The notes under the pieces are model-generated. The model was not told the origin of the DNA. It was given only the letters and a program-made list of their open reading frames with translations, and made no database searches. Shown one piece after another: positions 1-54,320 of a stretch of 54,320 nucleotides of DNA (positions are counted from its first letter, which is position 1; each line of letters opens with the position of its first letter). A program made the translations under genes and the position numbers. This DNA comes from a virus. The stretch spans positions 1-54,320 of the IMG/VR virus record IMGVR_UViG_3300037041_002188; one strand, written 5' to 3'.

Positions 1-2
1 AA

Positions 3-1619
3 GAGCTTAAAAGTTCTTGGCTAGTCCATTTTACTGATGCTAGTCCGTTAAGTATTCTAAAAGAAGGTTTTAAAGGAAGGGACTATTTTGGAATAGGGTT
101 AACAACCCAATTTAAAAAAGATGCAAATCCCGGTGATCTAGCTTTTGCCTACCCTATTAATAAAATCAAAGAGATGTTTCGCTACGGGAACAATGCTGTA
201 GTTTTAAAAGTACCTGAATGCCTAGAAGCATATCATATAGGTGATGAAGAAGATCAGATTATTTTTGATGTAACTAAAGTAACAAAGATGTTCGGACTTG
301 TTTACAAAAAAGGTACTGATGAGTATGCTGTAATAAACAAAAACGGAAAAGAAGTTAAAAGATTTTTGGCTACAAAAGCTAATCTTAAGAAACTTGCGGT
401 GGGGTCAACTAAAACTGTACCAGACAAAGAAGATCTTGAATTCTTTTTTGATGTTGTAAACCAATATACAAGTCCTTTACCTACAGACAGTTTTTCAGGG
501 TTAGGCTATCTTATTACGTGTATCAAAGAATTGCCACAGGGTATATTAGACAAGTATAATGATTACCCTTTTGAAGTATATCGAGGTACACAAATATCTA
601 AGAAAAAGTACACTGAAATTCTTAAAGGTGGTTCTCTGAAAATAAAACCTTCTAGTTGGTCTAAAGATGAAGATGAGGCAATCAAATTTGCAAGAGGTTG
701 GACAGACCCTAAAACGCACTCGATATTGATAACAAAAAAAATTAGTAATTCAGACATACTGCTAGATTTAGAAGCTATGGCAAGTGATGGTTTTTTTGAA
801 ACTACTGCCATAGATATAGATAGGATAGTAGACGAGTCCGAAATTATTTTGAAAGGCATTACAGTTACTAAAGATAATATCCAACTTGTAGATAGAGATG
901 AGGATGCGGAGTATGCACAAGGATCATTACAGTGCATTCTAAAATCAAACCCAAAAACTAAAAGTAATAATACTTTTTCTAGTGTCAAGGATACTGACTT
1001 TCCCTACTACCGTGTTAGTGATTCTAAGCGTAAGCCATCTGCTACAGAAGATGATAGTAGGCACGACCCATACGGCATTTATCTGTTTATTAAAGGTGAG
1101 TATGTTGACGTTGGTGGGTGGTCAGATATGAAATATAGGTGGGATGCAAAATTAAAAAGCGGTACACGTTTACTTGATCTTGGTAATATAAAATTACCTT
1201 TGGCAATTAAACTATTTAAATTAGCAGGTTTGCCTACGTTGAGGGATGTTTGGAATGTTGGTAAACAAGACGGTGTGGGTGGGAGTTATGATATTCCTGA
1301 AGAAGAAGTCAATAACTTATTCTACCCTTTGACTGTAGGAAAAGACAATCCTACCGATGAAGATTTGCGGAAAAATTTAATGTCCAAAAAGCATCTTAAT
1401 GCTTACCGAATTTTGCGCTTACAATATCCTTACTTCAAGACTAACAAAGCGTTTTCACAAATATTTGAATCTGCTGGCTATGATGGGTTAAAAGATGATG
1501 ATGGTGGGGGGCATATTTATCCTATGGAACCTCAAATTATTATTTTCAATCCAGCCAACATCATATGGGGAAATTTAGAAAAGAATATAGCTGATGATGA
1601 TGTCTATTGCTTGCAATAA
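3..1619 (+). CDS. Multi-domain ADP-ribosyltransferase-like protein (5' partial)
   Basis: The reading frame is open from the left edge, so the N-terminus lies outside the window; the first in-frame ATG (174) is probably internal. The middle part carries an R-S-E type ADP-ribosyltransferase (ART) signature: VYRG with its Arg at about nt 582, PSSWSKDEDEAIKFA (STS-like strand), and VDESEIIL giving an ExE motif at about nt 834-842. Before it, VHFTDASPLSILKEGF followed by GIGLTT resembles the start of another ART-like fold (DarT/polyvalent type). After it, a third block ends in SAGYDGLKDDDGG and EPQIIIFNPANI, typical of ART-like domains in phage polyvalent proteins. ARTs of this class move ADP-ribose from NAD+ to proteins or nucleic acids. 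The gene lies 35 nt upstream of the terminase. A packaged, injected effector is my inference. Confidence is good for the central domain and lower for the outer two. Confidence 0.7.
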   Translation, partial: ELKSSWLVHFTDASPLSILKEGFKGRDYFGIGLTTQFKKDANPGDLAFAYPINKIKEMFRYGNNAVVLKVPECLEAYHIGDEEDQIIFDVTKVTKMFGLVYKKGTDEYAVINKNGKEVKRFLATKANLKKLAVGSTKTVPDKEDLEFFFDVVNQYTSPLPTDSFSGLGYLITCIKELPQGILDKYNDYPFEVYRGTQISKKKYTEILKGGSLKIKPSSWSKDEDEAIKFARGWTDPKTHSILITKKISNSDILLDLEAMASDGFFETTAIDIDRIVDESEIILKGITVTKDNIQLVDRDEDAEYAQGSLQCILKSNPKTKSNNTFSSVKDTDFPYYRVSDSKRKPSATEDDSRHDPYGIYLFIKGEYVDVGGWSDMKYRWDAKLKSGTRLLDLGNIKLPLAIKLFKLAGLPTLRDVWNVGKQDGVGGSYDIPEEEVNNLFYPLTVGKDNPTDEDLRKNLMSKKHLNAYRILRLQYPYFKTNKAFSQIFESAGYDGLKDDDGGGHIYPMEPQIIIFNPANIIWGNLEKNIADDDVYCLQ

Positions 1620-1654
1620 AAAAGATTTGATTAAACTAGTTTAATTGGTGGTAT

Positions 1655-4600
1655 ATGGCAAAAGAAACTGATGAAATAGATGTATTTAGTCCTTATGATA
1701 TATTTGAAAACCTAAAAAAGAATAATCTCGACCCCTCTATTTTTGATACTATTGATGAAAGAGATTTCCCCAAGGCACCTAACTTTCTTGAGTTCGCTAT
1801 CGGGCCGCAATTTCTTAACACCTTAATACTACCAAAGCAGGTAGAGATTGGTACTAAATTATTCTGTGATTACTGCCCAAGGTGTTCTAAAGAAGGTTAT
1901 GTTGATAGATTATTCGATCAATCCGTAGGTAATATCAAAGACAACATAGTATTTTTAGAACATGGGGTATGTCCTAAGTGTAAGGTTAATCGCTTTGAAT
2001 TAATTAAATCAAAAGAATTAATCTTTCGGAATGAACTTGTTGGCGTGGCTGGTCAGAGATGTATTCCTAAAGATTCTTTAGTAAATACAAAGCGTGGTGT
2101 TCTTAATTTAAAGGATGTTGTTGTTGGCGACAGTTTGACACATGGGGGTGTTAGTAATTATTTTGAGTCGGGTATGTTACCTTCTCTTCGGCTGAGAACT
2201 AAATATAATTATACTTTAACAGGAGCTAAAGATTCTCATATTGTACCCGTCCTAAAGGTTAGAGATACCACTAAAAGATACACAGAAAAAACTAAATGGA
2301 AAGCTGAATTATATGTAGAAGATAAGCACATAAAAGATTGTGTTGTCGGTGATACTCTCTTATTACATATGGCTGATATGTGGCCCTCTGAACGCTATCA
2401 ATTACCCCTATATACTTTCACTAGGACTAATGCACACTGTAACAATTATAATACTTTTGATTTTCCAACAGAGGTTACCCCTGAACTTGCCCGTATATTA
2501 GGTTATGTAATAGCTAATGGTGAATGCACGAGAAAATATAATATCAGAGTTATGCTAAGTAACGATGAGACAAAGAAAGATTTTATCAGATGTTGTAACG
2601 CTGTATTTGGTAGAGATCCTTCAATAGATAGTGATAGAGAAACGTGTACTTCTTATTCTATTAATGGTATATCTGCGGTACAGTGGTTAACGCAAGTCGT
2701 TGGTTTATGTGTTGAAAAATCTAGGAATAAATCTGTTCCTACATGTATTATGCAATCACCTAAAGAGATTATATGTGACTTTTTAATGGCTCTTTTTGAA
2801 TGCGATGGCAACATCTACCATGAAAAAAATAGTGTGTCTATTCGAATCCAGTATGCCTCTGTTTCAAAAAAGTTGATTTATCAAGTACGTTTGTTATTAC
2901 TTAATATGGGTATTGTGACTAGATGTGAGAAATACCAAACTGTTGGTTTTAAACAAAACAATATTTATACCGATGATGTTGAAGAAGGTAAGGAAGGTTA
3001 TTCATTATCTACAAAAAATGCTGAATTTGTCAGAAGGTTTTCAAATTTAATAAAGTTTGTAAGTAAGCAAAAAGTAGATATTCTGTCCAGTATTGTAGCT
3101 ACTGGCAGATTTTGTTTTCATACTCCTGTCGGAGACTTTTTATACAAGTCATTTGATAAATGGAATCCATTATTAAAAGAGTTATATCTAAAAGGGTATT
3201 TCCCTGTTCCAATAGAACATATTGAAGATGGTCCTGATATGGAGATGGCAGATGTCAGCATACCAGATACTAATCTTTATACTGCTGATGGATTTGTCCA
3301 TCACAATTCAGGTAAAACTAAATTAGTAGGATTACTTGCCGCATATGTTAACCATAGATTCCTTAAGATACCTAGTCCTATTAGAACATTTAATCAGACT
3401 TCAGGTGATATGTTAGCAGGTACCTTTTCTGCTCTTTCTGCGGACCATAGCTTTAGAAACCTCTGGCAAGCCTTTAAGGGTTTCATGGATGGCTCCCCTT
3501 GGTTCCAGAACTACCATCGCTTTATTAAAGGTGAAGAAAAAAGATTAGGTGTAGAATTACTTCATGAATTAAAAGCATCTATTTTTTATGGTCACAAGCA
3601 TCTCATGTGGTCTGCTACTGGATCACAAGATAGAAAGATGCGTGGAGATACTCGTATTTTTGCTGCAATCGATGAGCTTGGTTGGATGATTTCAGATGAA
3701 CAAAAAGCTGATCTTCAAAACATGAATGCAGATGCTATCTATACCGCACTATCTAACTCATTAACAACTATGAGAACTAAATTTAATAGAGTTTACAATG
3801 CTGAAAACTTTGATCTACCACCTATATTCATGTGCAACATTTCATCACCTAGTTCAGTAAAAGATAAGATTATGCGCCTTAGTAAAGAGGCTAAGAGAAA
3901 TGATCGCATTTTTGCTATCCAGTGTGCCTCTTGGGAGATGAACCCTGACTATACCTACGAGGCTCTAAGAGAAGAGATGTCCCATATTGATGAGCTAACC
4001 TTTGCTCGTGACTTCGGGGCTGAACCACCTTTAGCATCAAACCCATTTATTCCAGAGCCTCGTCTTATTGATAAGATCGCTACGGGGGAACCCTTTACTA
4101 GCTTTACATGTACAGAATATCAAGAGAAGGATTTTCTTGGTGACTATTTCAAATCTGTGAAATTAAATATTTTGAAACCCGACAAGAATATCCCACGTCT
4201 AGTCTCTTTTGACTTAGGTAGTATGAAAAACTCTTTAGCAGTTTGTTTATTTTCATTAACTCCTGATTTAAAGCCTAAACTTGAGTTTGCTTTTGCAGTA
4301 AGACCTACTAATAAAATTAGAGCCAATATAGCTAAATTTTTTGAAGATTTTACAGTGACTCTAGTGACACACTTCTCTATCAAACATGCATTCTTTGATC
4401 GCTGGCAATCCTTAGATCAAATTGAAAGACTCAAAGGTATGGGTGTCAACGCTCAAGTACATAGTGTAACCTATAAAGAAATGGATTCAATAAGAGGTTC
4501 TATTTTATCCCAAAGCATAGTTATGCCTAAATTAGAACACACGATGGACAAATATGTACGGGAGTATATAGAAGATATTCAGCATATTGATGCACTTGCT

Positions 4601-4900
4601 TTACTTGGGTTACAGTTTTTAACTGTAAGGGATATGGGCCATAAAATGGCTAAACCTTTACTTGGTGATGACGATGTTTTCAGAGCTTTTGTTTTAGGGG
4701 CTACGATGCTATCAGATCCTAAAGTAAAAGAAGAATATTTAAAACAAGGCGTGGAGATCAAAACGGGTCAAACTGTAGCATACTTGGGTACGGTCAGGTT
4801 ACGTTCTGCTGGTGGGGGTATGGGTGCAGGGGGAGCTATTGAGGGTGAAAAGGGTAAGATGCTTGGAACAATAAAATCTCGTAGGGGAATGGGGAAATAA
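1655..4900 (+). CDS. terL: Terminase large subunit with intein
   Basis: This is the DNA-packaging motor ATPase/nuclease. It has 1081 residues including an intein of about 416, leaving a mature protein of about 665. The Walker A loop is split: GVAGQR lies before the intein and SGKT after it, giving GVAGQRSGKT once spliced. Walker B follows as IFAAIDELGW. The C-terminal RNase H-like nuclease shows RLVSFDLGS and HAFFDRW, supplying likely metal-binding Asp residues, and IDALALLGL further on. The N-terminus (about 70-110) has CDYCPRC and CPKC pairs, probably a zinc-binding insert. The tail is Gly-rich. The ATG at 1655 follows a GGTGG site. The gene abuts the next small gene (2 nt gap), and the portal follows two genes later, the usual packaging order. 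The assignment is firm. Confidence 0.95.
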   Translation: MAKETDEIDVFSPYDIFENLKKNNLDPSIFDTIDERDFPKAPNFLEFAIGPQFLNTLILPKQVEIGTKLFCDYCPRCSKEGYVDRLFDQSVGNIKDNIVFLEHGVCPKCKVNRFELIKSKELIFRNELVGVAGQRCIPKDSLVNTKRGVLNLKDVVVGDSLTHGGVSNYFESGMLPSLRLRTKYNYTLTGAKDSHIVPVLKVRDTTKRYTEKTKWKAELYVEDKHIKDCVVGDTLLLHMADMWPSERYQLPLYTFTRTNAHCNNYNTFDFPTEVTPELARILGYVIANGECTRKYNIRVMLSNDETKKDFIRCCNAVFGRDPSIDSDRETCTSYSINGISAVQWLTQVVGLCVEKSRNKSVPTCIMQSPKEIICDFLMALFECDGNIYHEKNSVSIRIQYASVSKKLIYQVRLLLLNMGIVTRCEKYQTVGFKQNNIYTDDVEEGKEGYSLSTKNAEFVRRFSNLIKFVSKQKVDILSSIVATGRFCFHTPVGDFLYKSFDKWNPLLKELYLKGYFPVPIEHIEDGPDMEMADVSIPDTNLYTADGFVHHNSGKTKLVGLLAAYVNHRFLKIPSPIRTFNQTSGDMLAGTFSALSADHSFRNLWQAFKGFMDGSPWFQNYHRFIKGEEKRLGVELLHELKASIFYGHKHLMWSATGSQDRKMRGDTRIFAAIDELGWMISDEQKADLQNMNADAIYTALSNSLTTMRTKFNRVYNAENFDLPPIFMCNISSPSSVKDKIMRLSKEAKRNDRIFAIQCASWEMNPDYTYEALREEMSHIDELTFARDFGAEPPLASNPFIPEPRLIDKIATGEPFTSFTCTEYQEKDFLGDYFKSVKLNILKPDKNIPRLVSFDLGSMKNSLAVCLFSLTPDLKPKLEFAFAVRPTNKIRANIAKFFEDFTVTLVTHFSIKHAFFDRWQSLDQIERLKGMGVNAQVHSVTYKEMDSIRGSILSQSIVMPKLEHTMDKYVREYIEDIQHIDALALLGLQFLTVRDMGHKMAKPLLGDDDVFRAFVLGATMLSDPKVKEEYLKQGVEIKTGQTVAYLGTVRLRSAGGGMGAGGAIEGEKGKMLGTIKSRRGMGK
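2060..3307 (+). mobile_element. Intein with LAGLIDADG endonuclease domain in terL
   Basis: An in-frame protein-splicing element occupies terL residues 136-551. It begins with Cys (CIPKDSLV, block A), has a block B-like TGAKDSHIV, and ends with NLYTADGFVHHN followed by Ser (+1 extein residue) of the P-loop. Cys1, the terminal His-Asn and Ser+1 are all present, so splicing should work. The middle holds two LAGLIDADG-type motifs, LARILGYVIANGECTR and FLMALFECDGNI. In the first the usual catalytic acid is Asn (residue 288); the second keeps Asp (residue 384). That suggests weakened or nicking-only endonuclease activity. Insertion at a conserved ATPase loop is typical of inteins. Confidence 0.93.
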
Positions 4901-4902
4901 AA

Positions 4903-5223
4903 ATGGAAAATTCTGAAACAGAAACACAAGCTGATATGACACAGAGAAGTATTGAAGATTCAATAAAGGTACGTAAGAGAAGGCACCGGTTAAAGAAAAA
5001 GTTTGTATCTCTTTTAGTTAGTAAGGGTATGGCTGAGTATATTCGATTTTATGAATCCTCTTGGCTTATGTGGGAGTATTACATAAATGCTGAACTAAAA
5101 ATTGTTGACAAAATGTTCGAGGGTGGTTCCATATTACCTATGATGCGAAATAGTAGAGATCAAGAACTTGTCAAACTTCAGATCAAAGAGATCCTGAAGG
5201 CAATTAGGCATATTCAAAAATAA
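4903..5223 (+). CDS. Hypothetical protein, terminase-adjacent
   Basis: A 106-residue, charged, mainly helical protein I do not recognise. It begins 2 nt after the terminase stop, with GGGGA about 8 nt before the ATG, so it is probably co-translated with terL. An N-terminal acidic/Gln stretch is followed by a basic run (KVRKRRHRLKKKF) and then a helical region with several Trp and Tyr. Position between terminase and portal would suit a small packaging factor, but nothing in the sequence proves that. Confidence 0.7.
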   Translation: MENSETETQADMTQRSIEDSIKVRKRRHRLKKKFVSLLVSKGMAEYIRFYESSWLMWEYYINAELKIVDKMFEGGSILPMMRNSRDQELVKLQIKEILKAIRHIQK

Positions 5224-5262
5224 CTATTAAATTTAATAATGAATAACTATAAGGAGCTTTTT

Positions 5263-5598
5263 ATGGGAATTGATTGTGCCAAAAAAGTCGCTGAAATAGA
5301 TTTCATATATGACCTTGGGCTAAGGCGTAGTGAATTTAAATCTATAACAGCTAAACTACATCAAATAAAAGCAAGGTATTCATCAGATGATGAATGGTTA
5401 GCAGCAATACAGTCTTTGACTAATTCTGTTAGAAGTGATCCACTAAAGGATGAAATCAAGAAGCAAGCCTATGCTGTTAGTCAACTATGCCCTGTGTGTG
5501 GAAAGGTTAGTGAGCCTATTACACTTATGAGAAACCGGAAGGCTTTTTATTGTAAACAACATAGGGCTGTTTCACCTGCAATTATTGCTGAGAACTAA
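5263..5598 (+). CDS. Small zinc-ribbon protein
   Basis: A 111-residue protein of unknown function. I chose the ATG at 5263 because AAGGAG lies 7 nt upstream; an in-frame ATG at 5239 has no ribosome site. The C-terminus has a probable zinc ribbon, CPVCGK followed by FYCKQH about 20 residues later. The N-terminal 80 residues look helical. It lies in the same run as terL and the portal, 33 nt before the portal start. Confidence 0.72.
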   Translation: MGIDCAKKVAEIDFIYDLGLRRSEFKSITAKLHQIKARYSSDDEWLAAIQSLTNSVRSDPLKDEIKKQAYAVSQLCPVCGKVSEPITLMRNRKAFYCKQHRAVSPAIIAEN

Positions 5599-5631
5599 AA
5601 TTAAGAGATATTAAGAGATAGAGGAATAATC

Positions 5632-7986
5632 ATGCCGTTGTTTAAGTTCAACTCACATCCAGCACCGGGGTATCATGCAGATGGTTCTTTTGTAATTCAA
5701 GATGCCAAAATGGCAGCTAGTCTTAAGACCAAGAAAAAAGTAACGGCTGATATTTGCGGTGGTGGTGGTGCCGGAACAGGGAGTGGTGGTTATGGTACTG
5801 GGATGGGCGGTAGCTCGTTCGGTGGTGGTATGGGTGGTGGTGCTGGTACCTTTGGTGATCCGGGGTTAGGTAATAGCTCATTCGGTGGTGGGATGTCTGG
5901 AGCTACGGTAGACAGATATAACCCTATTAGAGATCGCCTCGATGAAGGTAGTATTGTTGAAGATTGGATTCCAAGGGACGCATCTGGCTTAGATGAGATG
6001 TTTAAGCTGATGTATAACAGAGATCATATTGCCGGAGTCGTTGTCGATTTAATTGCAGAGCTACTGTGGTCGGACTTTGATTTACTTGGTGTTCAAGACC
6101 CCGTTATTTTAAATATCTACAGAGACACAATGGCAGCTATTGATCCACTAACATGTGGTCCAGAGCTTACTCGTGAATTTTTAGTTATAGGTCGCTGTGC
6201 ATCCTCTATGATTTTCAATAAAGAAAAAGGGATTTTCAACGACATCATAAGTCACGATCCTAGTTTTTTGAGACTGACTCCAATTCCCATGAAGGGATTT
6301 GATCCTAAAATTGATTTAATCCCCTCACCTGCTATGAGAGCTTTTATTGAGTCCAATGACCCAAGGGATATAGATGCCCGTAAATCACTACCACCAGCAT
6401 ATATAGCAGCAATAAGAGCCGCAGGGAGTGGTAGTGCTGGTACCTCTAGTTACCGACCATCACAACAATTTGGTGGGAGTTCAAATCGAAATGAAACAAT
6501 GGGGATACCATTAGATCCGATTAATACTCTTTTCCTGCCAAGAAAAACATTTGGACATGATAACATTGGAACGTCACTCTACACACGATTAATAACCTTT
6601 TGGGCTTTAGAGAAAGCATTAATTAATGCGACCATGGCATCAGCCAGAAGGCGTTCAAGAAGTATTCTTCATATCAAAGCTGGTATCGATAATATATGGG
6701 AGCCAACCGCACAAGAGATGGACAATATCGCAGGTATGTTCATCCAAGCTGATGAAGATCCTGTAGGTGCGGTTGTGTGTACTAGAACCGGTGTGGATAC
6801 TAATGAAATTAGAGCCGGTCAAGATTTTTACAAGTGGTCTGATGAATGGGCATTATTAAACGAGGGTAAACTTAGAGCACTTGGTAGCAATGATGCGTTA
6901 CTGAGTGGTGATGCGACATATAGTAATCAAGAAGCTGCCCGTATGTTCTTTATGGAAAAAGTCTTAAGACTACGAGAAACACTTACCCAAAGAATATTCT
7001 ACAATAAACTATTTCCATTAATAGCCCGTATTCATGGTTTCAAAAAAAGAACTACAGCCGAACTGCAACATAAAATTCGAATGACGGGTGATAGTAAGTC
7101 TGAACCAGTACGGTTAACTCAACGGCAATCACTTGAAATACCTGACAGTGAGTTAATAGTTCCTACTATTAGCTGGCGTAAAGAGCTTGTCAGTAACGTC
7201 AATGCTGAAAAACTAGACATCTATGATCGGCTCGAAGAAAAGGGTGTGCCTATCCATTTAAGAGATTGGGCCGCAGCAGGTAATATTGACTTAGATTATC
7301 AAATGGCCGCACTTGAAGATGATGCTGATCTAAGGCAGCAGGTCAATAAGTGGAAACAGTCTTATGAGACTCCAGAGGGAGATGATGGTGCAAATGAAGC
7401 TAGGTTACAGTTTATAGAGTCGCTTAGAGGTTTATCGCACTCTAGTTTAAAACAAGCACTAGGTTCATCTATTCAAGAACTAGGCCCGCTTTCTAATTAT
7501 ATCTTCTGGGGTACTAACGCTTCACTGGGACCAATGAAAGCAACAGAACTAATTTCTTTTCTTCAGACTATTTCACCTGATGATAATAGCTACAAGATTT
7601 TAGCAGACCCTATGACATTAAGGCACCGCTTGATACAGCATTTTCAAAACAATATTAAAGCTGAGATTGCATACTACTTGATGTTTAGAAGTGGTTTAAC
7701 ACCAACTAAGCCTACGTTATCCAATGAGAGTATATCCGTTATCTCTAGTCAGATAAAGGCATCCTTGGATCAGTATGCAGTACATGGTCAAGTATATCAG
7801 TTAGGAAAAGTCGCTGAGAAGGAATTAAGTATAATAGGTGCTTTGAGTGAGGATAGGATTGTACAAAAAAGAGGAGCTATTGATAAGAAATCTCAAACTG
7901 TAGATAAGATGATACGAGATAAATCTTCCAGTATTCCTACGGATAAACTTTCAAATAAGAGTAATAACTTATTTTCGGGGATTTAA
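5632..7986 (+). CDS. Portal protein
   Basis: Head-tail connector forming the ring through which DNA is packaged. It has 784 residues. The region around residues 335-460 looks like large-phage portals: NATMASARRRSRSILHIKAG, then GAVVCTRTGVDTNEI, then LGSNDALLSGDATYSNQEAA, the last being a recognisable portal segment (compare T4 gp20-like proteins). The N-terminus (about 44-90) is a Gly-rich low-complexity tract with repeated SSFGGGM, absent from standard portals and perhaps a flexible extension. AGAGGAA precedes the ATG. Placement after the terminase supports the call. The C-terminal 150 residues are helical and may be an added domain. Confidence 0.88.
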   Translation: MPLFKFNSHPAPGYHADGSFVIQDAKMAASLKTKKKVTADICGGGGAGTGSGGYGTGMGGSSFGGGMGGGAGTFGDPGLGNSSFGGGMSGATVDRYNPIRDRLDEGSIVEDWIPRDASGLDEMFKLMYNRDHIAGVVVDLIAELLWSDFDLLGVQDPVILNIYRDTMAAIDPLTCGPELTREFLVIGRCASSMIFNKEKGIFNDIISHDPSFLRLTPIPMKGFDPKIDLIPSPAMRAFIESNDPRDIDARKSLPPAYIAAIRAAGSGSAGTSSYRPSQQFGGSSNRNETMGIPLDPINTLFLPRKTFGHDNIGTSLYTRLITFWALEKALINATMASARRRSRSILHIKAGIDNIWEPTAQEMDNIAGMFIQADEDPVGAVVCTRTGVDTNEIRAGQDFYKWSDEWALLNEGKLRALGSNDALLSGDATYSNQEAARMFFMEKVLRLRETLTQRIFYNKLFPLIARIHGFKKRTTAELQHKIRMTGDSKSEPVRLTQRQSLEIPDSELIVPTISWRKELVSNVNAEKLDIYDRLEEKGVPIHLRDWAAAGNIDLDYQMAALEDDADLRQQVNKWKQSYETPEGDDGANEARLQFIESLRGLSHSSLKQALGSSIQELGPLSNYIFWGTNASLGPMKATELISFLQTISPDDNSYKILADPMTLRHRLIQHFQNNIKAEIAYYLMFRSGLTPTKPTLSNESISVISSQIKASLDQYAVHGQVYQLGKVAEKELSIIGALSEDRIVQKRGAIDKKSQTVDKMIRDKSSSIPTDKLSNKSNNLFSGI

Positions 7987-7987
7987 T

Positions 7988-8347
7988 ATGTTAACTAAAG
8001 CAGAACTAAAGAAACAATTAAGTAAACTCGGTGTTCAGGTAACTGGTAACCATGTTAAGAAAAAAGATCTAGTCAGGATATTAGCTGATGATAAACCACA
8101 AAAAGAATATTTTAGCGCAGATGTCAAAGAAATAGTGTTCGATGTTTATGTTGGTGGTAGTGATATCGATAAATCTACATTACTTAATTTTAATGAAGCC
8201 TTGTGGAGTTGTGTTCCCAAAGAGTTAGAAGGTCCGAGAGATGGGACTTATAAAATGACTTTTGATGTTGATGATGATTCAAATATGTCTGCATTTGTCG
8301 AGAATATAAAAAAAACGGTAGTGTCCGCTATTAGCAAGGTAATTTGA
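7988..8347 (+). CDS. Protein with SAP-like N-terminal module
   Basis: A 119-residue protein starting 2 nt after the portal stop, with GGGG in the portal's 3' end as ribosome site. Residues 2-33 form a helix-loop-helix block (LTKAELKKQLSKLGVQVTGN then KKKDLVRIL) that resembles SAP/HeH modules and recurs at the N-terminus of the protein at 9738..10415. Residues 42-119 form a separate unknown acidic alpha/beta domain. SAP-like modules often bind DNA or act as adaptors; its role here is unknown. Confidence 0.72.
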   Translation: MLTKAELKKQLSKLGVQVTGNHVKKKDLVRILADDKPQKEYFSADVKEIVFDVYVGGSDIDKSTLLNFNEALWSCVPKELEGPRDGTYKMTFDVDDDSNMSAFVENIKKTVVSAISKVI

Positions 8348-8362
8348 TTTCAGGGGGTTACT

Positions 8363-8929
8363 ATGACCAGAAACGTAATAGGAATTGCAGGTATCGAAAG
8401 TGTCAGAGACAAAAACGATAACGTGAAATATTATTCTGTTACGTTTTTGAATAACCTCTACACATGGCAGAAAGACCACCCTAAAGATGTATTGCATATC
8501 ATAGATGCCCGGAAGTTCCTTAAAAGTAAAACTCCTATAACAGATATCTGGAATGAAGCTAGGTCGGCATTTGGTACAGGTGGTATCGATTGCTTAGTTT
8601 ATTCTGGCCATGCTACTGATGAGCATTTGTGGCTCTATACACATGTGTTGAAAACCCATCCTCATGAGGAAAGATGTATCGGATGGGAATTTGATTTTAC
8701 CGCACCTTTTAATCCCGATGCAGAAATATGGCTAATGGGGTGTCAGTGCGGTGGGCATGATGGTAAGAAATGGCTTAATAGCATAGCCCAAGTAATGGCA
8801 GATAAACTCGATAGGCGTGTGTGGGCTTTTGTAAGCAAGTGCGCTCAGAAGAAAATAAAGGGTGGTTACTATCAGGTTCCTGATATCGGTGGGTATGTTG
8901 AGTTTGTGAAACAACAGGGTGTTGTATGA
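8363..8929 (+). CDS. Caspase-fold (clan CD) peptidase-like protein
   Basis: A 188-residue protein with the His-Cys pattern of the caspase/CHAT/gingipain fold. A hydrophobic strand plus IDCLVYSGHAT gives the candidate His (H83), and about 40 residues later EIWLMGCQCGG gives the candidate Cys (C127, with C129 as alternative). The first strand VIGIAGIESV and the spacing between the two motifs also suit the fold. Clan CD enzymes cut after specific residues and often act in signalling or cell death. The substrate is unknown. GGGGG lies 7 nt before the ATG, and the stop overlaps the next start (ATGA), so both are probably co-translated. The fold call is by motif only, with moderate confidence. Confidence 0.6.
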   Translation: MTRNVIGIAGIESVRDKNDNVKYYSVTFLNNLYTWQKDHPKDVLHIIDARKFLKSKTPITDIWNEARSAFGTGGIDCLVYSGHATDEHLWLYTHVLKTHPHEERCIGWEFDFTAPFNPDAEIWLMGCQCGGHDGKKWLNSIAQVMADKLDRRVWAFVSKCAQKKIKGGYYQVPDIGGYVEFVKQQGVV

Positions 8930-9408
8930 ATTCATCTCCAAACCATATAAATTTTAACCAATTTCACACCTTGTTAGCTGCGTTACGTAAAGTTGTCGCT
9001 GAAGCACAACTTACTTGGTCCGATGATTATGATGGTGAGGATTTGGGTGATGCCGTAGATCACTACAATTACATTAGTAATCTTAATTTTGGTAAAGGGG
9101 TAGACATTAACTCTGTTGAAAACACAGGTACAGAGTTGTTTGACCCTAAAGATATTTTATCTAGTAAAATTAAAAATAAAAAACCTGTGGGTTGGCTGAA
9201 AGAGTTTCCTAGATCTTCTTGGGTAGATGAATTCAAAAATGTATATGGTAGAGACTTAACACACATACTGGAAGCTGAAGATATTAACCTGCCTATTATG
9301 ATTGAAGATACATTGTGTGATGGTTATGCAAGAGTGACACTAGCGTATGCATTAGATGAGAAAGTTCCTATAGCTATTTTTGAGGGGATTTCTGAAGAAA
9401 CAGATTAA
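8926..9408 (+). CDS. ParB/sulfiredoxin-like domain protein (putative)
   Basis: A 160-residue protein whose start overlaps the caspase-like gene by 4 nt. Its C-terminal block, LPIMIEDTLCDGYARVTLAY followed by VPIAIFEG, has the layout of ParB/sulfiredoxin N-terminal domains (strand, DGxxR, helix, VPxxxxE). The same layout ends the protein at 9738..10415 (LGDGSHRCMLAYWLGVDVAV), so the two are probably distant relatives. ParB-fold proteins bind nucleotides or act as nucleases or kinases; which applies here cannot be said. The N-terminal half is acidic and unrecognised. Confidence 0.55.
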   Translation: MNSSPNHINFNQFHTLLAALRKVVAEAQLTWSDDYDGEDLGDAVDHYNYISNLNFGKGVDINSVENTGTELFDPKDILSSKIKNKKPVGWLKEFPRSSWVDEFKNVYGRDLTHILEAEDINLPIMIEDTLCDGYARVTLAYALDEKVPIAIFEGISEETD

Positions 9409-9427
9409 TAAAAAAGGAGAACTATTT

Positions 9428-9724
9428 ATGTTAACAAACCCTACAACAATTATTCGAGATGGTGATGGGAACTCTATTGGTAACATAGTTGAGTTCTCTA
9501 TCAAACTTCAGATGAATGATCCTGTCATATATGTCACATACATGTGTTATAAAACCGATGAAAAAGGCATAGCTAAAATTCAACAAGGCAACATTGTTTA
9601 CAATGTACTTCAAAGTTGGGAAGCTACGCTCCTAGCATGTAAAACAACTAATGTTGGCTTGGAGATCATGGTGAGTAAGCCGCAGTGGATGGGTGAGCAT
9701 AGGGTAGCTTATAGTGGGAAGTAA
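9428..9724 (+). CDS. Hypothetical protein
   Basis: A 98-residue, beta-rich protein of unknown function. The ATG at 9428 is chosen because AAGGAG lies about 9 nt upstream; a longer frame from a TTG at 9380 would overlap the previous gene without a ribosome site. It sits in the accessory run between two ParB-like genes. No motif recognised. Confidence 0.7.
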   Translation: MLTNPTTIIRDGDGNSIGNIVEFSIKLQMNDPVIYVTYMCYKTDEKGIAKIQQGNIVYNVLQSWEATLLACKTTNVGLEIMVSKPQWMGEHRVAYSGK

Positions 9725-9737
9725 GAAAAGAGTCAAT

Positions 9738-10415
9738 ATGCAAAAAAATGATTTAATAAAACAATTAACTTCACTCGGAATTAAAGTTCAAGGTGGTTTT
9801 GTTAAAAGAAAAGATATAGAGAAGGTTTTAGACAAATCCTTTTTGATTCGAAATCTTGCTAAACATATTTTATTAGCTAATGACTTAACAAAAATTCCGT
9901 TACCACCTGATCTTCAAGGTAGTTTTAATTCTAAACCTCTTTTATCGAATGTTGTTTCTGCTTTAGCGGCTATAGGGTCTGATAAGTGCAAAAATGCTTT
10001 GGCTAATATATGGATGCTTATAAATCCAGATAAGCCTATACCACGTTCAGATGATTGGATGTCTGAAGGTTCTGATGAGATAGAAAGAGGGGAACATCTG
10101 GACTGGAAATCTATTGTGCGTCCATCTAATGCTGTTCTTAAAGATCCTAAGATTGTTACTAAATATAAGGGACTAGACAGACATCCGAAAGGCTATTTTA
10201 GGACAATTCAATTTGATCCTGATGTCATTGCTAAGGCAATATATCCAGTTGAACATGACATGAGAGATGATGGTGACTATATTTTTTCTGCGTGGAAAAA
10301 GGGAGAGCTAAGTCCGATTATCACGATAGATAACCATTTGGGCGATGGTAGTCATCGATGTATGCTTGCTTATTGGCTCGGTGTAGATGTTGCTGTAGTT
10401 GAGTTGAATATTTGA
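9738..10415 (+). CDS. SAP-like module plus ParB/Srx-like domain protein
   Basis: A 225-residue protein. I start it at 9738 because the following residues (MQKNDLIKQLTSLGIKV, then VKRKDIEKVL) align from the first residue with the protein at 7988..8347; an upstream ATG at 9714 overlaps the previous gene. The middle is unrecognised. The C-terminus has GYFRTIQFDPDVI and PIITIDNHLGDGSHRCMLAY followed by VDVAVVEL, a ParB/sulfiredoxin-like arrangement with DGSHR at the usual nucleotide-binding turn. It may use its N-terminal module to dock to DNA or a partner shared with the 7988 protein. That is inference. Confidence 0.6.
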   Translation: MQKNDLIKQLTSLGIKVQGGFVKRKDIEKVLDKSFLIRNLAKHILLANDLTKIPLPPDLQGSFNSKPLLSNVVSALAAIGSDKCKNALANIWMLINPDKPIPRSDDWMSEGSDEIERGEHLDWKSIVRPSNAVLKDPKIVTKYKGLDRHPKGYFRTIQFDPDVIAKAIYPVEHDMRDDGDYIFSAWKKGELSPIITIDNHLGDGSHRCMLAYWLGVDVAVVELNI

Positions 10416-10456
10416 CCGGGTTGTGAAGAAATAATTTCTTTCTCATTAGGTGATTA

Positions 10457-10747
10457 ATGACTCGTGGGATTAATAAAAAACTACAAGATGAGTATGTAAA
10501 TAATAAAGAGAAATCTCGTACTGAGAAAATGAAGATTGGTAAAGGTAAGCGGTTTTTTACCTATACATCAACATTCGGTATGGCTGTGGTAGCTAGGTGT
10601 CCTTACTGTAATACGGTTACAGGATTATCACGAGAACAATCTGGTCAATATATGCGCCTATGTTTTAATATGATGTTAAGTGTAGATACTGCAACAAAAG
10701 CCATTTGCAATTTTTGTAATAAAGAGGTCTACGGGTTTCATTCCTAG
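10457..10747 (+). CDS. Zinc-ribbon protein
   Basis: A 96-residue basic protein with two Cys pairs, ARCPYCNT and AICNFCNK, about 38 residues apart, which should bind one zinc. The N-terminal 35 residues are Lys/Arg-rich, suiting nucleic-acid binding. TAGGTGA precedes the ATG. It lies 18 nt upstream of the ADP-ribosyltransferase gene. Function unknown. Confidence 0.7.
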   Translation: MTRGINKKLQDEYVNNKEKSRTEKMKIGKGKRFFTYTSTFGMAVVARCPYCNTVTGLSREQSGQYMRLCFNMMLSVDTATKAICNFCNKEVYGFHS

Positions 10748-10765
10748 CTATAGAACGGGGTAGCC

Positions 10766-11359
10766 ATGTCACGTAAAAAGATTTTGACCGCACTGCGAAG
10801 GGTATTTTCACTCAAAAAACCCCATCAGAAAAATACTAAAGTAATCTCAAAAAAAGTATATCTTGGGTATGATGTTGTGGATTGGCTAGAGTCTTGGGTT
10901 TTTTCAGTGCCTAGTAGAAGAGAAACCCCAACTAAAAAAGTTTTAACAGATTTAGGTCAGGCAGAGAACATTAAACCTTTAAGACCTATGACACTGTATC
11001 GTGGGTTTAATCAAGGGGATTCAAAGACTCTTGAAATGTATATGAAAAAGTTTTTTGGCGGTATTGTTAAGGTAGGTGATACTGTTACTATCCAAGATAA
11101 AGAGTACTCCTCATGGACAAAAGATATAAAGATTGCTAAAGAGTTTGCTTCGAAAGAATTAATAGGTGGTCAAATAAATAAAAAATATGATGGTCTTGTA
11201 GTTAGTGCTGTATTACAACCAAAAGACATGTTGGTTGAAATTTCAAAAGTTCAAGGACTAGATACCGCACTTTCGAAAGATATCCGAGAGGAGAAAGAGA
11301 TAATAGTTAACCCCGGTACATTTAAAGGTGTGATAGTAAGCATACTAAAATGGAAATGA
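10766..11359 (+). CDS. Putative mono-ADP-ribosyltransferase
   Basis: A 197-residue protein with the complete R-S-ExE signature of arginine-type ADP-ribosyltransferases: MTLYRGF (R79), EYSSWTKDIKIAKEFA (S115-T118) and IREEKEIIVNPG, where E176-K177-E178 is the catalytic ExE. The final EIIVNPGT turn is characteristic of the fold. Such enzymes transfer ADP-ribose from NAD+ to a host protein, as T4 Alt and ModA do to RNA polymerase. The N-terminal 70 residues are basic and unrecognised. GGGG lies about 6 nt before the ATG. It closes the plus-strand accessory run; the next genes are on the opposite strand. The target is unknown. Confidence 0.82.
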   Translation: MSRKKILTALRRVFSLKKPHQKNTKVISKKVYLGYDVVDWLESWVFSVPSRRETPTKKVLTDLGQAENIKPLRPMTLYRGFNQGDSKTLEMYMKKFFGGIVKVGDTVTIQDKEYSSWTKDIKIAKEFASKELIGGQINKKYDGLVVSAVLQPKDMLVEISKVQGLDTALSKDIREEKEIIVNPGTFKGVIVSILKWK

Positions 11360-11404
11360 CTTATATATCATCCCTTAAGTGACTTATAGGCTTATATATC
11401 ATCC
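11360..11404. repeat. 14-nt direct repeat between convergent genes
   Basis: CTTATATATCATCC occurs at 11360-11373 and again at 11391-11404. The second copy contains the stop codon of the minus-strand gene at 11399..11716, and the first lies just after the stop of the ADP-ribosyltransferase gene. It probably arose by a local duplication. No hairpin or terminator is visible. Confidence 0.6.
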
Positions 11405-11716
11405 GTTCAAAGCCCACTCTTTTACCTTATCAGCTTCCTTTAATCGTTTACTTCTTTTCTCCCCTACAAATAACCCTTCTTCTTGGTACTTTTGTCGCAC
11501 TCTTCGAATAGATTCCATGGTAGGTGTATCTTCATCCATTATGATTTCTTTTAGCTTTGCATAAGCCTCTGGACCAATTTTGTGCTGCATACCATATTCC
11601 ATATTTAAATACGCAAGCCAAAGAAGTTTATCAGAGTCTCTAAGAACAGAATAATTTTCGAGAAGAAAACCTACACGATCTTTGATTGTGACGACACTTT
11701 CAGATACTGATGACAT
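11399..11716 (-). CDS. Conserved phage hypothetical protein
   Basis: A 105-residue helical protein. The pattern (N-terminal helix ending in LRDSDKLLWLAYLN, then TPTMESIRRVRQKYQEEG and a basic tail) resembles a widespread small phage protein without known function, often found among replication genes. That recognition is from memory. ATAAGGAGAC precedes the ATG. It follows the VWA gene on the same strand across a terminator-like hairpin. Confidence 0.75.
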   Translation of the reverse strand: MSSVSESVVTIKDRVGFLLENYSVLRDSDKLLWLAYLNMEYGMQHKIGPEAYAKLKEIIMDEDTPTMESIRRVRQKYQEEGLFVGEKRSKRLKEADKVKEWALNG

Positions 11717-11731
11717 ATTAGTCTCCTTATA

Positions 11732-11757
11732 GAAAAGGGCGATTAGCCCTTTTTTTT
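11732..11757 (-). terminator. Intrinsic terminator-like hairpin after VWA gene
   Basis: AAAAGGGC-gatta-GCCCTTTT forms a stem with T-rich flanks on both strands. Read on the minus strand it follows the stop of the 722-residue VWA gene and precedes the ribosome site of the 105-residue gene, so it probably reduces read-through between them. Confidence 0.65.
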
Positions 11758-13924
11758 AGATAGCTACTTTCTTTTCAGTTAATGAGATTGTGAATTCAAA
11801 ACCATCAATAATAAGTTGGTTCTCTTCTCTTGAACTAAACTCTGTAAACCATTTTTTGCATAGCAGTACAGCAAACTTTGTTTCTTGAATTTGCCTTCTT
11901 ACTTTTTTTAGTTCATTACTCATTTCAGAGATTTTACTAGTAAACCAATCAAGACTAGGCTTAGTTTCATTTTGATACATAGCAATACCGGCAGATACTA
12001 ATACATCACTTGTAGTGAGTTTTTTATTCTCTTTCATCTTCGCTGTTACTACTTCAATCTTAGGTAAGCTAGATAATCCTTTTACCTTAATAGCAAACTC
12101 TTTAGCGAAGTAAAAATCTGTTGACTCACTATCAACGACTGGTGGTTCATACGCTCCAGTTTTGGTATTGATACCAATTTCTTCTAGGAAGGCTTGTTGT
12201 TTCTCAATAAAGGTTTTAGCTGTCTCAGCAGTAACTTCTTTTTCAGGGAAATCTTGATCTCTAAAATACTTTAATGATTTAAGAGTCGCCTTTAGCTTTT
12301 GCTCCTGAATAACTAGCTTACAAAGTTCAGTAGCCGAAGTTTTACCTTCAGCAATTTTCCTGTTAACTATAGGAACTGCATCTAGCCGAATGGTGTAGAT
12401 GCGGTCTTTGTCATACTCTGAAGGATCAATAACACCTTTTTGTACTAAGGCATTATATGTCGCCTCAGAGAAAGTAGATGGAACTTTGGCAACATTCAAA
12501 ATACCATCTTTGACAAAGGTATAGTTTTTGAACTGATAGGTATTATATTTCTGTGAGAGATTATATTTTTTAGCTTCATCGGGAAGATGAATATGTCCTT
12601 GAAGAATAGCTCTTAATGAAAGATTAAGTTTAGTTTCATTCCATACTACATCTGCAAAGGATGCCTTAGAATCAATATCTGCTTTGAACTTTGGATATTT
12701 TTCATCTGGTAAAGATTGCTTACCAATTCTTTTATAAATAAACGCCTCGTGGCGTGGGTAAAAATATGCATCCTTATCAGCAGCAAGGATATCAAGGAGA
12801 TCCAGTAAACAAAAGGCATCTGCTGGCGGCACATATCCCGATACTTTACCGTCTAGGAATCGTTTAGAGGGGTCTACAACAGCGTTTCGGATGCCTTCCT
12901 CGGCTACCCCGTACTCAGCATTGGTAAAGCTATTTGTGACCATATCTATGAGCTTCTTGTCACCGAGTGAACCTAGCACATCGATAGCAACATCTGTTTT
13001 AGTTTTTTGAGTCAAGATGAAAGCCGCAGCATATAATGCTTTTTCAAAAGGTTTATTACTTTTGGTGAGCTTGATTCCCTTTGGTTTTGTATTTGTGAGA
13101 ACAAACAAAGATACCTTTTCATTATCGTTGCAGGAAATATTTACTTCGTTGTCCTTATTGGCGGCATAGAGGTTTATGCTGTTGCCGTTGATGTTATAAA
13201 TAAGAGTATCTTGATTGATCTCATTTTTCAGTTTCACAACTAGTTTTTTACTCTCTTGTGCGGTTTGCATAAAAGATTCTAGTGATACTGAAAAAGATGG
13301 CAAATTGGCTGAGTGGGTTAATGATCCACCAATCTTTTCTGCCATGTCAGACATTAATTGCTTATTGTAGTAATCACCATACCCAACAAGTAGTGAAGAA
13401 GTAATCTTATTGTTTAATCCCTCGATGGCAGAATTAATCTCTTGGAGTTCTCTTGTGTATGAAGATACAACTGGGTACCCATCTGTAAAGAACACTAATG
13501 AAAAACATGAAGAGAAAATAGCTAAATCTTCTATTATTTGTTTCGTGTCATGGAGTATTTCAGAAAAGCAAGTACAGCCCATAGTAGTATTATTTGCTAG
13601 GAGCATCTTCTCTAGTAATGAATAATCCTTTTCTTCGGTTACTTTGAACCCTTTAATAATAAAATTCTTCTGACCCTCACCAGAAAACCAACCAAAAGTA
13701 ATAGTATCCCCTTTAGGTATTTTCTTTACTCTCTCAATCAAATCATCCACGAGTTTGCTGAGAAGTCCATACATAGAACCAGATCTATCATATAGAAATA
13801 TGTGGTTAACGGGATCACGAGTTAGCTTCTTTTTTAGTGTATCATCCAAAGAAATAAAGCTATACTCAGTTAAGAAAAGATTACTGTTGACTTGAATATA
13901 CTCATTACCAAACTTGTTATTCAT
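11756..13924 (-). CDS. VWA-domain protein, 722 residues
   Basis: The N-terminal third is a von Willebrand A domain with a complete MIDAS metal site: HIFLYDRSGSM (D46, S48, S50), a Thr-rich NNTTMGCTC loop, and LVFFTDGYP. VWA domains bind partner proteins through a metal ion. Residues about 230-330 look like a beta-rich domain that often follows VWA; the rest (to 722) is helical and unrecognised, ending in a coiled-coil-like stretch. I know of large VWA proteins in big phages and in Ter-type stress systems, but the role here is unknown. It is transcribed away from the helicase at 14050 across a palindrome-rich gap. Confidence 0.75.
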   Translation of the reverse strand: MNNKFGNEYIQVNSNLFLTEYSFISLDDTLKKKLTRDPVNHIFLYDRSGSMYGLLSKLVDDLIERVKKIPKGDTITFGWFSGEGQKNFIIKGFKVTEEKDYSLLEKMLLANNTTMGCTCFSEILHDTKQIIEDLAIFSSCFSLVFFTDGYPVVSSYTRELQEINSAIEGLNNKITSSLLVGYGDYYNKQLMSDMAEKIGGSLTHSANLPSFSVSLESFMQTAQESKKLVVKLKNEINQDTLIYNINGNSINLYAANKDNEVNISCNDNEKVSLFVLTNTKPKGIKLTKSNKPFEKALYAAAFILTQKTKTDVAIDVLGSLGDKKLIDMVTNSFTNAEYGVAEEGIRNAVVDPSKRFLDGKVSGYVPPADAFCLLDLLDILAADKDAYFYPRHEAFIYKRIGKQSLPDEKYPKFKADIDSKASFADVVWNETKLNLSLRAILQGHIHLPDEAKKYNLSQKYNTYQFKNYTFVKDGILNVAKVPSTFSEATYNALVQKGVIDPSEYDKDRIYTIRLDAVPIVNRKIAEGKTSATELCKLVIQEQKLKATLKSLKYFRDQDFPEKEVTAETAKTFIEKQQAFLEEIGINTKTGAYEPPVVDSESTDFYFAKEFAIKVKGLSSLPKIEVVTAKMKENKKLTTSDVLVSAGIAMYQNETKPSLDWFTSKISEMSNELKKVRRQIQETKFAVLLCKKWFTEFSSREENQLIIDGFEFTISLTEKKVAI

Positions 13925-14049
13925 ACGGTACTCCCAAAAAATATGAAAATGTACAATGTAAATCCAAAAAATATGTATATATGTGAATTACTACTGTAGT
14001 GTTATAACACTTTACAATTTGTTTGCCAAATTTTTTCAGAGGTGTATTA
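13925..14049. promoter_or_regulatory. Divergent control region with palindromes and repeats
   Basis: This 125-nt gap separates the divergent VWA and helicase genes. It contains a perfect 14-nt palindrome AGTGTTATAACACT (13998-14011), an overlapping near-palindrome ACTACTGTAGT (13990-14000), and a 12-nt direct repeat CCAAAAAATATG at 13934 and 13964 (period 30). Such a layout is typical of operators that control divergent promoters. No clear -35/-10 pair can be fixed. Confidence 0.45.
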
Positions 14050-15426
14050 ATGGAAATAATAGATAAACCAACACTACTAGATAAACTGTACGTGCCAACA
14101 CATCTAGTACCGTTTAATGCTCTGAGTGATTTTATGGCTACAGTGAGAGATGTTGAGGGTACCGATAATAATCTTCAATTTTTTGAACATGATTATGAAT
14201 CAGGTATTAGTAAATTTGCTAGGGGTGATTTAGAATTACTCAATAAGCATTTTGGCCAGTATGGTATTGAGGATAAAAGAGCAGTAGTGCCATTAGGGAT
14301 ACCATTAGAGTTTAGTGGTACCCTCAGACATAATCAGCAAACAGTAGTCGATAGTGTTTTAAATAGTGATGGTGCTGGCCTAGTTTCAGCCCCACCTCGA
14401 TTTGGCAAGACAGTTGTTATGACGTACCTGACATGCAAGATAGCTCAGAAAACATTATTTCTTTCACATCAAATCGATTTAAGTAAACAGGCTTTGAAAA
14501 CTTTTTGGAAAATGACCAACATTTTAGATCTGGAATACGATGCCAATAAACAACTCATAGGCATTGTAGAAAAGTGGGAAGATCTAGATAGGTTTCATAT
14601 TTGTTTCATGCCATATCAAAAATTTATCCAGAATGAGAAATCTTGGAAAAAGTTAGCTGACTATAGAGATAAATTTGGACTGGTGTTTGTTGATGAGGTC
14701 CATAGGTCGAATGCCCCTCAGTATAGTAAGGTGGTATCTAGTTTCAATAGTCGCTGGCGACTAGGGGTATCTGCTACCGTTAAGATCAAAAGCGGCATGG
14801 ACGTTGTGAGTCAGTTTATAGTTGGACCTATTATAGCTAAGGGAGTAGCTGACCAAGTACCCTGTCAGGTTCGGATTGTGAAAACTGGTATTGTTATTCC
14901 CTTTAGGTGTGTCGAGATAAAAACATTTTTTCAGGCTATGTGGGATTTTTTAAATAACCACAATGTTAGAAACGATTTCATAATTGAATACATTGCAGCA
15001 TATGCCAGATCAGGCCATTACTGCATAGCTATGGCTGAGAGAACCAAGATGCTCGATTACATTACAAATGGATTAAAGCAGCGAGGTATTGTAGCACAAT
15101 CTTTCCATTCCAAATCGGTTAAAGGTAAAAAGCAAAGAGAAGATATTTTACAGAAAGCTCGTAAGGGAGAGATACAGGTACTCGTCGCCAATAGGAGTAT
15201 GACTCTGGGGCTAGACATTCCAAGGCTGACAACTTTCTTTAACCTAACACCTTCCTCTAATCAACCAAACTATTATCAGGATTTGAGTAGGGTGCGGACA
15301 CCTTATGAGAATAAAAATCTAGCTTACATAATCGATTTTGAGGACTGGCATCCTATTGCTAAGAATTGTTTGAATAGTCGCTTAAAGGTTTATAAGCGAA
15401 ATAATTTTGAAGTACTTTTTGTGTAG
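14050..15426 (+). CDS. SF2 DNA/RNA helicase (UvsW-like)
   Basis: A 458-residue superfamily 2 helicase. Motifs in order: Q-like LRHNQQTVVDSVLN, Walker A SAPPRFGKTVVM (motif I), LFLSHQIDL (Ia), FVDEVHRS (DEVH, motif II), LGVSATVK (III), then ANRSMTLGLDIPRLTTFF (V) and YYQDLSRVRTPYE (VI, with Q-L-R spacing). ATP-driven unwinding or branch migration during replication and recombination is the expected role, as for T4 UvsW. I start at 14050 because AGAGGTG lies 6 nt upstream; the frame opens earlier at a TTG without such a site. The unusual PPRFGKT loop is normal for this subfamily. Confidence 0.88.
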   Translation: MEIIDKPTLLDKLYVPTHLVPFNALSDFMATVRDVEGTDNNLQFFEHDYESGISKFARGDLELLNKHFGQYGIEDKRAVVPLGIPLEFSGTLRHNQQTVVDSVLNSDGAGLVSAPPRFGKTVVMTYLTCKIAQKTLFLSHQIDLSKQALKTFWKMTNILDLEYDANKQLIGIVEKWEDLDRFHICFMPYQKFIQNEKSWKKLADYRDKFGLVFVDEVHRSNAPQYSKVVSSFNSRWRLGVSATVKIKSGMDVVSQFIVGPIIAKGVADQVPCQVRIVKTGIVIPFRCVEIKTFFQAMWDFLNNHNVRNDFIIEYIAAYARSGHYCIAMAERTKMLDYITNGLKQRGIVAQSFHSKSVKGKKQREDILQKARKGEIQVLVANRSMTLGLDIPRLTTFFNLTPSSNQPNYYQDLSRVRTPYENKNLAYIIDFEDWHPIAKNCLNSRLKVYKRNNFEVLFV

Positions 15427-15435
15427 GGGTTAAAT

Positions 15436-16320
15436 ATGGGGAGAAAAATAAAAGATTTAACAGGTATGAGATTTGGTAGGCTTTTAGCTGTTGAACTTAC
15501 AGATAAGTATATAGGTAGCAATGTTGTTTGGAAATGTGTATGTGCTTGTGGAGAAGAAACATATGTACGATCTAGTAAATTAGTATCAGGAGAATCTAAA
15601 TCTTGTGGGTGTGGTAGATGGAAAGATTTATTAGGTTTAAAATTTGGTAATCTTTTAGTAGAGAGGCTTACTGACAATCCTAGTTCTAGTGGAGATTTTG
15701 TATGGGAGTGTTTGTGTGATTGTGGGAAAAGAAAAAAAATTCGTAGTTCATATTTAAATAAAAGAGGATATACCACATCTTGTGGGTGTAAAGGTTCTTT
15801 TTATTCTAGTTGGTCAAGTATGATGACACGTTGTTACAAACATACATATAATTGTTACCATCGATATGGTGGTCGAGGTATTAAGGTTTGTGAAGAATGG
15901 CATTCTGTAGAAAATTTTTACAGAGATATGGGCGATCCACCAAGTAAGAAGCATTCACTTGGACGAATAGATAATGATAAAGATTATGGGCCTAGCAATT
16001 GTCGTTGGGAAACTGTTGAACAACAAAGTAATAATAAATCAACAAGTAGATTTTTGACTTTAAAAAATGAAACTAATACCATTGCACAATGGTCAAAAAT
16101 ATATAATTTGAAAATTGGAACTATTTGGAAGCGTTTATCGCTAGGTTGGCCCGTAGAAAAAGCATTACTAACACCTGTAAGAAAACTAGTAAGAAAAAAG
16201 TGTAATGAAGATTTTAAAAGTGTAGATTTCCCACAGCCACAACCGTTTACTAAAGAAGTTTTTGATGAGGCTATTGCAATGATTGAAAAATGGGATTTCA
16301 CGATTGAGAAAGGTGGTTAA
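15436..16320 (+). CDS. HNH-type homing endonuclease with two zinc ribbons
   Basis: A 294-residue free-standing homing endonuclease. The N-terminus has two repeated modules, each with GMRFGRL or GLKFGNL followed by CxCxCG and SCGC Cys clusters (about residues 9-60 and 62-115). The core, YGGRGIKVCEEW, then SLGRIDNDKDYGPSNCRWET and VEQQSNN, matches the common phage HNH-like family. The C-terminus (IAQWSKIYNLKIGTIWKRL) is a helix-turn-helix NUMOD-like DNA-binding part. It lies 9 nt after the helicase stop and is followed immediately by a short relative. Mobile genes of this kind spread by cutting alleles lacking them. Confidence 0.85.
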   Translation: MGRKIKDLTGMRFGRLLAVELTDKYIGSNVVWKCVCACGEETYVRSSKLVSGESKSCGCGRWKDLLGLKFGNLLVERLTDNPSSSGDFVWECLCDCGKRKKIRSSYLNKRGYTTSCGCKGSFYSSWSSMMTRCYKHTYNCYHRYGGRGIKVCEEWHSVENFYRDMGDPPSKKHSLGRIDNDKDYGPSNCRWETVEQQSNNKSTSRFLTLKNETNTIAQWSKIYNLKIGTIWKRLSLGWPVEKALLTPVRKLVRKKCNEDFKSVDFPQPQPFTKEVFDEAIAMIEKWDFTIEKGG

Positions 16321-16650
16321 ATGGCATCTAAAAAGAAAGATATAGCAGGTATGCGATTTGGTAAACTTGTGGCGGTTAACCCTACAGATTGTAAATGTGT
16401 AGTTTGGGTGTGTAATTGTGATTGTGGAAATTTAACACAAGTTAGCAGTTCTAACTTACAGAGTGGAGATATTAAATCTTGTGGATGTTTCCAAAGTAGT
16501 CTTACAAGTGAAAATAGGCCGATTACCTATAAAGGGGAAACTAAAACAGTAGCACAATGGGCAAAATTACAACATTTGTCTCCAACAAGAATACTCACTC
16601 GTTTACATACAGGTTGGTCTATTTCAAAAACATTAACAACACCGGCATAA
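16321..16650 (+). CDS. Mini homing-endonuclease relative without catalytic core
   Basis: A 109-residue protein starting directly after the stop of the preceding endonuclease. It keeps one zinc-ribbon module (DIAGMRFGKLVAV, CNCDCG, SCGC) and the C-terminal NUMOD-like block (VAQWAKLQHLSPTRILTRL then GWSISKTL), both alignable to its neighbour, but the HNH core between them is missing. It could be a DNA-binding regulator or a decayed copy. Its start region closely resembles that of the next gene (16663). Confidence 0.72.
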   Translation: MASKKKDIAGMRFGKLVAVNPTDCKCVVWVCNCDCGNLTQVSSSNLQSGDIKSCGCFQSSLTSENRPITYKGETKTVAQWAKLQHLSPTRILTRLHTGWSISKTLTTPA

Positions 16651-16662
16651 AAAGGTTGGTAA

Positions 16663-16893
16663 ATGACATCCAAAAAGAAAACACATCTCTATGTTAGCTG
16701 CCATCCTTACAAATATGCTCGGTACATTTTCTGTCTTTCAGATCTTGTTGAAGAAGATGATTATGATAAGTGGTTAGTGAGTGACAAAATAGAAGAAGTG
16801 ACTTGTAAAAAGTGTTTGAAGTATGATGCCAAGCTAACCAAACAAATGCTTGAGGCTGGTGTTATAGATGAAAGTGGTAAAGTAATTATATAA
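16663..16893 (+). CDS. Small Cys-containing hypothetical protein
   Basis: A 76-residue protein of unknown function with CHPYK..YIFC and VTCKKC pairs that could bind zinc. AAAGGTTGG precedes the ATG. About 29 nt around the start, including the codons for TSKKK, nearly repeat the start of the gene at 16321. Confidence 0.65.
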   Translation: MTSKKKTHLYVSCHPYKYARYIFCLSDLVEEDDYDKWLVSDKIEEVTCKKCLKYDAKLTKQMLEAGVIDESGKVII

Positions 16894-16920
16894 GTTTTGA
16901 AGTAACAGGAAAACCCTTGC

Positions 16921-17301
16921 ATGAAATACTTGTCAATAGATTACCCTAAAAAGGAAATGGTCAGATATCAAATAGAATGTAAGATATGTAAAAAGCTATT
17001 TCTACACATAGCTAATAATAATGATGATCTTAAAACAGTTTGCAATTCTTGTGTTACCAGTAAGGATAATGTCATGAGCATATATGATGAAAATGTAATG
17101 ATCTGTTCAGATGAAGATTATATTCGAGTGAAGCGAGATCTCGAAGCAAATAAAATAGCGTTGGATAAAGAGAGAGTCTTTTTCGTATCTAGTAGGTTTA
17201 CTGAAACACAGATTGAAACAATTTTGGCACCGCTATCTTATGCCATAGCTTTAGCTCAAGATTCAATAAAGGCATATGAATCTTCAAACTCTACTCAATA
17301 A
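16921..17301 (+). CDS. Zinc-ribbon hypothetical protein
   Basis: A 126-residue protein. Residues 18-50 contain IECKICKKLF and VCNSCVTSK, a four-Cys zinc ribbon; the rest is helical. AGGAAA precedes the ATG by about 10 nt. It lies just before the phosphoesterase gene. No further family recognised. Confidence 0.7.
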   Translation: MKYLSIDYPKKEMVRYQIECKICKKLFLHIANNNDDLKTVCNSCVTSKDNVMSIYDENVMICSDEDYIRVKRDLEANKIALDKERVFFVSSRFTETQIETILAPLSYAIALAQDSIKAYESSNSTQ

Positions 17302-17315
17302 ATATGAAGGGCTGT

Positions 17316-17891
17316 ATGCGTAGGTATTGGTTTATTTCAGATATTCATATTGAGCATTCAAATGTGATTCATCTCTCTCATAGACCGTTTAAGAATATTA
17401 AAGAGATGGAACAAACCATTATAGATAACATCAATAAAAAAGTAAGAGTAGAGGATACTTTATTTTTATTAGGGGATGTTTGTTTAGGTAAAAAAGACGC
17501 ATGGGAAAGATTCTTAGATAGTTTGGTATGTAAGAATATAGTTCTTATTATAGGGAACCATGACCGGTGGGGCAATATCCCAAAAGACAAAGTAACTATG
17601 ATAGCCGACACGGTGCGGTTGAGGGCTTATGGTAGAACCTTTTTGTTATCCCATTACCCTTATAGGTGCAGTTGGTTTCGAGCTTTCTGGAAAAGACTAC
17701 ATCCATCAGTAACGAGTAAGAAGCGACCAAAGGATACAGGTCTTTGGCTTTTACATGGTCACGATCACAGAAAAACACAGCTATGTGATTACCACCCAAG
17801 GATGTTCAATGTTGGGGTAGATGCCAACAAGTTTAAACCTGTATCTATGGATGAAATAATACAAACGATTCAGAGGCAGGAAAGTAAATGA
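17316..17891 (+). CDS. Calcineurin-like metallophosphoesterase
   Basis: A 191-residue metal-dependent phosphoesterase. All five signature blocks are present: FISDIHIEH (D-x-H), LLGDVCLG (GD), IGNHDRW (GNHD), LSHYPY and LHGHDHRK (GHxH). Family members hydrolyse phosphomono- or diesters with two metal ions; small phage members often act on nucleotides or nucleic-acid ends. I start at 17316 because GAAGGG lies 6 nt upstream; an ATG at 17304 has no ribosome site. The stop overlaps the next start (ATGA), so it is co-translated with the sugar-nucleotide enzyme, which makes a nucleotide substrate plausible. Confidence 0.88.
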
Positions 17892-18865
17892 CTAAATCAA
17901 TAGTAGTAACTGGTGGTGCAGGTTTTGTAGGCTCTCATTTATGCACCGAACTTATTGCACAAGGTAATTTCGTTGTGTGTATAGATAACCTCTATACTGG
18001 CAGCACAGATAATATAAAACACCTTCTTAAAGATCCTAATTTCTCATTTCTACCTAACGATATTCTGCATAAACCTATTATTCTGCACGAGGTTGATGAG
18101 ATATACAATTTGGCATGTCCGGCATCTCCTATTCACTATCAAAGAGATCCTATCAAAACCGCACAAGTTAATTTTATAGGCGCAAGTAATATGCTTGAAC
18201 TTGCTAAAGATAAGGGTGCTAAAATCCTTCAAGCCTCTACTTCAGAGGTGTATGGAGATCCTATCGAGCATCCTCAGACAGAAAGCTATTGGGGGAATGT
18301 AAACCCTAACGGTATTCGGTCTTGTTATGACGAGGGTAAAAGAATAGCTGAGACACTTTTTTTCGATTACCACCGAATGCATAATGTAAGGATTAAAGTC
18401 GCTAGGATTTTTAATACCTATGGTCCCAGAATGCACCCCAAAGATGGTAGGGTGGTGAGTAACTTTATAGTTCAGGCACTGCAAAATAAACCATTAACGG
18501 TTTACGGTAGGGGTCAACAAACTAGGTCATTTTGTTATGTTGATGATTTGGTAGAGGGTCTTATAAAGCTAATGGCTACTGAAGATGATTTTACAGGCCC
18601 AGTTAATTTAGGGAACCCTTCTGAGTTCACCATATATGATCTTGCAAAAAAAGTTATAAAGCTAACCGGTGCTTTATCTGGCCCTTACCTGCCTCAAGAT
18701 ATTTTATTTTTATTTTGTACTCTACCGCAAGATGATCCTAAACAGCGAAAGCCAGATATTTCTTTAGCTAAAGAAAAACTTGGTTGGGAGCCTAAAGTAG
18801 AATTGGATGAGGGTCTAAAGCATACGATTGAATACTTCAGTACGCTAAATTTAACCGGCATATAG
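17888..18865 (+). CDS. UDP-glucuronate decarboxylase-like SDR (UXS type)
   Basis: A 325-residue extended short-chain dehydrogenase. [13 protein letters not shown] is the NAD-binding Rossmann loop, [10 protein letters not shown] and [11 protein letters not shown] carry the catalytic Ser/Thr and YxxxK, and [32 protein letters not shown] and [10 protein letters not shown] are typical of UDP-xylose synthases. These convert UDP-glucuronate to UDP-xylose. Compared with the usual family sequence there is a short extra segment before [10 protein letters not shown] ([19 protein letters not shown]), containing LPQD twice, perhaps a small duplication. It may supply sugar for surface-glycan modification; that role is inferred. 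Confidence 0.87.
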
Positions 18866-18939
18866 ACTTTACAGTACGTGGTGTCTGTGGTAGATATCGA
18901 AGCGGTTACTCTCTTTTTTAACCCTATTTCGAGGTTCAT

Positions 18940-19167
18940 ATGTTTTTATATAGACTTGTTTTGGCAAATTTGGAAAAAAATACATCTGAAGAAGTTTTTG
19001 CTGTTGGTGTTGATCCGGTAGCTGTTATTGAAAAAGCAAAGGCGCATGACGCTGAGGCTACGGTCGTTAACCTTTCAGTTGTTGCCTCTACCGATGGTGA
19101 TGACTTTACTAAATTGTTAGATACTGAAGTGAAACCTGCTCCAGAAGCGACACCTGTAGCTGAGTAA
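18940..19167 (+). CDS. Small hypothetical protein
   Basis: A 75-residue acidic protein with an alpha/beta N-terminus (LYRLVLANLEKN) and a Pro/Ala/Glu tail. GAGG lies 5 nt before the ATG, and a good terminator follows directly. No family recognised. Confidence 0.65.
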   Translation: MFLYRLVLANLEKNTSEEVFAVGVDPVAVIEKAKAHDAEATVVNLSVVASTDGDDFTKLLDTEVKPAPEATPVAE

Positions 19168-19197
19168 TAAAAAAGGCTCTTAGATGAGCCTTTTTTT
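19168..19197. terminator. Bidirectional intrinsic terminator
   Basis: AAAAAAGGCTC-ttagat-GAGCCTTTTTTT lies between the convergent 75-residue gene (plus) and the TerC gene (minus). The A- and T-runs on both sides should make it work on both strands. Confidence 0.85.
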
Positions 19198-19879
19198 AAT
19201 TGGTAGGTACGTGTTTTTTAAACTTCTCAGGACATTTCCAATTCCAAAATAATGCTCCACCGAAGATGCTAAATAAAATGATAGGTAGCACATGCTCATT
19301 GATACCGATGCCAAAGGTATGAAGAACGATATTAGCCCCTGCTATCAAAACCAAAACGAAAGCTGTTGGGTTTAGTATTGGAAACCTGTCAATTAGCTTT
19401 ATGAAAAAATTAGCAGCAAACCGCATCATAACGATACCCAAAACCGCACCAGTGATTAGTACCCACTTTTTTGACGATAGTGCCAATGCCACAGCGATAC
19501 TGTCTATTGAGAACATTAAATCAATTAACTCGACCGATACAATAGTACTCCATAATGGCGTTAACCATTTTACGGAAAAACCTGTATTTTGTTTTTCAGT
19601 AGCTTCTTTGGCAAAAAACAGTTCATGTACTGAAATGTAAACTAAATAACCACCAGCAAGAAACTTGATCCAGTTGTGCTGCATTAACCACGTACCTAAG
19701 AAGATAATAATGATCCTAAAAAAATAGGCTCCCCATATTCCATAGGTAAGGGCTTTCTTTTGATCCTTCGGATCTTTTAAACGTGTGCTAACCATAGAGG
19801 CTAAAACCAAGGCGTTATCGAAGGATAACAACCCCTCAAGAATAACAAGTTGTAAAATTATAATTACATCCAAAAACAT
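19196..19879 (-). CDS. TerC-family integral membrane protein
   Basis: A 227-residue protein with about seven hydrophobic segments. The two family signatures are present: GLLSFDNALVLASM near the N-terminus and ELIDLMFSIDSIAVALA in the middle, whose paired Asp/Asn residues are thought to handle metal ions. TerC/Alx proteins belong to tellurite-resistance and manganese-export systems in bacteria and to Ter stress operons, where they are partnered with VWA proteins. A VWA gene lies immediately upstream on the same strand (17 nt gap). GGAG-like sequence precedes the ATG. Confidence 0.9.
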   Translation of the reverse strand: MFLDVIIILQLVILEGLLSFDNALVLASMVSTRLKDPKDQKKALTYGIWGAYFFRIIIIFLGTWLMQHNWIKFLAGGYLVYISVHELFFAKEATEKQNTGFSVKWLTPLWSTIVSVELIDLMFSIDSIAVALALSSKKWVLITGAVLGIVMMRFAANFFIKLIDRFPILNPTAFVLVLIAGANIVLHTFGIGINEHVLPIILFSIFGGALFWNWKCPEKFKKHVPTN

Positions 19880-19896
19880 CGTAATCTCCTTAACTA

Positions 19897-20520
19897 CTAG
19901 TCATTAACGGCATTCAGTAAAACTTCACTCAGCGATAGGTTTTCCATGTCATCTATAGTAATGGTATCGACGATATCAAATTTTGCTCCACAGCTTTGCA
20001 GGTCATCATCTAAAGACTTTAGGAATTTTCTAGCTCCTTCATTACGACCGACTTGAATGAAACTGATACCAATCTCATCATCGTTTTCAATCTTCTTTGT
20101 TGCGTCCATAATTACTTTAGCAACGGTTACCTTATCATCAGGTTCACCATCTGTAAGTACAAGCACTGTGAGTGGTTTTGACGTGCTCATTTTTTTAGAA
20201 AAATAGCTATCTAAAACATCTTTTAATACTAAATGTAATGCAGTTCCACCTAAAGGATCGTTTTCTAAAAAGATGTCTTTAACCCGATCAGCGGTGACAT
20301 TGGGAAATTTTTTGAAGCTATTTGAGAAGAGATATATGTCTATCCCATCATCATCAAACTCTTCCATTTTACTTGCTAGTGCATATGCACTTTCGGAACA
20401 GTACGCCCATCGGGACTTACCACCAGTACAATCTTTTTCACTCATAGACCCGGATTTATCTATTACGAGTACATAATCTCTTTTTGACAAATCAGCTTTA
20501 GTAATCATACCTGACTCCAT
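19897..20520 (-). CDS. VWA-domain protein, TerF/TerY-like
   Basis: A 207-residue protein that is essentially one VWA domain. The MIDAS motifs are complete: VLVIDKSGSMSEKD, the Thr loop DPLGGTALH, and VLVLTDGEPDD. I start at 20520 because AGAGGT lies 7 nt upstream; the frame continues upstream without a ribosome site. It sits 17 nt before the TerC gene in the same direction, the usual association in Ter stress-response operons, so the two probably act together at the membrane. The partner idea comes from known operons, not from this sequence. Confidence 0.83.
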   Translation of the reverse strand: MESGMITKADLSKRDYVLVIDKSGSMSEKDCTGGKSRWAYCSESAYALASKMEEFDDDGIDIYLFSNSFKKFPNVTADRVKDIFLENDPLGGTALHLVLKDVLDSYFSKKMSTSKPLTVLVLTDGEPDDKVTVAKVIMDATKKIENDDEIGISFIQVGRNEGARKFLKSLDDDLQSCGAKFDIVDTITIDDMENLSLSEVLLNAVND

Positions 20521-20577
20521 ATTTAATACCTCTACAATTGGAATTTTGTTCAGACAGTACAGCATTTTTTCAAAAGT

Positions 20578-20606
20578 TTGTCGATAGACTATTTTTGTGG
20601 TATTCT
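20578..20606 (+). promoter_or_regulatory. Candidate sigma70-type promoter
   Basis: TTGTCG (20578-20583), a 17-nt spacer and TATTCT (20601-20606) lie in the gap upstream of the membrane protein gene at 20786. Matches are moderate (4 of 6 and 5 of 6). A leader of about 170 nt would precede the gene. Confidence 0.35.
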
Positions 20607-20785
20607 GTGTTATCTTTTAATTGAGGTATGTTTCTGCGGATTCCTCTCGTTTTTTATTATTAAAAATCGACATAGGTATTATTGCTTATCTTAATAGTAA
20701 GAGAGGTTGAATTTCCTATAGAAAATAAAATCCACTGTCTGAATCGGGTGCCATCAAAATAACAACTTAATTTTGGGGGGGCCGG

Positions 20786-21367
20786 ATGAAAAAGCAAAAG
20801 TATATCATTCCGTTTATACTATTTTCCGTTTATCTGTGTACTAATAGCTTGGTGTATTCTTTAACACCTAATGAATTGGAATTTGGAAAGGGGTTTCAAT
20901 TAAAACAAGCAAACCCTTCAGTGTTCGAGTTCTATCAACCACTTATAGCAGCACTCTCCGGTGCGGTATTGACAAGTGGGTGTTTCATCTTTTTTCTAAA
21001 AAGGATGGTATCGCAGTATGACTCCCGTCATGATAAACATGACAAGCAAATACTAGATCTTTACATGGAGTCACATGACACTGAGAAAGAAATAAATGAT
21101 AAAATCTATGCCCAAGGTGAAATTGTTCAAAAAGAAATCAGATTGGAATTGACAGCAGTATCACAAACAATACTGACTACACTGGATTCTCTGCGTAGTA
21201 CAATTCAAGTGCTTGTAGCAGATATTGCTACCTTGCAAGCAGAGCATAATAGCTGCGATTACAAAGCTGGTGATATAAATGTTATGAAAAAACAAATTGA
21301 AAACATGTCTACAACTTGTAAAAGGCTGGAAAAACACATTCAAAAGCATATAGATGATACTATTTAA
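20786..21367 (+). CDS. Membrane-anchored coiled-coil protein
   Basis: A 193-residue protein. Residues 7-25 are a hydrophobic signal or anchor segment, residues about 52-72 a second hydrophobic segment (LIAALSGAVLTSGCFIFFL), and residues 75-190 a long helical, charged region likely to form a coiled coil. A run of G's (GGGGGGG) lies about 8 nt before the ATG. The topology resembles spanin- or holin-associated proteins, but there is no decisive motif. Its end overlaps the convergent gene at 21364 by 4 nt. Confidence 0.7.
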   Translation: MKKQKYIIPFILFSVYLCTNSLVYSLTPNELEFGKGFQLKQANPSVFEFYQPLIAALSGAVLTSGCFIFFLKRMVSQYDSRHDKHDKQILDLYMESHDTEKEINDKIYAQGEIVQKEIRLELTAVSQTILTTLDSLRSTIQVLVADIATLQAEHNSCDYKAGDINVMKKQIENMSTTCKRLEKHIQKHIDDTI

Positions 21368-21936
21368 CCAGCCTTTATAGTTATCCATTTATTAACATCA
21401 TGTTCATCCTGAACATGGTATATCTCTTTATTAGAAGCACGATAGTCTCTTCTCATATCCACCGGGTAACATTCCCAAACTGGTAGCGGTTCATGAAAGC
21501 AATAATCCATACGATCCATTTCATCAAGAGATTTCCAACCAATATCTTTAATTGAATCTATTAGGGGGGTGTCGATACCGATTTTTTCCTTTTCCATATC
21601 ATAAAGAACCCTGTAGCTATAGTTAAACTGCATAGGTGTTTTGAGGATGTTGAATAATGTGTCATGTTCGACCACATAAAATTGTGGGTGTCCGTTTTGA
21701 ACATCGCATAATGCGAAATCATTTTTTTTGTGTATGTTCCAGTCTTGTGTAAATTTAAAAGGAAAGAAGTTTCCTTTGTATCTTTGCTTAAGGATTAGAC
21801 TCATTTTCATTAAGGAAAGCTGACAGAATAGCTGTGTAAATTCCAACCTATCTTTTGCAAGCCCATAAAATCGAAGCTCATAGGAGTATAGGTTGAAACC
21901 AAGCACGTCAAGAGTGGTATGTGGTATTGTTTTCAT
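21364..21936 (-). CDS. Hypothetical protein
   Basis: A 190-residue protein rich in aromatic residues, with no motif I recognise. It lies 14 nt downstream of the Pro/Gln-rich protein gene on the same strand, so the two are probably one unit. Confidence 0.68.
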   Translation of the reverse strand: MKTIPHTTLDVLGFNLYSYELRFYGLAKDRLEFTQLFCQLSLMKMSLILKQRYKGNFFPFKFTQDWNIHKKNDFALCDVQNGHPQFYVVEHDTLFNILKTPMQFNYSYRVLYDMEKEKIGIDTPLIDSIKDIGWKSLDEMDRMDYCFHEPLPVWECYPVDMRRDYRASNKEIYHVQDEHDVNKWITIKAG

Positions 21937-21950
21937 GATTAATGTGTTCT

Positions 21951-22823
21951 CTATTGTTTCCCATTTGTTTTGTTTTTTGATAGGTAATCATCAATTTCCT
22001 TCCACAACAGAAAGCTCTGTCTATGTGTTTCTGTGAATGCTTCATGTGTTTGTTTCAAAACATCTGTCTGGACTCTAATTTTTTCTGCAACAACACTCGA
22101 AAGAGATCTCATCTTCTCTAGTTGATCTTTAGATGGTGCTGGAGTCGGTTCTTCTTCTTCTTTAGGGCTATCCGGTGGTAGGGGGGCCGCATTGATATTC
22201 ACATTATAAGCATAAGGCTGTTGTGGTGCCGGTGCTGGTGCCTGTGTTGGAGTTGGTGTTTGCACCTGTGCTTGAGGTTGTACAGGCGGTACATATTGTT
22301 GTTGTGGGTATGGTTGGCCATAAGGATTATAGGGCTGACCATAGGGAGCATATGGGTGCTGTTGCGGAACATATTGTGGTTGAGGTACATATTGTTGTTG
22401 TGGTACATATTGCGGTTGTGGCGCAAAAGGCTGACTAGGTTGAACATAGGGCTGTTGAGGTATGTAAGGTTGAGTTTGAGGTTGTATAGTTTCTTTTGTT
22501 TTTGGCTGACTAAATGAATTCATAAATGCTTTAAGAGCTTCTTCACTGTATTCTGGTTTAGGTTCCATCGGTATTTCCTTTTTAATTTCTGTATTTTCTT
22601 CTTTCTGTGATATTCCGCATTCTAGATCATTTACGCAATTCTCCTTTGATTGATTACTATTAGTATATTGTTTATTTCTCTCAGTGTCGATTTTAGTGTA
22701 AAAGTTATAAAAGTCAATGTTCGTTTTATTCATGCGCTCCATAGCATCGATAGCTAGGAAGTCTAATCTTCTAGCCCTTTCTACTAAGTTTAATATTTTT
22801 TCAAACCTGTCTAGTTTATCCAT
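21951..22823 (-). CDS. Pro/Gln/Tyr-rich protein with helical ends
   Basis: A 290-residue protein. Residues 1-45 are helical and charged. Residues about 115-215 are a low-complexity tract of repeated QYVPQ, QPY and PYGQP units followed by TPTPTQAPAPAPQQPYA, encoded by an imperfect DNA repeat at about 22200-22480. Residues 225-290 are helical and could form a coiled coil. Such Pro/Gln tracts are typical of extended linkers in structural proteins or of condensate-forming proteins. No known family. Confidence 0.68.
   Translation of the reverse strand: MDKLDRFEKILNLVERARRLDFLAIDAMERMNKTNIDFYNFYTKIDTERNKQYTNSNQSKENCVNDLECGISQKEENTEIKKEIPMEPKPEYSEEALKAFMNSFSQPKTKETIQPQTQPYIPQQPYVQPSQPFAPQPQYVPQQQYVPQPQYVPQQHPYAPYGQPYNPYGQPYPQQQYVPPVQPQAQVQTPTPTQAPAPAPQQPYAYNVNINAAPLPPDSPKEEEEPTPAPSKDQLEKMRSLSSVVAEKIRVQTDVLKQTHEAFTETHRQSFLLWKEIDDYLSKNKTNGKQ
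22200..22480 (-). repeat. Imperfect repeat encoding QYVPQ/PYGQP units
   Basis: On the plus strand, short units such as ACATATTGTTGTTGTGG and ACATATTG(C/T)GGTTG recur many times with small changes. They encode the low-complexity core of the protein at 21951..22823 and probably vary in number among relatives through slippage. Confidence 0.7.
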
Positions 22824-23086
22824 AGTCTATGAAAACCGTTATTATTGTTTGCTTCGTAAAGTGTAACACATGCATTAATTAGATCGCACCGAGAAAAACT
22901 GTTCAATTAAGTAAAGCTGAGGAGTATTTATATAAACTATACTTGTCACTAATGACGCACCTTGCACATAACTTGATGAAATGAAATTTCTTTTTTTATC
23001 TTTCCCCTTTTAATTAATTTATTAATCGGTTAAAACTTCTTTGTAATTGATTGTTTGCATTTTTTTCAATTGAAGGAAAAATAGAT

Positions 23087-23554
23087 ATGAGGTATTTAAC
23101 TACAGATAGAGTAAATGCGACATTCTTAGATTGTTTATTTAGACCTGAAGAGATCGAAGATGGTAAACCTTTAGTAGAATCTATTATAGTAGATGGAGTT
23201 ATAGGTAAATTTGGTTTTCATGCAGGAAGGTTAAATAAAAATAGTGCGGTTATAAAAAAGCTGTTACTTGAACTACCAGATGAGTTTTTTGATGTTGGTG
23301 GTGGTGGTTGGGCCTTTCAGAATCTAGGTAAAGATAAACTTGGAAATTCTTGGGCTGATACTCATTTAACATTAGAACAGTTGGTTTGTTTGGGCTTGGC
23401 AATCAATCATGTTGAGTATTGTTTACCAAGAAGTGAATGGAGAACTGTGGTAGGAAGTCCGTATATTCGAATCAATAGATTAAAGCTAAAGCCTTTGGAT
23501 GTTAAAACCGTAAATGATCTGGCAGAAGGGAGCATAGAACTCCCGAAAGAATAA
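23087..23554 (+). CDS. Conserved phage hypothetical protein
   Basis: A 155-residue protein. I start at 23087 because GAAGGA lies upstream; the frame opens at a TTG (23051) without a site. The block LLLELPDEFFDVGGGGWAFQ followed by WADTHLTLEQLVCLGLA and LPRSEW matches, from memory, a protein family common in phages of very different hosts, with no assigned function. It is followed 10 nt later by the next gene. Confidence 0.75.
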   Translation: MRYLTTDRVNATFLDCLFRPEEIEDGKPLVESIIVDGVIGKFGFHAGRLNKNSAVIKKLLLELPDEFFDVGGGGWAFQNLGKDKLGNSWADTHLTLEQLVCLGLAINHVEYCLPRSEWRTVVGSPYIRINRLKLKPLDVKTVNDLAEGSIELPKE

Positions 23555-23564
23555 AGGAGTTGTT

Positions 23565-24023
23565 ATGCAAGCGAAAAAAGCAAAATCACCCGTTAAGAAA
23601 CCACGGCCCAAAAAAGAAGTAGAGAAAGATGTGAAAGATGTGAAAGATGTAAAAGAATCTGCTACCGTTGATGATATTCTTTGTATCTACCGCACTGCCC
23701 CTCTTAATGATGTGCGTCAAAAAACTCTAGAATTGTTAGATTTGATCTCTGCACATTATGAAGAACTAGAGAAAAGGGGTGATAAACTACTTGATAGGCT
23801 TGTCGCAGCAACAACTGTTTCTGATGAAGTAAAAAATGTAATGCTCCAAGAGTCGGAAAATATTTTACGAGCCAAGTGTAGAATTACTAATGTTAAAACA
23901 GTTATATTAACTCGACTATGCTCTTCGTATCTTGAAGAAGATAGTGATCTTCAAAACATTAGTCACCTTTTCACGGAAAGTGACGAGGACTCAACACAAG
24001 AAATTACTACTCCTCAAATATAA
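23565..24023 (+). CDS. Lys-rich hypothetical protein
   Basis: A 152-residue protein with AAAGGAG before the ATG. The first 30 residues are very basic, with a short repeat (KDVKDVKDVKE from a 9-nt unit repeated at about 23628-23654); the rest is helical. Its end overlaps the convergent amidase gene at 24007 by 17 nt. No family recognised. Confidence 0.7.
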   Translation: MQAKKAKSPVKKPRPKKEVEKDVKDVKDVKESATVDDILCIYRTAPLNDVRQKTLELLDLISAHYEELEKRGDKLLDRLVAATTVSDEVKNVMLQESENILRAKCRITNVKTVILTRLCSSYLEEDSDLQNISHLFTESDEDSTQEITTPQI

Positions 24024-24639
24024 CAATACCCCCTCTGTAAAGGTCATCTGTAGAGAACCTTGTTCGATCAAGCGACCACAAGGGGTTATTCATCATTCCA
24101 CGGCAGACATAATATTGGTACTCTGAGCAATAAAATTGGAATGATTTACATGTTTCCCATGCATCATCAGAGGCATATTGATCTGTTTTAGGGAGTGGAT
24201 CTCTTACAAAATACCTAACTTTTGCCTGTCGTATTTTATTAATTTTTTGTCTTGCGATTTCTTTTTCTTCTTTGGATAGAGGCAGTTTTATTATAGCCAG
24301 TTGATCTACTTCTTTTAAGTAGTAGAGTAAACTGTCAAATCGAAGTTTATTCCTAACATGGCTTATGTATGCTTCACCATCAGTACCGAGAGATAAAAAT
24401 CCTGAGTGCGCCCAGTATATCTTATAGAATTTTCGTTGCAAGATGGTAGCGACAGAATGGTTATCACACCCTACAAAACAAAAGATTTCATCGGGATTAT
24501 CTCTTAGGATTTGCCTTATTTTAAAATAGTTCTCTAATCTGAATTTAGGGTACCCCCGTAATCTAGGGGTTAACCTAATAACAGACTTCCAGAAACGGGT
24601 GTTTAAAAAATAAGCTATTGTCTTTTGGATCATGGGCAT
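24007..24639 (-). CDS. Permuted papain-fold (NlpC/P60-like) amidase, copy 1
   Basis: A 210-residue protein related to the one at 43820..44485. Shared features in order are an N-terminal NTRFWKSV / TTKFWKKM block, a His block (IYWAHSGFLSLG), LLYYLKEVDQLAIIKLP, and a Cys block (FQFYCSEYQYYVC). The His-before-Cys order fits the permuted YiiX/DUF830 branch of NlpC/P60 enzymes, which cleave amide or thioester bonds. The substrate is unknown; cell-wall, lipid and protein targets are all possible. A tiny lipoprotein gene overlaps its start. Confidence 0.65.
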   Translation of the reverse strand: MPMIQKTIAYFLNTRFWKSVIRLTPRLRGYPKFRLENYFKIRQILRDNPDEIFCFVGCDNHSVATILQRKFYKIYWAHSGFLSLGTDGEAYISHVRNKLRFDSLLYYLKEVDQLAIIKLPLSKEEKEIARQKINKIRQAKVRYFVRDPLPKTDQYASDDAWETCKSFQFYCSEYQYYVCRGMMNNPLWSLDRTRFSTDDLYRGGIVIFEE

Positions 24640-24788
24640 ACATCCAGAGCTTCATCAATATCTAGTTCTAAAAGAGTCATTCTTTTTTCAAGAATCTTGA
24701 CCCTGTACTCAATGTCTTTATTTTTATAATAGTCGGTGACACATCCTGTTAAACAGGTGCAAGCAAAGAACAGTAATACTTTTGACAT
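24630..24788 (-). CDS. Small lipoprotein (52 residues)
   Basis: An ATG at 24788 opens a 52-residue frame ending at a TGA that overlaps the start of the amidase gene by 10 nt. The N-terminus is a lipoprotein signal: SKVLLFFACTCLTGC with lipobox LTGC (lipidated Cys at 16). The rest (IEYRVKILEKRMTLLELDI) has heptad spacing of Leu/Ile and should form a coiled coil. GAGGAAA lies about 10 nt upstream of the ATG. Short outer-membrane lipoproteins of this kind act as o-spanins or Lpp-like tethers; no i-spanin lies next to it, so the role is open. Confidence 0.7.
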   Translation of the reverse strand: MSKVLLFFACTCLTGCVTDYYKNKDIEYRVKILEKRMTLLELDIDEALDVCP

Positions 24789-24907
24789 GGTGGTATTTCC
24801 TCAAAAGGCAAGGGTGATATAGTTAAAACTAACTATTTTTTTTAACCTTTTCAACCTCAAGTTTGATTTTTATTTTCACCGTTAACTTACCTCTACTGGG
24901 GGTAGGT

Positions 24908-25438
24908 ATGGAATCATTAAACCATCTAGATGCTAAAATAGATCTGTATTCGCTATTGCTAGAAAACGATAGGTACGCTCAAGTTGAAAAGAGTGTTGGT
25001 AGTTCTCGTCCTGACATCCTAACGGAGATTAAAGGGTTTACCGTAGCAGTAGAGATCCAGTATTCACCTATATCTACAAAAACTATTTTGCATCGCATGA
25101 GGGAGCATACAATCTCTGGTGCCTATACTCTTTGGTTACTTCGAGAAAGCACTATTCAGGCTGAACTATATGCTAGGAATTTGAAATGGGTTAAATTTAT
25201 ACAGCACCTTCAAAATGGCGTACTGTTTTTAGTAAACTCTTGTGGTCAGATAACTCCAGCAAGAATAGACAATTCTATTTCATATGGTAACAATAAGATT
25301 CTGGCAGGTCGTAAAATATTAGACACTTCCTCGCCTATTGAGTTGGATGAAATTGAATTTTGTTATAATGATATGTTTGACTTGAATACAACAACTTGTG
25401 AGCCTTGGTGGATTGAAAATTACTTAGAGCTTTTTTAA
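24908..25438 (+). CDS. CoiA-like nuclease
   Basis: A 176-residue protein with the CoiA/PD-(D/E)xK core: SVGSSRPDILTE gives the Asp, VAVEIQYSPIS gives the E-x-Q, followed by the helix ILHRMREHT and the strand YTLWLL, exactly the pattern of CoiA-like endonucleases. CoiA helps recombination of incoming DNA in competent bacteria; phage versions probably process DNA. I start at 24908 because GGGGGTAGGT precedes it; the frame opens at a TTG (24863). The C-terminal 70 residues are unrecognised. Confidence 0.75.
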   Translation: MESLNHLDAKIDLYSLLLENDRYAQVEKSVGSSRPDILTEIKGFTVAVEIQYSPISTKTILHRMREHTISGAYTLWLLRESTIQAELYARNLKWVKFIQHLQNGVLFLVNSCGQITPARIDNSISYGNNKILAGRKILDTSSPIELDEIEFCYNDMFDLNTTTCEPWWIENYLELF

Positions 25439-25440
25439 AA

Positions 25441-25950
25441 ATGAACTTTAGAAACATCAAATACATATTGACATACAAGCAAGCAAAAAAGTATGAGAAT
25501 GCGGTACTTGATGGAATTTATGCCAAGCTACTTTGGTTTATGATAAAACTCCAAAACAAAGAAAAACAGGTACAGAATTTTCTGAAAAGCAAAAATTTAG
25601 TAGATACACACGAGAATTTGAAAATGGCTGTTGAATGGCTCGATATTCCCATCACATCAGGAGACATTATTTGGGATTTTAGTGAGAGGCGAAAAAAAGT
25701 ACAGAGAAAGATTTGGGTTCATACGGCCATAGCTTTTATCTTAATATGGGCCTGTTTTTTTGGTATCACCTCTCTTATCAAAGAAAAGCAGATAACTCTT
25801 ACGATGACACTAGTTTATTCTGTGCTTGTGGCGTATTTTATCCCTCTTTTTAGTCACAAGTATGAGGTAGATGTTATAGCTAAAGAGACAGATAAGTTTA
25901 TAGAGAGGTATCTAAAATCAAAAACAAATGGTTTGAGAAGGATTAAGTGA
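25441..25950 (+). CDS. Two-TM membrane protein
   Basis: A 169-residue protein starting 2 nt after the CoiA-like gene. Residues about 96-113 (IAFILIWACFFGITSLI) and 120-140 (MTLVYSVLVAYFIPLF) are membrane segments; the N-terminal 90 residues are basic and helical. Its stop overlaps the next ATG (TGATG). No family recognised. Confidence 0.72.
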   Translation: MNFRNIKYILTYKQAKKYENAVLDGIYAKLLWFMIKLQNKEKQVQNFLKSKNLVDTHENLKMAVEWLDIPITSGDIIWDFSERRKKVQRKIWVHTAIAFILIWACFFGITSLIKEKQITLTMTLVYSVLVAYFIPLFSHKYEVDVIAKETDKFIERYLKSKTNGLRRIK

Positions 25951-26606
25951 TGGCACACATACCACCTATATCGGGTAATTTTTTAATCGATGCCGATATA
26001 ACGTATTTAGAAAAAGATCTTTTAAATACGGAACAGCAATTAAAGGTTGTCCCGGCATCCTTCTATGAAAAAATCCCTCAAAAAGATCTATCTATGTTTT
26101 GTCATAAATATGGATTCTATTGTCTGCCGACTGTTGAATTGTGTGAATGGTTAAAGGAACAGATAGGAGATCAGTCGGCTATTGAGATCGGAGCCGGTCA
26201 TGGTGCGGTCGGAAAGTATCTAGGAATCCCTTGCACTGATAGCCGACTACAAGAAGATGAGTTCATTCGTTTCACCTATAAAATGCTAGGCCAACCTGTC
26301 GTAGAATATCCTAATCATGTTATCAAAATGGATGCAATAAAAGCGATAGAGCATTACAAGCCAGAGGTTGTCATAGCGACATGGGTAACTCAGTTACATT
26401 TAGATGATTCCGACATAGGCAATAGCAATATGTACGGTATTGAAGAAGAAAAAATAGTTGAGAGAGCTAAGTATATTCATGTAGGTCATAGAAACGTCCA
26501 CGGTAAAAAACGTATTTTACAAAGGGAGCATAATGAATATACTTTCCCTTGGCTCTATTCACGTTCACTTGATTCTGGTTCACAATTTATTTCTGTGTGG
26601 GAGTAG
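25950..26606 (+). CDS. Class I SAM methyltransferase-like protein
   Basis: A 218-residue protein. AIEIGAGHGAVGKYLG (about residues 80-95) is a motif I for S-adenosylmethionine binding, and PEVVIATWVTQLH looks like motif IV. The substrate is unknown. The ATG overlaps the stop of the membrane-protein gene by one base, indicating translational coupling. The rest has no recognised target-recognition domain. Confidence 0.65.
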   Translation: MAHIPPISGNFLIDADITYLEKDLLNTEQQLKVVPASFYEKIPQKDLSMFCHKYGFYCLPTVELCEWLKEQIGDQSAIEIGAGHGAVGKYLGIPCTDSRLQEDEFIRFTYKMLGQPVVEYPNHVIKMDAIKAIEHYKPEVVIATWVTQLHLDDSDIGNSNMYGIEEEKIVERAKYIHVGHRNVHGKKRILQREHNEYTFPWLYSRSLDSGSQFISVWE

Positions 26607-26608
26607 GT

Positions 26609-27055
26609 ATGAAAAAAATTATATTGGCATCCATGTTTTTACTAAGTCCTTTAGCTATTGCTTCTGAAACAACACAACCATATTTTATGGGTGAAGATGT
26701 TGCTATGGTAGAGTTCGGTAGGCTCGTAAATGTAGCCCGGACCAATGCAGGTCTTAATGCTCTAACGATAACAAATGAATTAACATGTACCGCACAAACA
26801 CATGCCCTAGATATTGGGGAGAAGCGGCTATGCTCTGTGAACCCTTCAGATGGGTCCAGTCCATGGGATATCGCTAAAAGGTGTGGTACAGCATCCTATG
26901 GCATGATAATCGGCTGTGGGTACCAAAGCCCTAACGATACAGTGCAAGGGTGGTTAGGAAGGCAGGACACTAAAGACCTACTCATGAATCCAGCTTATAA
27001 ATATATGGGAGTAGGTATGAGGAATAATTTCTGGACCATCTTTTTTGGGTGGTGA
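26609..27055 (+). CDS. Secreted CAP/SCP-domain protein, copy 1 (degenerate site)
   Basis: A 148-residue protein with a signal peptide (MKKIILASMFLLSPLAIA) and a CAP domain clearly related to the one at 33347..33844: LVNVARTNAGLNALTI, AQTHALDIG, DGSSPWDIAKRCG, GCGYQSPNDTVQGW, KYMGVGM. The two His positions of the CAP cavity are lost here: CSVNPSDG replaces CTHTGSDG, and RQDTKD replaces SSGHRT. It may bind a ligand without the usual metal site. It is translated 2 nt after the methyltransferase-like gene. Confidence 0.78.
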   Translation: MKKIILASMFLLSPLAIASETTQPYFMGEDVAMVEFGRLVNVARTNAGLNALTITNELTCTAQTHALDIGEKRLCSVNPSDGSSPWDIAKRCGTASYGMIIGCGYQSPNDTVQGWLGRQDTKDLLMNPAYKYMGVGMRNNFWTIFFGW

Positions 27056-27076
27056 TTTCTCAAGCATTTTGTTCAA

Positions 27077-27114
27077 ACCAAACCCAGTTTCGGAAATTAA
27101 ATTTCGGGTTTGGT
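27077..27114 (+). other. Hairpin downstream of CAP gene
   Basis: ACCAAACCC (27077-27085) pairs with GGGTTTGGT (27106-27114), with an inner GAAAT/ATTTC helix. There is no clean T-run after it, so it may be a weak terminator or an mRNA-stabilising end. Confidence 0.4.
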
Positions 27115-27256
27115 GTATTTGGGCTAGACACTTCTTGGTCACAGATTAGACATAAAATCCGGTAACTTAATAATATTATTATATCCCATATATGGTTTAT
27201 TTCTTGCAATTATCTCAATGGTGTCGTTGGTTACAATCTCCGAAGAGATCTTTACA

Positions 27257-27415
27257 ATGCATAGGATTGAACGAAACTGGAAGCTGGATACATTTGCTAG
27301 GACTGAGTTTCAAGCAGGTAGGAAAACCGCAAAATGTATGGTGTATTTTTCGATTGCAGGGGTAGTTATCTGGTCGATAGCGGTTGGGTTACTTCTCAAG
27401 TCTTGTTTTTCGTGA
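27257..27415 (+). CDS. Small single-TM protein
   Basis: A 52-residue frame (MHRIERNWK...) with a basic N-terminal half and one C-terminal membrane helix (VYFSIAGVVIWSIAVGLLL). The frame also has an ATG at 27218 without a ribosome site; GAAGAGA before 27257 is a modest one. Coding status is uncertain. Confidence 0.45.
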   Translation: MHRIERNWKLDTFARTEFQAGRKTAKCMVYFSIAGVVIWSIAVGLLLKSCFS

Positions 27416-27443
27416 CTCTTAGAGTCTGCAACCATTTTGCTCT

Positions 27444-27710
27444 TTAGGATAACTCATTAATGCAATTAGTGATCTCTTCCCAGTTGACCGTTTTCTTCCA
27501 CTCTTTGAATTTTTCAGAATCACTTCTAAAATCTGGTGTTCCTTCGGGATAGATTTCTTTCACAATACTCTTTGCATCATCTTCAGTAATCTTGCCATCT
27601 TTGTTAGAATATTCTTCTTTAAGTGCTAAACAACATTTGTATTGTTTTTCATCGTTGCAAAGCCAAAGGCAAATATTCCATGTTTCATAGTTTGAATACC
27701 CATTATACAT
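27444..27710 (-). CDS. YETWN-motif conserved protein (DUF7249-like)
   Basis: An 88-residue protein beginning MYNGYSNYETWNICLWLCND. The GYxNYETWNxxLW opening is the hallmark of a small protein family widespread in phages and plasmids that I recall as DUF7249, with no proven function. The rest is acidic and helical. It lies 25 nt downstream of the RCC1-repeat gene on the same strand. Confidence 0.72.
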   Translation of the reverse strand: MYNGYSNYETWNICLWLCNDEKQYKCCLALKEEYSNKDGKITEDDAKSIVKEIYPEGTPDFRSDSEKFKEWKKTVNWEEITNCINELS

Positions 27711-27735
27711 TTGTAATCCCCTTACTTTGTTTGAA

Positions 27736-29262
27736 TTAAATTTCTATTAAACTTGCCATGTCGCCAGTTTTGTCACCTATTACGTTTGGTGTTATCACAC
27801 CATCACCATATTCAAGTCGGCCAAGACGATAGTAATCATTTTTACCCCAACACACCGCTTTGCCATCAGTATATGTGAGGCAGGTAGCATTGCTACCAGC
27901 ATTGATTGATGCCGCAGTTTTAGAACCAATGTTGATGAATGGAAAGGTGTTGTCGTTATCCATATCGTCATAGGGTGTTAATGTATAAGTGGTTGAGCCT
28001 ATGGTTTGAGTAGAGACATTACCACCAACATATTTTAGGGCTACTAATGAAAGATCTTGACCGAGCACACCAGTATTATTTGATCCCCAACATTTAGCTT
28101 GACCTGTGGTGGTAACTACGCAGGTATGGACGTTACTTACGGATAAATCAGTGACAGACATAAAAGAAGATCCAAAGTTAACATAGGGTATGTCATCACC
28201 AATAGGATGTGTGCTTACACTTTCTCCTACGAGATTGTCATACTTTGTACCCCAACATTTAACACCACCAGTAGTTAACAAAGCACAGCCATCAGCCAAT
28301 TTTTTTATAACTACGTTGGTACCTAAACTGATAGCAGTGATCTCATCACCTGATTTATTGATATGCTCTGCACCGGTCCAGCATTTTACTGTTTGGTCAT
28401 TTAAGGCCACACAAGTTCTATTAGAACTTATTGACGCAGCAAGGTGTCTAGCTGTTTTATTTGCACCTAAATTGAGTGTGGTGGTTAAAGTATTTTGTGC
28501 AGTACCAATCTTTACATCACCAAAAAGACCCCAACATTTTACTTCACCTGTTATCAGTAACGCACACGCATGATTAGAACCCGAAGTGATTTGAACAGCG
28601 GTTTCACCTAACGCTATTGCAGGTAAGGCATCGCCAATATTTTTGATTTTAAGTGTGGTTACTCCTTGTGCGACTTGACCATTTGTATTACTACCCCAAC
28701 ATTTAACCGCACCATTATCAAGTAGAGCGCAAGTAAAATGACTACCAAGAGCTACTTGTCTTGCGGTTCTGTTTGTACCAAGATCAACGTAGGGTAAATC
28801 TACAGCATTAGAACTAATTTGAGTTGTGAAAGTATAGCCAAGTTGTAGGTTTATATTGTTCCCAAAGCATTTAAGTTTGCCATCATTGTATATGTAGCAA
28901 GTATGACTCAAATTTGTTTCTACTTGTGCTCTCAGGGCTGGTATTGCTAACGGTGCTAGTGTAGGGGTAGGGGTAGGGGTAAGTGTCGGTGTTGGAGTAG
29001 GGGTTAGTGCTGCTTCTACTGACTCGACAGAGGCTGTTGCGATCACAGAGGGTGCGCTTGTGCTTGCGCTTGCTGTTTTAGCTATTGTTTTAACTTCAGG
29101 CGCAGGAATATCTAAAGATGATTTTGAAGCTGGTGTAGGCTCTATTGAAGGGGTTACAGAGCCATTTTCTGGTACCGGTGTAGGTGTTGGTGTGCTTTTG
29201 GGATTTTGTAAAACTTCGGTACCACATGATACAATAAACAATAATAAAAATATTTTTCCCAT
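27736..29262 (-). CDS. RCC1-repeat lipoprotein
   Basis: A 508-residue secreted protein. The N-terminus IFLLLFIVSCGTE is a probable lipoprotein signal. Residues about 20-110 are a Ser/Thr/Pro linker with TPTPTP runs. Then seven RCC1-type blades follow, each with a paired-Cys signature such as FTCALLDNGAVKCWGSNTNG or HTCVVTTTGQAKCWGSNNTG; the fourth (KCWTGA) is degenerate. Seven blades are enough for one beta-propeller, and the two Cys in each blade suggest disulfides, so it should act outside the cytoplasm. Such proteins are common in bacterial surface proteomes and unusual in phages; capture from a host is likely. AAGGAGA precedes the ATG. Confidence 0.85.
   Translation of the reverse strand: MGKIFLLLFIVSCGTEVLQNPKSTPTPTPVPENGSVTPSIEPTPASKSSLDIPAPEVKTIAKTASASTSAPSVIATASVESVEAALTPTPTPTLTPTPTPTLAPLAIPALRAQVETNLSHTCYIYNDGKLKCFGNNINLQLGYTFTTQISSNAVDLPYVDLGTNRTARQVALGSHFTCALLDNGAVKCWGSNTNGQVAQGVTTLKIKNIGDALPAIALGETAVQITSGSNHACALLITGEVKCWGLFGDVKIGTAQNTLTTTLNLGANKTARHLAASISSNRTCVALNDQTVKCWTGAEHINKSGDEITAISLGTNVVIKKLADGCALLTTGGVKCWGTKYDNLVGESVSTHPIGDDIPYVNFGSSFMSVTDLSVSNVHTCVVTTTGQAKCWGSNNTGVLGQDLSLVALKYVGGNVSTQTIGSTTYTLTPYDDMDNDNTFPFINIGSKTAASINAGSNATCLTYTDGKAVCWGKNDYYRLGRLEYGDGVITPNVIGDKTGDMASLIEI
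28955..29010 (-). repeat. TPTPTP-coding hexamer repeat
   Basis: GTAGGG(G) units in tandem, with degenerate neighbours, encode the Thr-Pro linker of the RCC1-repeat lipoprotein. Although the plus strand looks telomere-like, the reading frame explains it. Confidence 0.6.
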
Positions 29263-29593
29263 AAATTATCTCCTTAATTTTTGCTCTTATTAAATTCTTC
29301 GGGAAAGTAGATAACAAACTTTAGCTTAAAAAAACTTATTGCTTAAATAAGTTGCAATATGTTGTTATGGCAGGAGTAAAATTATTTCGTTTGACTTTGT
29401 TTTTGGTTGTTTATACATAGTAGCGACAATGGAACCCATTGGGTCTAAGGTAGGAAACCTACGCCATAGGTAGATAAGTGTCTTATTTCGTTAATTTTTT
29501 TAAGGGGAGTTGTTTTGTTTAGGTCACTGTTTAGTAAGATGTTGTTTCAATTGCTAATTTCCTTAGCAGAGACATTAATCGGGAGAATTATTT
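29263..29593. other. 331-nt gap upstream of small membrane gene
   Basis: The left part holds the promoter and ribosome site of the minus-strand RCC1 gene. About 29430-29475 has short inverted repeats (GGTAGG-aaa-CCTACG and nearby GGTAG) that could form an RNA hairpin. Near the right end, GGGGAG is followed 6 nt later by a TTG (29515) opening a 29-codon hydrophobic frame (FRSLFSKMLFQLLISLAETL) that overlaps the start of the next gene. This might be a leader peptide, but evidence is thin. Confidence 0.3.
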
Positions 29594-29770
29594 ATGGCAA
29601 GTAGAAACGCATATGGTAAAGGTTATGGCAGAGGGATTGAAAAAGGTGCTGCCGATACAACCAAAAAATTGAAATCAGAACACAGTAAAGCTGTGACAGC
29701 TACTGGGGTTATTAGTTTTGTTGCAGGTGCTTTGTTAACAGCTATTTTCAAATCTGGTAAGAAAATTTGA
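29594..29770 (+). CDS. Small Gly-rich single-TM protein (58 residues)
   Basis: An ATG at 29594 with GGGAG 9 nt upstream opens a 58-residue frame. The first half is basic and Gly-rich (YGKGYGRGIEKGAADTTKKL), and the second contains a membrane helix (ATGVISFVAGALLTAIF) ending in a Lys-rich tail. A strong terminator follows 23 nt later, supporting expression as a single small gene. No family recognised. Confidence 0.65.
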   Translation: MASRNAYGKGYGRGIEKGAADTTKKLKSEHSKAVTATGVISFVAGALLTAIFKSGKKI

Positions 29771-29793
29771 TATTTTGATATTGAGGTTTTGCG

Positions 29794-29824
29794 GCCCCTT
29801 AGTCTTTTGATTAAGGGGCTTTTT
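29794..29824 (+). terminator. Intrinsic terminator
   Basis: GCCCCTTAGTC-tttt-GATTAAGGGGC followed by TTTTT ends the small-membrane-protein gene. Confidence 0.85.
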
Positions 29825-29825
29825 A

Positions 29826-30308
29826 ATGTGGCATAAACTACTCTCAGTGTGGCATAAATTATTTTCGTTTTCGTTTTCGTTTTCGGAATTGGAGTCTAAT
29901 TTGAGGTTAATCACGCACTCACGCATATCCATCCACACAATATCTGACATTTTGGCATGTGTTAGACCGTCCTCAATAAAAGAACGAAAGCCCAAAGTTC
30001 AACTCGGTGAATACTATGTTAATTGCTTTTCAAATCGATTACAAACCTTTAAGACTAAAGGTTGTGTATGTCAGCACTGTGGTCTTATAGGAACTCATTT
30101 CGTGTTGGAGTTTTGTGAAAAAAATGCAGTTTCACCGCACCTAAATTTGTATGGGAGTGATGCCGGTAATGAAATACTGTTAACCGCAGACCACATTATA
30201 CCAAGATCTAAAGGTGGTAAAGATCATATTTCAAACCTTCAAACTCTCTGCGAGTCTTGTAATTCAAAAAAGGGGAATCAGTTAGAAGGAACAACGGTTT
30301 CAATGTGA
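29826..30308 (+). CDS. HNH endonuclease
   Basis: The C-terminal 90 residues are a classic HNH nuclease: CVCQHCG zinc pair, [20 protein letters not shown] with DH and N, then [11 protein letters not shown] with the second Cys pair. It cuts DNA, probably as a homing or restriction-type enzyme. The first ATG (29826) follows the terminator directly and lacks a ribosome site; the first 25 residues (SFSFSFS) come from a TTTTCG repeat. A TTG at 29901 with GGAG upstream is a plausible alternative start. Confidence 0.8.
29828..29885 (+). repeat. GTGGCATAAA duplication and (TTTTCG)4 tract
   Basis: GTGGCATAAA occurs twice within 30 nt, followed by four tandem TTTTCG hexamers (29862-29885). They lie between the terminator and the HNH core and may mark the 5' insertion junction of that gene. 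Confidence 0.6.
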
Positions 30309-30329
30309 CAAAATCAATATGAGGAACGT

Positions 30330-30539
30330 ATGGAAACAATTATAAGCAAAGTTCTTTTGCAAAGAGCTATAGATGCCATTAAAGAAACTTGTAGTAATCA
30401 ATTTGTTAATGTTGAGGGAAGTTTTTATCCTCAGTGTGTGGCATGTGGTCGCACTAACATAGAGCATAATATGGGCAAGAAAATCGATTGTTCTTATGAA
30501 AACAACATTGAACTTATTGAAAAACTGGAAGCTCTATAA
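30330..30539 (+). CDS. Small hypothetical protein
   Basis: A 69-residue protein with one Cys pair (CVACGRTN) plus a further Cys, so possibly zinc-binding. GAGGAACGT precedes the ATG, and its stop overlaps the next start (TAATG). Function unknown. Confidence 0.65.
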   Translation: METIISKVLLQRAIDAIKETCSNQFVNVEGSFYPQCVACGRTNIEHNMGKKIDCSYENNIELIEKLEAL

Positions 30540-30832
30540 TGAACAAAAAAGACATGGGTACAATTATGACAAATTTTGAAGTTAGGTATGAGAATGGGGC
30601 ATCCCATATTGTCCCGGCTGAAACTGTAGAAGAGGCATTAAAAATAGCTGATGAATCTTTGAGAGGGTGCTTACCCAAGGATTTTGATTACGCCAACCTT
30701 GTTCGAGTTACTATCATTAGAAGGTGCGGTTTTTGTGCTTTATGCGGTAAAGAAAGCAAAGTATTGAAAAAATTAAATCTGCCTATGGGTTGGGGTGTAG
30801 TTGTGTGTGGTGATTGTTCCGCACTAGTGTAG
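30539..30832 (+). CDS. Zinc-ribbon hypothetical protein
   Basis: A 97-residue protein translationally coupled to the preceding gene. The N-terminus is an alpha/beta region (ETVEEALKIADESLRGCLP), and the C-terminus a zinc ribbon (CGFCALCGKES and VVCGDCSAL). Its last 50 nt overlap the convergent phosphatase-like gene. Function unknown. Confidence 0.65.
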   Translation: MNKKDMGTIMTNFEVRYENGASHIVPAETVEEALKIADESLRGCLPKDFDYANLVRVTIIRRCGFCALCGKESKVLKKLNLPMGWGVVVCGDCSALV

Positions 30833-31238
30833 CATACAGGTATGCATTCGGTGAGTACTTCTCAGAGGCCCATATCGAGTCATGAGAGTCTTTTTTATTT
30901 TTAATGTTACAGTATGCAGCAGCTATAGCCGACGATCTACATGACCCCATCATACAGTGTATGATTAGGGTATCTTCTTTTACACCCTTGAAGAATTCAA
31001 GGATTTCTTCAGATTGTGTTTGTGACATGTTGTGATCTACAAATGTTATTTTTTTTGTAGTAGTGAAAGTATTTTCATAATCTAGTGGTATGTAATGGTC
31101 ATCAGTATCTCCAATACGAAGTAAATGACTACGCTGGAGATCGTATTGACGAGGATTAAATGTTTTTGTTCTGTTTTGTGAAAGGATTAAAATGCCATCT
31201 TTGAGTAGGAGTAGTTCGTCGGGGATAAGATTACACAT
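30783..31238 (-). CDS. Dual-specificity/tyrosine phosphatase-like protein
   Basis: A 151-residue protein with a complete Cys-phosphatase loop HCMMGSCRS (H94, C95, R101; HCx5R) after a hydrophobic strand (DTLIIHC), as in protein tyrosine and dual-specificity phosphatases. The upstream region, with several Asp (RIGDTDD, TFVDHNMSQ), may supply the general acid. It could dephosphorylate host proteins or other phosphoesters. AAGGTA precedes the ATG. It follows a coiled-coil gene on the minus strand by 14 nt. Confidence 0.78.
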   Translation of the reverse strand: MCNLIPDELLLLKDGILILSQNRTKTFNPRQYDLQRSHLLRIGDTDDHYIPLDYENTFTTTKKITFVDHNMSQTQSEEILEFFKGVKEDTLIIHCMMGSCRSSAIAAAYCNIKNKKDSHDSIWASEKYSPNAYLYATLVRNNHHTQLHPNP

Positions 31239-31252
31239 TCGTACCTTCTGTC

Positions 31253-31753
31253 TTATGCTACCTTGGATGGTCTATTTACTTCTTCGCCCTCATATATCAA
31301 TATGAAGTCCTCTTTGCGTGACCCATGCTTTTCTTTTGCCGCTGCAAAAGCAGCATGATCGTTTCCAAAGAATTCCTTACAAATAGACATATAGCTAACA
31401 TTGAATCGTTTGCCAATAGATTTCAATATAAATCCTGCCAATTTTCCACCTTCTTGTAAAAATTTGATAGCGAGATCTTCAAAGCGATATCGTTCATCAG
31501 CAATGGCATCAATTTTTTCTTGCAGGGCTTGAATTTTAAGCTCAAGTTTATCGATACCACAAAGTTTTTTTGCTTTTTCGAGTTCCTTTTCCATTCGGAT
31601 TTCCATTTTTTCCTTTTCTGCTTCTAGTTTTTTTTCTTCCTTGAGGTAACTGGCATATTTCTTTTGTTCTGCAATAGACACAGGAGATTTTTTTTGTATC
31701 TTTTTAATTCTTCTTTGTGATGGGTTGATGCTGCTTGGTTTTGACTTACTCAT
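31253..31753 (-). CDS. Coiled-coil hypothetical protein
   Basis: A 166-residue protein. The first 25 residues are basic; residues about 28-95 are a long charged coiled coil (EEKKLEAEKEKMEIRMEKEL...); the last 70 residues are a small globular region. AAGGGG precedes the ATG. It is probably expressed together with the phosphatase-like gene downstream. No family recognised. Confidence 0.7.
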   Translation of the reverse strand: MSKSKPSSINPSQRRIKKIQKKSPVSIAEQKKYASYLKEEKKLEAEKEKMEIRMEKELEKAKKLCGIDKLELKIQALQEKIDAIADERYRFEDLAIKFLQEGGKLAGFILKSIGKRFNVSYMSICKEFFGNDHAAFAAAKEKHGSRKEDFILIYEGEEVNRPSKVA

Positions 31754-32003
31754 TTAATCCCCTTTCATTTTGTGGTTGTATTAAAGTATTCGGACTTATT
31801 TTTTAATTTCTTTACTTTTTTTGAAAAAAAGTTTTAAGTCACTTAAATTACAAACATAAATATGTGGTCCTGTGAGCTATTATCTTTTGAAGTGAAAATA
31901 GCTGTAATAGGCATAAGCGAAATGTATGCCATTAACCATGTTATGTATGTGGTTGTAATCACAAGAGAATATACGGATTGTCTAACATAGTAATGTCTAC
32001 AGA

Positions 32004-32198
32004 TTAGTCATCAAGTAAATTTAATGCATATATAATTTCGTCTATGCGGCTTGTTATTTGCTCAAATAGAAACGCATAGGTATATTTTTGCTTACTTGTT
32101 AGCTGTTGATTGCTCAAAAGATATAGAGAATTTAATTTAAAGGTATGCTCATCAAGTCGTTCAAGCAGCATAGATTTTACAAATCGTTTTTTTTCCAA
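32004..32198 (-). CDS. Small helical protein with non-ATG start
   Basis: A 64-residue helical protein (EKKRFVKSMLLERLDEHTF...). There is no ATG near the start. AAGGGGG is followed by GTG (32201, 3 nt away) and TTG (32198, 6 nt away); the TTG has the better spacing. The Shine-Dalgarno can pair with an upstream CCCCCCT. Function unknown. Confidence 0.55.
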   Translation of the reverse strand: MEKKRFVKSMLLERLDEHTFKLNSLYLLSNQQLTSKQKYTYAFLFEQITSRIDEIIYALNLLDD

Positions 32199-32204
32199 CA
32201 CCCA

Positions 32205-32248
32205 CCCCCTTACATCATGCTTTTGGTCCTATCGCAGATTTAGGGGGG
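32205..32248 (-). promoter_or_regulatory. Possible Shine-Dalgarno-sequestering hairpin
   Basis: On the minus-strand RNA, CCCCCU (from 32247-32242) can pair with AGGGGG (32210-32205), the ribosome site of the 64-residue gene, across a loop of about 31 nt. This could keep translation low until something opens it. It is based on complementarity only. Confidence 0.3.
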
Positions 32249-32261
32249 AAACTTTAAAAAA

Positions 32262-32540
32262 TTAAGTAATCTTGTTCAAATCTATATTGTGCTCGTTCAA
32301 AATTTCACAAAACTTCTCTTCCAGAATACTTATCGCTTCACATATCTTATCTCCCTGCCCCTCTGGTGCCTCTTCTATCATCTTATGCAGCTTAGGATCT
32401 GGGTAGCCATGCTTTCTAGCAGGTCGAAAAATTTCTTGTTGGATAGTCCAAAGCGCAAGCAGTGCATTAGCTCCACTTGTCGCACAGTAAAATTCATAAT
32501 CCTCATCCGGTAGCTTATATTTGAGTGTGGCTGTTGGCAT
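32262..32540 (-). CDS. Conserved phage hypothetical protein
   Basis: A 92-residue protein. The opening LKYKLPDEDYEFYCATSGAN and the pattern around ALWTIQQEIF match, from memory, a small protein family found in many phages, with no known function. GGGAG precedes the ATG. Confidence 0.75.
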   Translation of the reverse strand: MPTATLKYKLPDEDYEFYCATSGANALLALWTIQQEIFRPARKHGYPDPKLHKMIEEAPEGQGDKICEAISILEEKFCEILNEHNIDLNKIT

Positions 32541-32582
32541 ATACTACTCCCTTTCCTCATTATGGTTAACCTTATATTAAGA

Positions 32583-32588
32583 TATAAT
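32583..32588 (+). promoter_or_regulatory. Candidate -10 element for the M15 peptidase gene
   Basis: A perfect TATAAT lies 17 nt before the ATG at 32606. The -35 position (TTATGG, spacer 17) is weak. Transcription would begin just before the GGGGG ribosome site. Confidence 0.3.
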
Positions 32589-32605
32589 AGTTCTTGGGGG
32601 TTTTT

Positions 32606-33094
32606 ATGGCTGGTAGCTTATGGGATTTTTTGTCAGACTTGCTAGACTATTTCAGAAATAAGCCCAACATAGATTGGTCTGATCCTAATTCACATGTCAC
32701 AGAAAACTTTACTGTTCGAGAAGCGTTATGGTTACCTAAATGGAACCGTCTTGCAGATGATGATGATGGTTTAACAGAAGAACATAAGGACAATTTAATT
32801 GTTCTTTTCCATAAAATGGAAACAGTTCGTTCATTTTTTAAGTCTCCTATTCTTGTGAATGTAGCATATCGCCCACCAGAGTATAATAACTTGCTAGACG
32901 GTGCTGCGACAGATTCAGCACATCTTTATGGTATGGCTGTGGATTGGTACATTGCTGGTGTAGATTGTAACTGGATTCGATCTCAACTAGTACCTTATCT
33001 CGATCAATGGCAATTACGTTGTGAGGATGCCCCTGTAAACTGGGTTCATTTGGATATTAGACAGCCTTTGTATCAAAGATACTTCAAACCTTGA
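32606..33094 (+). CDS. M15-family peptidase (endolysin candidate)
   Basis: A 162-residue protein with the zinc-site pattern of M15 peptidases: AYRPPEYN, then SAHLYGMAVDW (His and Asp ligands) and NWVHLDI (third His). M15 enzymes cut D-amino-acid-containing peptides in the cell wall; phage versions serve as endolysins or tail lysins. There is no signal peptide, so export would need a holin. Residues 1-75 are helical and unrecognised. I start at 32606 because GGGGG lies just upstream; the frame opens at a TTG (32594). A terminator follows 80 nt downstream. Confidence 0.82.
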   Translation: MAGSLWDFLSDLLDYFRNKPNIDWSDPNSHVTENFTVREALWLPKWNRLADDDDGLTEEHKDNLIVLFHKMETVRSFFKSPILVNVAYRPPEYNNLLDGAATDSAHLYGMAVDWYIAGVDCNWIRSQLVPYLDQWQLRCEDAPVNWVHLDIRQPLYQRYFKP

Positions 33095-33175
33095 CGGTAC
33101 TTTTTTGTAGTGGTATGCAAGGGAAATGGTTTTCGTGTGTTTTCAAGTTTAGGTGATCGAATCTTCTGAAAACAG

Positions 33176-33210
33176 AAATAGCTGAGTAGTTAATACTCAG
33201 CTATTTTTTT
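33176..33210 (+). terminator. Intrinsic terminator
   Basis: AAATAGCTGAGT-agttaat-ACTCAGCTATTTTTTT is a long perfect stem with a T-run, ending the M15 peptidase transcript. Confidence 0.88.
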
Positions 33211-33346
33211 GTTTGATCTATACAAGTAATAAAACCCCATCAGTTTTTTTACCTCTCCGTTGGATAGAACAAACACCCTCAAATTATCTACTTTCGAAGA
33301 TCCTGTCAACATAGGTTACTTTGTAAGTATAATAAGGAGAGATTGT

Positions 33347-33844
33347 ATGCGATATTTTATTTCTTTGGTCCTATTGTTGCTATGTCACTCATGTATAAGT
33401 ATTAATCAAACCATGCCACAGCCGATGTCAAATGACACAGAGCTACCAAAAGTATTTCGCTTTGATATTGTACCAACTATGCAAAGCTCTACGTTAACAG
33501 AACTTGTTCGTTTAATTAATGTCGAGAGGGCAAAAGTTAAAGCTGCTCCTGTTGTATTGTCCACCGGGCTAAACTGCGCTGCTCAGAAACATGCAAATGA
33601 TATTGGTGCTAAAAAAAGATGCACACATACTGGATCAGATGGGTCATCGCCTTGGGATAGGGCTAAACGGTGCGGTACCTATGCCAACGGTGAAATAGTA
33701 GCTTGTGGATATCAAACACCGGAAGCGACAGTTAAGGGCTGGTATGGCTCTTCTGGCCATAGAACTATAATGCTTAATCGAACATACACTAGAATTGGTG
33801 TTGGAATGTACAATAACTATTGGGTAGCTATTTTCTCAAAATAG
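33347..33844 (+). CDS. Secreted CAP/SCP-domain protein, copy 2
   Basis: A 165-residue protein with a signal sequence (YFISLVLLLLCHSCIS; Cys at the end could be lipidated, though the lipobox is weak) and an intact CAP domain: LINVERAKVKAAPV, AQKHANDIG, CTHTGSDGSSPWDRAKRCG, ACGYQTPEATVKGW, SSGHRTIMLN, RIGVGM. The His in THTG and in GHR are the usual cavity ligands. CAP proteins bind lipids, metals or envelope components. AAGGAGAG precedes the ATG. Copy 1 is at 26609. Confidence 0.83.
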   Translation: MRYFISLVLLLLCHSCISINQTMPQPMSNDTELPKVFRFDIVPTMQSSTLTELVRLINVERAKVKAAPVVLSTGLNCAAQKHANDIGAKKRCTHTGSDGSSPWDRAKRCGTYANGEIVACGYQTPEATVKGWYGSSGHRTIMLNRTYTRIGVGMYNNYWVAIFSK

Positions 33845-33857
33845 CTTAGAGGTTTCT

Positions 33858-34067
33858 ATGCTTATGTATTTAGCATCGTTTTTAGTCGGCATATACATAG
33901 CTGCATTTACGCTCATATGGTTTTTTGGTTCTATTGACCCGTATGGAAAATATAAATCCCGTTACGCCCTAATATGGTTTTTTGGTTCTATTGAACCCTA
34001 CGGGAGATTTAAATTTCGCCATGCTCTGTTCTGGCCATTTTATATTAAAAAATTATTTAGGGGTTGA
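33858..34067 (+). CDS. Small membrane protein with internal duplication
   Basis: A 69-residue protein. After an N-terminal hydrophobic helix, a 19-residue unit LIWFFGSIDPYGKYKSRYA is followed directly by LIWFFGSIEPYGRFKFRHA and then a partial third start (LFWPF). The 57-nt DNA copies are at about 33913-33969 and 33970-34026. AGAGG precedes the ATG, and the gene lies 13 nt after the CAP gene. Function unknown. Confidence 0.62.
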   Translation: MLMYLASFLVGIYIAAFTLIWFFGSIDPYGKYKSRYALIWFFGSIEPYGRFKFRHALFWPFYIKKLFRG

Positions 34068-34219
34068 TACGATTCTGCGTCTTTTTGGTGGTGAGATTGT
34101 TATATCTTCTGTTCCTTTTACTTTAAAAAGGGAAGCTGCGTTTGTTTGCGTATCTTGCTTCTTTTCTTCTCGTCTATATTTTCTAATGTAGCTCATACTA
34201 GTCCAATTTGTGTGTACAA

Positions 34220-34303
34220 TACAGATGGCCGGAATTGAACCGGCAAGAGTTTACACTCGCAAGATTTTAAGTCTTGTGTGTCTACCAATTCCACCACATC
34301 TGC
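34220..34303 (-). tRNA. tRNA-Leu (anticodon UAA)
   Basis: Read on the minus strand, GCAGATG and CATCTGT form the acceptor stem (G1-U72 wobble), GTGG...GGTAGACAC the D arm, CAAGA-CTTAAAA-TCTTG the anticodon arm with UAA, GAGTGTAAACTC the long variable arm of class II tRNAs, and GCCGG-TTCAATT-CCGGC the T arm, then A73. CCA is not encoded. It reads UUA codons, which are frequent in this AT-rich genome. Confidence 0.95.
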
Positions 34304-34359
34304 AAAAAAGAGTGAAAATATCTCTAGGGTTCAAATCTTAGTATATGGCTAGGGGTATG

Positions 34360-34680
34360 TCAACACACAAGGGATTTTTCTATGAAAATATCGACTTTTT
34401 CTTTTGTTTGGTTCCCTACTAAAGTATCAACAGGTTCGCCTTCTTTGAAAAATATCAAATATGGGATTGATCTAATACCAAAATTAGAGGCTACTGTTGT
34501 CTGTTCATCTACATTGCATTTAGCTATAACTACTTCCTCACCATACTCCTCTTCAATATTTTCAAGGGTGTGAAGCATCTGTAGACAAGGGCCGCACCAT
34601 TCGGCCCAAAAATCGACTAGTACAGGGGATTTACTTTTCAGTACAACTTCTTCAAAATTTTCATCAGTCACTTCTAACAT
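34360..34680 (-). CDS. Thioredoxin
   Basis: A 106-residue thioredoxin with the full active site FWAEWCGPC, cis-Pro loop IRSIPYLIFF and standard length. It reduces disulfides; in phages it may serve ribonucleotide reductase or bind a DNA polymerase, as in T7, though no partner is evident. I start at 34680 because GGAG lies 9 nt upstream; the frame continues into the mannanase gene. Confidence 0.92.
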   Translation of the reverse strand: MLEVTDENFEEVVLKSKSPVLVDFWAEWCGPCLQMLHTLENIEEEYGEEVVIAKCNVDEQTTVASNFGIRSIPYLIFFKEGEPVDTLVGNQTKEKVDIFIEKSLVC

Positions 34681-34717
34681 ATGTTTAACTCCATAGTTCA
34701 AAAAAAAGTATTCAAAA

Positions 34718-35803
34718 CTATGGATAAGATAACTGTGCTCCAATTTTTTCTATCGACAGCTTTTTCAAATTGTCACACATGGTAGTAAACTCTGGACACC
34801 ATACAGTGAACCCATCATAATCAGGGTATAGTGATCCATCCATTTGCTTACCACTTAGTATCCAAAGTAGCATACCACTTACATTATTTTGGTTTGCTAG
34901 TGAATACCAGTTAGTAAATATTTCATTTCTTTTTAGTCTATCCTTTAGGCCATACTCACCCAAAAAAACGGGTTTGTTTAGACTTTTAGCTACTTGTGCA
35001 TGTTTAACAATATATTCGTTTGCTTGCTGCTCATTAAATCCCCACCAGTCGGGATACAAATGAAATGAAACAACATCAATATTTTTTGACTTATGAGCTT
35101 CAAAAGGATCACTGTCGATAGCTCCCTCAGAACCAGTTGTCACTAGGTGATTCGTATCTATTGTTTTTATATACCCTGACATCTCATCAATCCAGTTGTA
35201 AAGAGCGTACTTGTCTCCGCATCTAGGCTCATTCATCAACTCCCACATCAGTATGGTAGGCTCGTCCTTATACGCAACACCTGTGTAAGTATTTACCCTA
35301 TTCAAAACATATTTCACATAGTCTCTGTAAATACTTTTCATATCTTCATCTCGGAAGAAATCGTCGTGGTTATATTTTTTTGTCCATGATAAGTATTGAT
35401 TGATCCCACCAAAATCACCCCAGTTGTTTGCTAGTGCAAGTACAAGTTTGATATTTTCTTTTTTAGCTTTGTATATAACGTAGTCTAATTTTTTAAAGGT
35501 TGGTTCATCATATTTTCTAGCTTCTGGTTGAAAACAAAAGCCATCATGCATACCACCATCACAAAAAGCCCAAGTTCTTATTACATTCATATTCAAAGAT
35601 TTAGCATCCTCGAAAACTTCATCTACCATGGCTTGAGGTTTGTAAAAGAAATAGTATTGATTAGCACCCGAAAATTGAAATTCCTTATTGTCAATAATAA
35701 TTTTTTGGTCTTTTACTTGTGCAAACTCAATGCCGCAAGCGGTTTGCACAAAAAGTAGAAAGGTAAAGAGAGTGAAAAGAAAGATATTAGCTATAATCTT
35801 CAT
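34718..35803 (-). CDS. GH5-type mannanase-like glycoside hydrolase
   Basis: A 361-residue secreted glycoside hydrolase. MKIIANIFLFTLFTFLL is a signal segment ending near QTACG. The TIM-barrel signatures of GH5 clan A are present: FSGANQYYFFY, NVIRTWAFCDG, ILMWELMNEPRC (acid/base Glu), VSFHLYPDWWG, and VFLGEYGLK (nucleophile Glu). The pattern is closest, by eye, to endo-beta-1,4-mannanases. In a phage it may degrade a host or matrix polysaccharide, or be a metabolic gene taken from a host. I start at 35803, where GGTGGTG lies upstream, rather than at the ATG at 35815. Confidence 0.85.
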   Translation of the reverse strand: MKIIANIFLFTLFTFLLFVQTACGIEFAQVKDQKIIIDNKEFQFSGANQYYFFYKPQAMVDEVFEDAKSLNMNVIRTWAFCDGGMHDGFCFQPEARKYDEPTFKKLDYVIYKAKKENIKLVLALANNWGDFGGINQYLSWTKKYNHDDFFRDEDMKSIYRDYVKYVLNRVNTYTGVAYKDEPTILMWELMNEPRCGDKYALYNWIDEMSGYIKTIDTNHLVTTGSEGAIDSDPFEAHKSKNIDVVSFHLYPDWWGFNEQQANEYIVKHAQVAKSLNKPVFLGEYGLKDRLKRNEIFTNWYSLANQNNVSGMLLWILSGKQMDGSLYPDYDGFTVWCPEFTTMCDNLKKLSIEKIGAQLSYP

Positions 35804-35872
35804 ATGCACCACCATAATTGTTAAAGGAAAAACCTATTAACAAGTTAAGATGGTTTTTGTTTTGTAGCTTTA

Positions 35873-36652
35873 TTACTTTAATCGATGATATGACACAACA
35901 ACCATGAGAATTTTCATTTCATTATACGTAAGAAAATTACTTTTTATCTGATTACATGGGGTACAGCAAGAAACAGAATTCTCTATAGTATATCCTATAT
36001 TTTTCTCAGGGTTCTTTTTATCTAAACCATAACCCGTACCAATATTTTCAGTACCACAATAAGCGCAAGGTTGTGAAAGTAATTTATGATATTGTTCAAA
36101 ACTAATTTCAAGATTTATATTTTTGTCTTTTGATGCTCTAACCAATCTCCCCCATCGTTTTCTAACAGATGAACATTTTGTTACGTTGTGAAGGCTATAT
36201 AATTTGGTTACTTGTGGTATGCCCATTTCACCTTGTAGAATTGCGTGAAACATAAGTAGCTCTTCTGGTAATAGTAGATCTCTTTTTACCGTGTTGCATC
36301 TGAGGCAGCAAGGAACGCAGTTCTGTTTAGAATACCCTTTTGAAGAATCAAGGCGATCTATATTAGGTGCGGTTAAAGATAGGTCTATTTTACAGTAATG
36401 ACATTTATTCGTTGAACGGATTTCTATAAAATCAGCTAACTCTATTTCAAAGGGAACATTTGCTACCTTGGCTCTTCTTTTTAGGTAAGTATATTGTCTT
36501 GTGGGAAGTGTAGCTAAACTTTTTATCCGTTGTTTTTCACGCTCCCTATGCTTCGCATAGTGTTTTTTATTGCGCTTTCTATTTGCAATTTTACCCTTGT
36601 CTGTTTGAGCGTATAATTTTTTCCTTTCTCTAATTTTGTCATCAGTGGTCAT
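35873..36652 (-). CDS. Double-HNH endonuclease-like protein
   Basis: A 259-residue basic protein with two HNH-like zinc modules. The first is CHYCKIDLS ... IDRLDSSKGYSKQNCVPCC followed by RCNTVKRDL (about 85-135); the second is CAYCGTENIG ... ENSVSCCTPCNQIKSN (about 195-240). The usual first His is replaced by a D-R-L-D type motif in module 1. A Lys/Arg-rich helix forms the N-terminus. The ATG overlaps the stop of the ParB-like gene (ATGA), placing it in the IbrA/IbrB cassette. A longer relative is at 40288..41970. Confidence 0.75.
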   Translation of the reverse strand: MTTDDKIRERKKLYAQTDKGKIANRKRNKKHYAKHREREKQRIKSLATLPTRQYTYLKRRAKVANVPFEIELADFIEIRSTNKCHYCKIDLSLTAPNIDRLDSSKGYSKQNCVPCCLRCNTVKRDLLLPEELLMFHAILQGEMGIPQVTKLYSLHNVTKCSSVRKRWGRLVRASKDKNINLEISFEQYHKLLSQPCAYCGTENIGTGYGLDKKNPEKNIGYTIENSVSCCTPCNQIKSNFLTYNEMKILMVVVSYHRLK

Positions 36653-37143
36653 TCCCAAGATTTACTATACTCCCTGTCCTTAAATATTTCTGGTAATCCT
36701 GTAGCTTGCTTTAATCGCAATACTTCATCAGCATCCATTCCTAGATGTTTAGCGATCTCAGCATCATCCCATCCCTGTTTAAAAAGGCTTGCTACAATAT
36801 CGACCATGGGTTCAATGCCATGTTTACCTCTGGCTCTATTATGCCTTATGGTAGAAGCAATTCTTTCTTTCAGAGGCTTATCAATTACTACAATAGGTAT
36901 CTCAGGTAGTTTAAATAGTTCTTTCGCACAGCGATATCTATGAAAGCCATCCACTATGATGTACTTATCATTAACATCGTCGTAATAGCATACGACTGGC
37001 TGAGTAAAACCATCTTCTTCAATGGAGTGTTGCAGTAGTTTAAATTCGGGCGGTGCTACTGTGTTGGGGTTATAACTGTTTGCGATGACTTTTGTGATGT
37101 CTACCATCTTCACATCAAGAACAGGGAAGGTTATTTTCTTCAT
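36649..37143 (-). CDS. ibrB: ParB-like nuclease-domain protein, IbrB type
   Basis: A 164-residue protein with a clear ParB/sulfiredoxin domain: VIANSYNPNTVAPPE, DGFTQPVVCYY, YIIVDGFHRYRCAKEL (nucleotide-binding turn), then RHNRARGKHGIEPM. The C-terminus contains a helix-turn-helix (DAEIAKHLGMDADEVLRLKQ) and ends in EYSKSWE, as I recall for IbrB proteins. IbrB is the usual partner of IbrA. Both its start and stop overlap neighbours by 4 nt, indicating tight coupling. The enzymatic activity of the pair is not established. Confidence 0.85.
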   Translation of the reverse strand: MKKITFPVLDVKMVDITKVIANSYNPNTVAPPEFKLLQHSIEEDGFTQPVVCYYDDVNDKYIIVDGFHRYRCAKELFKLPEIPIVVIDKPLKERIASTIRHNRARGKHGIEPMVDIVASLFKQGWDDAEIAKHLGMDADEVLRLKQATGLPEIFKDREYSKSWE

Positions 37144-37619
37144 TCGTTCACTTTCTTAACCAAGTTGTAGTAACCACGTTGACCGTAAATAACAAAGCCA
37201 TTTTTTTTGTAAAGATGCATACTCCTATCATCCTTCACCATGGCCCGGAGTTCACCTTTATCTTTCAAATATTTTAACCTTGTGTTGAATAGTTTTGAAC
37301 CGCACCCCTTACCCTTATACTTATCAAGGACAAAAAATTGATTCAATAACACATGGCTTTTCTTTTTAAAAGCAGTACAGAAACCAGTAACCACATCACC
37401 CTCGAACATAACAAACCAGATGCTGTTAGGTTCGTTATACAAAGGTTCACCAAAAGTTTTGAAAAAAGTTTTATCAGCAAAAAATGGCCCCATTAATCCA
37501 TAAAATGATTTTGTTTGTTGCGCTTCAGTATAAATTTTTATTTCCATAGAGAGTTCTCCATCATTATTACTACAGGCATCGGATTTTTCTACCGTTTCTT
37601 GAATACTATCTGTAATCAT
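37140..37619 (-). CDS. GNAT acetyltransferase
   Basis: A 159-residue protein. The acetyl-CoA site is FFVLDKYKGKGCGSKLF (Q/RxxGxG/A-like), followed by MHLYKKNGFVIYG, the typical C-terminal GNAT block. The substrate is unknown. Start at 37619 overlaps the IbrA stop (ATGA); an internal ATG at 37547 with GGAG upstream is an alternative that would drop a poorly conserved leader. It is wedged between IbrA and IbrB, so it probably works with them. Confidence 0.82.
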   Translation of the reverse strand: MITDSIQETVEKSDACSNNDGELSMEIKIYTEAQQTKSFYGLMGPFFADKTFFKTFGEPLYNEPNSIWFVMFEGDVVTGFCTAFKKKSHVLLNQFFVLDKYKGKGCGSKLFNTRLKYLKDKGELRAMVKDDRSMHLYKKNGFVIYGQRGYYNLVKKVNE

Positions 37620-38863
37620 TTGATTTTATAACCTTCTAATAAATCATTTATGGCTTTATCTGTTCGTTTAGATTCTGCAAATCCGTATTTTTTACACATC
37701 CAATCTCTTTTGATGATGAAGTTCGCCATGGTTTCCCATGACCCTACGTATGCTATTGAGATATTATTATTGGCAGCAAATTCTTTAGCCTCTTTTCGAG
37801 TATCGAACCACCACTGCTTCAGTCCTAATTTATCTCTACTGTAGACTTCAAACCATCTTATAATAACATTGAATCGATATCGATAGTTTACTTGAGCTTC
37901 TGGTGGGAGTGAATCTAATAATAGCCATGTGAATTGTTCCCATGTACTATTTTTAGGTTTTTTTGTTCTCAGTGTGTTCAAATTTGTGTCGTTATACAAG
38001 GCACCAAAATTTGCACCCTCTACTCTATCAACTAAACGATGCCATGTCTCAGGCTCTATCTCATGCCATTGACCAAGATCTTTTTTCTGAACCTCACCAA
38101 GAGCATTACATATTCGCATCTCATGCAAAGTTTTTCCAGCTAGGTAGAACTTATCGTAGGTTTTGTTATAATCCCAACCATGCTTACCTGTCGCTGTCCA
38201 GATATCTTCTACTTGCCAGTCATAGATAGGTAAAGACACCCATGTCTTAATACCGCTATCTTTTGTTCGATAACACCATTTTGTTAACTTGTCTCTATTT
38301 TTCTCAGTCGCAATTAACATGTGCCGACCATAAGATTCATCGGTTCGTAAACCCAAAATACTAGCTATTTTATCAACACCCTTTTTTTCAGCTAACCAGT
38401 CTCCAAATTTTTTCACAACCCATAAGCTATATGAATTTTGAGAGTACCACTCTTTCCATGCCTCTGGTAAATTGTCCTCGTTTATGACACAAGGGTACTC
38501 AGGCATAGGTCTAACCCATTTATCCTTCTTAGCCTTATCCCAAGGCTTCCAGTACCGTTCAAAGACGCTAGAGCCATTATCTTCAGCTTCTGGTAGGCAT
38601 ATCCAATAAGGTTCAACTTCTTTTCGAAACATTTGTCTCTCAACAAAGTTAATTGTTTCCTTATAGCAAGTCTCCCAGTCAAAAAACATAACAGGGACAG
38701 GTAGCTTATTTTTAACCGTAGCCCTCTCAATAAATAGCTGCAAGGCAACACCGCTATCTTTTCCACCGCTGAAGCAAACAAAGAAAGCAGGGAAGTTATC
38801 AAGAATATAATCTACTCTTTCAACAGCAGCTTCATAAACATTTTTATTAATATACTTCTTCAT
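37616..38863 (-). CDS. ibrA: PAPS-reductase-family protein, IbrA type
   Basis: A 415-residue protein of the PP-loop ATPase/PAPS-reductase family. FFVCFSGGKDSGVALQL (residues 27-43) is the PP-loop; FFDWETCYKET, LGLRTDESYGRHML and VSLPIYDWQVEDIW are typical of the family. The C-terminus (YRYRFNVIIRWFEVY and GSWETMANFIIKRDWMCKKY) matches what I recall of the DUF3440 part of IbrA. IbrA/IbrB pairs occur in prophages and are known as regulators in E. coli, with unknown biochemistry; related PP-loop enzymes put sulfur into DNA or tRNA. It is first in a four-gene overlapping cassette. Confidence 0.88.
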   Translation of the reverse strand: MKKYINKNVYEAAVERVDYILDNFPAFFVCFSGGKDSGVALQLFIERATVKNKLPVPVMFFDWETCYKETINFVERQMFRKEVEPYWICLPEAEDNGSSVFERYWKPWDKAKKDKWVRPMPEYPCVINEDNLPEAWKEWYSQNSYSLWVVKKFGDWLAEKKGVDKIASILGLRTDESYGRHMLIATEKNRDKLTKWCYRTKDSGIKTWVSLPIYDWQVEDIWTATGKHGWDYNKTYDKFYLAGKTLHEMRICNALGEVQKKDLGQWHEIEPETWHRLVDRVEGANFGALYNDTNLNTLRTKKPKNSTWEQFTWLLLDSLPPEAQVNYRYRFNVIIRWFEVYSRDKLGLKQWWFDTRKEAKEFAANNNISIAYVGSWETMANFIIKRDWMCKKYGFAESKRTDKAINDLLEGYKIK

Positions 38864-39035
38864 TTTATGTCTTTATATTATAAACAATAACATTTGATGT
38901 TTTATTATATTTTAGGCATAATGTCAATTTGGTTTTGTGGGCAAGGTCTGGTGAAAGAATATTAGCACTACTTGGAAAATATTTTCTTAAATGATATTTT
39001 TTGCCGTTAGGTAATTTTATTTTTAGGAGTATGTA

Positions 39036-39392
39036 ATGGATAAAGAATTTTTGATAAAAGATATGGCAAACATAATCACAACATGGGCCTATCGTAATTC
39101 AAGTATAGAATCTTTACATAGCGGCACATTTCCTACCTCGAAGGTTGGGGATTTTTCAGATGTTAAAGTAGTCTCTCCCTTTGGAGAGATTCCGTGGAAT
39201 TCGTTAAGTAGGATATCTGATGAAGAGATGAAGAAATTGAATAAGGAGATACATAATAGAATATACACATTTCTTCATCAGATTTTTATAAAAAATGATC
39301 CCTTTTCCATAGGGAGACTATCTGCATCATCTGAATGGGAAGAGCCTACCATCGATGCAGAACTTTTTAACTACTTGAATAAAAAAACGTAG
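39036..39392 (+). CDS. Hypothetical protein
   Basis: A 118-residue acidic helical protein without recognised motif. TAGGAG lies about 7 nt before the ATG. It is followed 12 nt later by a homing-type nuclease gene. Confidence 0.68.
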   Translation: MDKEFLIKDMANIITTWAYRNSSIESLHSGTFPTSKVGDFSDVKVVSPFGEIPWNSLSRISDEEMKKLNKEIHNRIYTFLHQIFIKNDPFSIGRLSASSEWEEPTIDAELFNYLNKKT

Positions 39393-39404
39393 ACGAAAGT
39401 AGAT

Positions 39405-40346
39405 ATGTCACCGATAGGTATTGAAAATTTCCTAATTGAATTAGGCACTAAATCAAAAGATGATCTTCAGTTACTCTATGATGCTGCCATCCTATCCAGT
39501 AGAAAACAATATAATACTAGCAGTGGGGCAAAATCGTTATGCCTCTCGAAAGGGTATAGCTCTAGCAAAGAAGATTTACAAAAGGTTAGGCTGTTTTTAT
39601 TTGGTGTCGGTGTCGTTTTGAAAGTAGGTGACCGGCAGTGTGTTGACCCTAGTACCAAACAAAAAAAATCCAAAAGACAAAGAGAACTCAGATCCCTTGA
39701 AACTGATGGCATCCGAGTAGCTAAGATAACCCACACAATCGCAAATAAATCTAAAGATGAGATGGAGAGAATTCGAACTAAACAAAAAAAATCCTTAAAA
39801 GAAACTTTGTCAATCAAAATGGCTGACAAGTCTACTTGGGATTCTAACCAAAATCAGTATCAGCATAAAGCTAAACTAGCACGAGCTTCTATGACTCAAG
39901 AGGACCATGAGAGAAGTATTGCAAAGTGGAAAGAAACCTACTGGGCTAAATCAGATGAAGAGAGACATAGCATTTTTATCAAAAAAGAAAAGTCTAACAA
40001 CATTGGTTTCTGGTTAGATGGTATCTGGTTCGGTTCTGGTTTCGAATTGAACATGTTTATTTTCCTCACTAGGTTAGGTATCAAATTTGTTTTCCAAGGG
40101 CTTACCTGTAATTTAAATGGCTATACATGGCACCCAGACTTCTACCTTCCTGACCATAATTTGATACTGGAAGTTAAAGGAGCACACCTTAAATCTAAAA
40201 AGTATTGGTTAGAGAAAACCTTGCCAAAGATACAAGAAGTAAAATTGTGGAACACATATGCTATAAGAGTATGTTGGGAAAGAAAAATTAAAGTTGAAAC
40301 TCTAGCTGAGTTGTTAGACTTGTGCGAAGTGGTGGGGATTGAGTAA
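39405..40346 (+). CDS. PD-(D/E)xK homing endonuclease-like protein
   Basis: A 313-residue protein. The C-terminal 120 residues form a PD-(D/E)xK nuclease core: WFGSGFELNMFIFL (helix with Glu), WHPDFYLPDHN (Asp) and LILEVKGAH (ExK). This arrangement is typical of free-standing phage homing endonucleases and Vsr-like enzymes. The N-terminal 190 residues are basic and helical, with repeated Lys/Gln-rich stretches, and may recognise DNA. Its last 59 nt overlap the convergent double-HNH gene. Confidence 0.78.
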   Translation: MSPIGIENFLIELGTKSKDDLQLLYDAAILSSRKQYNTSSGAKSLCLSKGYSSSKEDLQKVRLFLFGVGVVLKVGDRQCVDPSTKQKKSKRQRELRSLETDGIRVAKITHTIANKSKDEMERIRTKQKKSLKETLSIKMADKSTWDSNQNQYQHKAKLARASMTQEDHERSIAKWKETYWAKSDEERHSIFIKKEKSNNIGFWLDGIWFGSGFELNMFIFLTRLGIKFVFQGLTCNLNGYTWHPDFYLPDHNLILEVKGAHLKSKKYWLEKTLPKIQEVKLWNTYAIRVCWERKIKVETLAELLDLCEVVGIE

Positions 40347-41970
40347 CACAGGCACACGTATTGTCTCTAAACCATCTATATTGACGGGTATGTGTTTTCC
40401 CATGTTCACATATCGCTATTAACTTGCTATCCTTATTTTGGTATTCTCCTGATACATATACCCATCCATTGCTTGATAGTCGTTCTTTAAAGGCATCAAA
40501 TTTATTTGAAAGCCCTTCACATGCTGGACAATTTGGGAACTGTCTAATCCTTTCACACGTTCTTTTAAATAGGTGTCCTTTACTGCACGTTATAACTAAT
40601 TCTTTATGCTTTCGAGGGTTTATATATTCTTCAAAAGTAGATATCAAAACCATGTGACGAGATTCTATAATTTGTTTATATGAGTCGTAGGTTTTCCAAC
40701 TGCCATCAGGCATCTTCTTTTTAGGGCGTGGGGTTTTTGTTCTATTAAGAACAGAGTCATAATAATTTTTGTATATCTCCTCAATGTCTAGTAAGCCATT
40801 ATAGTACGCATTTTTCCCATCAAATTCTTTTTTGTAATGCTCACCGCAAAGATAGGTATCGCTATCAGGGTTCTTAATCCATTTTGTACTTTCATGTACG
40901 CCGCAGACAGCACACACTTTTTCACAATTTTGTGTGTTGAAGATTCTTATTTTTTGGATAGCATTTGCAATAGCTAACATTTCCTCAAAACTAAAAATAT
41001 CAGCTTTAATTTTATTGCACACAGGGCAACATGGCACACAGTTATCAAAATGGTAGTCAATTTTGTTATCTAGTCGATCTAACCCAGAAGGTATGCCCCC
41101 ACAATAGAAACAAGATGTTTTTAGTAGAACCTCAAAATCTTTTCTCTCTATCGAGATTTCAATACCACGGATTCGATTGGTAGCTACAAAGTGTGTGAAT
41201 TTTTCACTAGGGGTTAGTTTAGGTACTGTTGGATTTAAACTAAATTCGATTTTGTCGGGGATTACTTTATATAGGTGGTATTTTTTTAATGCTAGTACAG
41301 CAAAGAAAGTTTCTTCTTCGGTAAGGTACACACCTTTTAGATAATTACAAATATGGCAACATGGTACAGAGTTCTCATTATCATAGGCTCTTGTGTTATT
41401 ATCAAGCCTATCAAGACAGGTTCCAGTTTCTTCTAGCTCTCTACCACAGTAATGACATGGCTGACTTCTTTTTAATTTATATTCTTCGAGGGTGAGCAAA
41501 ACCTGTGCATTTCTTCTTTTGGCGTTGGACTTTAAGTAAGAAAATTGGTTTTCTACATACGTTCGGCTTAGTTTGTTAGTTTCTTTGTATGCTGCTTCAT
41601 TATTTTTATAATGCTCTGCGTGGTACTTTTTATTATCTTCTCTTATTTTTTCGACATTTTTATTATTGTACCGTTGTTTAGCTTCTTTTGCTTTTTGTTT
41701 TTCTTCTTCAGTCCATTCACTACGTGGCTTTCTTTTTCTGACATAACCTTCAGAACGTCTTTTTTTATCCGCTTCTTTGTTTCTTTCATTTACAGCGTTT
41801 CGGTACTCTACATCTTCCTGATATTTCTTTTTTCGGGCTTCATTAACATCTTCTTTATTTTTTTCATGGTATTGTTTCAAATATGTTTTTTTACATATCT
41901 GACCCTTTGGCGTGTTGTACCATTTTGGTGAATCGTGCATCGTGTTGCAGATTGTGCAAAAATTTTCCAT
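40288..41970 (-). CDS. Long double-HNH protein with extra zinc modules
   Basis: A 560-residue protein. Residues about 55-150 are highly basic and helical. Two HNH-like modules follow: CHYCGRELEETGTCLDRLDN ... ENSVPCCHICNYLKG and CFYCGGIPSGLDRLDN ... FDNCVPCCPVCNKIKAD. Then come further Cys clusters (CAVCGVHES with YLCGEHY; CSKGHLF with CPACEG), and a C-terminal domain like those that follow CxxxHxF repeats in phage nucleases. It is a longer relative of the protein at 35873..36652. Probably a mobile or DNA-processing nuclease. Confidence 0.78.
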   Translation of the reverse strand: MENFCTICNTMHDSPKWYNTPKGQICKKTYLKQYHEKNKEDVNEARKKKYQEDVEYRNAVNERNKEADKKRRSEGYVRKRKPRSEWTEEEKQKAKEAKQRYNNKNVEKIREDNKKYHAEHYKNNEAAYKETNKLSRTYVENQFSYLKSNAKRRNAQVLLTLEEYKLKRSQPCHYCGRELEETGTCLDRLDNNTRAYDNENSVPCCHICNYLKGVYLTEEETFFAVLALKKYHLYKVIPDKIEFSLNPTVPKLTPSEKFTHFVATNRIRGIEISIERKDFEVLLKTSCFYCGGIPSGLDRLDNKIDYHFDNCVPCCPVCNKIKADIFSFEEMLAIANAIQKIRIFNTQNCEKVCAVCGVHESTKWIKNPDSDTYLCGEHYKKEFDGKNAYYNGLLDIEEIYKNYYDSVLNRTKTPRPKKKMPDGSWKTYDSYKQIIESRHMVLISTFEEYINPRKHKELVITCSKGHLFKRTCERIRQFPNCPACEGLSNKFDAFKERLSSNGWVYVSGEYQNKDSKLIAICEHGKTHTRQYRWFRDNTCACVTQSPPLRTSLTTQLEFQL

Positions 41971-42036
41971 ATCCTAATGCCTTTATTCTCCGTTAGCTTT
42001 CAAACAGTAATATATGGGAAATTATAGGGAATGGAA

Positions 42037-42065
42037 AGAAAAAACCCACCTTATAAAGATGGGTC
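42037..42065 (-). terminator. Intrinsic terminator after capsid gene
   Basis: On the minus strand ACCCATCTT-tat-AAGGTGGGT is followed by TTTTTT, about 30 nt after the capsid protein stop. It separates the capsid gene from the double-HNH gene downstream. Confidence 0.85.
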
Positions 42066-42095
42066 TAACATTAGTTTGATAATGTTGTAGGCTTT

Positions 42096-43214
42096 TTAGA
42101 ACTTGCGACCTTTTACGATTGCTCTTGGATTAACTATACACATGCCTTCAATTTGTTCGAGAAAGAACCCTCGTTCTGGGCGACCTAGAAGGTGTAGATT
42201 GATCGGTGCTGTTGCAAGATCTTTTCTACGAGTAATAGCACCGAGGTTCGGTGGTGCGCCTAAGAAATATACTTCACCCGGATCAAGAACCTTTAATGTT
42301 TCGTATCTGAAACCGTCGGTATGAATTTGGGTTCCTAAAATATTTCCAAGGTAACCATTCGATACGATCTCATGCTTAGAGACCGGATCAAACCAAGTGC
42401 TAAACTCTGTGTCTGCAATGATATCTGGCCACAGGTCGAAAGCAATAATCGCCATGTGAACAGGAATGCCCCAACGCATTACTTGGTTCTGCATACTTGC
42501 ATATACAGTAGGAGTAAATGTGTTGAAAAGGAAACTGTCATTGTACACTGTGTGAGAAGCATCAACTAAACGCTTCCAAACAAGGTCTTGCTGACGTTGA
42601 ATTTGCTCAAGGCCATCTTGAAACTTGTCGTCAAGTAAGTCACCACTTGCTTGCTCAATTTCAGCATCCTCAATCAAAATACGACCTACAAGGTAATACT
42701 CAGGTGGGTAAACATAAAATTGACGAACTTGTGAAGCAACAACTTCTGGGTTACGTGTAGCGAAGAAAGCGATAACATCTTTTTTACGAATTCTGATGCG
42801 ACCAACTTCACCTTTAGAGAGAGGTTTGTGAATAAGAGTCTTAGCTGCGAAAGCCTCACGACCCATAGTTTCAAAAACTTCATCACCAATTACTTCACCA
42901 AGAGCTTGCCATGCTTGACCGTCTTTGTCTTGAACAGCAGCAGTTACCAACTCAGAACGTCTTTGCAGAATTTCTGTTTGATTAACCATTTGCTTTTCGT
43001 ACTGACCACCGGTTACTGCTTTTTGAAGAGCAGAAATAGCATTGATAAGTTCTTTTTTAGAACCAGCGTTGATGTCACCTTCATTGCTTGATAGACGGGA
43101 ATTAGCATAAGCTAACTTTCCGCTTCGGGTGAAGTATGGCGTAGGGCCATCACCCATTTCGTTTTGGGTCTTTGCATGGACCCAAACCTTTTTACCTGTA
43201 TATGGATTACTCAT
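42096..43214 (-). CDS. Major capsid protein (probable)
   Basis: A 372-residue protein with the look of an HK97-fold capsid subunit: an N-terminal arm with charged helices (SKKELINAISALQKAV), then an alpha/beta body with FETMGREAFAAKTLIHKPL, RIRIRKKDVIAFFATR, FYVYPPEYYLVGRILIEDA, IIAFDLWPDII and LDPGEVYFLGAPPNLGAITRR. The last segment resembles capsid P-domain strands in large phages. Length, strong translation signals (AAAGG before the ATG) and its own terminator suit a highly expressed structural gene. Notably it is on the opposite strand from terL and portal. Confidence 0.75.
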   Translation of the reverse strand: MSNPYTGKKVWVHAKTQNEMGDGPTPYFTRSGKLAYANSRLSSNEGDINAGSKKELINAISALQKAVTGGQYEKQMVNQTEILQRRSELVTAAVQDKDGQAWQALGEVIGDEVFETMGREAFAAKTLIHKPLSKGEVGRIRIRKKDVIAFFATRNPEVVASQVRQFYVYPPEYYLVGRILIEDAEIEQASGDLLDDKFQDGLEQIQRQQDLVWKRLVDASHTVYNDSFLFNTFTPTVYASMQNQVMRWGIPVHMAIIAFDLWPDIIADTEFSTWFDPVSKHEIVSNGYLGNILGTQIHTDGFRYETLKVLDPGEVYFLGAPPNLGAITRRKDLATAPINLHLLGRPERGFFLEQIEGMCIVNPRAIVKGRKF

Positions 43215-43531
43215 TGTAATTAACCTTTATTTATACATTTATAGTTTATTGCTCTATTACTGTTATAGTCTTTCGGGCTTATTCATTTTTAATATGACTG
43301 CAAAATATAGACTGTGGTGGTCATGCCCTCATGAACCGTTAGTATTAATATAAGAGTGTTTTCATTTTTTTTATTTTTAGGGTTATGTTGTGTATGTAAG
43401 GGAGCAACACAGAGAGTTTGATTATTGTATTAGTTTTAATAAAATAATTTGACGCAAACTATATAGATGCTGTAGAGAAATTTCATTTTCGAGGTTATAG
43501 TTGTCTTATAATGTTTTTGTGAGGTAAATAT
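43215..43531. other. 317-nt divergent intergenic region
   Basis: Lies between the minus-strand capsid gene and the plus-strand gene at 43532. On the minus strand TATAAATA sits just upstream of the capsid ribosome site, like a T4-type late promoter, but it is a single case. On the plus strand TATAAT at 43507-43512 lies before the 43532 gene. No gene is visible inside. Confidence 0.4.
43507..43512 (+). promoter_or_regulatory. Candidate -10 element
   Basis: A perfect TATAAT 20 nt before the ATG at 43532; the -35 region (CATTTT) is poor. It would leave a leader of about 13 nt containing GAGGTAA. Confidence 0.3.
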
Positions 43532-43834
43532 ATGGATACTAAAAAGGGCCGAGACTATAAGGGATATTCAAAAAAGGGGTTACTTATGGGTGTACTAAGT
43601 AGGCTGGTTGAAGCTGATACAAATCCTGCTATAGACAAATTTGTTCAGGAGCAATTTGAGCAATTGATGAAAAGTCCAAAGTTCCACGAGTTAATTGAAA
43701 GAGTTTCGTATCAGAGTGACATGCCAAAGGACAAGGCATTAAAAACTGTAATGGAGAAGATCGCTAGTCATGCCGATGATATTAAAAAATCTAAAAAGAA
43801 ATCAGCCGCACAGTTGGAGTTAATACTTCGCTAA
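43532..43834 (+). CDS. Hypothetical protein
   Basis: A 100-residue basic helical protein with GAGGT before the ATG. No family recognised. Its end overlaps the convergent amidase gene by 15 nt. Confidence 0.68.
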   Translation: MDTKKGRDYKGYSKKGLLMGVLSRLVEADTNPAIDKFVQEQFEQLMKSPKFHELIERVSYQSDMPKDKALKTVMEKIASHADDIKKSKKKSAAQLELILR

Positions 43835-44485
43835 TTTGGGATGATTGCAATAAATTATCTCCCCTACCTTTAATAGAACATCTGGATCAAAATAGTAATT
43901 GTTAGCAATTTGTCTAGGGATGAAGTTCGAGTTATCTACAACATCTTTAAACACATTATATACCATCTCAGTACAGTAGATCTCATTTACGCTATTATCT
44001 AATCTTTCTTCCCAATCATACTTGATTTGACCTGCTCTGTTTTTGAGATCCTCAATTCTTGTCTGAATTGTTTCATCACTACTAGGCTTAACAGGGATCT
44101 TTACAATAGCTAAGTAGTCTACTTCTTTTAGGTGGGCCAGTAGAGATTGGTATTGGAACCCTGCGTGGTTAACATGCATAGCTTTGGTGTTCCTATCCCC
44201 ATCCAAAAACACAAGCCCACCGTGGCTAAAAAACCCCTCTTGGTTGTGTGTAGTGCGTACAAGTAGTTTAATCATGAGAGATGAGAGTGTACGACTATCT
44301 GTGGATATGAATGCATAGTACTGGTTAGGCTCAAGCCTATCTATAATAGTAAAGTAATCATCAATAGGAAATGCAAGATATCCGAAGGGTCGGATATTAG
44401 TTACCGCACATATCTTTCCCATTTTTTTCCAGAATTTTGTAGTTAGGAACCAATGAACAAATTTCCCTAATAGGTAGTTAAACAT
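43820..44485 (-). CDS. Permuted papain-fold (NlpC/P60-like) amidase, copy 2
   Basis: A 221-residue relative of the protein at 24007..24639 and the clearer of the two. The His block is EGFFSHGGLVFLDG, followed by NHAGFQYQSLLAHLKEVDYL, AIVKIPVKP, and the Cys block NEIYCTEMVYNVF. The order His then Cys fits the permuted YiiX/DUF830 branch of NlpC/P60 enzymes. AAGGAT precedes the ATG. It lies downstream of the RmlD-like gene pair on the minus strand. Substrate unknown. Confidence 0.7.
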   Translation of the reverse strand: MFNYLLGKFVHWFLTTKFWKKMGKICAVTNIRPFGYLAFPIDDYFTIIDRLEPNQYYAFISTDSRTLSSLMIKLLVRTTHNQEGFFSHGGLVFLDGDRNTKAMHVNHAGFQYQSLLAHLKEVDYLAIVKIPVKPSSDETIQTRIEDLKNRAGQIKYDWEERLDNSVNEIYCTEMVYNVFKDVVDNSNFIPRQIANNYYFDPDVLLKVGEIIYCNHPKLAKY

Positions 44486-44507
44486 GGTTGATCCTTTATT
44501 GATGTTG

Positions 44508-44873
44508 TTAAAAACAACTCAAAACCCTCAACTGACGAATAACATCTCTATATTCATCTACAGTTGAAGGTCTTTCAAAAAAGCACCTTTGGTTTAATTT
44601 TCTAAATAAAATTTGATTGCTTAATACTTGTGCATTGAATTTTTTGGCAATACTATCACAATTTTCAAGGGTAGGTTTCCACGCTAAATCTTGTAGCCAA
44701 AGAATTTTTTTTCTAGATTCTTTGACGGTCGCTTGGGTGTTTACTATTTCATTAAGTGTATATGGTTTACCACGATATATAACGGCATCACCTGTTTGTG
44801 GTGTCCAAAAATTTATTAGATACTTCTCTGCATCTGTCAGGTATATATGTGGCTCGGCTTTCAAATTTTTCAT
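44508..44873 (-). CDS. Hypothetical protein
   Basis: A 121-residue protein with no recognised motif. Its start overlaps the stop of the RmlD-like gene (ATGA), so the two are translationally coupled, and the amidase gene follows 22 nt later. It may assist one of these neighbours. Confidence 0.68.
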   Translation of the reverse strand: MKNLKAEPHIYLTDAEKYLINFWTPQTGDAVIYRGKPYTLNEIVNTQATVKESRKKILWLQDLAWKPTLENCDSIAKKFNAQVLSNQILFRKLNQRCFFERPSTVDEYRDVIRQLRVLSCF

Positions 44874-45661
44874 ACAATAATCTTATTTAAAATTTCTCGC
44901 CATTCGCTTTCTCTCTCTTTCCATAAATCTAACCATGTGACGTTTTCTTTGACTGGCAAATTACATTGAATTTTTGATATGAGGGGTCTACTGGAATCGA
45001 CACCTGCATGTTTTATGATGCACTCCAAGATAAGAGAACCCCATCCATATACCGGGGTACTATCGAGAGGGGCCACATTGTAAAGTGTAGTTTTTGCATA
45101 ATCTATATCGTTCAGATTATCTAATATAATTTTAGCTAACCAATCTGTCGGTGTTGGTGTTATTTGATTTGCTGGTAAAGAAATTTCATTTTTTAAAGAA
45201 TTCTTTTTTAGTTTATAGGGAAAACATTTTTGCGGTTTATGTGTGCCATATAGGCTACCTATTCGATAAATGAAAGTTTTAGGTCTTTGTAATAAAAATA
45301 ATGCCTGTTCCATTGTATCTTTACTCACAGCATACAAGCTCATATTAGCTTCTTTTTCTACAACATAATCTGTAGAAAATGTGTGCAGTGTAGTGCTGCT
45401 GTGTAGATTTTGAGCTAATTCCATAGGTAGTTTTATATGAAGATCAACAAAAGGTATAAAGTTAGCTTTAGCTTGCTCTACAGATCCTGCACCTACTGTT
45501 ACCCATACATGATCGGGTATCTCATCATAGATTGATTGAAGGCTCGTAGGATACCGCCAACCATTGCTTACAGAGAAAATCTTTATATCGTGACCACGTT
45601 TTAATAACTCTGTTGCAATACTATTCCCAAGGTTTCCATTTCCGACTATAACGTGTTTCAT
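44870..45661 (-). CDS. RmlD-like NAD(P)-dependent sugar reductase/epimerase
   Basis: A 263-residue SDR-type protein. HVIVGNGNLGNSIATEL is the dinucleotide-binding loop; TLHTFSTDYVVE and SLYAVSKDTMEQAL give the Thr/Ser and YxxxK catalytic residues; FIYRIGSLYG is the usual next strand. The pattern is like dTDP-4-dehydrorhamnose reductase (RmlD) and related sugar-nucleotide enzymes. Together with the UXS-like enzyme at 17888 it points to phage-driven glycan or nucleotide-sugar chemistry. GAGGT precedes the ATG. Confidence 0.75.
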   Translation of the reverse strand: MKHVIVGNGNLGNSIATELLKRGHDIKIFSVSNGWRYPTSLQSIYDEIPDHVWVTVGAGSVEQAKANFIPFVDLHIKLPMELAQNLHSSTTLHTFSTDYVVEKEANMSLYAVSKDTMEQALFLLQRPKTFIYRIGSLYGTHKPQKCFPYKLKKNSLKNEISLPANQITPTPTDWLAKIILDNLNDIDYAKTTLYNVAPLDSTPVYGWGSLILECIIKHAGVDSSRPLISKIQCNLPVKENVTWLDLWKERESEWREILNKIIV

Positions 45662-45677
45662 CTTATAACCTCATTGT

Positions 45678-48509
45678 TTAGACAACCGTTTTTAATTTCT
45701 CTTTGATAACCCTAAGTTCTTCTTTGTTAAAATTCCATTTCAAGAGTGATCCCCAACTTAACCCTATTTCGAAATCGACTTCAAGGGGTAAATTAAAATT
45801 GATATCGAAAACCTCTGCCATATAGTCCATAACTCCTGTTGTGAACCAATAATCAGCTTGCTCTAATGCTTCTTCAAGATCATTATATGGGACTTGAAAT
45901 ACACAGGAGTCATGCACAGCATTACAGATCTTCCAGAGTTTATTATAGTCTCGGATATATTTGTTAAAGAGAGCACCACCGCACATACCATAATCACTAG
46001 CTACCCCTTGAATGGGGCTGTTAACACTTTGGCGTAGTGCGGAGCCTATTTCGCCTTTGTAATCAGATGGCACTAGATTGTCTGAAAAATTCCCTTGGGC
46101 ATCCTTAAATAAATTAAATATAGGAAATCTTCTTCTTCTTCCGTTAGCTGTTTCAACATATCCATATTGTTGAGCCATCCGTTCCGTTTTTCTTTTCCAT
46201 TGGGCTATTTGTGGGTATCGTTCATAGAATAGATTAAACCACCTATCTACTTCTTCTATTGATTTATTCATAGACTCTGCGACAGCTTTGATACTGCTAC
46301 CATAAAGGATGGCAAAAATAACAGCTTTACTTATTTGCCTCTCATCTTTAGTTACATTTTCTAGGGGTTTATCAAATACCATACTAGCTGTTTGCTTATG
46401 TATATCTCCATATGTTTCTGCTTTTAACAAAAGTTCTTCACTTGGGTTTAATCTATATTCTTCCATATATTGTTTGCCTTGCTTGATAGCTTTGGCAAGG
46501 TTATCGTCCTGTGCAAGTATCCCCACCCAACGTATCTCATTCGCTTTGTAGTCTAGTTGGACAAGGTAATGACCGGGTAGTGCTCTAAAGATATCTTTAA
46601 TAGATTTCTTAGCTGGTGTATCACTACGAGGTATGTTTTGTAAGTTAGGGTCATCCGAAGATGCTCTACCTGTAACAGTCCCAATTAAATTAAAGTTGGG
46701 TCTTATACAACAATCAGTATTAGAATCTAATGTTTCTTTTTGAGGATCAATTCTATCATATAGAGTAGTGACAAATGTATCATAGAGATGTCTCATACTC
46801 GACCATTCCATATAATGCTTTACTAAAGGGTGGTCTTTATGTGTTTTCTGCCAGTCTTTGTCTACAGAGGCTAATCCTGATTTCCCTATCTTACCTGTCG
46901 GGAGTCCACAGACATTGAAGAAAAGAGCTTGGGGGTGTCCTTGTTTTGAAAAATCAAATACCCATGGTTTTTTACCGAGGATATTCAATCTAGGATTCTT
47001 TTGTGTTAGTAGTAGTTCATTTGCTCTTTGTGCTTCAGGGATATTCTTTAAATCAGCAACAATATCATCAATAGCCTTGAGCATTAAAGAATCTCGTTGA
47101 GTAAGTTTTTTTAGATTATCCTTATCTACATAAAAGCCATTTTGTTCGATATTACTAAATAATAGTATGAGTGGGGTATAATGGTAGTACATCAGATTCA
47201 AAAACTGTCGGATAAAGTTCTGTTCTTTCGCATCCTCAATTAAAGACAACCCTAATCTCTTTGTTACGATGGTATCCATACCACCGTACTCAGCTAGTTG
47301 TTGTAAGTCCAATTGATAAAGATTTCCCTCACTTCGTACATCAAGTATTCCTTTATTATATCCATCGAAATTCAGGTAGTCTAAAGCAAGTTGTTTCAAA
47401 CTAAAAATGCCGTATTTAAAATCAGCGACTCTCTCAGCCCTGTTTTCATCTAACATAAAAGCACCTACCATGGTATCAAACATAGGTGCAGATAGGAGAG
47501 GGGTACCTATAACAGATGAAAGAACATTGCATTCAAATTTAAGGTTGTGACCTATCCAAGATCTAATTTTATTTGGGTGTCTAAATAGGTCATAGAGATG
47601 TGTTCGCAATATTTCGATTTCATCTGGCAGAAAAGGGCTATCTTTATGGTTATACGGGATAACAGTGCTGCTGTTAAGCGTTTCACTAAACTGAAGTGTT
47701 GCTATTTTATTACCGTATCGTTTGTTTAGGTTATGTGTTTCAATGTCAAATGAAATATCATTGTGTGTATTTTTCAGGGATTCAATATACTCGATGGCTT
47801 CATTGAGATTCTTTACTACGTAAATTTGGCTTGCTAGGTTGTTGTCAGGTTCAAAAATTTTATTTGATAAAACCGCTTTTAATTGTTTTTGCCAACTTTT
47901 TTTACTTGATGGATTTTTTAACACAGAGGTTATGCTCGGTAGAAATCTTACCGTACATCCTGAGTAATCTCGATAAGAGTTTTGAAGTTGGAGCATACTC
48001 TTTTTTTCATTTGGTATGAGGGCTTCTTTTACAGCATTCCCTAAAAATATTAAAAGTTTAGGCCGTAGTTTTTGGATGTCATTATTTAGAAATTTCAGAC
48101 AATTTTCTAAAATGGATTTTTTTTGTGGGTGATTATTTAGTGGTTGAGATTTTAACCAACGTAATTCCTTCTCAGGAAGGTTTTTAACTAATGTATCTGG
48201 CTGGTTTGCATAATATTTTGACTTACTTAAATCAACAGGCCAACCTCGTACAAGGTAGGTATAGGCAATGCTTTTGTCTGGACATACTTCTTGAAGAACA
48301 TCATCCAGTAATTTTTTTTCAGGGCCAATAAATGCTAAGGGGTTTAACATTTCTTTACTCGAAGGAGAGTCTGAAATAAACATCACATCCACAGGGTCGG
48401 CAGTAGTATGAAAAATACTTCTGTCAATTCTTGTTGCTGTTCGATTACATGAATTATTTAACGGGCAGTTGTATATGTCACAATGAACATATGATCTTTC
48501 CAGAACCAT
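45678..48509 (-). CDS. DNA polymerase A with N-terminal UDG-like domain
   Basis: A 943-residue replicative polymerase. Residues 1-215 resemble the uracil-DNA glycosylase superfamily (FISDSPSSKE, YTYLVRGWP, KLLIFLGNAV), with Cys at 10, 15, 21 and 137 that could hold an iron-sulfur cluster, but the catalytic motifs are altered. Residues about 230-420 are a DEDD 3'-5' exonuclease (ISFDIETHN, WIGHNLKFE, YGGMDTIVTKR). Residues about 520-943 are the family A polymerase: TGRASSDDPNLQNIP, motif A QLDYKANEIRWV, motif B RQISKAVIFAILYGSS, motif C AVHDSCVF. Motif C has Ser where Glu is usual (HDE). AGGGA precedes the ATG. Confidence 0.93.
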   Translation of the reverse strand: MVLERSYVHCDIYNCPLNNSCNRTATRIDRSIFHTTADPVDVMFISDSPSSKEMLNPLAFIGPEKKLLDDVLQEVCPDKSIAYTYLVRGWPVDLSKSKYYANQPDTLVKNLPEKELRWLKSQPLNNHPQKKSILENCLKFLNNDIQKLRPKLLIFLGNAVKEALIPNEKKSMLQLQNSYRDYSGCTVRFLPSITSVLKNPSSKKSWQKQLKAVLSNKIFEPDNNLASQIYVVKNLNEAIEYIESLKNTHNDISFDIETHNLNKRYGNKIATLQFSETLNSSTVIPYNHKDSPFLPDEIEILRTHLYDLFRHPNKIRSWIGHNLKFECNVLSSVIGTPLLSAPMFDTMVGAFMLDENRAERVADFKYGIFSLKQLALDYLNFDGYNKGILDVRSEGNLYQLDLQQLAEYGGMDTIVTKRLGLSLIEDAKEQNFIRQFLNLMYYHYTPLILLFSNIEQNGFYVDKDNLKKLTQRDSLMLKAIDDIVADLKNIPEAQRANELLLTQKNPRLNILGKKPWVFDFSKQGHPQALFFNVCGLPTGKIGKSGLASVDKDWQKTHKDHPLVKHYMEWSSMRHLYDTFVTTLYDRIDPQKETLDSNTDCCIRPNFNLIGTVTGRASSDDPNLQNIPRSDTPAKKSIKDIFRALPGHYLVQLDYKANEIRWVGILAQDDNLAKAIKQGKQYMEEYRLNPSEELLLKAETYGDIHKQTASMVFDKPLENVTKDERQISKAVIFAILYGSSIKAVAESMNKSIEEVDRWFNLFYERYPQIAQWKRKTERMAQQYGYVETANGRRRRFPIFNLFKDAQGNFSDNLVPSDYKGEIGSALRQSVNSPIQGVASDYGMCGGALFNKYIRDYNKLWKICNAVHDSCVFQVPYNDLEEALEQADYWFTTGVMDYMAEVFDINFNLPLEVDFEIGLSWGSLLKWNFNKEELRVIKEKLKTVV

Positions 48510-48657
48510 ATAGCATCCCTGTATTCAAGTTTAAAGCTAACTTAGATTACCATTCTTTCTCACAAAAAAACAAAAAAATCAAAATCATTATTATTTTAAT
48601 AGCATCGAGGTCATGAAGGTGGATGACCTAGTCAGTTCTCGATCCACGATTTTTTGA

Positions 48658-50736
48658 ATGTTAGCGAAACGGGAACAACATGGTGAAAGGGACATAGTGT
48701 CTCACAAGATAATTTCATGGTGGAAATATAACCCACTATTACAAAAACCCACATCACTGAATCCTGTTGTGCCTTGGGGTTGGTATTGGTACTACGGTCC
48801 AGACCCGGCATCAGGTTGTAGTTATGGTCAATATCATGATGATGAGTATGATTTTGATATGATTACAGCTAAAGATCAGATTGTCTATTCACCTGCAACG
48901 GGTAAACCGATGCAATTTGTAGACATGGTTCCAAAAGAAGAATTTGATGAAAAACTTTCTAAGGTAACTGGAAAGCAATTCGCTGGCTGTAAAGCCACAT
49001 GTACTTCTTGTAAAGCCGAATCAGTATCTGATTATGATTTATCTGAACTTGATGAAGTGCATTGTGTGAAATGCGGTGACGAGTGTGAAATTTCTACTAT
49101 GGATAAAAACACAATTAAAGGGGCAAAGACCATGACTAAAGAGAATGCTACAGAACAAAGAGTACAAAATTTAAAACGCAGGATTAGAGCTAATATTCTT
49201 AAGAAAAGAAAATCTGAAGCTGCCAACGAAAAAAGAGTTCAATTAGAAGATGAACTACGCAAAAAAAGAGCATTAGCAAATAAACTGCGAAACAATAAAA
49301 AAATCAAAGCAGAAGAGGAAGCTAAAAAAGAAGATGATGAGGATGAGTTAATTTCCTTAGACACAATCATGGAAGCTATGGAAGATGAAGAAGCTCCTGC
49401 TGAAGAACTTTCTGATGAATCTCTCTTAGAGGGTGAAGAAGAGGAAGTTTGTGAGGATGATGAAGTCTGTGCTGAAGATGAGAGTGCAGAACCTGCTGAA
49501 GATGAAGAATTAGATTTCAGCGACGAGTCAGAAGAAGCTCCTGAACTTGAATTAGATGTTGAAGATAATGGCGAAGAAGTGGAATTAGATGTAGATTTAG
49601 AGGGCGGTGAGCCTAACGCTGATAGCGATGAATATTATGACTTAGACATGGTATTGTCGATGATTAATAAGAAAGCTAAAGCAGCTAAAGCCAAACCCAA
49701 GGCAAAGGCGAAAGTCAAAGCTAAGAAAAAAGTAAAAGCTGAAGAAGAGTTGGCAGATAAGGTAGAAGAAGAAGCTGTTGATGATGAAGCTGCTCTTGAG
49801 AATGAAGAAAAAGATAAAGAGAACGAGAAAGAAGTTTCGTTATTAGACGAGTCTTGTGATGGTGAGCCTTGTGATAAGGAAGAACCAGTAGCACCTAAAG
49901 AAGAATTAGAGGCTATGAAGTTTGAACCTCTTGCTGCGTTAGCACATCTTAAAGATCTTCGCAAAGAAGATATTGACATGACTCTTTATAATGAAGAGAG
50001 TGCAAACCCTACGTGGAATGTCACTGTAGCTGGTATCCCAACAGCACGAATTGAACTCAGAAAACAGTCTGCTGCTGATGAAATCAGGGCTGTATTTTGC
50101 AGTGAAGATTATGCTAAGGACTTAATGGTTCATTGTGAGAAAACCGGTTTTATTCAAACAATGAATAAAGTTAAAGCAGAGTTCTGGTCTAACTATACAA
50201 GCAACAAGAAAATTGCAAATCGTTTCAAACAAGAAGCAAAAGCATCTTTTGAAAATGATCGCAAAAGATTACTTGCTTCTTATCGACAAGAGTACAGAAA
50301 CTGCATTAACATTGTTTCTGCTGGAATGAGCAAAAACTTTTATCCTGACATGGGCAATGCACTCAAAGAAAATCTTTTTGCTAACCTGCGTACTGTCGGC
50401 TTGCCAGAGCAAACAGCTATTTCGGTTGTAGAAAAATCTTTTGCTGAAGGTTCTGCACAATACTTTGAGGCTTTATTTGAAAAAGCAGAAGAGTATATGA
50501 ACTTGACTCCAGATTCTCGTAAAGAAATTGCTGCCGCTATTTCTCATGGATCTCACTTAGAGCATACTGCTTCTTTGCATGAAGTAGCACCTGCTACACT
50601 AGGTGACAGAGTAGCACAAGCAAGCACTATTGCTAATACATTCAACGGAGCACCTTCAATGCGTGTTTCGAATGATGTTGTATTAGATAGCAATGCTTAC
50701 AAAGCACAACTCCGAAGCGTATGGCGTAACCGTTAA
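48658..50736 (+). CDS. Long acidic virion-like protein (scaffold candidate)
   Basis: A 692-residue protein in distinct parts. Residues 1-90 are aromatic-rich (WGWYWYYGPDPASG); residues about 110-145 have four Cys in CTSCKAES and VHCVKCGDEC, a zinc ribbon; residues about 160-220 are basic and helical; residues 235-330 are extremely acidic (long Glu/Asp runs); residues about 340-365 alternate Lys-Ala (KAKAKPKAKAKVKAKKK); then a second acidic part and a folded helical C-terminal domain from about 430. Such charge blocks are typical of capsid scaffolds and core proteins. A terminator follows. The ATG has no clear ribosome site, and an in-frame stop lies directly before it. Confidence 0.7.
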   Translation: MLAKREQHGERDIVSHKIISWWKYNPLLQKPTSLNPVVPWGWYWYYGPDPASGCSYGQYHDDEYDFDMITAKDQIVYSPATGKPMQFVDMVPKEEFDEKLSKVTGKQFAGCKATCTSCKAESVSDYDLSELDEVHCVKCGDECEISTMDKNTIKGAKTMTKENATEQRVQNLKRRIRANILKKRKSEAANEKRVQLEDELRKKRALANKLRNNKKIKAEEEAKKEDDEDELISLDTIMEAMEDEEAPAEELSDESLLEGEEEEVCEDDEVCAEDESAEPAEDEELDFSDESEEAPELELDVEDNGEEVELDVDLEGGEPNADSDEYYDLDMVLSMINKKAKAAKAKPKAKAKVKAKKKVKAEEELADKVEEEAVDDEAALENEEKDKENEKEVSLLDESCDGEPCDKEEPVAPKEELEAMKFEPLAALAHLKDLRKEDIDMTLYNEESANPTWNVTVAGIPTARIELRKQSAADEIRAVFCSEDYAKDLMVHCEKTGFIQTMNKVKAEFWSNYTSNKKIANRFKQEAKASFENDRKRLLASYRQEYRNCINIVSAGMSKNFYPDMGNALKENLFANLRTVGLPEQTAISVVEKSFAEGSAQYFEALFEKAEEYMNLTPDSRKEIAAAISHGSHLEHTASLHEVAPATLGDRVAQASTIANTFNGAPSMRVSNDVVLDSNAYKAQLRSVWRNR

Positions 50737-50744
50737 TCTAACGG

Positions 50745-50772
50745 GAAGGGGGTTCTAAAACCCCCTTTTTTT
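50745..50772 (+). terminator. Intrinsic terminator
   Basis: AAGGGGGTT-ctaa-AACCCCCTTTTTTT forms a strong stem and T-run directly after the acidic protein gene. Confidence 0.9.
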
Positions 50773-50785
50773 ATTCCCCTCAATG

Positions 50786-50794
50786 TGATATACT
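50786..50794 (+). promoter_or_regulatory. Candidate extended -10 promoter
   Basis: TGATATACT is an extended -10 element located just after the terminator and 38 nt before the HIRAN gene. No -35 is needed for this class. Confidence 0.4.
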
Positions 50795-50832
50795 TTTCAA
50801 TTCAAACGTAAAACTAATACTTTGAGGTTGTT

Positions 50833-51171
50833 ATGCCTATGCCTACTATACCTGTTCTTTCAATTGTTGGTTTGAATATTGAGAATATGACAAAGGATTA
50901 TATAAAGCAGTTGATGCATGATGTGTTGTCAAAAAAAACCCTTCCGTTATCAATAAAAATTTTACAAGACCCTACAAATAAGTTTGATCCTAATGCTATC
51001 AAAGTTTTTATTAATGAATATCCTGTAGGTTTCATAGCTAAAAGCGACCAAGTTTTTTTTAATTTCGATTACTATGTAAGCTATTCAGGACATATTGTAT
51101 CGTGGGGTGTACTGAAGGATACTTCTGTGTATGTGTATCTTCAGCCAATAGGAGTTCCTAAAAATGGATGA
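50833..51171 (+). CDS. HIRAN-domain protein
   Basis: A 112-residue protein that is essentially one HIRAN domain: the core ILQDPTNKFDPNAIKVF followed by EYPVGFIAKSDQ is diagnostic. HIRAN domains bind 3' ends of single-stranded DNA (as in HLTF) and appear alone in phages and mobile elements. It is likely to act at stalled forks or DNA ends. The next gene overlaps it by 8 nt. Confidence 0.85.
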   Translation: MPMPTIPVLSIVGLNIENMTKDYIKQLMHDVLSKKTLPLSIKILQDPTNKFDPNAIKVFINEYPVGFIAKSDQVFFNFDYYVSYSGHIVSWGVLKDTSVYVYLQPIGVPKNG

Positions 51172-51493
51172 ACTGTTTGAAGAAAGCTATTTGACTATGA
51201 TGATAGATTGGGGTGGTTTGGTACACACTGAAGATGGCAGTTATTATATAGATAAAAATATATCGCCAGATGTTTTGTGTTTTGAAAAATGGTATCTGAA
51301 ATTTCCTGCTAATAAAATGTGGCTACCTAAGATGTTAGCAGGAAAAGCATTGAAAAATTTAAATGAATATATGCTTCTTACGGATTATGACAGTCATAAG
51401 ATGAGAGAAATTTTACTTAAGGAAATTGCTTTTGAATATACATTCATAAAATCTTCTGGAGATTTGGATTCGTTATTTGCTTCTCTCAATTGA
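51164..51493 (+). CDS. Hypothetical protein
   Basis: A 109-residue acidic, aromatic-rich protein, overlapping the HIRAN gene by 8 nt with AGGAG inside it as ribosome site. No family recognised; co-expression with the HIRAN protein is likely. Confidence 0.68.
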   Translation: MDELFEESYLTMMIDWGGLVHTEDGSYYIDKNISPDVLCFEKWYLKFPANKMWLPKMLAGKALKNLNEYMLLTDYDSHKMREILLKEIAFEYTFIKSSGDLDSLFASLN

Positions 51494-51519
51494 TATGATT
51501 CCAGCCTTATTTTTGTAGT

Positions 51520-51786
51520 ATGGATTATTTACTACTTGTTAAAACTAAAAAGACTATTTCATATAGAAAAATACCTTATAGGTATTTGAGGTGTATGTAT
51601 GCACTACGATACCGTAAGAAAAAATATATGTTTTTTCGAAGATATTCCGCACCTTTCCTAAAAAGAAAACAAAGTAATTCTAACAAATCGTGGCTAGTTC
51701 AGGATTTTGGTGGGTTACTTGAAAGCATAGATAGGTATCAACCTAGTTATATAAAATATTTTCTAATAATAGAAAAACCCCTCTAG
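51520..51786 (+). CDS. Small basic Tyr-rich hypothetical protein
   Basis: An 88-residue, strongly basic frame (YRKIPYRYLRCMYALRYRKKK). No ribosome site is visible before the ATG, and the 3' end runs into a minus-strand terminator, so coding is uncertain. Confidence 0.4.
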   Translation: MDYLLLVKTKKTISYRKIPYRYLRCMYALRYRKKKYMFFRRYSAPFLKRKQSNSNKSWLVQDFGGLLESIDRYQPSYIKYFLIIEKPL

Positions 51787-51797
51787 AAAGAGGGGCG
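51772..51797 (-). terminator. Intrinsic terminator after RebB-like gene A
   Basis: On the minus strand CCCCTCT-ttc-TAGAGGGG followed by TTTTT lies about 35 nt after the stop of the RebB-like gene at 51831. A second perfect inverted repeat, ATTCTCAT-cc-ATGAGAAT (51800-51817), sits just before it. Confidence 0.85.
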
Positions 51798-51830
51798 ATT
51801 CTCATCCATGAGAATATTACCTTGTTGATC

Positions 51831-52205
51831 TTAGGTCACAGGTGGTGTGCTTTGAGCAGTTTTTACTAGCTGCTGAATGCTGGAAACGGCAGCGGCTAAT
51901 TGAGCAATCGATTGGCCAAGTAAATGCCCTTGCGATTGTGGGTCAACTCCTGTACCCATCTTAACGACAGAGCTTGCCTCTGCCATATCAGGCTCTGCCA
52001 AATCTTTTGCTCCCCTGATAATAAGAGAATCTAACGCACCATTCAAACGAGCAGAACCTCTTACAAGGTTTTCATTCATTTGTTTGCTGATGATTCTGTT
52101 ATCTTCCATCATGCTTTGGAAGTGCAATGTAGGGAATTCACCGAGGTTTTTGAAGTTTGTGTTTGCAACAGCATCAACTACTGCCGACTCTAAAGTTTGT
52201 GCCAT
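51831..52205 (-). CDS. RebB-like (R-body family) protein A
   Basis: A 124-residue Ala/Ser-rich helical protein. The opening VVDAVANTNFKNLGEFPTLH fits the RebB/killing-trait pattern (DAV.QTN.K.LGE.P), which is a memory-based match. About 109 of 124 residues are identical to protein B at 53126, in the opposite orientation. RebB-type proteins polymerise into R-bodies, extendable protein ribbons made by some endosymbionts. TAGGAG precedes the ATG and a good terminator follows, so it is a single-gene unit. The C-terminal part (MGTGVDPQSQGHLLGQSIAQ) is specific to this pair as far as I know. Confidence 0.6.
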   Translation of the reverse strand: MAQTLESAVVDAVANTNFKNLGEFPTLHFQSMMEDNRIISKQMNENLVRGSARLNGALDSLIIRGAKDLAEPDMAEASSVVKMGTGVDPQSQGHLLGQSIAQLAAAVSSIQQLVKTAQSTPPVT

Positions 52206-52442
52206 ATCATATACTCCTATTAGTTAGTTCAGTCTGACTACTACTTAAAAATATAAGCGTGTGTTGCATTTTTGTTTTGGCTGTGGTTGACTAAAGATAT
52301 AAAAAAATGTAGTACACTTTGGATTTTTTATGTATATCTTTGTATTTATTGTTTTTTTATAAGTTCGGTTATTATGGCTTGTGCTTTACATTTTTTAAAT
52401 ACAAGCTATAAATCAAGATTAACGATCACTGGGGGTGAGAAT

Positions 52443-52868
52443 ATGTTCGGAAATAATAAGGTAAAGGAATTAGAAAATAAGATTCTGTTGCTAGAAAATG
52501 AATTGCAACGGGAGCGACAGAATAATGAGATAAGGCGTTTAGATTCTCTTTTAGATTTTTTTAAAAAGCAAGTCACACCGGCCAGAGAGGCGCACAAAGA
52601 TCCAATTGATTTTTCGATAGACGATTTACCAACATCAAGAACAGAAGAACCAAAAATTGATGAGGTGCTAATTTCAAAAGAATACGCACATAAGATTGAT
52701 GATCTGCACAATATAGATTTTTCTACAAAAGAAGATCTCAGTAGACTATACAATAAAATATCCGATTTAGTAAAAAAAGATCTCAAGCCAACCATAGAAT
52801 CAAATCCCGAAAAAACTTTAGCAATTCTTCTTTCCCATTTCGATAAAACAATCAATAGCGGTAGTTGA
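52443..52868 (+). CDS. Coiled-coil protein between the RebB-like genes
   Basis: A 141-residue charged protein. Residues 5-45 form a leucine-rich coiled coil (VKELENKILLLENELQRERQ). The rest is acidic and helical. I start at 52443 because GGGGGTGAG lies 3 nt upstream; the frame continues upstream without a ribosome site. Its 3' end is part of a 100-nt tandem duplication. Its place between two RebB-like genes suggests a linked role, which is inference. Confidence 0.65.
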   Translation: MFGNNKVKELENKILLLENELQRERQNNEIRRLDSLLDFFKKQVTPAREAHKDPIDFSIDDLPTSRTEEPKIDEVLISKEYAHKIDDLHNIDFSTKEDLSRLYNKISDLVKKDLKPTIESNPEKTLAILLSHFDKTINSGS

Positions 52869-53018
52869 TATTGCCGCTAGGTCCATCCTTCTAAATCAGC
52901 CTGTACTATAAAACCCTTTAGCAATTCTTCTTTTCCCTTTTGATAAAACACCCAATAGTAGCGGCAGTTGACATTGCCGCTAGTTCCATTCTTCTAAATC
53001 AGCCTGTACTACAAAATT
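52816..53018 (+). repeat. Tandem duplication of about 100 nt with conserved hairpin
   Basis: Copy 1 (52816-52915) contains the last 53 nt of the coiled-coil gene; copy 2 (52916-53018) is non-coding. Both begin CTTTAGCAATTCTTCTTT and end TCAGCCTGTACTA(T/C)AAAA. Each holds an inverted repeat: TAGCGGTA...TGCCGCTA and TAGCGGCA...TGCCGCTA around an 8-nt loop. The change in copy 1 keeps the stem as a G-U pair. Confidence 0.8.
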
Positions 53019-53125
53019 CCATTTCATCGTTATTTTTAAAATAGAGACAGATGTACTACATATTCTGCCAATCGATTTGTAGTGCATGGTTAAGTTAACT
53101 ATAGAAAATCGATTTAGGAGGTTTT

Positions 53126-53512
53126 ATGGGTGAGAAATTAGAACCAGTAGTAGTGGATGCGGTCGCAAACACAAATTTCAAAAATCTTAGTGAATTCCCT
53201 ACGTTACACTTCCAGAGCATGATGGAAGATAACAGGATTATCAGTAAGCAAATGAATGAGAACTTAGTACGTGGTAGCGCAAGACTTAATGGAGCACTTG
53301 ATTCATTGCTAGTTCGAGGAGTCAAGGATATAGCAGAACCCGATATGGGAGAGGCAAGCTCTGTCGTTAAGATGGGTACTGGAGTCGATGTTCAATCACA
53401 AGGACATTTGCTTGGTCAGTCTATTGCTCAATTAGCCGCTGCTGTTTCCAGCATTCAGCAGCTAATAAAAACTGCTCAAACCACACCGCCAGTTTATACA
53501 CCTACTAAATAA
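53126..53512 (+). CDS. RebB-like (R-body family) protein B
   Basis: A 128-residue protein nearly identical to protein A (51831..52205), differing in about 15 residues, mostly at the N-terminus (GEKLEPV for AQTLESA) and the C-terminus (extra TPTK). Many codons differ silently, so the protein has been kept by selection since an old duplication. AGGAGG lies 5 nt before the ATG, the strongest ribosome site here. A terminator follows. See protein A for the family argument. Confidence 0.6.
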   Translation: MGEKLEPVVVDAVANTNFKNLSEFPTLHFQSMMEDNRIISKQMNENLVRGSARLNGALDSLLVRGVKDIAEPDMGEASSVVKMGTGVDVQSQGHLLGQSIAQLAAAVSSIQQLIKTAQTTPPVYTPTK

Positions 53513-53538
53513 TTTTTAGGTGTTAGATTCGGTAAGAG

Positions 53539-53569
53539 AAAGCCTTGAAGAAATTCAAGGCTTTTTTTT
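53539..53569 (+). terminator. Intrinsic terminator
   Basis: AAAGCCTTGAA-gaaa-TTCAAGGCTTTTTTTT, a perfect stem with GAAA tetraloop, follows RebB-like gene B and lies next to the stop of the convergent gene at 53568. Confidence 0.9.
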
Positions 53570-54074
53570 ATATGTTGGCAAAGTTAATGATAGTAACCAA
53601 CTCTGTAATTGCAGAGTAATCTACCGCCCACCCATTCGTATTCAATGTTAATGTTATCTGTCCTGTACCTGTTGCTGGTTTTGTCAATTCAATTGAATAC
53701 CCGTCTCTTATTTTCAGGAGTGTCGTATCTTCTGAAATATAATCACCATAGGCATACAGACCCGGAATCAATCCACTAGTAGTTTCAATTTTAGTGATAG
53801 TGTTCTTATTGGCTGTAGCATATCCACCAATAGTTTGGTTGTATTTAGTTCTAATAGCATTAGCTGCCATTATACTTATGTAGTTCCCATAATTGCTTGA
53901 GGGTAAACTAGATTTGAACATAATGACATCAAATGTATCGATAGCTAGGGTATTTGGATCAACATACATTTGATCGTTGCTATCTACCAGATAAGATGTA
54001 AGGGTAATACTCACATCATTTGGAATTTTTTCTAGCTTGCAGGTTGAATATTTATACTTGAAAAGTATCGTCAT
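53568..54074 (-). CDS. Beta-rich hypothetical protein, virion-like
   Basis: A 168-residue Thr/Ile/Asn-rich protein, almost all predicted beta strand, with a C-terminal Gly/Thr stretch (PATGTGQITLTLNTNGW). Such composition is common in phage tail or surface proteins, but no motif proves it. AGAGGT precedes the ATG, and the upstream partial gene ends 10 nt before. Confidence 0.65.
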   Translation of the reverse strand: MTILFKYKYSTCKLEKIPNDVSITLTSYLVDSNDQMYVDPNTLAIDTFDVIMFKSSLPSSNYGNYISIMAANAIRTKYNQTIGGYATANKNTITKIETTSGLIPGLYAYGDYISEDTTLLKIRDGYSIELTKPATGTGQITLTLNTNGWAVDYSAITELVTIINFANI

Positions 54075-54083
54075 AGTTACCTC

Positions 54084-54320
54084 TTATATCATACCTAATT
54101 CATTAGCAGCATGGGCCATGTTGATAGCATCTGCTATATTATTGTCTTTTATATTTATACCATAATTTTTGTTTGCAATGAGAATGGAAAGTTTTTTTTG
54201 ATTTGTAACACTGACACGCTTACCTTCAATTTTCGGAACTAGCATACCACTGGCAGTAGGGGTAGCTTTTTTCTTTGCGCTCCTTACTTGTTTATTCCAT
54301 TCTTGATGGTCAGGCCAATA
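54084..54320 (-). CDS. Partial protein at right edge, possibly RuvC/RNase H-like
   Basis: The last 78 residues of a gene whose start lies beyond the window. The frame is open to the edge and ends at the TAA at 54084-54086. The terminal block LSILIANKNYGINIKDNNIA followed by DAINMAHAAN resembles the DDNxADA ending of RuvC-like Holliday junction resolvases and related RNase H-fold nucleases. Too little is visible for a firm call. Confidence 0.5.
   Translation of the reverse strand, partial: YWPDHQEWNKQVRSAKKKATPTASGMLVPKIEGKRVSVTNQKKLSILIANKNYGINIKDNNIADAINMAHAANELGMI

What the first reader, a model, noticed from the sequence alone, without database searches (positions are those of the whole stretch)
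35873..38863. Four-gene overlapping cassette: IbrA, GNAT, IbrB/ParB and double HNH
Each junction is an ATGA overlap, so the four proteins are made together. IbrA/IbrB pairs are known but their chemistry is not. The added acetyltransferase and two-module HNH nuclease suggest a modify-and-cut or modify-and-protect system, for example a sulfur- or acyl-based change to DNA or RNA plus a nuclease. This is the best candidate here for an undescribed system.
Basis: partly seen in the sequence, partly recalled or inferred. Interest (0 to 1): 0.75.

Follow-up and report, generated by a model that had tools for sequence, protein, structure and literature searches.

The report
Phage IbrA-acetyltransferase-IbrB gene module
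This phage carries a three-gene set, an ATP-using enzyme (IbrA), an acetyltransferase and a DNA-binding ParB-like protein (IbrB), that recurs as a unit in many unrelated phages and bacteria and probably modifies nucleic acid, while the nuclease gene behind it looks like an unrelated passenger.

Summary
The four genes and three ATGA overlaps are real, but the four-gene cassette is not a unit. IbrA-GNAT-IbrB is a recurrent three-gene module; the HNH gene is a passenger. In 219 non-redundant IbrA+IbrB loci, the window's GNAT family is adjacent in 42, either between IbrA and IbrB or directly before IbrA. A generic GNAT model over 50 whole viral contigs placed 8 of 10 hits inside the pair. A profile built only from viral members found 23 GNATs in the 80 bacterial loci, all directly beside IbrAB. 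The GNAT label changes at least 15 times on the IbrA tree. Other loci carry instead an ectoine-synthase-like cupin (39 loci, 16 fused to IbrB) with small conserved proteins, or rarely a methyltransferase; GNAT and cupin never coincide (0 of 219). An SNF2-like helicase often lies upstream. No other IbrAB locus has an HNH gene next door, and the window HNH is a paralogue of another HNH gene 4 kb away. Best reading: IbrB docks on DNA, IbrA activates a target with ATP, the partner enzyme finishes the change. The chemistry is inferred; sulfur transfer is not supported. IbrAB is known; this partner-swapping organisation appears undescribed in the papers I could search.

The parts
37616..38863 (-). 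IbrA: PP-loop ATPase of the PAPS-reductase/FAD-synthase fold with a C-terminal DUF3440 helical domain
   Evidence: Pfam DUF3440 4.7e-22, PAPS_reduct 8.5e-12; phrog_2302 5.9e-76; AlphaFold2 model pLDDT 92.4, nearest solved folds CysH, FAD synthase, CysD; SGGKDS, D62, E64, R173/E176/S177/R180, D215, D220, W222, R250, D387 essentially invariant in 219 loci
37140..37619 (-). GNAT acyltransferase of a family tied to IbrAB (N-terminal FYxxxGPxFA...W signature)
   Evidence: Acetyltransf_1 3.3e-11; AlphaFold2 model pLDDT 89, GNAT fold; family adjacent to IbrAB in 42 of 219 loci
36649..37143 (-). IbrB: short ParB-CTPase-fold protein (DGxHR, RHNRARGxH) followed by a helix-turn-helix-like region
   Evidence: ParB_N 7.7e-9; phrog_2159 3.2e-65; profile matches solved ParB, Noc, SbnI and, weakly, free serine kinase; conservation in 219 loci
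35873..36652 (-). Double HNH/endonuclease-VII-like nuclease; neighbour, judged NOT part of the module (ATG start; ORF extends to TTG 36658)
   Evidence: phrog_1035 9.2e-28; paralogue of 40288-41970 (28% over 261 aa, 3e-27) and absent from all other IbrAB loci
38864..39035 (.). Intergenic stretch upstream of IbrA, divergent from the + strand gene at 39036; presumed promoter region, no convincing minus-strand promoter match found

Best explanation
IbrA-GNAT-IbrB is a three-gene module, a variant of the IbrAB family in which a dedicated GNAT is the accessory enzyme. Proposed working: IbrB (NTP-binding ParB fold plus helix-turn-helix-like region) docks the complex on DNA; IbrA uses ATP to activate (adenylate) a group on the target, probably a base; the GNAT transfers an acyl group from acyl-CoA. 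In other loci an EctC-like cupin, or rarely a methyltransferase, takes the place of the GNAT, so the final mark would differ between phages. Expected use: protecting phage DNA or marking it for late transcription. Shown: gene content, conservation, repeated association, folds, intact motifs. Inferred: DNA as target, order of steps, identity of the mark, biological purpose. The HNH gene is a separate, probably mobile, endonuclease.
For: IbrA and IbrB lie together in 219 of 221 loci. GNAT family adjacent in 42 of 219 loci: 28 hits between, 15 upstream, 1 downstream. Generic PF00583 over 50 whole viral contigs (2.05 Mb): 8 of 10 hits are in the slot, P about 3e-8 for a 3-kb zone per contig. A profile from 13 viral GNATs (A3) found 23 GNATs in the 80 bacterial loci, all adjacent to IbrAB. 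In 14 GNAT-type genomes the member beside IbrAB scores 1e-28 to 1e-41 while every other GNAT in them is 1e-11 or weaker; 10 IbrAB genomes without it have nothing better than 1e-10 (members of the model are among the former). GNAT label needs 20 changes on the IbrA tree, at least 15 on well-supported branches. Alternative partners: EctC-like cupin in 39 loci, 16 fused to IbrB; methyltransferase in 2. SNF2-like helicase directly upstream of IbrA in 56; IbrB ends in a conserved helix-turn-helix-like region. Two viral loci hold IbrA-GNAT-IbrB within a type IV Csf-type operon (L094 by PADLOC; L107 by weaker similarity).
Against: No biochemistry exists for any IbrAB module in the papers searched. 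Some GNAT family members (for example L128, L043, L085 and the Bacteroidales set) appear to have lost the acetyl-CoA loop, so in part of the family the protein may be structural. About half of the loci (106 of 219) have none of the recognised accessories, so IbrAB can act alone. The SNF2 helicase is absent beside the window's IbrA. The known IbrAB phenotype is activation of prophage eib genes, not DNA modification.
Confidence: 0.42

Rival explanations
1. IbrAB with its partner is a transcription co-activator or antiterminator of phage genes, acting on RNA polymerase or promoters without a covalent mark on nucleic acid; the GNAT tunes it by acetylating a protein.
For: ECOR-9 IbrAB is cited as activating prophage eib genes (reference 30 of PMC10434257); IbrB has a ParB fold plus helix-turn-helix-like end; GNAT fold nearest to protein acetyltransferases such as HP0935 and RimI.
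Against: Does not explain an ATP-pyrophosphatase-type enzyme as the constant partner, nor interchange of GNAT with cupin and methyltransferase.
Confidence: 0.25
2. The module modifies a host or phage protein or a free small molecule rather than nucleic acid, for example an amino-acid derivative that is activated by IbrA and acylated by the GNAT.
For: ParB-fold relatives SbnI and SerK phosphorylate free serine (weak profile matches); the alternative partner is ectoine-synthase-like, a small-molecule enzyme; nearest GNAT folds act on proteins or small molecules.
Against: IbrB carries a helix-turn-helix-like region and the neighbourhood is rich in DNA enzymes (helicases, nucleases). GNAT and cupin never co-occur, so there is no ectoine-like two-step path.
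Confidence: 0.17
3. One reading: all four genes form one modify-and-cut or modify-and-protect system with the HNH as effector.
For: ATGA overlap between IbrB and HNH.
Against: HNH missing from every other IbrAB locus, including the nearest relatives L018/L092 and L093; HNH paralogue and another endonuclease-like gene close by; such overlaps are common in this genome.
Confidence: 0.05
4. A sulfur-transfer system like Dnd or Ssp phosphorothioation, or tRNA thiolation.
For: IbrA fold is that of PAPS reductase; weak match to the DndC model (9.3e-6, 24.8 bits against a 290-bit cut-off).
Against: No invariant cysteine in IbrA (C89 87%, C390 85%) or IbrB; no Dnd or Ssp match among the cassette genes. 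FAD synthase shares the fold without sulfur chemistry.
Confidence: 0.07
5. Plain auxiliary metabolism: IbrA is a true PAPS reductase for sulfate assimilation.
For: Automatic annotation of phage homologues as PAPS reductase.
Against: Below every NCBIfam cysH cut-off, no invariant catalytic cysteine, near-obligate pairing with IbrB.
Confidence: 0.04

Closest known systems
IbrA/IbrB of E. coli ECOR-9 (activators of prophage eib genes, Sandt 2002) and phage IbrAB pairs; E. coli YbdN/YbdM
   Same: Same two families, adjacent and co-oriented; about 210-228 phage and 584 plasmid records hold relatives
   Different: Window has a dedicated GNAT between the two genes; tblastn with three members of this GNAT family found none in the 50,697 phage records
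IbrA-EctC-like cupin-IbrB loci (Pseudoalteromonas phage XCL1123; fused in Mycobacterium phage Gaia)
   Same: Same IbrA and IbrB with one enzyme in the same slot
   Different: Slot enzyme is an ectoine-synthase-like cupin, usually with one or two further small genes; never together with the GNAT
Type IV-B CRISPR ancillary CysH-like protein (CasCysH)
   Same: PAPS-reductase fold, reported to lack the catalytic cysteine (PMC8175902); two viral loci combine Csf-type genes with IbrA-GNAT-IbrB
   Different: No Csf genes were seen beside the window's module; IbrA is a different, DUF3440-bearing family
Dnd/Ssp/type 4 BREX phosphorothioation (DndC, SspD, BrxP; with ParB-fold DndB)
   Same: Also pairs a PP-loop PAPS-reductase-like enzyme with a ParB-superfamily protein (PMC10853773, PMC12839542)
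   Different: No partner genes, no conserved cysteine pair, far below family cut-offs

Membership tests
IbrAB (IbrA = phrog_2302/DUF3440, IbrB = phrog_2159) | PP-loop plus DUF3440 protein next to short ParB-fold protein | tested here: met
   strong matches, same operon, co-oriented, one gene between
IbrAB (IbrA = phrog_2302/DUF3440, IbrB = phrog_2159) | Conserved motifs SGGKDS and GIRxxES in IbrA; DGxHR and RHNRARG in IbrB | tested here: met
   all present in the window proteins (GLRTDES variant)
IbrAB (IbrA = phrog_2302/DUF3440, IbrB = phrog_2159) | Activation of phage/prophage gene expression | not testable with these tools
   needs expression experiment
GNAT acyltransferase | GNAT fold with acyl-CoA loop | tested here: met
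   Acetyltransf_1 43.9 bits, cut-off 20.7; model and Foldseek; loop YKGKGCG read in the sequence
Dnd/Ssp/BREX type 4 phosphorothioation | DndC/SspD/BrxP family membership and partner genes | tested here: not met
   DndC 24.8 bits against cut-off 290; PADLOC gives no Dnd/Ssp/BREX match for the cassette genes
Dnd/Ssp/BREX type 4 phosphorothioation | Conserved catalytic cysteines | tested here: not met
   No invariant cysteine in 219 IbrA or IbrB
Canonical ParB partition protein | Full ParB family membership with ParA partner | tested here: inconclusive
   TIGR00180 32.1 bits against cut-off 58.45: not met; ParA not searched for in the window
PAPS reductase (CysH) | CysH family cut-off and catalytic cysteine | tested here: not met
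   TIGR00434 25.6 bits against 165.1; no invariant cysteine
Ectoine pathway | EctA/EctC pair | tested here: not met
   No EctC-like ORF in the window; the GNAT gave no EctA match in NCBIfam
Free-standing homing-type HNH endonuclease (for the 35873-36652 gene) | Intact HNH modules, sporadic presence, paralogue in the same genome | tested here: met
Free-standing homing-type HNH endonuclease (for the 35873-36652 gene) | Site-specific cleavage of the allele lacking the gene | not testable with these tools
   needs a cleavage assay; no near-identical phage without the gene was found

The most novel reading that the evidence does not exclude
IbrAB is the constant core of a widespread, undescribed nucleic-acid modification pathway of phages, plasmids and bacteria whose last step is swapped between an acyltransferase, an ectoine-synthase-like cupin and a methyltransferase, giving a family of new DNA or RNA marks; in two phages it is built into a type IV-B-like Csf operon.
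Probability: 0.3. Interest if true: 0.82.

Novelty: new variant of a known kind. Interest (0 to 1): 0.52.

Why it matters
IbrAB pairs are widely annotated in phages, plasmids and bacteria and have no known biochemistry. Showing that they carry interchangeable, mutually exclusive partner enzymes (GNAT or EctC-like cupin) turns an old unknown into testable predictions: different partner, different product. The link of the same module to type IV-B-like Csf operons in two viral contigs may also bear on the open question of what the CysH-like protein does there.

Tried and rejected
HNH as fourth component: rejected on absence elsewhere and paralogy; the 0-of-19 adjacency count alone is weak. Sulfur chemistry: looked for invariant cysteines, none. 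Ectoine-like GNAT-then-EctC pathway: rejected because the two never co-occur in 219 loci; the Fisher p-value (1.8e-4) is inflated by shared ancestry, since the cupin set forms few clades (7 changes). First EctC count was wrong (seed pattern found nothing) and was redone. Scan of viral contigs with the GNAT alignment failed for lack of conserved stretches; with the single GNAT protein it gave one weak locus. Promoter scan gave no more matches than shuffles. No near relative of the phage in the phage collection. Not tested: ParA in the window, dN/dS, model-level geometry of C89 and C390.

Full report
OBSERVATION. The three junctions are ATGA overlaps; for the HNH this holds for the ATG at 36652, not the TTG at 36658 where the longest ORF begins. 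The overlap argument is weak by itself, since 6 of 45 same-strand junctions in this window are 4-nt overlaps and most spacings are short. The window is a 54,320-bp IMG/VR virus record of a tailed phage with terminase, portal, family A DNA polymerase, helicase and endolysin; no near relative is in the phage collection.

THE PROTEINS. IbrA matches DUF3440 and PAPS_reduct and phrog_2302. Its AlphaFold2 model (mean pLDDT 92.4) is nearest to CysH, FAD synthase and CysD. Over 219 loci the PP-loop and a set of acidic, arginine and tryptophan positions are essentially invariant, but no cysteine is: C89 is 87% and C390 85%. So the fold allows ATP-dependent activation, while sulfur transfer is not supported. 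IbrB is a short ParB-fold protein (phrog_2159 3.2e-65) whose profile finds ParB, Noc, SbnI and weakly SerK among solved structures, with DGxHR and RHNRARGxH nearly invariant, a helix-turn-helix-like end around GMDxDExxRLKQ, and no conserved cysteine. The GNAT is a genuine GNAT fold.

THE GNAT BELONGS. I collected 221 non-redundant IbrA loci from phages, viral contigs and bacterial genomes; 219 also hold IbrB. A profile of 13 viral GNATs (A3) was run on all ORFs. Hits lie almost only in the slot between IbrA and IbrB or directly before IbrA, often with 4-nt overlaps; in the 80 bacterial loci all 23 hits are adjacent. After iteration 42 of 219 loci carry the GNAT. As a less biased test, the generic Pfam model PF00583 was run on 50 whole viral contigs totalling 2.05 Mb: 10 hits, of which 8 fall in the slot, one lies about 600 bp upstream of IbrA and one is distant; chance for 8 or more of 10 in a 3-kb zone per contig is about 3e-8 (positions converted by me from the contig ranges). 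In 14 bacterial genomes of the GNAT type there is one strong full-length member each and then only ordinary GNATs, and in 10 IbrAB genomes without it there is none (note the former are in the model). On a FastTree tree of 214 IbrA sequences the GNAT label needs 20 changes, at least 15 on well-supported branches, against 37 for shuffled labels. Repeated gain or loss next to the same pair is what functional coupling predicts. The window's nearest IbrA relatives, L018 (74% identical), L093 and L094, all have the GNAT.

ALTERNATIVE PARTNERS. Other loci have an ectoine-synthase-like cupin in the slot or fused to the N-terminus of IbrB (39 loci, 16 fusions), mostly together with a small conserved protein (my label AWIG) and a stand-alone copy of the IbrA C-terminal domain. 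Two loci have a methyltransferase there (L049, L050). GNAT and cupin never occur together (0 of 219). The p-value for this is inflated by shared ancestry, but it speaks against a sequential EctA-EctC-like pathway. 106 loci have none of the three recognised accessories. An SNF2-like helicase is directly upstream of IbrA in 56 loci; the window lacks one next to IbrA.

THE HNH DOES NOT BELONG. None of the other IbrAB loci contains a relative of it, Pfam finds HNH among the 121 downstream neighbours effectively only for the window, and the closest loci L018/L092 and L093 have something else or nothing after IbrB. Generic HNH hits in 50 IbrAB contigs are never adjacent, 0 of 19, though chance alone gives that 24% of the time. 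The gene is a paralogue of the double-HNH gene at 40288-41970 (28% over 261 aa, 3e-27), and a further endonuclease-like gene lies at 39405-40346 (phrog_15137). Its other relatives sit in unrelated places, for example beside a PhoH-like gene in L171 (PhoH by my reading of the sequence). This fits a free-standing mobile endonuclease. IbrAB slots elsewhere also contain such invaders: GIY-YIG in L061 and an HNH in L060.

MECHANISM. Shown: a constant core of a PP-loop enzyme plus a ParB-fold protein with a DNA-binding-type end, and a dedicated, exchangeable third enzyme. Inferred: IbrB positions the complex on DNA, IbrA adenylates the target, the GNAT transfers an acyl group. The DNA target rests on the helix-turn-helix-like end of IbrB, the frequent SNF2 helicase and DNA-enzyme neighbourhoods, and the Csf association. 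It is not proven. The known phenotype of ECOR-9 IbrAB, activation of prophage eib genes (cited in PMC10434257), is compatible with either a DNA mark or direct transcriptional action, so that rival keeps substantial weight.

KNOWN AND NEW. The IbrAB pair is known but its chemistry is not; searches of open papers found no description of the GNAT or cupin organisation, though most subscription journals and preprints were not searchable. A recent ParB-fold survey (PMC12704722) does not mention IbrB, cupin or ectoine. I therefore file this as a new variant of a known kind.

CAVEATS. The locus sample is the top of capped searches seeded partly by the window, so the fractions are not population frequencies. 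Members with degraded acyl-CoA loops (L128, L043, L085, Bacteroidales) suggest that part of the family may not be catalytic. The IbrA tree is FastTree quality with some long branches.

Noticed in passing
L094:3781-9393; L107:1-4616: IbrA-GNAT-IbrB sits inside type IV-B-like Csf operons on two unrelated viral contigs: L094 has Csf2 with a Cas11-like part, CysH-like, Csf3 and Csf1 (PADLOC); L107 has a Csf2-like piece upstream and Csf3-looking and CysH-like genes downstream.
   Followed up: partly
L001:3607-3999, L002:3608-4507 and 37 other loci: Ectoine-synthase-like cupin between IbrA and IbrB or fused to IbrB, mostly with further small conserved proteins; a second type of IbrAB locus.
   Followed up: yes
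window 40288-41970 and 39405-40346: A second double-HNH gene and a gene with weak matches to phage endonuclease families, close to the cassette; the region is rich in endonuclease genes.
   Followed up: partly
window 1655-4900: Terminase large subunit gene that appears to carry an intein: residues about 270-480 match intein-containing models, the rest terminase.
   Followed up: no
window 34718-35815 and 34360-34743: GH5 cellulase-family protein with an apparent signal peptide and a thioredoxin directly downstream of the cassette, next to a tRNA-Leu gene; unusual phage cargo.
   Followed up: no
56 of 219 IbrAB loci, e.g. L092:3593-5017, L093:3517-4998: SNF2-like helicase gene directly upstream of and often overlapping IbrA; a possible further part of the wider IbrAB system.
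   Followed up: partly
L061:4238-4990, L060:4459-4956: GIY-YIG and HNH (NUMOD-type) genes inserted between IbrA and IbrB, indicating that this locus is a target for mobile endonucleases.
   Followed up: no
L014:5705-6454: A second PAPS-reductase-like gene (BrxP model 7e-20) just after IbrAB.
   Followed up: no
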